A DNA stretch of 22,827 bases from a virus. How positions within the stretch are numbered: the first letter of the stretch is position 1; every line of letters starts with the position of its first letter. The stretch lies in the IMG/VR virus record IMGVR_UViG_3300010883_000535, positions 1 to 22,827 of that record. One strand, 5' to 3'. Shown piece after piece: positions 1-22,827 of the stretch. Made by a program: the position numbers and the translations under genes. The notes under the pieces were generated by a model. The model did no database searches, was not told where the DNA came from, and saw only the letters and a list, made by a program, of their open reading frames with translations.

Positions 1-15
1 AACAACATGATGTAA
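1..15 (+). CDS. 3' end of an upstream gene (partial)
   Basis: The first frame reads Asn-Asn-Met-Met and then TAA at 13-15, which overlaps the ATG of the next gene by one base (TAATG). Tight stop/start overlaps are the rule in this window, so this is probably the tail of a real upstream gene. Only four residues are visible and nothing can be said about its function. Confidence 0.4.
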   Translation, partial: NNMM

Positions 16-251
16 TGATGCGTGTTCAATGTGTTCCTTGTTTGGCACATGAGCGAATGAAGCATGATTTAAGTGTTAAGATGGCAAAGGTAATAATGGG
101 TGTTCCTCATGTAAGGCTCGCCCGTATCTTTTCAGAAACTCTTATTTCTTTGATTGATAATGAGAGCAACCCCGACTATGAGCGTTTGTTTGCTTTGGTT
201 ACAGTAAAGAATAAAGAGTCTTTAGTTTCTTTATTGGCGGTGATGGCATGA
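15..251 (+). CDS. small hypothetical protein with N-terminal CxxC
   Basis: I do not recognise this 78-aa protein. It begins Met-Met and has one CxxC (Cys6, Cys9) near the N-terminus, followed by a mostly helical stretch rich in Leu, Val and Ile. A single CxxC is not enough to call a zinc finger. The start at 15 overlaps the upstream TAA and a second ATG follows at 18. The ribosome binding site would lie outside the window. Its TGA (249-251) overlaps the ATG of the next gene in an ATGA junction, which supports translation as part of the same transcript. Confidence 0.6.
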   Translation: MMRVQCVPCLAHERMKHDLSVKMAKVIMGVPHVRLARIFSETLISLIDNESNPDYERLFALVTVKNKESLVSLLAVMA

Positions 252-649
252 TTGATAAAGATAATTTTTATGATTACTTACAAGGTAACATTGAGAGAGA
301 AATCCTCGATACTCTTTGTAATAAGAATAGAATAACTCTAATGGAGATTGGTAATATGATAATTAATAATCTTGACTTAGAAGAAGATGTTGGTGAGATA
401 GAAGAGGAACTATTGATTGATATAATCACTAGCACAATTAGAGGACTACGACGAAGATGGATAGATAACATAGGTTGTGAATTGTTTGTTAATACTTTGA
501 AAGACAATAAAAACATGCAAGAAAGTAAACTTTGGGTCAATCCCAATGCTTTATTGATATTACAATCAATATCAGTAAAACAATACGATGAAAACGGTGA
601 GGTATTGTGTTTACAATTACCTGACTTTGAAATGGAGGAATGGATATGA
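248..649 (+). CDS. hypothetical protein, possible winged helix
   Basis: This 133-aa protein is not recognised with confidence. The N-terminal half is helical and has a pattern seen in winged-helix DNA-binding domains: helix at about 12-24, a short turn 'RITLMEIG', then a basic helix around residues 62-72 with GLRRRW. The C-terminal half is beta-rich. It starts in an ATGA overlap with the preceding gene and its end contains the GGAGG (634-638) for the next. A transcription-regulator role is only a guess from the helix pattern. A long antisense ORF covers most of the gene but has no start signal and is very Ile/Ser-rich, so it is a shadow. Confidence 0.6.
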   Translation: MIDKDNFYDYLQGNIEREILDTLCNKNRITLMEIGNMIINNLDLEEDVGEIEEELLIDIITSTIRGLRRRWIDNIGCELFVNTLKDNKNMQESKLWVNPNALLILQSISVKQYDENGEVLCLQLPDFEMEEWI

Positions 650-912
650 ATATAATGGAAGATAAAAAGAAAGTAGAATTTAGAATAGTAGATGATGCAG
701 AATTGCCCCCTATCGTAATTACGATGGATGAGAATGATGAACCAAAGGTAGTGATTAATACTTATCACCGTATTTGGATTAGTCTTAATCGTAGGTTAAT
801 TGCAGGTATTATTGATAATCTACAAGAAAAGATGGATATGATTCTAACTGGCTATCTCTCAGAACAAAGAAACTTTGAGAAGGAAGACAGGGAATACCAA
901 CAAGAATTTTAA
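646..912 (+). CDS. small hypothetical protein
   Basis: This 88-aa acidic protein is not recognised. I chose the start at 646 rather than the in-frame ATG at 640 because 646 forms an ATGA overlap with the previous stop and lies seven bases after GGAGG (634-638), the spacing used elsewhere here. A beta-strand-like N-terminal half (VEFRIV, IVITMDE, KVVINTY) is followed by a long helix that ends in a charged tail. There are no cysteines or catalytic motifs. The gene is followed by AAGGAAGTGA, the binding site for the next small gene. Confidence 0.6.
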   Translation: MNIMEDKKKVEFRIVDDAELPPIVITMDENDEPKVVINTYHRIWISLNRRLIAGIIDNLQEKMDMILTGYLSEQRNFEKEDREYQQEF

Positions 913-925
913 GGAAGTGAAAAAA

Positions 926-1027
926 ATGAATAATATGAAAAGTAAAAAAAATGGAAAAACAACCCAAGCCGCATCCGTTTATAAGGGTGCAGGTCATGGA
1001 GAGAATAACTCGGAGGAATATGTATGA
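926..1027 (+). CDS. 33-aa basic mini-protein
   Basis: This ORF encodes 33 residues beginning MNNMKSKKNG. The N-terminal half is Lys/Asn-rich and the C-terminal half is Gly/Glu-containing. GGAAGTGA (913-920) precedes the ATG by five bases. The TGA (1025-1027) overlaps the ATG of the ubiquitin-like gene (ATGA), and its last codons contain that gene's GGAGG (1012-1016). It may be a genuine mini-protein, or mainly a translated leader that delivers ribosomes to the downstream start. No family is recognised. Confidence 0.45.
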   Translation: MNNMKSKKNGKTTQAASVYKGAGHGENNSEEYV

Positions 1028-1224
1028 TTAAATTACGGATATTAAACGAAACAGGACACACTGACTTACAATTAGTTAGTGATGGCGTTATTGAGCAAAT
1101 AGACACGCACCCTACACATTGGGTGTTTGTTGATGGTGACATGGTAATGCGTGAAGAAATCAACAGTATTGATTGGGAAACCGTTCAATCAGTTGATTTG
1201 GTTCCTGCTATCGTTGGCGGATAA
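1024..1224 (+). CDS. ubiquitin-like / ThiS-MoaD-type beta-grasp protein ending in Gly-Gly
   Basis: This 66-aa protein has the second-half signature of the MoaD/ThiS/SAMP beta-grasp family: 'WVFVDGDMV' (residues 33-41, equivalent to the family's VxVNGexV) and the C-terminus 'VDLVPAIVGG', with Gly65-Gly66 immediately before the stop. In this family the terminal GG is adenylated by an E1-like enzyme and then either carries sulfur as a thiocarboxylate or is joined to protein lysines. It starts in an ATGA overlap, seven bases after GGAGG (1012-1016). A matching E1-like enzyme (6073-6633) and a JAMM protease (7696-8142) are encoded downstream on the same strand. Whether it acts as a protein modifier or a sulfur carrier cannot be told from sequence. 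No processing is needed, because the GG is already terminal. Confidence 0.75.
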   Translation: MIKLRILNETGHTDLQLVSDGVIEQIDTHPTHWVFVDGDMVMREEINSIDWETVQSVDLVPAIVGG

Positions 1225-1228
1225 GAAA

Positions 1229-1306
1229 GGCTATAAGCCGTTCACAAGTTGCGTAATTGGGGTGGGGTGTAGCGAAACGCTACATTCTGCCCCTTTAGCA
1301 AGTGTG
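1229..1306 (+). ncRNA. nested stem-loop RNA element before the RNR-containing gene group
   Basis: The 87-nt gap 1225-1311 is the longest noncoding gap before the replication block and looks richer in G and C than its surroundings. A small hairpin GGCT/AGCC (1229-1239) comes first. Then an outer stem pairs CACA (1243-1246) with TGTG (1303-1306) and TTGC (1249-1252) with GCAA (1298-1301). Inside it GGGG (1264-1267) pairs with CCCC (1290-1293), and the tip is a perfect 7-bp stem TGTAGCG/CGCTACA (1268-1274 with 1278-1284) with an AAA loop. A second GGGG (1259-1262) could compete for CCCC. The 3' side of the outer stem covers GTGAT (1304-1308), the only ribosome-binding-like sequence before the ATG at 1312. 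The design resembles a cis-acting translational switch. I match it to no known RNA family. Confidence 0.5.
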
Positions 1307-1311
1307 ATAAT

Positions 1312-1689
1312 ATGATAGACTTACGGCACTTTATATCAGCAGAAGCATTGAAAATGTTCCTTGAAACTAAGGGATGGAAACTTCTTATTCCTTTAGTTAT
1401 TCAAGAAAAGGCTGTTTTTAAGCCAGATTTTTATAATGAATCTACTATCATAGCACAAGGAAAACACGGTAATATAGTAGCCGTTGGAAATACTGTAATA
1501 AATTATCAAGGGGAATCCTTTGATAGTCCACATGCTATTATTGATAAGCATGGTTTAGTGGCTATTGAAGATTTTGATAATTGGGATTTTGTAGAAGAAA
1601 TGGAGTGGGTCATTTATAAAAATGGCTATTGGTTACATTCTTTTACTAATCTTTTAGAATTACCGAAAGCAAGTAAATATAGGTGTTAA
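1312..1689 (+). CDS. hypothetical protein preceding the RNR gene
   Basis: This 125-aa protein is not recognised. It has a short helical N-terminus, then a beta-rich body with many aromatic and Gly/Asp turns ('GNIVAVGNTVINYQG', 'EWVIYKNGYW'). There are no cysteine clusters and no visible catalytic motif. Its start follows the structured noncoding element at 1229-1306, which appears to cover the ribosome binding region. Its TAA (1687-1689) sits between the AGGTG and the ATG of the ribonucleotide reductase gene, so the two are probably co-translated. Confidence 0.6.
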   Translation: MIDLRHFISAEALKMFLETKGWKLLIPLVIQEKAVFKPDFYNESTIIAQGKHGNIVAVGNTVINYQGESFDSPHAIIDKHGLVAIEDFDNWDFVEEMEWVIYKNGYWLHSFTNLLELPKASKYRC

Positions 1690-1691
1690 TT

Positions 1692-3560
1692 ATGAAACAA
1701 GAAAGTAAAGCAATCGAAATATTATCGGACATAACAGTGCATATGAAATATGCTAGGTTTATTCCTGAAGAACAACGAAGAGAAACTTGGGATGAAATAG
1801 TCAATAGGAATTGTGAAATGCACAAGAAGACTTACCCAGAATTAAGTGGTGAAATAAATGAAATATACGAACAATACATTAAAACAAGAAAAGTCCTTCC
1901 TTCTATGCGCTCTATGCAATTTGGGGGCAAGCCTGTGGAGATTAGTCCGAACAGGGTCTATAACTGTGCTTATATGCCTATTGATTCCTATATTGCTTTT
2001 GGCGAAAGTATGTTTTTACTTCTCGGTGGAACGGGGGTCGGTTATTCTGTCCAACGACATCATATTGAACAATTACCCGAAATACAACAACCGAATGATA
2101 ATAGAAAACGCCGTTATCTCGTTAATGATTCTATTGAAGGTTGGGCTGATGCAGTAAGAGTCTTACTAGAATGTTACATGGGTATTAAGAAAGATAGTCC
2201 TAGATTTGATTATTCTGATATTAGACCTAAAGGTTCTCTTTTAAAGACTTCTGGTGGAAAAGCGCCAGGCCCTCAACCTTTGCGTGAATGTTTAGTAAAG
2301 GTCGAAGGTATCTTACAAAACATGCCTAATGGTTCTAAACTCGAACCTATTCAAGCACACGACATTATGTGCCATTTAGCCGATGCAGTATTAGCAGGAG
2401 GTATTCGTCGTGCCGCTATGATTAGTTTATTCAGTGCAGATGATTCTAAAATGCTTTCATGTAAAGCAGGTGAATGGTATGTTAATAATCCACAAAGAGG
2501 TAGAGCAAACAATTCAGCAGTATTACTTCGTCACAGAATAGATAAAGAATTCTTTATGAATGTTTGGGAACGAATTCAATTGAGTGGTAGTGGAGAACCC
2601 GGAATTTACTTTAGTAATGATAAAGATTGGGGAACTAATCCTTGTTGTGAGATTGCACTAAGACCATTTCAATTCTGTAACTTAACAGAAGTTAATGCAA
2701 GTAACATTGAAGGACAAAAGGACTTAGAAGAAAGAGTTAAGGCCGCTTCGTTCTTAGGAACATTACAAGCAGGTTATACTGATTTCCACTATTTGCGTGA
2801 TATTTGGAGAAAGACTACTGAAAAGGATTCTTTGTTAGGAGTATCTATGACAGGGATTGCGGCAAACATAGTTGAGAAATTAGATATTGAGTCGGCTTCT
2901 TTGCAAGCAAAGTTAGAAAACCACAGGGTTGCTAAGATAATTGGTATTAACCCTGCAAGTAGAATAACTTGTGTTAAACCCGCAGGAACAACTTCTCTTG
3001 TATTAGGTTCTTCTTCTGGTATTCACGCTTGGCACGATGAGTATTATATTCGTCGTATTAGAGTTGGTAAGAATGAAGCAATCTATTCTTACTTATTAAA
3101 TAATCATCCCGAACTTGTTGAAGATGAATATTACAATCCCGATGAACAAGCCGTAATTAGTATTCCTCAAAAAGCCCCTGCCGGTGCAATAACTCGTAAG
3201 GAGAGCGTATTTGATTTACTTGAAAGAGTAAAGCAATTTAGCATTCGTTGGGTTAATAATGGACATGTTGATGGAATGAATACCCACAATGTATCAGCAA
3301 CTATTTCAATCAAAGAAGACGAATGGGATGATGTTGCTGAATGGATGTGGTTTAATCGTCATTACTACAATGGATTAGCCGTGTTGCCTTATGATGGTGG
3401 AACTTACAAACAAGCACCATTTGAAACAATTACAAAAGAACAATACAACAGTATGTATTCTTTGTTAGGTTCTATTGACTTAACTAAGGTTGTTGAGAAT
3501 GAAGACAATACTGACCTAGCAAGCGAAATTGCTTGTGCAGGTGGGCTTTGTGAAATCTAG
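1692..3560 (+). CDS. nrdJ: class II (adenosylcobalamin-dependent) ribonucleotide reductase
   Basis: Reduces ribonucleotides to deoxyribonucleotides for viral DNA synthesis, using adenosylcobalamin to make a thiyl radical. The 622-aa protein resembles the monomeric Lactobacillus leichmannii type. It has 'NCAYMP' (Cys92) and 'GGTGVGYSVQ' (about 112-121). 'NPCCEI' places the radical Cys at 318 and Glu at 320. 'CNL' (Cys329, 11 residues later) would pair with Cys92. 'KPAGTTS' and 'YYIRRIRVG' follow, and the C-terminal redox pair is Cys615 and Cys620 in 'CAGGLCEI'. The L. leichmannii enzyme is about 740 aa, so this one is compact. I chose ATG 1692 because AGGTG (1681-1685) lies six bases before it; the in-frame GTG at 1683 is part of that site. 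No activase or beta subunit is nearby, as expected for class II. Confidence 0.93.
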   Translation: MKQESKAIEILSDITVHMKYARFIPEEQRRETWDEIVNRNCEMHKKTYPELSGEINEIYEQYIKTRKVLPSMRSMQFGGKPVEISPNRVYNCAYMPIDSYIAFGESMFLLLGGTGVGYSVQRHHIEQLPEIQQPNDNRKRRYLVNDSIEGWADAVRVLLECYMGIKKDSPRFDYSDIRPKGSLLKTSGGKAPGPQPLRECLVKVEGILQNMPNGSKLEPIQAHDIMCHLADAVLAGGIRRAAMISLFSADDSKMLSCKAGEWYVNNPQRGRANNSAVLLRHRIDKEFFMNVWERIQLSGSGEPGIYFSNDKDWGTNPCCEIALRPFQFCNLTEVNASNIEGQKDLEERVKAASFLGTLQAGYTDFHYLRDIWRKTTEKDSLLGVSMTGIAANIVEKLDIESASLQAKLENHRVAKIIGINPASRITCVKPAGTTSLVLGSSSGIHAWHDEYYIRRIRVGKNEAIYSYLLNNHPELVEDEYYNPDEQAVISIPQKAPAGAITRKESVFDLLERVKQFSIRWVNNGHVDGMNTHNVSATISIKEDEWDDVAEWMWFNRHYYNGLAVLPYDGGTYKQAPFETITKEQYNSMYSLLGSIDLTKVVENEDNTDLASEIACAGGLCEI

Positions 3561-3568
3561 GTGTTAGT

Positions 3569-3904
3569 ATGCGCCACGCTTATAGGAAACTATCTTATAG
3601 CGAATATAAGCGGGCCATGCTAACTTACTTAAATTCATTTAAACTAGAATCAAAAAGAAGACTTCTTTTAGCCTTTGAGGTGTGTGATAAAATGGAAGAT
3701 GAAAGTGAAAAGAAATACAGATTAGAACAAACAGTTAATTCTGTGTTGTGGGATTTTGATGAAGCAATTGAAATAGGATTTGCTGAATGGAAGTCCTTCA
3801 ACTTAGTGAATAGAAACAACGCCTTGATTTATCACGATTTAAATAAAGATGAATGTGATGGGAATTGTTTATTGTGTAAAGAAGCATTTGGGTGGAAATC
3901 ATGA
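3569..3904 (+). CDS. hypothetical helical protein with C-terminal Cys cluster
   Basis: This 111-aa protein is not recognised. Residues 8-75 are predicted helical and charged. The C-terminus has Cys96, Cys100 and Cys103 ('CDGNCLLC') with His89 nearby, a likely metal-binding knuckle. The start overlaps the RNR stop through TAGGTG (3558-3563), the same stop/RBS arrangement as before the RNR gene. It ends in an ATGA overlap with the next gene, another small Cys/His protein. Because it sits directly behind nrdJ, a role linked to reductase re-reduction or nucleotide metabolism is possible, but nothing in the sequence shows it. Confidence 0.65.
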   Translation: MRHAYRKLSYSEYKRAMLTYLNSFKLESKRRLLLAFEVCDKMEDESEKKYRLEQTVNSVLWDFDEAIEIGFAEWKSFNLVNRNNALIYHDLNKDECDGNCLLCKEAFGWKS

Positions 3905-4068
3905 AAGAAAAAGACCCCAAGTATGTTAAGAGTCACAGGACTTACAAGAAAAGAATAGCAACTTCTTGCCGTATATGCGGTAATCAGTTATTAATACCTG
4001 AAGAAATTAGAAAAGAAATGCACGATAATTGTGCACTAAAACAGAATGATAATATATATATGATGTGA
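3901..4068 (+). CDS. 55-aa zinc-finger-like protein
   Basis: This is a basic protein of 55 aa with Cys23-x2-Cys26 ('CRICG') and His41-x3-Cys44, a plausible CCHC zinc site. The first 20 residues are rich in Lys and Arg, which suggests nucleic-acid contact. The start is an ATGA overlap with the preceding gene. The stop (4066-4068) is four bases before the next ATG. Small CCHC proteins are common in archaeal viruses and usually bind DNA, RNA or protein. No specific family is recognised. Confidence 0.65.
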   Translation: MKEKDPKYVKSHRTYKKRIATSCRICGNQLLIPEEIRKEMHDNCALKQNDNIYMM

Positions 4069-4072
4069 AAAT

Positions 4073-5239
4073 ATGGGAATAATGAAATTACAAATTAAAA
4101 AACCAGATGATACTTCAAATTACTTTCCGGAAGTAATGATTAAGTCTGACATCTTTACTTTAGAAAGTAGAACAAGAACACTATACTTAACAAGAAGTGC
4201 AAAAGACCCTGTGCATGATTCATTGGTGTCTTATTGGAAAGACTTATTATCTAATAAAGGATATTATGCTATTCAAAGCCAAATGCAAAAGGGAGCAATT
4301 CTTATATTCATAGAAGGGCTACCAATAGCACTTGATAGAAAAGGAACCCGCTACCAATTGAACGGTAAAAGTGAATCACTAAGTACCATTACAAATGCCT
4401 TAGCAAGAGTTTCTTTTTCAGCAATTAGGGAAAAGGAAGCAAGTCCATTGTTAAAGACACTAATGAAAACACTATCTTTATCTGAAAACATTAAGTATTG
4501 TTTAGAGAATAAAGTGCCGTTTCATTTCTATGATAACTTTACTAAGATAGATGTAAGGCTTAATGTTCAGCAAATATCTGAAAAAGAATGTGCTTTGGAA
4601 ATAAGTGATGGTGTTTGGGGAGTTATCTCTAATAGGAACTTAGATAGTTTCTGTACCTTCTTTCGTAGTGATAAGAAAATGGGTAAATATAAGTTTATGG
4701 GCATTAAGAGACTTTATGCTTCTCTTCTCGGAGAAAACCCAACCGACCATCAACTTACTCTCATGCGAGAGTTTTTGAAACAGAATAGACAACAGGATAT
4801 TGTGGAAAACAGGGCCATTCAATTATTACATGAGATGGAATCCCAACACCCCGATAACCTTAAATTAGAGATGGAGGATGGAATACCAATGTCACTATTG
4901 ATTAAAGGCAAAGGATATGATTGGAAACTTACTAACAGTGAGTATAAAAGCGATATTCAAAAGGTTAGCACTTATGTATGCCAACCCCGACTACAAAGTA
5001 ATGAAGAAGGCAATCCACTACCACTAGAAGATTGTGAGTGGGCTTGGCATGGGCCAATCTGTATTGATAATATGTCGGAAGGTTCTTCTCTTGGCGACCA
5101 ATTCGCCGCAAGAGCATTCGCACTATTAAACGATACAATGACAATAAAAATGGTGAATACAATTAAAAGATATTTAATTGCACCTGAAAATACAAATAGG
5201 AAGGATTTTGATGAGATGCTTAGAGTGCAAGACAAGTGA
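4073..5239 (+). CDS. 388-aa hypothetical protein
   Basis: This is one of the larger proteins here and I do not recognise it. The first 130 residues are mixed alpha/beta ('TRTLYLTRSA', 'GAILIFIEGLPIAL'). Residues 150-205 look beta-rich and end in 'DGVWGVISNRNLDSFCTFF'. Residues 210-260 are helical and basic, and the C-terminal part has many Trp, Cys and Pro residues ('CEWAWHGPICIDN') before a final helix. There is no P-loop, metal-binding triad or HTH that I can identify. The start at 4073 follows GTGA (4065-4068); an in-frame ATG at 4082 is the alternative. Its 3' end overlaps TFB by 29 nt, so the two are probably expressed together. Confidence 0.7.
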   Translation: MGIMKLQIKKPDDTSNYFPEVMIKSDIFTLESRTRTLYLTRSAKDPVHDSLVSYWKDLLSNKGYYAIQSQMQKGAILIFIEGLPIALDRKGTRYQLNGKSESLSTITNALARVSFSAIREKEASPLLKTLMKTLSLSENIKYCLENKVPFHFYDNFTKIDVRLNVQQISEKECALEISDGVWGVISNRNLDSFCTFFRSDKKMGKYKFMGIKRLYASLLGENPTDHQLTLMREFLKQNRQQDIVENRAIQLLHEMESQHPDNLKLEMEDGIPMSLLIKGKGYDWKLTNSEYKSDIQKVSTYVCQPRLQSNEEGNPLPLEDCEWAWHGPICIDNMSEGSSLGDQFAARAFALLNDTMTIKMVNTIKRYLIAPENTNRKDFDEMLRVQDK

Positions 5240-6080
5240 ATTTGAATACGATGAAGTAATGGGAGAAACCGCATGTATGGCATGTGGGTTAATCGCAGTA
5301 ACTGAATTGTTTGAACAGCGAGTGTTATCTATTGATAATGGAGATTTAAAACATACTGCTGACAAAACAGGATTAGGTAGTAAAATAGCAGGGCATAGTA
5401 AATTGGCTATGACTCACATGCGATTTAGTGGTAATGATAGTCATATTAGAAAGGGTATTCTTTTCTCTAATATGGTGTTCTCTAGTATGAATATTCAAGA
5501 CTCTTCCCTAAAGGATAGAATAGGAGAAGTGTATAGAGAATTACTTTCTAAAGGAGTATTTACTTCGGCAAATACTTTAGAAGTAAGAGGAACAGCAGTA
5601 ACTTGGTTTGTTCTCAAAGAAAATAAGACTCCAGTAACTATTAAAGAAGCCTCAAAGGAATTTAATTGTGCAGGAAAGAGTTTGAACAGATTGATTAGAA
5701 GAATCAATAGTTATTACGGTGTAAGAAACAAACAATTACAACCCGACCCTCAATATTTGTTAAAGAAAGCAGCAAATAAAATAAGCGGGGATATTGTTTA
5801 TGTGTCAAGGTGTCAAGAAACACTTGAGTTATTTGAGTCAGTAGTGATTCAATCAGAATACAATAAAAGAAATGCATACTACGAAAGTATTTGTTGGATA
5901 GCAAAGAACATCTTTGTTCATCCAAGAATAACCTTGCGTAGTATTTCAGAAAAAACAGGAACTTCAAGGTCTGCGATTCAAAAGCAGACTAAAGACCTAT
6001 TAAATTTAATAGGCTACAATACTTGTGCCCAAGTAAAAGGCAAACAAATAAGTGAACTAGGAGAGATTAAAAATGAATAG
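5211..6080 (+). CDS. tfb: transcription initiation factor B (TFB/TFIIB homologue)
   Basis: TFB bridges TBP at the promoter and archaeal RNA polymerase. The 289-aa protein has an N-terminal zinc ribbon, Cys3-x2-Cys6 and Cys22-x2-Cys25 ('MRCLEC', 'CMACG'), a linker around 35-85, and two helical repeats (about 90-180 and 190-280) like TFB cyclin folds. The second ends in a helix-turn-helix ('TGTSRSAIQKQTKDLLNLIG') expected to read the BRE. The length is normal for archaeal TFB. I chose ATG 5211 because it puts the zinc ribbon at the N-terminus and lies five bases after AAGGA (5201-5205); the upstream in-frame TTG (5178) adds residues with no counterpart. A viral TFB would redirect host polymerase to viral promoters. 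Its end overlaps the E1-like gene by 8 nt. Confidence 0.87.
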   Translation: MRCLECKTSEFEYDEVMGETACMACGLIAVTELFEQRVLSIDNGDLKHTADKTGLGSKIAGHSKLAMTHMRFSGNDSHIRKGILFSNMVFSSMNIQDSSLKDRIGEVYRELLSKGVFTSANTLEVRGTAVTWFVLKENKTPVTIKEASKEFNCAGKSLNRLIRRINSYYGVRNKQLQPDPQYLLKKAANKISGDIVYVSRCQETLELFESVVIQSEYNKRNAYYESICWIAKNIFVHPRITLRSISEKTGTSRSAIQKQTKDLLNLIGYNTCAQVKGKQISELGEIKNE

Positions 6081-6633
6081 AAAAATATTAATAATTGGAA
6101 CAGGCGGCATTGGGTCATTCTTGACTCAATACTTAGATAAAGTCGGACTATATAACATTACTGTTGCAGACCCCGATATTGTTGAAACAAAGAACTTAAC
6201 TTATCAAAACTTTAAGAGAGGTCATGTTGGGCAGAACAAGGCTAGTGTGATGATGAATGAATATCAATCAGTCAATCATTACTCTAAGTTTCCTATCTTG
6301 ACAGGAAAGCAAATGGAAGGATTTGATTTGGTTATCTGTTGTGTAGATAACTTAAGTGTCCGACGCACCTTATACAACACAAGTATTAAATGGTTGGACT
6401 TACGAGCGCAGGGCAGGAACGCCGCACTTGTGAGCCACAAGGCCGACCCTAAAATGTATGATATGCTTTTAGCAGGTAAAGATGGTTCATTTAGTTGTCA
6501 AGGAGATTCATGGGATGGAACAAACAAAGCGGTTCATTTCATGCAAGTCGCAATTGCAGGTATGGGCGCACAATGGATTCAACGCTACATGAATGAAGAA
6601 GAAGTATGTGATTTTAAGGTTGTGAATGTATGA
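6073..6633 (+). CDS. E1-like / ThiF-MoeB family adenylyltransferase
   Basis: Enzymes of this family adenylate the C-terminal glycine of ubiquitin-like or sulfur-carrier proteins. The 186-aa Rossmann protein has 'GTGGIG' (9-14) for nucleotide binding, 'DPDIVETKNL' (33-42), 'VGQNK' with Lys56, and 'CCVDNLSVRR' (89-98) with the catalytic-type Asp92. All align with MoeB/ThiF landmarks. One difference stands out: the family's N-L-x-R-Q has Tyr44 instead of Arg. Cys142 in 'SFSCQGD' lies where E1 proteins carry the zinc or transfer cysteine, and is the best candidate thioester Cys. The protein is much shorter than UbaA or MoeB (about 250-270 aa) and has no rhodanese domain. GGAGA precedes the start. 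It overlaps TFB upstream and the Myb-like gene downstream (ATGA). Confidence 0.85.
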   Translation: MNRKILIIGTGGIGSFLTQYLDKVGLYNITVADPDIVETKNLTYQNFKRGHVGQNKASVMMNEYQSVNHYSKFPILTGKQMEGFDLVICCVDNLSVRRTLYNTSIKWLDLRAQGRNAALVSHKADPKMYDMLLAGKDGSFSCQGDSWDGTNKAVHFMQVAIAGMGAQWIQRYMNEEEVCDFKVVNV

Positions 6634-7703
6634 GCAAATGGACAAAGGAACAATATGAATATGTTTTAAAAGCAAGTAAGGCAGGAAATTCCAGAAATAA
6701 AATTGCTAGAGATATGCAAAGAATATTTGGAGTTAAAAGAACAGGACAACTCATAAATGCAAAGATGCACTATGAGAAAAAGAAAGAAGAAAAGGAAAGT
6801 GAAAATATGAATTGGAAAACAGAACCCGCAACACGGAAACAATGCAAGTATATTGCAGGATTATCTCTACCCGAAGGTAGTAAACAACAAAGAAAACAAC
6901 TAGAAGACTCATTGTATGTTCAGTGTGTTAAAGGTAGTATGACTAAAGAAACTGCTTCTTTGCAAATTGAACAATTGGAGAACCTAACAACTGTTGTTGC
7001 TAAAACAAAGAAGCCTACCTCTAAGAAACGCCGAACCCGAACTACTGGTTTGATGAGTCCTAATTGGACTAAAGAAGAAGATGAAATAGTAATTGCTAAT
7101 TATCGTAATAGAGAGGATTTCCCTTCAGTTGAAAAACTATTACAAGACCGAACATTACCTGCTGTATATCAACGATTCGTTAAGATGAGGAAGAATGGAA
7201 GAATTGCAGAATTCGACGCAAAGCCTAAGACAGTAACAGTAAAGGTTGATTCTGCATTAGAGGATTTAATTGAAAAGCATGGTAATCCAATTACCCGTCA
7301 TCTATCAAAGGATGATGTTACCTTACTCAAGAGTGTTGATAAAAGAATGAAAACCTTAGATGATTTATCCGGTATTTCTTGGTCTACAAATGAAGAATAT
7401 AGTTTGAATGAAATGGAAGTCCTTTTGGCTTTCTATGAGAAATCAATTGATGAATTGCGAGAACAGTTTATTGCTCCTTTTTGGGCAATAGCAAAGACTT
7501 TAGAAAACATTCACGATTTGAAAGAACCTCACCATAGCGACTTGCTTATGGAAGCGGCAAGAGTCACTAAAGAGCGAAAGGATGAAGAGTATAGAATCGC
7601 CAATATGAGTCGCCGTGAGCGTCGTAAGGTAGCAAAAAACGCTAAGAAAGAGAGCAAACTACAAGCAAAATTAGACAAACTGCGGGGTGTAATCAATGAG
7701 TAA
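6630..7703 (+). CDS. Myb/SANT-like DNA-binding protein
   Basis: This 357-aa basic protein has two Myb/SANT-like helix-turn-helix patterns: residues 3-47, from 'KWTKEQYEYVL' through 'KIARDMQRIFGVKRT', and residues 145-190, from 'NWTKEEDEIVI' to 'LPAVYQRFVKMR'. Between them, residues 67-118 show a 'TRKQCKYIAGL' ... 'MTKETASLQIEQL' pattern that I recall from other phage proteins. A Lys/Arg stretch (126-138) and a highly charged C-terminal helix (about 310-355) would bind nucleic acid or form a coiled coil. It starts in an ATGA overlap with the E1-like gene and overlaps the JAMM protease gene. It may be a transcription regulator or a chromatin-like protein. A link to the ubiquitin-like system is suggested only by position. 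Confidence 0.7.
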   Translation: MSKWTKEQYEYVLKASKAGNSRNKIARDMQRIFGVKRTGQLINAKMHYEKKKEEKESENMNWKTEPATRKQCKYIAGLSLPEGSKQQRKQLEDSLYVQCVKGSMTKETASLQIEQLENLTTVVAKTKKPTSKKRRTRTTGLMSPNWTKEEDEIVIANYRNREDFPSVEKLLQDRTLPAVYQRFVKMRKNGRIAEFDAKPKTVTVKVDSALEDLIEKHGNPITRHLSKDDVTLLKSVDKRMKTLDDLSGISWSTNEEYSLNEMEVLLAFYEKSIDELREQFIAPFWAIAKTLENIHDLKEPHHSDLLMEAARVTKERKDEEYRIANMSRRERRKVAKNAKKESKLQAKLDKLRGVINE

Positions 7704-8142
7704 TCAAGAAGCAATTGAGATTGAAATTAATACAGCATTTAACACCACTAAGGATTTTAGTGATGAATCGTTTCATTCTGCTATTTGGAAAGCATCAACA
7801 GAAATTCTAAATGGATTAGAAGTCCAAGTAGTAGTAGATGCAAAGAATGAATTGTATATTTCCTATGGAACAGCAGGTTTTGTTGATTTTAAAACAATTC
7901 CCGAAGGAATGAAACTACCTGTCAAGTGTTGGATTCATACACACCCTTTTGGTGCGGCTTATTTTAGCGGCACTGATTGGCGAACTGTGAACATTTGGCA
8001 ACCATTAATGAAAGAAGCATATGTTTTAGGTGGCGAAGACCATTTCGGCCATTGGAACAACGAAGAACCTAATGTTTTATGTATTCACAAAGACGGATTA
8101 TATACATTACAATACCAATACAAAGGAGATGAAGAAGAATGA
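7696..8142 (+). CDS. JAMM/MPN (JAB) domain metalloprotease
   Basis: JAMM proteases are zinc enzymes that remove ubiquitin-like proteins from targets or trim their C-termini. The 148-aa protein has an exact JAMM motif, His81-x-His83-x7-Ser91-x2-Asp94 ('HTHPFGAAYFSGTD'), after a beta-strand with the typical 'CWIHTHP' context. An upstream glutamate (Glu36 or Glu42) could serve as the catalytic acid. The length is that of a single MPN domain. It starts inside the end of the Myb-like gene, 8 nt overlapping, and ends 'DEEE', with the Glu codons forming part of the next gene's ribosome binding region. With the E1-like protein and the GG-ended ubiquitin-like protein it matches the parts list of archaeal sampylation (SAMP, UbaA, HvJAMM). 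Confidence 0.88.
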   Translation: MSNQEAIEIEINTAFNTTKDFSDESFHSAIWKASTEILNGLEVQVVVDAKNELYISYGTAGFVDFKTIPEGMKLPVKCWIHTHPFGAAYFSGTDWRTVNIWQPLMKEAYVLGGEDHFGHWNNEEPNVLCIHKDGLYTLQYQYKGDEEE

Positions 8143-8411
8143 AAGGCGGAGACAGCACTACACACAAACGAAAAGAGATTCCTATGGGAAATAAAGAACG
8201 AATGCAAACAGCAGACAGATATACTGCACATATGTTGTTGCATCCTAATGATGATGGTAAACCCAAGAACAAAAAAGTTACTTGGGGTAATGTTGGAAAG
8301 AGAACAAAGAAACTGAATGAGTTCTACAAGCAACATATCTATACCTTTGTTGATAGAGATATGAATAAGGCTTGGGTGCGAGTTGCAGGATTTGAGGAGG
8401 AAGAAGAATGA
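8139..8411 (+). CDS. small basic hypothetical protein with acidic tail
   Basis: This 90-aa protein is not recognised. The first 65 residues are Lys/Arg-rich and contain 'RMQTADRYTAHMLLHPNDDG' and 'TWGNVGKRTKKL'. The C-terminus is 'GFEEEEE', whose codons form the GAGGAGG (8394-8400) that serves the next gene. It starts in an ATGA overlap with the JAMM gene, so the two are probably translated together. There are no cysteines. It could be a nucleic-acid-binding protein or a substrate or partner of the JAMM enzyme, but there is no direct evidence for either. Confidence 0.6.
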   Translation: MKGGDSTTHKRKEIPMGNKERMQTADRYTAHMLLHPNDDGKPKNKKVTWGNVGKRTKKLNEFYKQHIYTFVDRDMNKAWVRVAGFEEEEE

Positions 8412-8545
8412 AAGTAATCAATAAAGAAAACATAATTGCTTCTTTAGAACATAAGGATAAGGATGAATTAATTAGTATCATTAAAAAATTAATTAGTGCT
8501 TATAGTTCTCTTTACATAGAAGAAAGACGGGAGGAAGAAGAATGA
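8408..8545 (+). CDS. 45-aa charged mini-protein
   Basis: This mini-protein of 45 aa begins MKVINKENII and ends REEEE. It starts in an ATGA overlap, eight bases after GAGGAGG (8394-8400), and ends in an ATGA overlap with the GroES-like gene; its final Glu codons supply that gene's GGGAGG (8529-8534). A single amphipathic helix is likely (residues 8-40). Overlaps at both ends in the same register as its neighbours argue that it is translated. No function can be assigned. Confidence 0.6.
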   Translation: MKVINKENIIASLEHKDKDELISIIKKLISAYSSLYIEERREEEE

Positions 8546-8769
8546 TTGCTTGTGGAGATTGGGTTTTAATCCAAACAGAACAAACCAGTAGTTATGGTAT
8601 TATCAGTAAGTCTGATAATAAAGGAGTTTGTGTTTCTGCTTCGGAAGAACATAGTTATTTAATTGATGCTATTGTTTATTTCGACAATACAGGAACACAA
8701 TATCAAAAGGTTGGAGACTTAACTGTTGTTCCTTTTGCCCGTGTTTATTGTTTTGAGGTGGTTGAATGA
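8542..8769 (+). CDS. GroES-like co-chaperonin (tentative)
   Basis: This 75-aa beta-rich protein follows the GroES strand order. 'GDWVLIQTEQ' (5-14) matches the GroES start (DRVIVKR.E), and 'YGIIS' (18-22) sits where GroES has its mobile-loop GGIVL. 'KGVCVSAS' (27-34) corresponds to the RGEVLAVG strand, 'IDAIVYFDN' (41-49) to VGDIVIF, and the end 'VVPFARVYCFEVVE' to the last strand. It is shorter than GroES (about 97 aa) and lacks part of the loop and roof. A group I chaperonin gene lies about 660 bp downstream in the same operon, which strongly favours this reading. An unrelated small beta-barrel is the alternative. The ATG is in an ATGA overlap, seven bases after GGGAGG. Confidence 0.45.
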   Translation: MIACGDWVLIQTEQTSSYGIISKSDNKGVCVSASEEHSYLIDAIVYFDNTGTQYQKVGDLTVVPFARVYCFEVVE

Positions 8770-8960
8770 GCCTTTTTGGAATGGTTAATTGGGAAAGCAA
8801 TTGCGGTATGAGTTGGTCTGACGATTGTAGGAACAAAATAATGTATAAATGCAATACTGCGGTAGGGCTTCGTTATTTTTGTAGTGAAGTATGCTATGCT
8901 ATTTACATTGGTGTCCCTATAAAAGAAGAAGGCTATTATAGTTTGGAGAGGATTGAATGA
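8766..8960 (+). CDS. TRASH/MYM-like zinc-finger mini-protein
   Basis: This 64-aa protein contains Cys13, Cys21, Cys29, Cys39 and Cys43. The segment 'RYFCSEVCYAIYI' (36-48) is the typical second half of treble-clef TRASH/MYM fingers, in which an aromatic-Cys-x3-Cys pair completes a zinc site begun by an upstream Cys pair. Such fingers act in metal sensing or protein contacts. It overlaps the GroES-like gene at its start and MazG at its end (ATGA at both). The spacing of the first cysteines is not canonical, so the exact fold is uncertain. Confidence 0.6.
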   Translation: MSLFGMVNWESNCGMSWSDDCRNKIMYKCNTAVGLRYFCSEVCYAIYIGVPIKEEGYYSLERIE

Positions 8961-9283
8961 AATTTGAAAAGGAATGGAATAGAATATCAAAAAAGGTTTA
9001 CACTAATGCTGTTAATCATGGGTTTTGGAAAGAAGACCCTAATGATGGTGAACGCATGGCTTTGATTCATGCGGAAGTAAGTGAAGCATTAGAAGCCCTT
9101 CGGAACGGGAACCCTTCATCTAATAAGATTATTGAGTTTAGTAGTCTTGAAGAAGAGTTAGCCGATGTTGTGATTCGCATTATGGATTATTCTTTTGGTA
9201 AAGACTTAGATATTTCCGGTGCTGTTATGGCAAAGATTGAATACAATAAGAGCCGTGAATATATGCATGGTAAAAGTTTTTGA
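8957..9283 (+). CDS. mazG: MazG-like nucleotide pyrophosphohydrolase
   Basis: MazG-family enzymes hydrolyse NTPs or dNTPs, or alarmones, to monophosphates and pyrophosphate. The 108-aa protein is one all-helical MazG unit. 'IHAEVSEALEAL' (37-48) supplies Glu40 and Glu43, and 'EEELADVVIRIMDY' (65-78) supplies Glu67 and Asp70, giving the metal-binding ExxE...ExxD pattern. 'KIEYNKSREYMHGK' at the end is the usual substrate-closing tail ('K...N..R...HG'). MazG is common in marine phages and is thought to alter nucleotide pools or stringent signalling. The start is an ATGA overlap. The stop leads straight into GAGGTGAT (9282-9289), a near-perfect archaeal ribosome binding site for the next gene. 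Confidence 0.85.
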   Translation: MKFEKEWNRISKKVYTNAVNHGFWKEDPNDGERMALIHAEVSEALEALRNGNPSSNKIIEFSSLEEELADVVIRIMDYSFGKDLDISGAVMAKIEYNKSREYMHGKSF

Positions 9284-9292
9284 GGTGATTAG

Positions 9293-9436
9293 ATGACAGA
9301 TAAACATAATAAAGACGCTGACTATCTAATAGAACTAATCAAGTTATTTCACAAAGAAATGAATGATGGGCCGCCATTACGGTCAAGACAAATAATGGAA
9401 AAATACGAGAAATTTTTTAAGGGGCAATTGAAATGA
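9293..9436 (+). CDS. 47-aa mini-protein upstream of groEL
   Basis: This ORF of 47 aa starts at ATG 9293, three bases after GAGGTGAT (9282-9289), and ends in an ATGA overlap with groEL. The sequence is helical, with an acidic/hydrophobic first half ('DYLIELIKLFHKEM') and a basic second half ('RSRQIMEKYEKFFKG'). It could be a real peptide or act chiefly in translational coupling to the chaperonin gene, which has no strong binding site of its own apart from AAGGGG (9419-9424). No family is recognised. Confidence 0.6.
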   Translation: MTDKHNKDADYLIELIKLFHKEMNDGPPLRSRQIMEKYEKFFKGQLK

Positions 9437-10935
9437 TTATACACGGAAAAGAAGTAAAAGAAAAACTATTACAAGGAATTAATTTAGTAGCCGACACGGT
9501 ACTACCGACGCTTGGGCCACAAGCCAAGACAGTAATTCTACAAGGTAATCCACCTGTCATTATTAACGACGGTGTTACAATTACTAAGTATATATCGCAT
9601 GAAGACCCTTATGTTCAAATGGGTATTCAAATGGTTCAAAACTTAGCAAATAAAGCACAGGATTCATCGGGTGATGGAACTACTACTGCTTGTATTATAG
9701 CAAGGGCTTTGTGTGAACAAATCAACAACATTGATGTTTCAAACTTACATACTCTTCGCAAAGAGATAGTAGAAGCACAGGAGGTTATTTTGGAATCACT
9801 GGAAAAATCAGCATGTGATATTGGTGATGCTGATATTGTTTCTGTTGCTACAATTGCAGCAAATAATGATGAAGAGTTAGGTAACTTAATTCATTTAGCA
9901 TTGGAATCAGTAGGGCGTGATGGTATCATTACTGTTGAAGAAGCAAATAGTCACAAAACTAATCTAGTAGTCCGTAAAGGATTAGAGATTAACGAAGGCT
10001 ACTTGAGTCATTTAATGGCTAATGGTGAAGATGGTAAGGTTCAATTTAATAACCCTCTTATCTTTACTTCTAACTTAGCATTAAAGAATTTTTCTGAAAT
10101 ACTTCCTATGCTTGAATATTCAGCAACTCAGAAACGGCCACTCGTGTTGTTTGTAAAGGGCATGGATGGTAGTGCGTTGAATAATATTATTATGAATGTT
10201 CTTCAAAAGACAATCGAAGTAGCGGTTGTTACCGCACCTAATTTTGGAGATGCACAATTAGATGAGTTAGGAGATATTGTTTCTATTGTTGGTGGTCGCC
10301 TCTATACTGATGAAAGTAAAGATGACCCCGAATTAATGACTTCTTCCGAATATGGTGAGTGTGATAAGATTATCATTACTAAAGAAACTACTACCATTAT
10401 TGGTGGAAAGTCTGCCGATGACAGAATCAATACCCTAAAGTCTGTGTTTGAAACATTAGATGATGAGTTTGATAAGAAGAGAGTCAAGAAGCGTATCTCT
10501 CGACTTAGTGGTGGAATTGCAACAATTCAAATTGGTGCTTCCTCTTCTATTGAAATGCGTGAAAAGAAAGAAAGACTTGATGATGCTTTGAATGCAACTA
10601 AAGCCGCACTTGCAGAAGGAATTGTAGTGGGTGGTGGTCTTGGTTTGTTAAACGCTCGGAACAATCTAAGTATTGAAAAGACAGGACATAGTATTGTTTA
10701 TAATGCTCTATCTGAACCTGCCCTTGCTTTATTGGTTAATGGTGGTAAAAGTGGTTTGGCTTATAATATGGAAGACCCCCACTATGGCTACAATGCTCTT
10801 ACCGAGAAGTATCAAGATTTGTTTGAAGCAGGAGTTATTGACCCTGTAAAAGTAACTAAGAGTAGTTTTAATGCGGCAATATCTATTGCTTCATTGTTCT
10901 TAACAACAGAAGTTGCTGTATTATTGGAGGAATAA
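9433..10935 (+). CDS. groEL: group I chaperonin (GroEL/Cpn60)
   Basis: ATP-driven folding chamber. The 500-aa protein is a bacterial-type (group I) chaperonin, not a thermosome. 'NDGVTITK' (45-52) gives Asp46, matching GroEL Asp52. 'GDGTTTA' (80-86) gives Asp81, matching Asp87. 'ATIAANNDEELG' (139-150) and 'VGRDGIITVEE' (160-170) match the GroEL intermediate and apical regions. 'RLSGGIATIQIG' (357-368), 'LDDALNATKAALAEG' (382-396, Asp384 matching ATPase Asp398) and 'GVIDPVKVTKSS' near the end match closely. The protein stops at 'VAVLLEE', so the Gly-Gly-Met tail of GroEL (548 aa) is missing and the whole is about 45 residues shorter. A GroES-like gene lies upstream in the same gene string. 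Horizontal origin from bacteria or phage is likely. Confidence 0.93.
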   Translation: MIIHGKEVKEKLLQGINLVADTVLPTLGPQAKTVILQGNPPVIINDGVTITKYISHEDPYVQMGIQMVQNLANKAQDSSGDGTTTACIIARALCEQINNIDVSNLHTLRKEIVEAQEVILESLEKSACDIGDADIVSVATIAANNDEELGNLIHLALESVGRDGIITVEEANSHKTNLVVRKGLEINEGYLSHLMANGEDGKVQFNNPLIFTSNLALKNFSEILPMLEYSATQKRPLVLFVKGMDGSALNNIIMNVLQKTIEVAVVTAPNFGDAQLDELGDIVSIVGGRLYTDESKDDPELMTSSEYGECDKIIITKETTTIIGGKSADDRINTLKSVFETLDDEFDKKRVKKRISRLSGGIATIQIGASSSIEMREKKERLDDALNATKAALAEGIVVGGGLGLLNARNNLSIEKTGHSIVYNALSEPALALLVNGGKSGLAYNMEDPHYGYNALTEKYQDLFEAGVIDPVKVTKSSFNAAISIASLFLTTEVAVLLEE

Positions 10936-10940
10936 ATATG
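10926..10940 (+). promoter_or_regulatory. stop-RBS-start cassette GGAGGAATAAATATG
   Basis: The last Glu codons of groEL contain GGAGG, the stop is the TAA of AATAAATATG, and the next ATG follows with seven-base spacing. The identical 15 bases recur at 16411-16425 before the RFC gene. Confidence 0.7.
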
Positions 10941-11111
10941 AAACCAACAGAAGAACAACTTGAAGAAGCAAGGCAAGAATACATGGATTTGTTTTCTTCC
11001 CACCCCTTATCTATTAAGTGGGAACTTACTTTTGAGCAATATCTAATAATCTCACTTAACATGGTAAGAGATTCGTATGCTGATTTGAAACTACAAATGG
11101 AGGAACAATAG
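10938..11111 (+). CDS. 57-aa hypothetical protein after groEL
   Basis: This ORF encodes 57 mostly helical, acidic residues ('TEEQLEEARQEYMDLF', 'EQYLIISLNMVRDSYADLKLQ'). It has a strong ribosome binding site (GGAGG, 10926-10930) two bases after which the groEL stop lies, and its TAG abuts the ATG of the next gene. No family is recognised. The position directly behind groEL could mean a small chaperonin accessory protein, but no motif shows it. Confidence 0.65.
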   Translation: MKPTEEQLEEARQEYMDLFSSHPLSIKWELTFEQYLIISLNMVRDSYADLKLQMEEQ

Positions 11112-11513
11112 ATGAAAAAGAGAGCAGTAACAGTAGTTCTTCCCGCACCGCATAATGCGGAAATACCTTGTCCAATCTGTGAAGGAAATAAATGTAAAGT
11201 TTGTAGCATGACAGGAAAACTTTCAATTAAAGTTGCACCCAAGATACCCATTCAACGAGCGCACATCATTAAATATGTAGTTGATAACATACATGAAGTA
11301 GCCAATGAAATTACTAAGACTTACGGGCTTGTTCCTGAATTTAATACTATGGATGTAATTAATGTTAATGATGGGCAATATGAAGTAGTACAGGTTTCAA
11401 GCATTGGTGGGTCATGTTGGATAGTTAATAGGCTTGATGAATTAGATACACCGAAGTATTACACTTCAAGAAATGAATTAGATAAGTTTAAGCAGGGGTG
11501 GTTTAATGAGTGA
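11112..11513 (+). CDS. hypothetical protein with DnaJ-like CxxC zinc motif
   Basis: This 133-aa protein has Cys20-x2-Cys23-x4-Cys28-x2-Cys31 ('CPICEGNKCKVC') followed by Thr-Gly. It resembles one half of the DnaJ central zinc region (CxxCxGxG repeats) or a rubredoxin-like knuckle. The remainder (residues 40-133) is mixed alpha/beta, with 'YEVVQVSSIGGSCWIV' as a strand pair. No J-domain is present, so it is not DnaJ. It lies between the chaperonin gene and a PC4-like gene and overlaps the latter by 8 nt. Protein or nucleic-acid binding through the zinc site is likely. Confidence 0.65.
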   Translation: MKKRAVTVVLPAPHNAEIPCPICEGNKCKVCSMTGKLSIKVAPKIPIQRAHIIKYVVDNIHEVANEITKTYGLVPEFNTMDVINVNDGQYEVVQVSSIGGSCWIVNRLDELDTPKYYTSRNELDKFKQGWFNE

Positions 11514-11709
11514 TGATTTTGAAACGAAAGGAACAATAGCAAGAAACTCAACAGATGAGATTCTTGTTAAAACAGGAGAGTATTATAATATCAAAGTCTT
11601 AGATATTAGATGGCATTCAAATGGTAAGCCATCAAGAAAAGGTATTCGTTTGAATATGGAAGAAGCAAAGACATTACTAAATATATTAAAGAGGGTTTTA
11701 AATGAATAA
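11506..11709 (+). CDS. PC4/YdbC-like single-strand DNA-binding protein
   Basis: This 67-aa protein matches the PC4 (transcriptional coactivator p15) core. A strand 'YYNIKVLDIRWHSNGKP' (26-42), then 'SRKGIRLN' (43-50, the family's K-G-I-x-L turn), then a helix 'MEEAKTLLNILKRVL' (51-65). PC4-type domains dimerise and bind single-stranded DNA, and occur in phages and archaea in transcription and replication contexts. The N-terminal 20 residues are a charged extension. The gene overlaps its neighbours on both sides. The call rests on pattern and order, not on a computed profile match. Confidence 0.6.
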   Translation: MSDDFETKGTIARNSTDEILVKTGEYYNIKVLDIRWHSNGKPSRKGIRLNMEEAKTLLNILKRVLNE

Positions 11710-12007
11710 TAGAATAACAGAAAAACAAGCAAGGTCTTCTTTAAGGGAAGCCAATGACAAAAGACAATATGGTGATGGTGCTGTATCTAGGTTTAAAACA
11801 AAAGCAGGAATACTTATAGATATGTTTGCAAATCTCGTTGAAGATACAATGGTTCAAGAACCAAATACAGGACATGGATGTAGGGTTCAAACCCACCATG
11901 TAGAAGTAACATTTACTCGTATAGAAAACCATATGAAAGATTTACTAATTGAAGTCGCTGTGGAAAAGGCACTAAATAGAAGAAAAATAATGGAGGAAGA
12001 AGAATGA
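11702..12007 (+). CDS. hypothetical protein, possible histone-like fold
   Basis: This 101-aa protein is not firmly recognised. Residues 28-78 can be laid on an archaeal histone: 'VSRFKTKAGILIDMFANLVED' would be helix 1 and the long helix 2. 'GCRVQTHHVEVTFTRI' would match the G-R-K-T-I-x-x-x-D-V turn and helix 3. The fit is weaker than for the protein at 14351-14800. A basic helix (85-96) and 'MEEEE' follow. The Glu codons carry GGAGG (11992-11996) for the next gene, which starts in an ATGA overlap. Alternative: an unrelated helical protein. Confidence 0.6.
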   Translation: MNNRITEKQARSSLREANDKRQYGDGAVSRFKTKAGILIDMFANLVEDTMVQEPNTGHGCRVQTHHVEVTFTRIENHMKDLLIEVAVEKALNRRKIMEEEE

Positions 12008-12342
12008 ATTATGAAAAACACTGGGCAACAGAAAAATCAATGAATATTTGGGCTAAAGGAATTAGAAAACAATTAGAGGGAAGATACCTTGATTTGTTTA
12101 GTCAGCAATTTGCACAAATGACTAAAGCCAATTACTATATTAAAGCAACATTTGTTATCTATTGGGAAATGCAGACAGATGATAATTTGTCTAAGTATGC
12201 AATATATATTAGCCAAGCAACATTAATGACTATGGCTGATAAGTTTTTACAGATAAATAAAATGCAAGAAGCCAATTCTGTTCATCAAATGAACATTAAT
12301 TTTAGTAGATTAATTGGTGGGTTACAAGATGAAGAAGAATGA
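12004..12342 (+). CDS. hypothetical helical protein
   Basis: This 112-aa protein is not recognised. It is rich in Met, Gln, Tyr and Trp, with a probable helix at 10-42, a central strand 'YYIKATFVIYWEMQ' and a helical second half. It ends in 'LQDEEE'. There are no cysteines and no enzyme motifs. It starts in an ATGA overlap, seven bases after GGAGG. The next gene starts inside its 3' end. Confidence 0.6.
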   Translation: MNYEKHWATEKSMNIWAKGIRKQLEGRYLDLFSQQFAQMTKANYYIKATFVIYWEMQTDDNLSKYAIYISQATLMTMADKFLQINKMQEANSVHQMNINFSRLIGGLQDEEE

Positions 12343-12547
12343 TTGGGATTACTTGGCTAAGACCATGTGGGAATATTCAGAAAAACACGAAGGAAAGATA
12401 AGCAACCTTCTAAAAGAACTGGTTATAAAAATACATAAAGGAAAAGTGATTATAGATGACAATGATGAAAATGAGCAGACTACTGGAAGCGACGGAATTT
12501 TTGACCCCAACCAAACAAGTAACATTAATTTCAAGGGAATTGAATGA
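12329..12547 (+). CDS. small hypothetical protein overlapping the ligase gene
   Basis: This 72-aa protein has a helical first half ('DWDYLAKTMWEYSEKHEG') and an acidic, low-complexity second half ('DDNDENEQTTGSDG'). I chose ATG 12329 because it lies eight bases after GGTGG (12316-12320); the upstream in-frame TTG and GTG codons are part of that site. Its last 92 nt overlap the ligase gene in another frame, which is unusual even here. The disordered C-terminal half may be shaped by the overlap. Function unknown. Confidence 0.5.
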   Translation: MKKNDWDYLAKTMWEYSEKHEGKISNLLKELVIKIHKGKVIIDDNDENEQTTGSDGIFDPNQTSNINFKGIE

Positions 12548-13985
12548 ATTTGAGGACAAGCCAAACTTCTTTGCTATACTAGCACAGGAATACCCCTCCA
12601 ATAACATTGGTTTGGCTAAGGCTAAGAAATGGCTTACTAGGATGTATAACTGTTTTGATGATGAGATTGAACAAGACTACAATGCACATAATGATTTGGG
12701 TGATGCTATTTATTACCTTGACCCATCTGCTACTAATAAAGTAGAACACAGCCTTGAAACTTTTGGAAGAATAATTTCTTTAGATTGCGGCGGAGTAGAT
12801 TCTACTGCTTATCGAACTATTGATTCTCTCTTAGCAGATTTGTCTGCTTTAGAAGCAAAGTGGTTTATTCGTTATTGGTTAAAGACTACCCGTAATGGTT
12901 TGGGTGATGGTGTAGTTAAAAAGATTATTGCGAAACACTTCGATAAGAAAGTAGCAATTGTTAGGAAACATTGTAATTTTAATTCAATTTATCAGGTCGT
13001 ATGGTATTATGAGCGTGGCGAAGAACCACCATGTAATTTAGAACATGGTAAGTTTATTAAGCCTATGCTTGCTAAAGAAATTCCCACTAAGAGATGGCCT
13101 AGTAATCCTATTGTTGATTATAAGTATGACGGTAATCGTTATCAAATTCATAAGAATGAAGGTAATGTAATTATCTTCAATCGTAAAGGAAGTATTGTAA
13201 CTCCGCAATTTGCTGATGTTGCACAACAAGTCCGAGAATACGAGGTTGTAGAAGCCATATTCGACGGCGAAATCTACCCGATAAAGGAAGACGGAAGCCC
13301 CGATGAACACAAGAAAATGGGAACGAGAGTGCATTCTAAAGACCATGCCGATGCTATGGAAAGAGTGCCGGTTCGATGGGTTATATTTGATTGTTTGATG
13401 TGGGAAAATGAAACTATTATGAATCTTTCTTATGCTGAAAGATTAGATAAATTCAAATCTAATCCAGACCAAGCACACAGAATGAAAGAAGGTGGAGACA
13501 TTATGGCATTCTACAACAATGCAATCAATGATGGTTTTGAAGGTATTATTGTTAAGGACACAGAATTACCATATGAAGCAGGTAAGCGAAGCACAGGTTG
13601 GGCTAAATATAAACCACCTCAAATTGAATTAGATGTTGTTATTCTTGCGGCTTCTTATGGAGAAGGCCGTAGAGCAAATGTATTTGGAACCTTTGAGATT
13701 GGTGTTAAGTCCGAAACAGGATTTACAAACATCGGTTCTATTGGAACAGGATTCACTGATAGTGATTTGATTAACTTAACTACTAGGTTGAGAACAATTG
13801 TAGAGTCTTACAAAGACAACCGTTATGTATTCTTGCCTAGAATAGTTTTAGAAGTAAAGGCTGATTTAGTTAGCCATGATGCAAAAGGAAACATAGGACT
13901 TAGATTTCCTAGAATGAAAAGAATTAGAGATGACAAGTTTGTTTCTGATATAAACACAATTAAAGATGTAATGGAGATGATTTAA
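12456..13985 (+). CDS. lig: ATP-dependent DNA ligase
   Basis: Seals nicks between Okazaki fragments or during repair by forming a lysine-AMP intermediate. The 509-aa protein has a helical N-terminal DNA-binding domain (1-195), motif I 'KYDGNR' with catalytic Lys223, and motif III 'FDGEIY' (269-274). Motif IIIa is around Phe311-Asp312, motif IV 'EGIIVKD' lies at 362-368, and motif V 'WAKYKP' at 382-387. An OB-fold domain follows (about 390-505), with 'RFPRMKRIRDDK' near the end as motif VI. This is the archaeal/eukaryotic LigI layout at slightly reduced length. I chose ATG 12456 because GTGAT (12446-12450) precedes it by five bases; ATGs at 12462, 12465 and 12471 are alternatives. All overlap the previous gene. 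I see no PIP box. Confidence 0.93.
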   Translation: MTMMKMSRLLEATEFLTPTKQVTLISRELNEFEDKPNFFAILAQEYPSNNIGLAKAKKWLTRMYNCFDDEIEQDYNAHNDLGDAIYYLDPSATNKVEHSLETFGRIISLDCGGVDSTAYRTIDSLLADLSALEAKWFIRYWLKTTRNGLGDGVVKKIIAKHFDKKVAIVRKHCNFNSIYQVVWYYERGEEPPCNLEHGKFIKPMLAKEIPTKRWPSNPIVDYKYDGNRYQIHKNEGNVIIFNRKGSIVTPQFADVAQQVREYEVVEAIFDGEIYPIKEDGSPDEHKKMGTRVHSKDHADAMERVPVRWVIFDCLMWENETIMNLSYAERLDKFKSNPDQAHRMKEGGDIMAFYNNAINDGFEGIIVKDTELPYEAGKRSTGWAKYKPPQIELDVVILAASYGEGRRANVFGTFEIGVKSETGFTNIGSIGTGFTDSDLINLTTRLRTIVESYKDNRYVFLPRIVLEVKADLVSHDAKGNIGLRFPRMKRIRDDKFVSDINTIKDVMEMI

Positions 13986-13986
13986 A

Positions 13987-14358
13987 ATGGAAGCAAAAAT
14001 AGGATATATTAAACTGAACAGTGGTGTAATTTATAAAATCAGTGAATTAAATAAGAAGGCTAATGGAACTGCAATTAGAGATTGTTATTCTAATCTTAGA
14101 GCAGAAGCAAGAACACTTAAGTTATTACATGAGCGTTTATATGTATTGCGGTGTAAAGAAACTGAATTCGCTACAATGACAGACACTAATAAGAAAATAC
14201 TAAAATGTGTTGGTCTTGATAAAAATTCAGAAATTAATGAAAGAGCAGATAGATTGGAACAGATTCTAGGACTAGCCATAATTCAATTAGAGAATGGTGC
14301 AGAACTAGATTTAGTATTAAAAATTTTAAAACAAAATAGGAGTGATAGTGATGATTGA
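13987..14358 (+). CDS. hypothetical helical protein
   Basis: This 123-aa protein is not recognised. A short beta start ('GYIKLNSGVIYKI') is followed by three long charged helices (about 20-58, 64-90 and 92-118), a coiled-coil-like layout with no glycine breaks. GGAG (13973-13976) lies within the end of the ligase gene, and the ATG is one base after the ligase stop. Its end overlaps the histone-fold gene by 8 nt and contains that gene's AGGAGTGAT. Confidence 0.6.
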   Translation: MEAKIGYIKLNSGVIYKISELNKKANGTAIRDCYSNLRAEARTLKLLHERLYVLRCKETEFATMTDTNKKILKCVGLDKNSEINERADRLEQILGLAIIQLENGAELDLVLKILKQNRSDSDD

Positions 14359-14800
14359 AGTAGGAGGATTAACTGTAATTGACTTTAAGACATATAGTTG
14401 TCTTGAGATTGATGATGAAGGAATGGCACACCTAAAAGATGTAACTACTACACAAGGTAGGCCAAAGAAAATAAAATCACATTTAGTTCCCTATTTCAAA
14501 GACGGTAAGTTTATTACACCCGAACCCGAACCTGTTGAAGTTTACAAGATTAAAACTAGGCTGAATATTAAAAACATTATCAAAGAAGAAGTTGAAATGC
14601 CAATTAGTAATTCAACAGTCCGTTTGTTGTCCGAGTGGTGTAATACTGCATTACGCAATATGATTATCAATGCTCAACAAAATGCACTTATCAAGGGTAG
14701 TAAAACAATCAATGCCGCACATGTGTTTTGGATGGAAACTAATATGCAAGTAGAAGGCTATTGGCCTGAGAACATTGATTATGTAAAGAAGGAGGAATAA
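14351..14800 (+). CDS. histone-fold protein with N-terminal beta domain
   Basis: Residues 84-133 of this 149-aa protein follow an archaeal histone. 'ISNSTVRLLSEW' fits helix 1 and the start of helix 2, 'CNTALRNMIINAQQNALIKG' fits the long helix 2 with its small-residue pattern, and 'SKTINAAHVFWMETN' matches the R-K-T-I-x-A-x-D-V loop and helix 3. The first 80 residues are a separate beta-rich domain and linker ('EPEPVEVYKIKTR'), so this is a fusion rather than a stand-alone histone. It could package or organise viral DNA, or act as a TAF/NF-Y-like transcription partner. I chose ATG 14351 over upstream GTGs (14342, 14348) because AGGAGTGAT ends four bases before it. Length and spacing suit a histone fold, but no profile was run. 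Confidence 0.6.
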   Translation: MIEVGGLTVIDFKTYSCLEIDDEGMAHLKDVTTTQGRPKKIKSHLVPYFKDGKFITPEPEPVEVYKIKTRLNIKNIIKEEVEMPISNSTVRLLSEWCNTALRNMIINAQQNALIKGSKTINAAHVFWMETNMQVEGYWPENIDYVKKEE

Positions 14801-14805
14801 GTATG
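14791..14805 (+). promoter_or_regulatory. stop-RBS-start cassette GGAGGAATAAGTATG
   Basis: This differs by one base from the cassettes at 10926-10940 and 16411-16425. The Glu-Glu codons and TAA of the histone-fold gene supply the ribosome binding site of the next gene, with seven-base spacing. Confidence 0.65.
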
Positions 14806-15201
14806 TTTAGTAAAGATATGTTAATTGGAATTATACTGGGTATGTCAAAAGCAGACATCCATTTAGATAAGAATGATAAGTCACAAATAGGATATAGAGT
14901 TAGACTACGAATTAACCTTCGTGCTTCTTCTCCCTTTTTACAAGGAGTAGCAAGAAGTCTTGAACAACATCAAATAGAAACTACCTATAAAGAAAAAGAA
15001 CATAAGAGTAGGCCAAGACCTATCCTAAGAATAGGAGGGATTAAGAACCTATATAAGTTATGTCAGTTAATACCTGAAGAATTACCAGATGCAAACGAAG
15101 AATGGTTAGTGTTTAGAGAAGCAGTAGATATTGTAGGTAATGATAGGCATTTGCAATTAGAAGGACTTGAAGAATTATTTAAATTGAAGGGTGTTAATTG
15201 A
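14803..15201 (+). CDS. LAGLIDADG-like protein (homing-endonuclease fold)
   Basis: Residues 7-18 of this 132-aa protein, 'LIGIILGMSKAD', resemble a LAGLIDADG helix with the catalytic-type Asp18. They are followed by the usual strand-rich body: 'YRVRLRINLRASSPFLQGVARSLEQ' (strands then helix), 'RPRPILRIGGIKNLYKLCQLIPEEL' (strand, helix), and a C-terminal helix. This order matches single-motif LAGLIDADG proteins, which act as homodimers. There is no intron or intein around it, and it overlaps both neighbours in tight replication-gene packing. It may be a domesticated or free-standing endonuclease rather than a mobile intron enzyme. The ATG has the GGAGGAATAAGTATG cassette. The stop TGATG overlaps the next start by one base. 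Confidence 0.5.
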   Translation: MFSKDMLIGIILGMSKADIHLDKNDKSQIGYRVRLRINLRASSPFLQGVARSLEQHQIETTYKEKEHKSRPRPILRIGGIKNLYKLCQLIPEELPDANEEWLVFREAVDIVGNDRHLQLEGLEELFKLKGVN

Positions 15202-16052
15202 TGGGCTTTACTACTATGGTTGCACTTAGACCAATACTATTGACTGGTAAGACAGGAACAGGAAAATCAACTAAAGCCAAGACCATTATTCCCGAAGCCC
15301 AAGTATATTACGCTAATGAGATGGAAGTCAAAGACTTGGGTTCTATGTCTAAAGATAATGGAATCATTATAGAAGACATTCATATTAAACCTAAGAAGGA
15401 TGAAATTTTAAATGTTATTAGGAACTACAAGGGTCAAATAGTAATAACTTCTATTGATGAAAAGAGTGTTCCTAGTGACATTAAAGCGATGTGTCAAATT
15501 AAAAGAGCAGGGTCAAATAGATACTTGTATGATAGTATTAAAGAAATAGCACCCCACGCACAAGAACCTTTCTCAATTGAGCAAGACACATATAGTTTAG
15601 TATCTATGTTTCTTAAAGAAACAGATAGAGATTTAGTTGCTAAGATATTAAAATACAATAAGCCATCAGATACTCAAATTTTATCTTGGTTAGTAGAAAA
15701 CCTACACCCGAATAAGTTATTGTTCGTAGATGGTGTAGTTAAACGCCGTTGGTCTAGTAATTATTTTTATGAGTTACTAGCCTATTCACATAGCGGTAAG
15801 ACTTTAGGGCGAGTATCTATGCCTATGCGTGGGAAGTATTCACAAAAACCTAAACTAATAAAGCGTTTAGGTATTAAGACTGGTGAGAATAGAATTTTTC
15901 AGCAGTTTAAGAAAGACGAAGACTTTGTAATTTATGCAAAGACAAAACTAAATAATGGTGATTGTCGTATTCTTAGTCTTGGAGAAAAGAAAAGACGAAG
16001 AAAGACAGACCCGATAATACCCCAACAAAAGACATTGGGAGATTATCTATGA
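15201..16052 (+). CDS. AAA+ ATPase with C-terminal PIP box, RFC large-subunit-like
   Basis: This 283-aa protein has a Walker A 'GKTGTGKST' (16-24), an atypical Walker B 'GIIIEDIH' (54-61), and a sensor-1-like strand 'GQIVITSID'. A helical C-terminal half follows, then a Lys/Arg-rich linker ('KKRRRKTD'). The last eight residues, 'QKTLGDYL' (276-283), fit the PCNA-interacting motif Q-x-x-L-x-x-aromatic-x. Archaeal RFC large subunits also carry a C-terminal PIP box. With an RFC small subunit just downstream and a sliding clamp 3.6 kb further, this is probably the large clamp-loader subunit or a functional substitute. It lacks the usual large-subunit length (about 480 aa). A helicase-loader-type ATPase is the alternative. 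ATG 15201 is chosen over TTG 15198. Confidence 0.7.
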   Translation: MGFTTMVALRPILLTGKTGTGKSTKAKTIIPEAQVYYANEMEVKDLGSMSKDNGIIIEDIHIKPKKDEILNVIRNYKGQIVITSIDEKSVPSDIKAMCQIKRAGSNRYLYDSIKEIAPHAQEPFSIEQDTYSLVSMFLKETDRDLVAKILKYNKPSDTQILSWLVENLHPNKLLFVDGVVKRRWSSNYFYELLAYSHSGKTLGRVSMPMRGKYSQKPKLIKRLGIKTGENRIFQQFKKDEDFVIYAKTKLNNGDCRILSLGEKKRRRKTDPIIPQQKTLGDYL

Positions 16053-16060
16053 TGGCTAAT

Positions 16061-16135
16061 GGGTGTATGGTGTAATGGATAGCATACTGGCCTTCTAAGC
16101 CGGTGATACGGGTTCGACTCCTGTTACGCCCGCCA
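16061..16135 (+). tRNA. tRNA-Arg (anticodon UCU), CCA encoded
   Basis: A full cloverleaf can be drawn. The acceptor is GGGTGTA/TACGCCC (7 bp with one G-U). The D-arm is GTGT/GCAT with loop AATGGATA. The anticodon stem is CTGGC/GCCGG with loop CTTCTAA, giving anticodon TCT at 16094-16096. The T-arm is ACGGG/CCTGT with loop TTCGACT. The discriminator G is followed by an encoded CCA (16133-16135). It reads AGA, a frequent Arg codon in this AT-rich genome. It sits eight bases after the PIP-box ATPase stop and is followed by the AGGAGG (16141-16146) of the next gene, so it must be cut out of a longer transcript or have its own promoter. No TATA box is visible. Confidence 0.95.
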
Positions 16136-16153
16136 TCAAAAGGAGGAATTAAA

Positions 16154-16420
16154 ATGAATAAAAGAAATCAAAGAATTAGAAAGAAAATTAGACAAGTGTT
16201 ATCTACTGGTGAAGAATTAAGCAGTAGTCAAATACTTGATAGAATGATAGACATTAAAACGGTAACTTCATCTAAGGGTGGAGTAGTTAATACTCAACGG
16301 CGTTCTAAAGCGTGTCCACCTACACTAAGACAGTTAAGTGCTATATTACCAATAGAAGCCAAGAAATCAGGATTTGATGTTAAGGCTAAACAAACGCTTT
16401 GGATAGCAAGGGAGGAATAA
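16154..16420 (+). CDS. small winged-helix-like basic protein
   Basis: This 88-aa basic protein has the layout of a small winged helix: helix 'RIRKKIRQVLST' (7-18), 'ELSSSQILDRMI' (helix 2), a Lys/Arg-rich middle, 'PTLRQLSAILP' as a recognition-helix candidate, and a final 'TLWIAREE' strand. The order resembles two paralogous proteins at 22129 and 22322. I chose ATG 16154 because AGGAGG (16141-16146) precedes it by seven bases; extending upstream would run the gene through the tRNA. Its last Glu codons and stop form the cassette that starts the RFC gene. It may regulate transcription or bind replication DNA. Confidence 0.6.
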   Translation: MNKRNQRIRKKIRQVLSTGEELSSSQILDRMIDIKTVTSSKGGVVNTQRRSKACPPTLRQLSAILPIEAKKSGFDVKAKQTLWIAREE

Positions 16421-16425
16421 ATATG
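16411..16425 (+). promoter_or_regulatory. stop-RBS-start cassette GGAGGAATAAATATG
   Basis: Identical to 10926-10940. It combines the end of one gene (Glu-Glu-stop), the GGAGG and the ATG of the RFC gene with seven-base spacing. Confidence 0.7.
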
Positions 16426-17337
16426 TTATGGACAGAAAAATATAGACCGGATAAAATAGGAGATATTGTAGGACAAGAGCATTTTGTAATGGATGCACAA
16501 AGTTGGATTGAAGAAGGTAACATGCCAAATGTATTATTGTTTGGTAATGCCGGAACAGGTAAAACTGCGGCAGGAATAGCATTAGCAAAGAATCTTCTAA
16601 AGGATAACTTTAGTGATAACTTTGTTGAAGTGAATGCTTCCGATGATAGGCGACTTGAGGTAGTAAGAACTACAATTAAAAACATAGCCCAAAGCGGAAC
16701 AATTGGAGATGTACCTTTTCGCATTTGTCTTTTAGATGAATTAGGAGGTATGACAGTAGATGCTCAAAATGCGCTAAAGCGAATTATGGAACGCTATTCT
16801 AGTAATATTCGTTTCATTATTACTTGTAATGACCGTAGTAAGATTATCCACCCACTTCAAAGTAGGTGTGCTAATTACCATTTTAAGCCACTCTCTAATG
16901 AGGTCATCCTTGAAGTAATCAAAGCAATACTTCAACGAGAGAGTATAACCTCATTCGGAGATGATGACTTAACAGCCTTTATATATGAGTTAGATGGAGA
17001 CTTACGCAGGGCGATTACTGAATTACAGGCGGCAAAGTCATCTGGTTTTTCATTATCGAGACAAATAGAATCTACTCACAAAGAATACAATGAGATACTA
17101 ATTGAAATACTAAATAAAAATCCAAACAAAGCATTGAAAGACTTACATAAAATTATTTATGAAGGCCGTAGCGTTAAACAAATCTGTTTAGGTTTGCATA
17201 ACGCTATTATTGCTTCGGATGGCTTGGACAATACTACCAAGTATAAACTGTTAAGAACAGTCGGGGAAAGCGAATATCGTTCAACTACCATGACCCCAAA
17301 GGTATTACTATCATGGATGGTTGGACAACTAATATGA
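16423..17337 (+). CDS. rfcS: replication factor C small subunit (clamp loader)
   Basis: ATPase that opens the PCNA ring and loads it on primed DNA. The 304-aa protein starts 'LWTEKYRP' (RFC box II), has Walker A 'GNAGTGKT' (41-48) and the RFC-typical 'NASDDR' (71-76). Walker B is 'LLDELGG' (103-109), where the usual Ala after Glu is Leu. The arginine-finger motif 'SRC' lies at 147-149. A helical collar domain (about 220-304) follows. Its length is close to cellular RFC-S (about 320). The start is set by GGAGG (16411-16415). Along with the PIP-box ATPase (15201-16052) it can form a viral clamp loader for the viral clamp. Confidence 0.95.
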   Translation: MLWTEKYRPDKIGDIVGQEHFVMDAQSWIEEGNMPNVLLFGNAGTGKTAAGIALAKNLLKDNFSDNFVEVNASDDRRLEVVRTTIKNIAQSGTIGDVPFRICLLDELGGMTVDAQNALKRIMERYSSNIRFIITCNDRSKIIHPLQSRCANYHFKPLSNEVILEVIKAILQRESITSFGDDDLTAFIYELDGDLRRAITELQAAKSSGFSLSRQIESTHKEYNEILIEILNKNPNKALKDLHKIIYEGRSVKQICLGLHNAIIASDGLDNTTKYKLLRTVGESEYRSTTMTPKVLLSWMVGQLI

Positions 17338-17353
17338 AAAAGGAAGTGAAAAT

Positions 17354-18577
17354 ATGTTAAGCGAAAATATGCAAAACGAAATAGAAAAGAGCGCACAACA
17401 CATGAATATGACTGTGGAGGAAGCAACAGAAAAATATACGGCTATTTGTGCCGAAAACAACATTGAAGTAAGCGATAGTGCCGGTTTAGGTCTTTGGCGA
17501 AACTTAGCGGCTCAAATCATGCGTCGTTCAAAACAAACAGAAACAACTCAAAGCACTGGAAGTAATTCCCTTGTTAAGAAGTGTTTTGGTTTCTTTGTTG
17601 CTTTAGAAGCACCAAGAGATATGATGTCGTGGAACCGTAACCGAGCAAAGGAAGAATACAACCGTGATGCTGATAATGGACTTAATGAAGGACATGTAGC
17701 AGTTGCGACTGAAAATGCTTTGGGTAAGTGGATGATTAGCCGTTACCATGATGGTGAATATCAAGAGCGAATGGTTAATGATTTACCGGCAGGTGCGGAA
17801 GAAGCACATGATGGTGTAATGATTATTCCTTTGGATAATACTAAGACATACATGAATGGTGGAGAAAACCGAAACTATGGTAAACCTTTGCCGGTAGAAC
17901 AATTCCGACGAAGTGGTGTATTCTATGGTAGTGTTGATGGTGCTGATATGAAGCCTTATCAATTCTCTTATAAGAATCAAGGTGGAATTGAGTTTACTCC
18001 CGACTGTTATGACTTTGTTCACTTTGTAGGTATTCCCTCCGAAGATGGCGGAAGTCTATACGGTATGACAATGACAACAAAGAACAGTTTGATTCGTAAT
18101 GATGACTTAGACCCAGAAAACTCCGACTATCGAGATATGGGTGAAGTTGATTTTGTTAATCAATTGAATCTAAACTTTGAAAGTCATATGGTAGAATTGG
18201 TTGAGATTGACCGAGCGCACATTACTCGTCAAACTTTACCTGCTAAAGACCGATTCGTTATTACTAGCGGAACAGTTTGTAATATGAACATGATGCCTAC
18301 TTCAAACGGTAATCGTATTCTAAACATTACTGACTTGAATGCTGAATTTGATTATGACAATGAATCTAATATGACTACTTGTTGGATTCCGGAACATCTC
18401 GGTATTGATTTCGGTATTGGTTCTACTATTGTTGTAGTAGGCCGAACATCTCAACGGTTGATTGATGGAGTTGCTGACCCAGTAACTATCAATGTTGCTT
18501 CAATCTTAGTAACAGAAAAGCGTGGTTCACCTGTTGAGGTTGATACGCCCGTTGAAGAATCATTTGATTGGTTCTGA
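17354..18577 (+). CDS. probable single-stranded DNA-binding protein
   Basis: I do not recognise this 407-aa protein by family. An N-terminal helical segment (1-65) is followed by a long beta-rich region (about 75-385) that could hold two OB-like units: 'CFGFFVALEA' ... 'FYGSVDG' and 'HMVELVEIDRAHITRQ' ... 'STIVVVGRTSQ'. The C-terminus is acidic and aromatic ('VEESFDWF', 400-407). Many replication SSBs (E. coli SSB, T7 gp2.5) end in such tails, which recruit partners. The position between RFC-S and the recombinase/clamp/polymerase genes fits an SSB. GGAAGTGA precedes the ATG. The rather even, highly expressed-looking composition supports an abundant protein. The SSB call is inference. Confidence 0.5.
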   Translation: MLSENMQNEIEKSAQHMNMTVEEATEKYTAICAENNIEVSDSAGLGLWRNLAAQIMRRSKQTETTQSTGSNSLVKKCFGFFVALEAPRDMMSWNRNRAKEEYNRDADNGLNEGHVAVATENALGKWMISRYHDGEYQERMVNDLPAGAEEAHDGVMIIPLDNTKTYMNGGENRNYGKPLPVEQFRRSGVFYGSVDGADMKPYQFSYKNQGGIEFTPDCYDFVHFVGIPSEDGGSLYGMTMTTKNSLIRNDDLDPENSDYRDMGEVDFVNQLNLNFESHMVELVEIDRAHITRQTLPAKDRFVITSGTVCNMNMMPTSNGNRILNITDLNAEFDYDNESNMTTCWIPEHLGIDFGIGSTIVVVGRTSQRLIDGVADPVTINVASILVTEKRGSPVEVDTPVEESFDWF

Positions 18578-18666
18578 AACTAAACTATTTATGTGCGTGT
18601 GTAATCTAATTCCAATGAATGTAGGTCAAATAGGTGCAAAGCCTATACCCAAAAGGAGATTTAAAA
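18578..18666 (+). promoter_or_regulatory. 89-nt intergenic gap, possible promoter and leader
   Basis: This is one of two sizeable noncoding gaps not holding an RNA gene. It has AAAC followed by CTATTTATG (18585-18593), which loosely resembles an archaeal BRE plus TATA box. A small hairpin ATAGG/CCTAT flanks TGCAAAG farther on, and AGGAG precedes the next ATG (18667) by eight bases. A promoter for the clamp/polymerase group is plausible, because nearly all other junctions in the replication block overlap. A 27-codon ORF from 18591 has no ribosome binding site. Confidence 0.35.
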
Positions 18667-18933
18667 ATGAATGATATTATAGAAAATAAATTCATTCTAA
18701 AGGGAGAAAGTTATATTGCTGATTTAGCAAAAGTAGACTTCTTAACTTGGAATGAAAACGATAAAATAAAAGGAACATACTTTATGAAATTTCATATCGG
18801 TGCGAAAGAGACACGGTTTGTTTGTTCAAGCAAACCGGAATTAATAGGAATAATCAAAGCATGGTGTATTGCTAATGGTAAAGATATAGATATAAATGAA
18901 AATGATGTAGGTGATTGGCTTGATAAAAACTAA
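18667..18933 (+). CDS. small hypothetical protein
   Basis: This 88-aa protein is not recognised. Residues 5-50 are beta-rich ('KFILKGESYIADLAKVDFLTW', 'GTYFMKFHIGAKETRFVC'), followed by a helix 'KPELIGIIKAWCIANG' and an acidic tail. I chose ATG 18667 because AGGAG precedes it; an upstream in-frame start would lie in the leader. Its end overlaps the Sak4-like ATPase gene and contains GGTGAT (18910-18915), the probable binding site of that gene. Confidence 0.6.
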   Translation: MNDIIENKFILKGESYIADLAKVDFLTWNENDKIKGTYFMKFHIGAKETRFVCSSKPELIGIIKAWCIANGKDIDINENDVGDWLDKN

Positions 18934-19684
18934 GAAAGAAAAAACAAACTTTAAAGAATTAATGGCTCAGAAAAGAGCCGAGCGAAAAGCAAGAATGGTA
19001 TTAGGTATTTGGGGAGAACCCAAAACCGGAAAGACCGGAATTGCATTGGATTTCCCAGATAAGAACATTTATGTTTTAGATTGGGATAGAGGTGTCGAAT
19101 CAACTTGGTTTGAACATCACGACGCAACTGACCGAATTAATGTATATTGTCCTATTGTTATGCGACCGGACAACATCATGGATATTGATAAGAGTGAACA
19201 GAACTCACTTGACTTCATTAACTTTGCTAAAGAACAAATTGAAGCAGGGGAAGATGTAGTGTTTATTATTGATGGTGTAGATACTTGGTTGGATGCTTGT
19301 ATGTTAAAGGTTAATCCTAACCCAAGAGTAGTTACTAAGATTATGCCGTTTATGTATGGTTCAAGGAATAAGACTTTCTACTTTCTATTAGAAGCAATTT
19401 ATCAATTGAATTGTGATGTTATTTACATTACCCACGAAATTGAAAAGTATGTTGAAGGCACACCTGTTGGTGTTCAGCCTCAATGGAAAGATTGGGGAGG
19501 AAAACTTGAACAAGAGATTTACTGTTGTAAAAAGAAAGTTAAAGGTGAATTACACTTTCATGCTGAATTAATTGGTTCTAGGACTAATGGTAATTTAGTT
19601 GGAACTAAATGGACTGTCCGTGAAGGAACCCCCCCTAAGATTCAATGGAACGGTGTTCCTGAATTAAGGGAGGGAAAGATTTGA
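18920..19684 (+). CDS. RecA/Sak4-like recombination ATPase
   Basis: This 254-aa P-loop protein has Walker A 'GEPKTGKT' (32-39), a strand 'NIYVLDWDRG' where Sak4-type proteins have a conserved Asp-rich strand, Walker B 'VVFIIDGVDTW' and a sensor-like 'DVIYITHE'. A C-terminal beta region is rich in charged residues. This is the layout of single-domain RecA-fold ATPases of the phage Sak4 group, which are RadA-like and work with SSB in strand annealing; a probable SSB lies just upstream. The start is uncertain: TTG 18920 follows GGTGAT by four bases, GTG 18911 and ATG 18962 are alternatives. A KaiC-like ATPase is another possibility. It ends in a TTGA overlap with the clamp gene. Confidence 0.7.
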   Translation: MIKTKKEKTNFKELMAQKRAERKARMVLGIWGEPKTGKTGIALDFPDKNIYVLDWDRGVESTWFEHHDATDRINVYCPIVMRPDNIMDIDKSEQNSLDFINFAKEQIEAGEDVVFIIDGVDTWLDACMLKVNPNPRVVTKIMPFMYGSRNKTFYFLLEAIYQLNCDVIYITHEIEKYVEGTPVGVQPQWKDWGGKLEQEIYCCKKKVKGELHFHAELIGSRTNGNLVGTKWTVREGTPPKIQWNGVPELREGKI

Positions 19685-20451
19685 AATTCGTAGTGAATAC
19701 TAAACAAATGGAGAAAGCATTAACAGACATTCAAGGTAAAGGAAAGTATTTAGGTAATGGTGGTTTATCATCATCTAAAATGGGGTCATATTTCTATATG
19801 ACTTTAACTGGTGATACTTTGGATGTTTGGAATGGTGATGCTACCTTTGGAATGAACATTACTATTGCTGTAACAGGTGTTAGGAATGGTTCTTTTATTG
19901 GTGATGCACAATTAGTAATTCCTTACTTGAAAAAGTTTGGTGAGGGTGTATTGTTTGAAAGCGATGATTACTTAAGATTAACTTCGGGTAGTCGTAAGGC
20001 TTCTTTGCCAATGGTAATTAATCATCCTAATATGGATGCAATAACACGCATCCGAGACATGATTAAGCATATCTCATACCAAGAAAACATTGAGAAAATT
20101 TGGTCTTTTGGTTCTTCTAAGTTTGAAGGAGCCTTTATGTTAAACTCTACTGTATTCAAAGAGGCTATTGGTTTTTGTGAATTAGTTAAAAGTGGAGTGT
20201 ATAAACTAAACTATGACAAAGGAGTTATTACTTTTTCAAGCACAGCAACCGCCTCTAATAAGTATGAGCAATCTATTGAAATAAGTTCTCATGTTGGCGA
20301 ATCGGCAACCCTTGAGTATTCGGGGCCATTACATAATTTCTTTGAGCCATCACAGCCATTGAACTTTTATGTGAAAGATGAATTTCCCCTGCTTATTGTG
20401 GGGGCAGATAGAAAAATACTAAAAGCACCCTATAACGCAGGAGGAAATTAA
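19681..20451 (+). CDS. PCNA-like sliding clamp
   Basis: Forms the ring that tethers polymerase and other PIP-box proteins to DNA. The 256-aa protein has the clamp pattern of repeated strand-helix-strand units: 'MEKALTDIQGKGKYL' (first helix), 'DTLDVWNGDATFGMNI', 'NSTVFKEAIGFCELVKSG' (second-domain helix), 'GVITFSSTAT', and the C-terminus 'PLNFYVKDEFPLLIVGADR' ... 'LKAPY', which matches the final clamp strands before the A-P turn. Its length is normal for PCNA (about 245-260). It starts with TTG at 19681, overlapping the previous stop (TTGA) and six bases after GGGAGGG. The context between the clamp loader genes and PolB supports the call. Sequence divergence is high. Confidence 0.7.
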   Translation: MKFVVNTKQMEKALTDIQGKGKYLGNGGLSSSKMGSYFYMTLTGDTLDVWNGDATFGMNITIAVTGVRNGSFIGDAQLVIPYLKKFGEGVLFESDDYLRLTSGSRKASLPMVINHPNMDAITRIRDMIKHISYQENIEKIWSFGSSKFEGAFMLNSTVFKEAIGFCELVKSGVYKLNYDKGVITFSSTATASNKYEQSIEISSHVGESATLEYSGPLHNFFEPSQPLNFYVKDEFPLLIVGADRKILKAPYNAGGN

Positions 20452-20452
20452 A

Positions 20453-22132
20453 ATGATAATTAGTAAATGTATTGACGAAAAACATATTTATACAGCATGG
20501 AGAGAAGATGGAGAACGAAAGTTCAAACTAGAAGCGTTTGAACCATATTTCTTTATTGAAGATAGTGAGTTTCAATTCACTGAATATAAGGTTAATACTT
20601 ATATTGCTCGTAACTTTAAGTATGAAAAAGGAGATTGGCTTTCTCTTAAGGGATTACCTTTAAAGAAAGTTATTGTTGAAAAAGCAACAGACATTTATCC
20701 TGCTCGTAAGATGTGGAGTAAAACCTATGAGGCTGATGTTTCTTTTGGTTTTAGATATGCTATTGATGAATTAGATTCATTGCCTGAATATGACTTAAAG
20801 AAATGGTATTGGGATATGGAATGGCAACAAGGTGGAGAACACCATGATAAGATTACTGTTATTGTAATGTATGATAACTATGATAAACAATACTATCAGT
20901 GGGCTTGGTTTCCTAAAGAAATGGTTTCCGAAAATGGAAAGGTTGTAGGGGATTGGAAAACAAAAGAAGGAATGACATTTATTTTTGATAATGAAAAAGA
21001 AATGATTGAGTCATTTATTCAATGTATGGTTGAAAAAGACCCCGATATGTTAATAGCGTGGTTCGGTCATTTTGCCGATTTACCTAAATTGATTGAAAGG
21101 TGCTGTGTATTGGGTATCAACCCTATGCTCATGTCTCCAATTAACCGCATAGAAGGCGTTAAAAAGAAAGGAGATGGACTTGTTTTTACTAAAGGTGAAA
21201 GTGGGTTCTCTCCCATTCAACAGCCTATTGGGGGGCGCATAACCCTCTCTTTAGACCTTGCTTTTGAGCGTCAATGGAATGATTCACAAAGAGGAACACT
21301 ACCTTCTATGTCATTAAATTATATCTCGGAAGTTATTCTTAATAAGAATAAACTAGTTAGTGAGAAGTTTCCCGACACAAATGAATTTTATAGAAGAGCA
21401 TGGTTGGAAGATACTAAAACCTATCTTGATTATGCTTTGAAAGATGTAGAGTTGATTGTAGAAATAGATGAAATGAATTATTGTAGTGAGTCTATTATCT
21501 CATTACAACGATTATTGTGTGCGCCATTTGAAGCGTGTTTTTATGCTAGTCACATGGGTTCAATCTACTTTATGCGTAATGCTGATTGGAAATGTAAGAC
21601 AGGAAGTAAGGTAGATAAAAGAGAAGAATACGAAGGTGCTATGATTTATAATCCTTCAAGTGAACAAACACAAGGGTTGCATCTTAATGTAGCGGCTTTT
21701 GATTTTGCTGGTCTTTATCCATCTATGATGATTTCTAGGAATATTTCTTGGGAAACTAAAAGCGAAGAACCTACGGAGTTTGGTGTTAATATCGCAACTC
21801 CAAGAGATTTTAGTGAAGTAGAAAGAAAGCACATGCTTTATTACAAAACCGATAAATTAGGTTTGTTGCCGAGAGCCGTTCTTGAATTGAAAGATTTACG
21901 AAACGAATATAAGGGGCTTATGCGTAGTGCAAGAGAAGCAGGGAATGATAAAGAACACATTAAGTGGCACAATAATCAAATGGCTGTAAAGCGTTTAATG
22001 GCATCTTTTTATGGCATTGTTGCATTTCAAGGCTTTGGTTGGGCTGATGTTAATTTGGCCGCAAGCATTACTGCAAGTGCGAGAGAGGCGATTAGACTAG
22101 CGGCATTTAAGGCTAAGGAGATGAAAGGATGA
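20453..22132 (+). CDS. polB: family B DNA polymerase, N-terminal part lacking motif C
   Basis: Main replicative polymerase. The 559-aa product has Exo I 'WDMEW' (Asp121, Glu123) and Exo II around 'WFGHFAD' (203-209, with His for the usual Asn/Asp). Exo III is 'YALKD' (Tyr327, Asp331), Pol motif A is 'FDFAGLYPS' (Asp417), and motif B is 'KRLMASFYG' (513-521, with Ala for the usual Asn). It then stops after 'AAFKAKEMKG', just where motif C (Y-G-D-T-D-S) and the rest of palm and thumb should follow. No motif C is coded anywhere else in the window. The stop forms an ATGA overlap with a real downstream gene, which argues for a natural end. Split PolB at a similar place is known in Methanothermobacter. 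GGAGG precedes the ATG by eight bases. Confidence 0.9.
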   Translation: MIISKCIDEKHIYTAWREDGERKFKLEAFEPYFFIEDSEFQFTEYKVNTYIARNFKYEKGDWLSLKGLPLKKVIVEKATDIYPARKMWSKTYEADVSFGFRYAIDELDSLPEYDLKKWYWDMEWQQGGEHHDKITVIVMYDNYDKQYYQWAWFPKEMVSENGKVVGDWKTKEGMTFIFDNEKEMIESFIQCMVEKDPDMLIAWFGHFADLPKLIERCCVLGINPMLMSPINRIEGVKKKGDGLVFTKGESGFSPIQQPIGGRITLSLDLAFERQWNDSQRGTLPSMSLNYISEVILNKNKLVSEKFPDTNEFYRRAWLEDTKTYLDYALKDVELIVEIDEMNYCSESIISLQRLLCAPFEACFYASHMGSIYFMRNADWKCKTGSKVDKREEYEGAMIYNPSSEQTQGLHLNVAAFDFAGLYPSMMISRNISWETKSEEPTEFGVNIATPRDFSEVERKHMLYYKTDKLGLLPRAVLELKDLRNEYKGLMRSAREAGNDKEHIKWHNNQMAVKRLMASFYGIVAFQGFGWADVNLAASITASAREAIRLAAFKAKEMKG

Positions 22133-22329
22133 AACTATTAGAAAGATGGATATTTGAAGCAATGCAAGAACTTGTCGAACCATTTACAATTAGTGAAATT
22201 AGAGACAGTATAGTTTCTAAAAAGGGAAAGAGTAACTTCATTGGAAGCGATACCCAGATAGCGGCGTATTGCAGAAGATACGGATATAAAGTTTCAAGAA
22301 GCACTTACAGGAGAAATAAGAATGACTAA
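22129..22329 (+). CDS. small winged-helix protein (paralogue 1)
   Basis: This 66-aa basic protein begins with a helix 'ERWIFEAMQELVE', followed by 'PFTISEIRDSIVS' (helix 2 of a winged helix), 'TQIAAYCRRYG' (recognition-helix candidate) and a short basic tail. It aligns with the next gene product at RWI-x-EA, EPF-x3-EIR and the Tyr-x-Arg helix, so the pair arose by duplication. Its ATG overlaps the polB stop (ATGA). It probably binds DNA, and lies in the gap between polB and any missing C-terminal polymerase part. Confidence 0.6.
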   Translation: MKLLERWIFEAMQELVEPFTISEIRDSIVSKKGKSNFIGSDTQIAAYCRRYGYKVSRSTYRRNKND

Positions 22330-22546
22330 AACTAATATGCATATGAAAAGATGGATTAGAGAAGCAATAGAAGACCACACAGAACCATTCTCGGCAAAAG
22401 AAATACGAGAGAAGGTTCTTTCGGGTAGAAGAAACAGCCACTACATAACAAACGAATATTCGGTTGGTTGGTATTTGCGACAAATTTGTATTAAAGAAAA
22501 AAAGAGAAATGGAAATATATATTGGAGGAAAGAAAATGAAGACTAA
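22322..22546 (+). CDS. small winged-helix protein (paralogue 2)
   Basis: This 74-aa protein is related to the preceding one: 'KRWIREAIEDHTEPFSAKEI' (9-28) parallels its N-terminus, then 'EYSVGWYLRQI' is the recognition-helix candidate and 'RNGNIYWR' gives the wing. AGGAGA (22309-22314) lies seven bases before the ATG, inside the end of paralogue 1. An in-frame ATG a few codons later is possible. It may regulate viral transcription; no direct evidence for a target. Confidence 0.6.
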   Translation: MTKTNMHMKRWIREAIEDHTEPFSAKEIREKVLSGRRNSHYITNEYSVGWYLRQICIKEKKRNGNIYWRKENED

Positions 22547-22706
22547 ATATGTAACAGTTAAAGTATCTTATGATACAGAAGATACTTGGGAGATTACTTT
22601 ACAAGAAGTAAAGGAAATACTTCAAATGATGAATAACTTATCAAGAAATGCTACTATCGTTAGCACTGAACAAGGAGTGAATATAAATGATGATGGACAA
22701 GACTAA
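22536..22706 (+). CDS. 56-aa hypothetical protein
   Basis: The true start is ATG 22536, seven bases after GGAGG (22524-22528) and overlapping the previous gene by 11 nt; upstream in-frame codons are a shadow. The 56 aa include a strand pair ('KYVTVKVSYDTEDTWEITLQ'), a helix 'EVKEILQMMNNLS' and an acidic tail. Not recognised. Confidence 0.6.
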   Translation: MKTKYVTVKVSYDTEDTWEITLQEVKEILQMMNNLSRNATIVSTEQGVNINDDGQD

Positions 22707-22818
22707 TGAGTTATTAGAAGAATTGCTGGCTATGATAGCAAAGAGTAATAAGATATTGATGATGGTAAATATCGTAAACATAGCAACCATTATAACAATA
22801 GTAACGGTGATATTATGA
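22687..22818 (+). CDS. 43-aa single-pass membrane mini-protein
   Basis: This ORF codes for 43 aa: a short charged N-terminus with acidic residues, then about 20 hydrophobic residues (from 'ILMMVNIV' to 'IVTVIL') that would span a membrane. AAGGAGTGA (22672-22680) lies six bases before the first ATG, and three consecutive ATGs are present (22687, 22690, 22693). It overlaps both neighbours. It could be a membrane-active viral peptide such as a small holin-like protein, but no such role is shown. Confidence 0.55.
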   Translation: MMMDKTNELLEELLAMIAKSNKILMMVNIVNIATIITIVTVIL

Positions 22819-22827
22819 ATGATAAAG
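22815..22827 (+). CDS. 5' start of a gene cut by the window end
   Basis: ATG 22815 overlaps the preceding stop (ATGA) and reads Met-Asn-Asp-Lys before the window ends. The overlap style matches the rest of the operon. It is the first place where the missing C-terminal polymerase part could begin, but four residues cannot tell. Confidence 0.4.

Follow-up and report, generated by a model that had tools for sequence, protein, structure and literature searches.

The window analysed here is a 22,827-nucleotide stretch of DNA (IMG/VR record IMGVR_UViG_3300010883_000535, positions 1 to 22,827), a fragment that we assign by gene content to a magrovirus-like tailed virus, from a group of ocean viruses thought to infect archaea. 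It carries open reading frames for a predicted small ubiquitin-like protein, an E1-like enzyme predicted to activate it, and a JAMM/JAB protein predicted to cut it, all on the same strand and lying among replication genes (Table 1). The gene content fits the description of magroviruses in PMC10768690, whose replication module comprises PolB, GroEL, ligase, RFC-S, PCNA and TFB, in that ribonucleotide reductase (RNR), a TFB zinc ribbon, GroEL, ligase, RFC, a tRNA-Arg(tct) and a PolB-like protein were detected. However, this assignment rests on gene content without a phylogeny, and no classified magrovirus was among the 25 rows listed out of 1424 in the PolB search.

Table 1 Predicted genes of the ubiquitin-like set and two genes of unknown function found with it in every complete locus
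Position	Strand	Predicted product	Length (aa)	Sequence features
640..912	+	Protein of unknown function; possible partner only	90	
1024..1224	+	Ubiquitin-like modifier	66	Ends ...PAIVGG then TAA (Gly65-Gly66), no tail in this virus
4073..5239	+	Protein of unknown function; possible partner only	388	
6073..6633	+	E1-like adenylating enzyme, single ThiF domain	186	GTGGIG, VGQNK, CCVDN; Cys142 in the predicted crossover loop
7696..8142	+	JAMM/JAB metalloprotease	148	Glu42, His81, His83, Ser91, Asp94; HTHPFGAAYFSGTD (HxHx7Sx2D)

The modifier matched no Pfam family at E ≤ 1 and showed no recognisable sequence relation to SAMPs, and a search of the phage collection with it returned no match at E ≤ 1. 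Nevertheless, its AlphaFold2 model, built from a 28-row alignment, had a pLDDT of 92.9 and a pTM of 0.80, with the strand-strand-helix-strand-strand-helix-strand order of beta-grasp proteins. Fifty of 583 Foldseek matches had E-values of 0.007 to 0.055, none of the 583 being below 0.001, and were nearly all ubiquitin-like proteins or their complexes. Ubiquitin, MoaD, ThiS, TtuB and SAMP2 were among the nearest folds, although the best Z score was only 5.6, in a range that the structure-comparison tool calls common. Among relatives, 91 distinct modifiers (88 distinct mature forms; 28 without lysine, 55 with one) all kept Gly-Gly, and the viral-contig scans that found them used other stretches as patterns. 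In 15 of the 91 the protein ends at Gly-Gly, while in 76 it is followed by one to nine variable residues (34 different non-empty tails), the mark of a precursor that would have to be trimmed. The glycines were encoded by 14 codon pairs in 102 regions, and five tail gains or losses were inferred on the E1 tree (4-5 over bootstrap trees). We considered an RNA hairpin over the stop codon as a possible cause of the tails, as many tailed genes fold there, but rejected it because shuffling the downstream bases gave the same count (mean 53.0 against 53 of 66 observed). GHT and HPTHW stretches were also strongly conserved. Weak Pfam matches to the PinA peptidase inhibitor occurred in 14 of 28 relatives (best E = 0.00046). 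In the six of ten proteins examined in detail that matched, they covered residues 7-55 or less, did not touch the Gly-Gly end and scored under 20 of the 27 bits required. The window's own protein had none, and we regard these matches as chance-level.

The E1-like protein matched ThiF with E = 1.2e-19, and its AlphaFold2 model (pLDDT 87.1) matched E1 adenylation domains over its whole length with Z scores of 18-20, Cap2 being among the best matches. The ThiF Rossmann-type fold is thus predicted, and GxGGxG and the Lys and Asp of the ATP site were kept in all distinct copies that cover them. On the other hand, the model aligned with MoeB only from residue 30 on, so that the N-terminal stretch, including the Arg helix that contacts ATP, is missing, and Tyr44, present in 131 of 131 copies, occupies the position of the NLxRQ arginine of Uba3, which also contacts ATP. 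Canonical chemistry may therefore be altered. Cys142 was kept in 130 of 130 copies that cover it and lies in a low-confidence stretch of the model (residues 134-136 and 138-144 under pLDDT 50) before a long helix, and its equivalence to the catalytic cysteine of E1s is inferred. For the JAMM protein, Prok-JAB matched 32 of 32 JAMM proteins scanned (best E = 2.8e-5), although the window's own member fell below the Pfam cut-off (E = 0.003, 17.9 of 25 bits), and a match to an AMSH-like protease was obtained with E = 0.003. Its Glu was kept in 132 of 132 copies, both His in 131 (one gap), and Ser and Asp in 130 (two gaps). All five catalytic residues were present in 23 of 23 distinct JAMM proteins paired with tail-less modifiers, so trimming is not the only job of the JAMM.

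We next asked whether the three genes belong together, given that the modifier gene lies 5 kb from the E1 gene. In 66 of 66 non-redundant loci (fetched by modifier or E1, and with enough flank) all three genes were present, whereas RNR was found in 37, a MazG-like gene in 36 and a Myb-like gene in 41. The order and strand were the same in 244 of 244 loci holding all three, and E1 and JAMM abut (60 bp or less to the first possible ATG) in 21 of 128 non-redundant pairs. Three separate searches found all three genes in 64 of 87 E1-query, 124 of 134 modifier-query and 55 of 80 JAMM-query loci, the misses having short flank on the needed side. In 30 of the 80 records fetched by PolB, E1 was found in 19 and the modifier in 14, and the 11 without E1 end before its place. 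The 90-aa and 388-aa proteins were likewise present in 66 of 66 loci; the former matched no Pfam family at E ≤ 0.01 and the latter only DUF7911 at E = 0.0087, below the cut-off. It should be noted that this co-occurrence lies within one virus lineage and is largely vertical inheritance.

The observation underlying the original prediction, namely a Gly-Gly-ended beta-grasp protein, an E1-like enzyme and a JAMM protein with an exact catalytic motif in one viral sequence, is confirmed, with the fold resting on a predicted model. Its interpretation as a complete minimal ubiquitin-like system, by which the virus may modify host or viral proteins or remove host modifiers, is supported only in part. 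Two conditions that had been set in advance as capable of refuting it, the absence of a beta-grasp fold and the absence of co-occurrence in related genomes, were examined and neither applied. The link between the genes, which had rested on family logic and shared strand, now rests on conserved order, and the variable tail after Gly-Gly is new evidence. The comparison with Haloferax sampylation holds for the parts list only.

With moderate confidence, we favour the explanation that the three genes form one virus-encoded ubiquitin-like conjugation and deconjugation pathway without a recognised E2 or E3. In this view, the JAMM protease would trim the residues after Gly-Gly where the modifier has a tail, while in the window's virus the modifier would be made ready with a free Gly-Gly end. 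The E1-like enzyme would then adenylate the C-terminal glycine and probably take it on Cys142 as a thioester, and the modifier would be passed to amino groups of viral or host proteins during infection. The JAMM protease would finally remove it again, which would explain its retention in viruses whose modifier needs no trimming. What our analyses establish are the genes, the predicted folds, the catalytic residues, the conserved order, the invariant Gly-Gly and the variable tail, whereas every chemical step (adenylation, tail removal, covalent attachment and deconjugation), the timing and the targets are inferred without biochemical evidence. The absence of a rhodanese domain on the E1 agrees with Iyer et al. 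2006 (PMC1779556), who link JAB plus E1 without rhodanese to conjugation-type clusters. A search for E2 with UQ_con matched 0 of 21 records, but it also matched none of the 14 control genomes and thus says nothing.

The main rival, which we consider unlikely but which is not excluded, is a sulfur-carrier system, in which the modifier would be adenylated and converted into a thiocarboxylate, with host sulfurtransferases as donor, and would deliver sulfur to a tRNA, cofactor or cysteine, while the JAMM would trim the precursor or release the product, as in QbsE-QbsD, HcyS-HcyD and CysO-Mec. Ubl, E1 and JAB trios also occur in sulfur clusters (PMC1779556), MoaD, ThiS and TtuB are among the listed folds, and JAMM proteins trim tails in sulfur systems, so the tail alone does not decide. 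However, PAPS reductase, rhodanese, Aminotran_5, PALP and ATP_bind_3 were each found in 0 of 21 records of unknown completeness, while they were detected in 13 or 14 of 14 control genomes, and JAMM is retained with tail-less modifiers. These five families do not include SirA/TusA-type carriers, and the host could supply the partners; the scan of genome contigs found only three contigs of a MAG labelled Altibacter and did not reach Poseidoniales genomes. Less likely still is counter-defence, in which E1 and JAMM would chiefly block or strip a host ubiquitin-like defence, with the modifier as a decoy or competitor. Bacterial Ubl defence systems carry related E1 domains (PADLOC E1-E2 models, best E = 5.9e-12), and a de-SAMPylase role has been proposed for Borg elements (PMC12660748), but a pure stripper would not need its own modifier and E1, and a set lying in the replication module and present in every complete locus is more like a core function than a patchy defence-related gene. 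Finally, it is very unlikely that the 66-aa protein is merely a binding protein of ubiquitin fold, for instance a protease inhibitor, with E1 and JAMM acting on something else. The PinA matches and the strongly conserved GHT and HPTHW stretches speak for it, but these matches are weak and binding alone does not explain the invariant Gly-Gly at the end of the fold.

Among known systems, Haloferax sampylation (SAMP1/2, UbaA and HvJAMM1; PMC2948915, PMC12660748) has the same three kinds of protein in an archaeal setting with no E2 or E3 recognised, and Pyrococcus SAMP2 (5lda) is a structural neighbour of the modifier (Z 5.0). The present set differs in being virus-encoded, in its often tailed modifier and in its small E1, which scored 33.3 bits against the UbaA model with a cut-off of 450, so that it works like sampylation at most. 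Bacterial Ubl-E1-JAB operons (class 6 of Iyer et al. 2006; Cap2-Cap3 of CBASS and BIL belong here as well) likewise combine the three in one neighbourhood without rhodanese on the E1, whereas here the E1 is separate and small with no fused E2 domain, and the genes are part of the common gene set of a virus group rather than a defence island. Sulfur-carrier trios with JAMM include PdtH-PdtF-PdtG (PMC1779556). QbsE-QbsC-QbsD, HcyS and CysO are further examples, and in QbsE and HcyS residues after Gly-Gly are removed by the JAMM. PdtF-type E1s, however, carry a rhodanese domain or the genes sit beside sulfur genes. The TAPI-TAPK proteins of phages lambda and T1 pair a virus-encoded Ubl with C-terminal glycine and a JAB peptidase (PMC1779556), but they are tail genes and no E1 is mentioned in the text we examined. 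In crAss-like phage crAss001, a ThiF protein (gp76, 33.9% identical to the window's E1 over 58% of it) lies beside a Prok-JAB protein (gp77). These proteins are larger (383 and 414 aa), and no ORF of at least 50 aa ending in Gly-Gly plus 0-3 residues was found within 8 kb in crAss001. Only one such ORF (98 aa), which was not convincing, occurred in the three 16-kb stretches of crAss-like phages examined.

Viruses are known to hijack or strip ubiquitin, but our literature searches found no report of a virus carrying its own modifier, activating enzyme and protease as a common set, as far as titles and abstract openings show and leaving aside three magrovirus studies (PMC5434244, PMC11706807, doi 10.1111/1462-2920.16287) that may mention these genes. 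A further reading, which we consider about as likely as not, is that a whole group of marine archaeal viruses depends on its own complete ubiquitin-like conjugation cycle, with a modifier made as a precursor, a stripped-down E1 of altered ATP site that passes the modifier directly to targets, and a JAMM that both matures and removes it, and uses it to reprogramme viral or host proteins during replication. If the set conjugates, it would be a three-gene model of ubiquitin-like chemistry without a known E2 or E3, small enough to rebuild in a test tube, and an E1 of 186 residues without the usual ATP-site arginine would also test how little an E1 needs. It would, furthermore, be a reason to look for protein tagging in the infection cycle of ocean archaea, as these viruses may tag proteins the way complex cells do.

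The virus record (22,827 bases) is densely coded on the + strand with archaeal-type replication and transcription genes, including those for a class II ribonucleotide reductase (RNR), a TFB-like zinc-ribbon protein, the group I chaperonin GroEL, an ATP-dependent DNA ligase, replication factor C and a PolB-like protein, together with tRNA-Arg(tct). This fits the magroviruses of Poseidoniales as described for Aoguangviridae (PMC10768690), and a magrovirus with tRNA-Arg-TCT has been reported (PMC5628999). The assignment is based on gene content, as no classified magrovirus was found among the 25 listed of 1424 rows matching PolB. Further, the record encodes a 152-aa protein with a histone-fold match (CBFD_NFYB_HMF, E=5.3e-4, 20.7 bits, just below the cut-off of 21.4). 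Several of its proteins end in Glu-Glu-Glu, but at the two places inspected the codons (GATGAAGAAGAATGA and GAGGAGGAAGAAGAATGA) overlap the next start codon, so a ribosome-binding site overlapping the gene end is more likely than a protein motif. Coordinates of these and other features accompanying the modifier, E1 and JAMM genes are listed in the table.

Features noted in the virus record and in crAss-like phages
Sequence	Coordinates	Feature
Virus record	640-912	90-aa protein of unknown function
Virus record	4073-5239	388-aa protein of unknown function
Virus record	6630-7703	Myb-like protein between E1 and JAMM
Virus record	8130-8142	Glu-Glu-Glu codons overlapping the next start codon
Virus record	8396-8411	Glu-Glu-Glu codons overlapping the next start codon
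Virus record	14342-14800	152-aa protein with a histone-fold match
L053 (Bacteroides phage crAss001)	6259-8657	gp77-gp76, Prok-JAB protein followed by ThiF protein
L054 (crAss-like phage locus)	6551-8660	Prok-JAB protein followed by ThiF protein

The 66-aa modifier had no match in Pfam or NCBIfam at E<=1, only two chance-level matches in PHROGs and no sequence match in the PDB, where its profile matched only at E 0.42 and above. Its AlphaFold2 model, built from a 28-row alignment, has a pLDDT of 92.9 and a pTM of 0.80, and its predicted secondary structure (E2-8, E11-17, H19-28, E32-36, E39-41, H43-48, and E56-61) follows the beta-grasp order. The listed Foldseek hits are nearly all ubiquitin and its relatives, with E values of 0.007 and above and none below 0.001. 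Structural alignment with VIA-align 2 gave a Z of 5.6 to a MoaD-type chain (3rpf) and of 5.0-5.2 to SUMO1, a bacterial Ubl in complex with its deubiquitinase, TtuB, and Pyrococcus SAMP2. As Z values of this height are common, the argument for the predicted fold is carried by the consistency of the list, the length and the topology rather than by the height of the score.

The E1-like protein matched ThiF (E=1.2e-19) over residues 3-156, and its model (pLDDT 87.1) aligned over residues 1-186 with Uba3, SAE2, Cap2, MoeB, UBA5, and ThiF at Z 18-20. Residues Gly9, Gly11, Gly12, Gly14, Asp33, Gln45, Lys56, Cys90, Asp92, and Cys142 are kept in every distinct copy that covers them (133 rows, including the protein of this virus). 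Some of these loci were found with patterns containing the glycine loop or SCQGDSW, but those found through the modifier or the JAMM were not. Two departures stand out. The structural match begins at MoeB residue 30, so the N-terminal stretch is missing, and the arginine of NLxRQ, seen in the Uba3 alignment, is Tyr44 in 131 of 131 copies. Catalytic roles are attributed to those arginines in E1 enzymes. For the JAMM protein, Prok-JAB was found in 32 of 32 proteins scanned (best E=2.8e-5), although the match of this virus's own member (E=0.003) is below the cut-off. An AMSH-like protease was matched in the PDB at E=0.003, ranking below an unrelated coatomer chain at 0.0012. Among 132 distinct rows, Glu42 is kept in 132, both histidines in 131 (one gap), and Ser91 and Asp94 in 130 (two gaps), while in a first set of 52 rows, fetched by E1 alone, all five residues were invariant.

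To assess whether the three genes belong together, we scanned viral contigs separately with each gene. The modifier scan found 187 encoding loci, the E1 scan 330 and the JAMM scan 191, and 80 were kept from each. With the loci of two further searches added, all three genes were found in 64 of 87 E1-query loci, 124 of 134 modifier-query loci and 55 of 80 JAMM-query loci, although many contigs recur among these sets. The misses have short flank on the side where the gene should be, and locus L265, which looked like an exception, ends about 1.2 kb after its E1. In 244 of 244 loci that hold all three genes, order and strand are the same. Of 66 non-redundant loci with at least 2.5 kb before and 9.5 kb after the modifier, 66 have E1 and 66 have JAMM, as do the 90-aa and 388-aa proteins, which are candidate partners or targets; the 90-aa protein keeps H43, W46, R51, and G56. 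By comparison, RNR is in 37, the MazG-like gene in 36, and the fast-changing Myb-like gene (a weak Pfam match) in 41 of these loci. These loci were chosen by modifier or E1 and had to hold the modifier, so the JAMM count and the neighbours are the fairer figures. As a check, we took 30 of the 80 records found by PolB, mostly the longer ones, and found E1 in 19 and the modifier in 14. E1 lies 13.2-15.4 kb before PolB in those 19, the 11 records without E1 have at most about 11.3 kb there, and the 5 with E1 but no modifier also begin close to E1. Further, the modifier, ThiF, and JAMM were present in 20 of 20 long records (84-185 kb, chosen through modifier or E1 loci), and E1 and JAMM abut in 21 of 128 non-redundant pairs. 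It should be noted that this is one virus lineage, and co-inheritance is partly descent. The most distant relative found (locus L219) is 45% identical to the modifier of this virus and is again accompanied by E1 and JAMM. It belongs to a MAG labelled Altibacter that holds three contigs with this modifier (L217, L218, and L219), which are most likely mis-binned virus contigs. One viral contig of 184,733 bases (loci L018 and L097) holds two copies of modifier, E1, and JAMM about 90 kb apart; it is twice the usual size and perhaps represents two genomes joined in assembly.

The most telling evidence came from the C-terminus of the modifier. All 91 distinct modifiers end in Gly-Gly or in Gly-Gly plus a tail, which is absent in 15, one residue long in 11, two in 61, and four, seven, eight, and nine in one each, with 34 different tails. 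Long acidic tails (SCTIDDDDY, SCISDDD, CEDFDDGF, and NEEE) occur in the modifiers of loci L257, L258, L259, L262, and L271. The patterns used to search viral contigs did not include the end of the protein. The glycines use 14 codon pairs in 102 regions, so the constraint is on the protein. On a tree of 94 E1 proteins, the tail changed state five times (4-5 over bootstrap trees), although some branches are long. In tail-less viruses, such as the one studied here, the JAMM is still intact, as 23 of 23 distinct copies paired with tail-less modifiers have all five catalytic residues. A free Gly-Gly carboxylate is what enzymes of the E1 family adenylate, so tailed forms need a protease, for which the JAMM is the candidate, and a protease kept without a maturation job points to deconjugation or product release. 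While the conserved Gly-Gly, the variable tails and the retained catalytic residues were observed directly in the sequences, tail removal, adenylation, and deconjugation or product release are inferred from them.

A role in sulfur transfer is the main alternative to conjugation. JAMM-trimmed Ubls also serve as sulfur carriers, as in QbsE, HcyS, and CysO. Trios of Ubl, E1, and JAB have been described in sulfur and siderophore clusters, in several of which the E1 carries a rhodanese domain (PMC1779556). The same study noted that in another set of JAB-E1 clusters the E1 never has a C-terminal rhodanese domain, and predicted ubiquitin-like transfer where E1 goes with JAB (PMC1779556). The viral E1 has no rhodanese domain. 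In addition, profile searches found rhodanese, PAPS reductase, Aminotran_5, PALP, and ATP_bind_3 each in 0 of 21 records (the 20 long records and the one studied here, of unstated completeness), while each was detected in 13 or 14 of 14 control genomes. SirA/TusA was not among the families covered by these searches, and a sulfur donor supplied by the host cannot be excluded. Of 88 distinct mature modifiers, 28 have no lysine and 55 have one, so lysine-linked chains are unlikely to be general.

Parts of such a system have been noted before. A host-prediction study listed MoeB/ThiF as one of the most prevalent auxiliary genes in archaeal viral genomes and suggested ubiquitination (PMC8276007), and a study of Borgs proposed de-SAMPylases and found a SAMP in one Borg (PMC12660748). 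A possible parallel exists in bacterial phages, as crAss-like phages carry a Prok-JAB protein directly followed by a ThiF protein, annotated in crAss001 as thiamine biosynthesis. No mention of ubiquitin, ThiF, or JAB was found in the main texts, supplements excluded, of PMC10160649, PMC5332604, and PMC5628999, and our literature search, which did not extend to three key papers, found no report of the complete set. Ubl, E1, and JAMM are known in cells, whereas the new part here is a complete, virus-borne version that is common to a virus group and has a pared-down E1.
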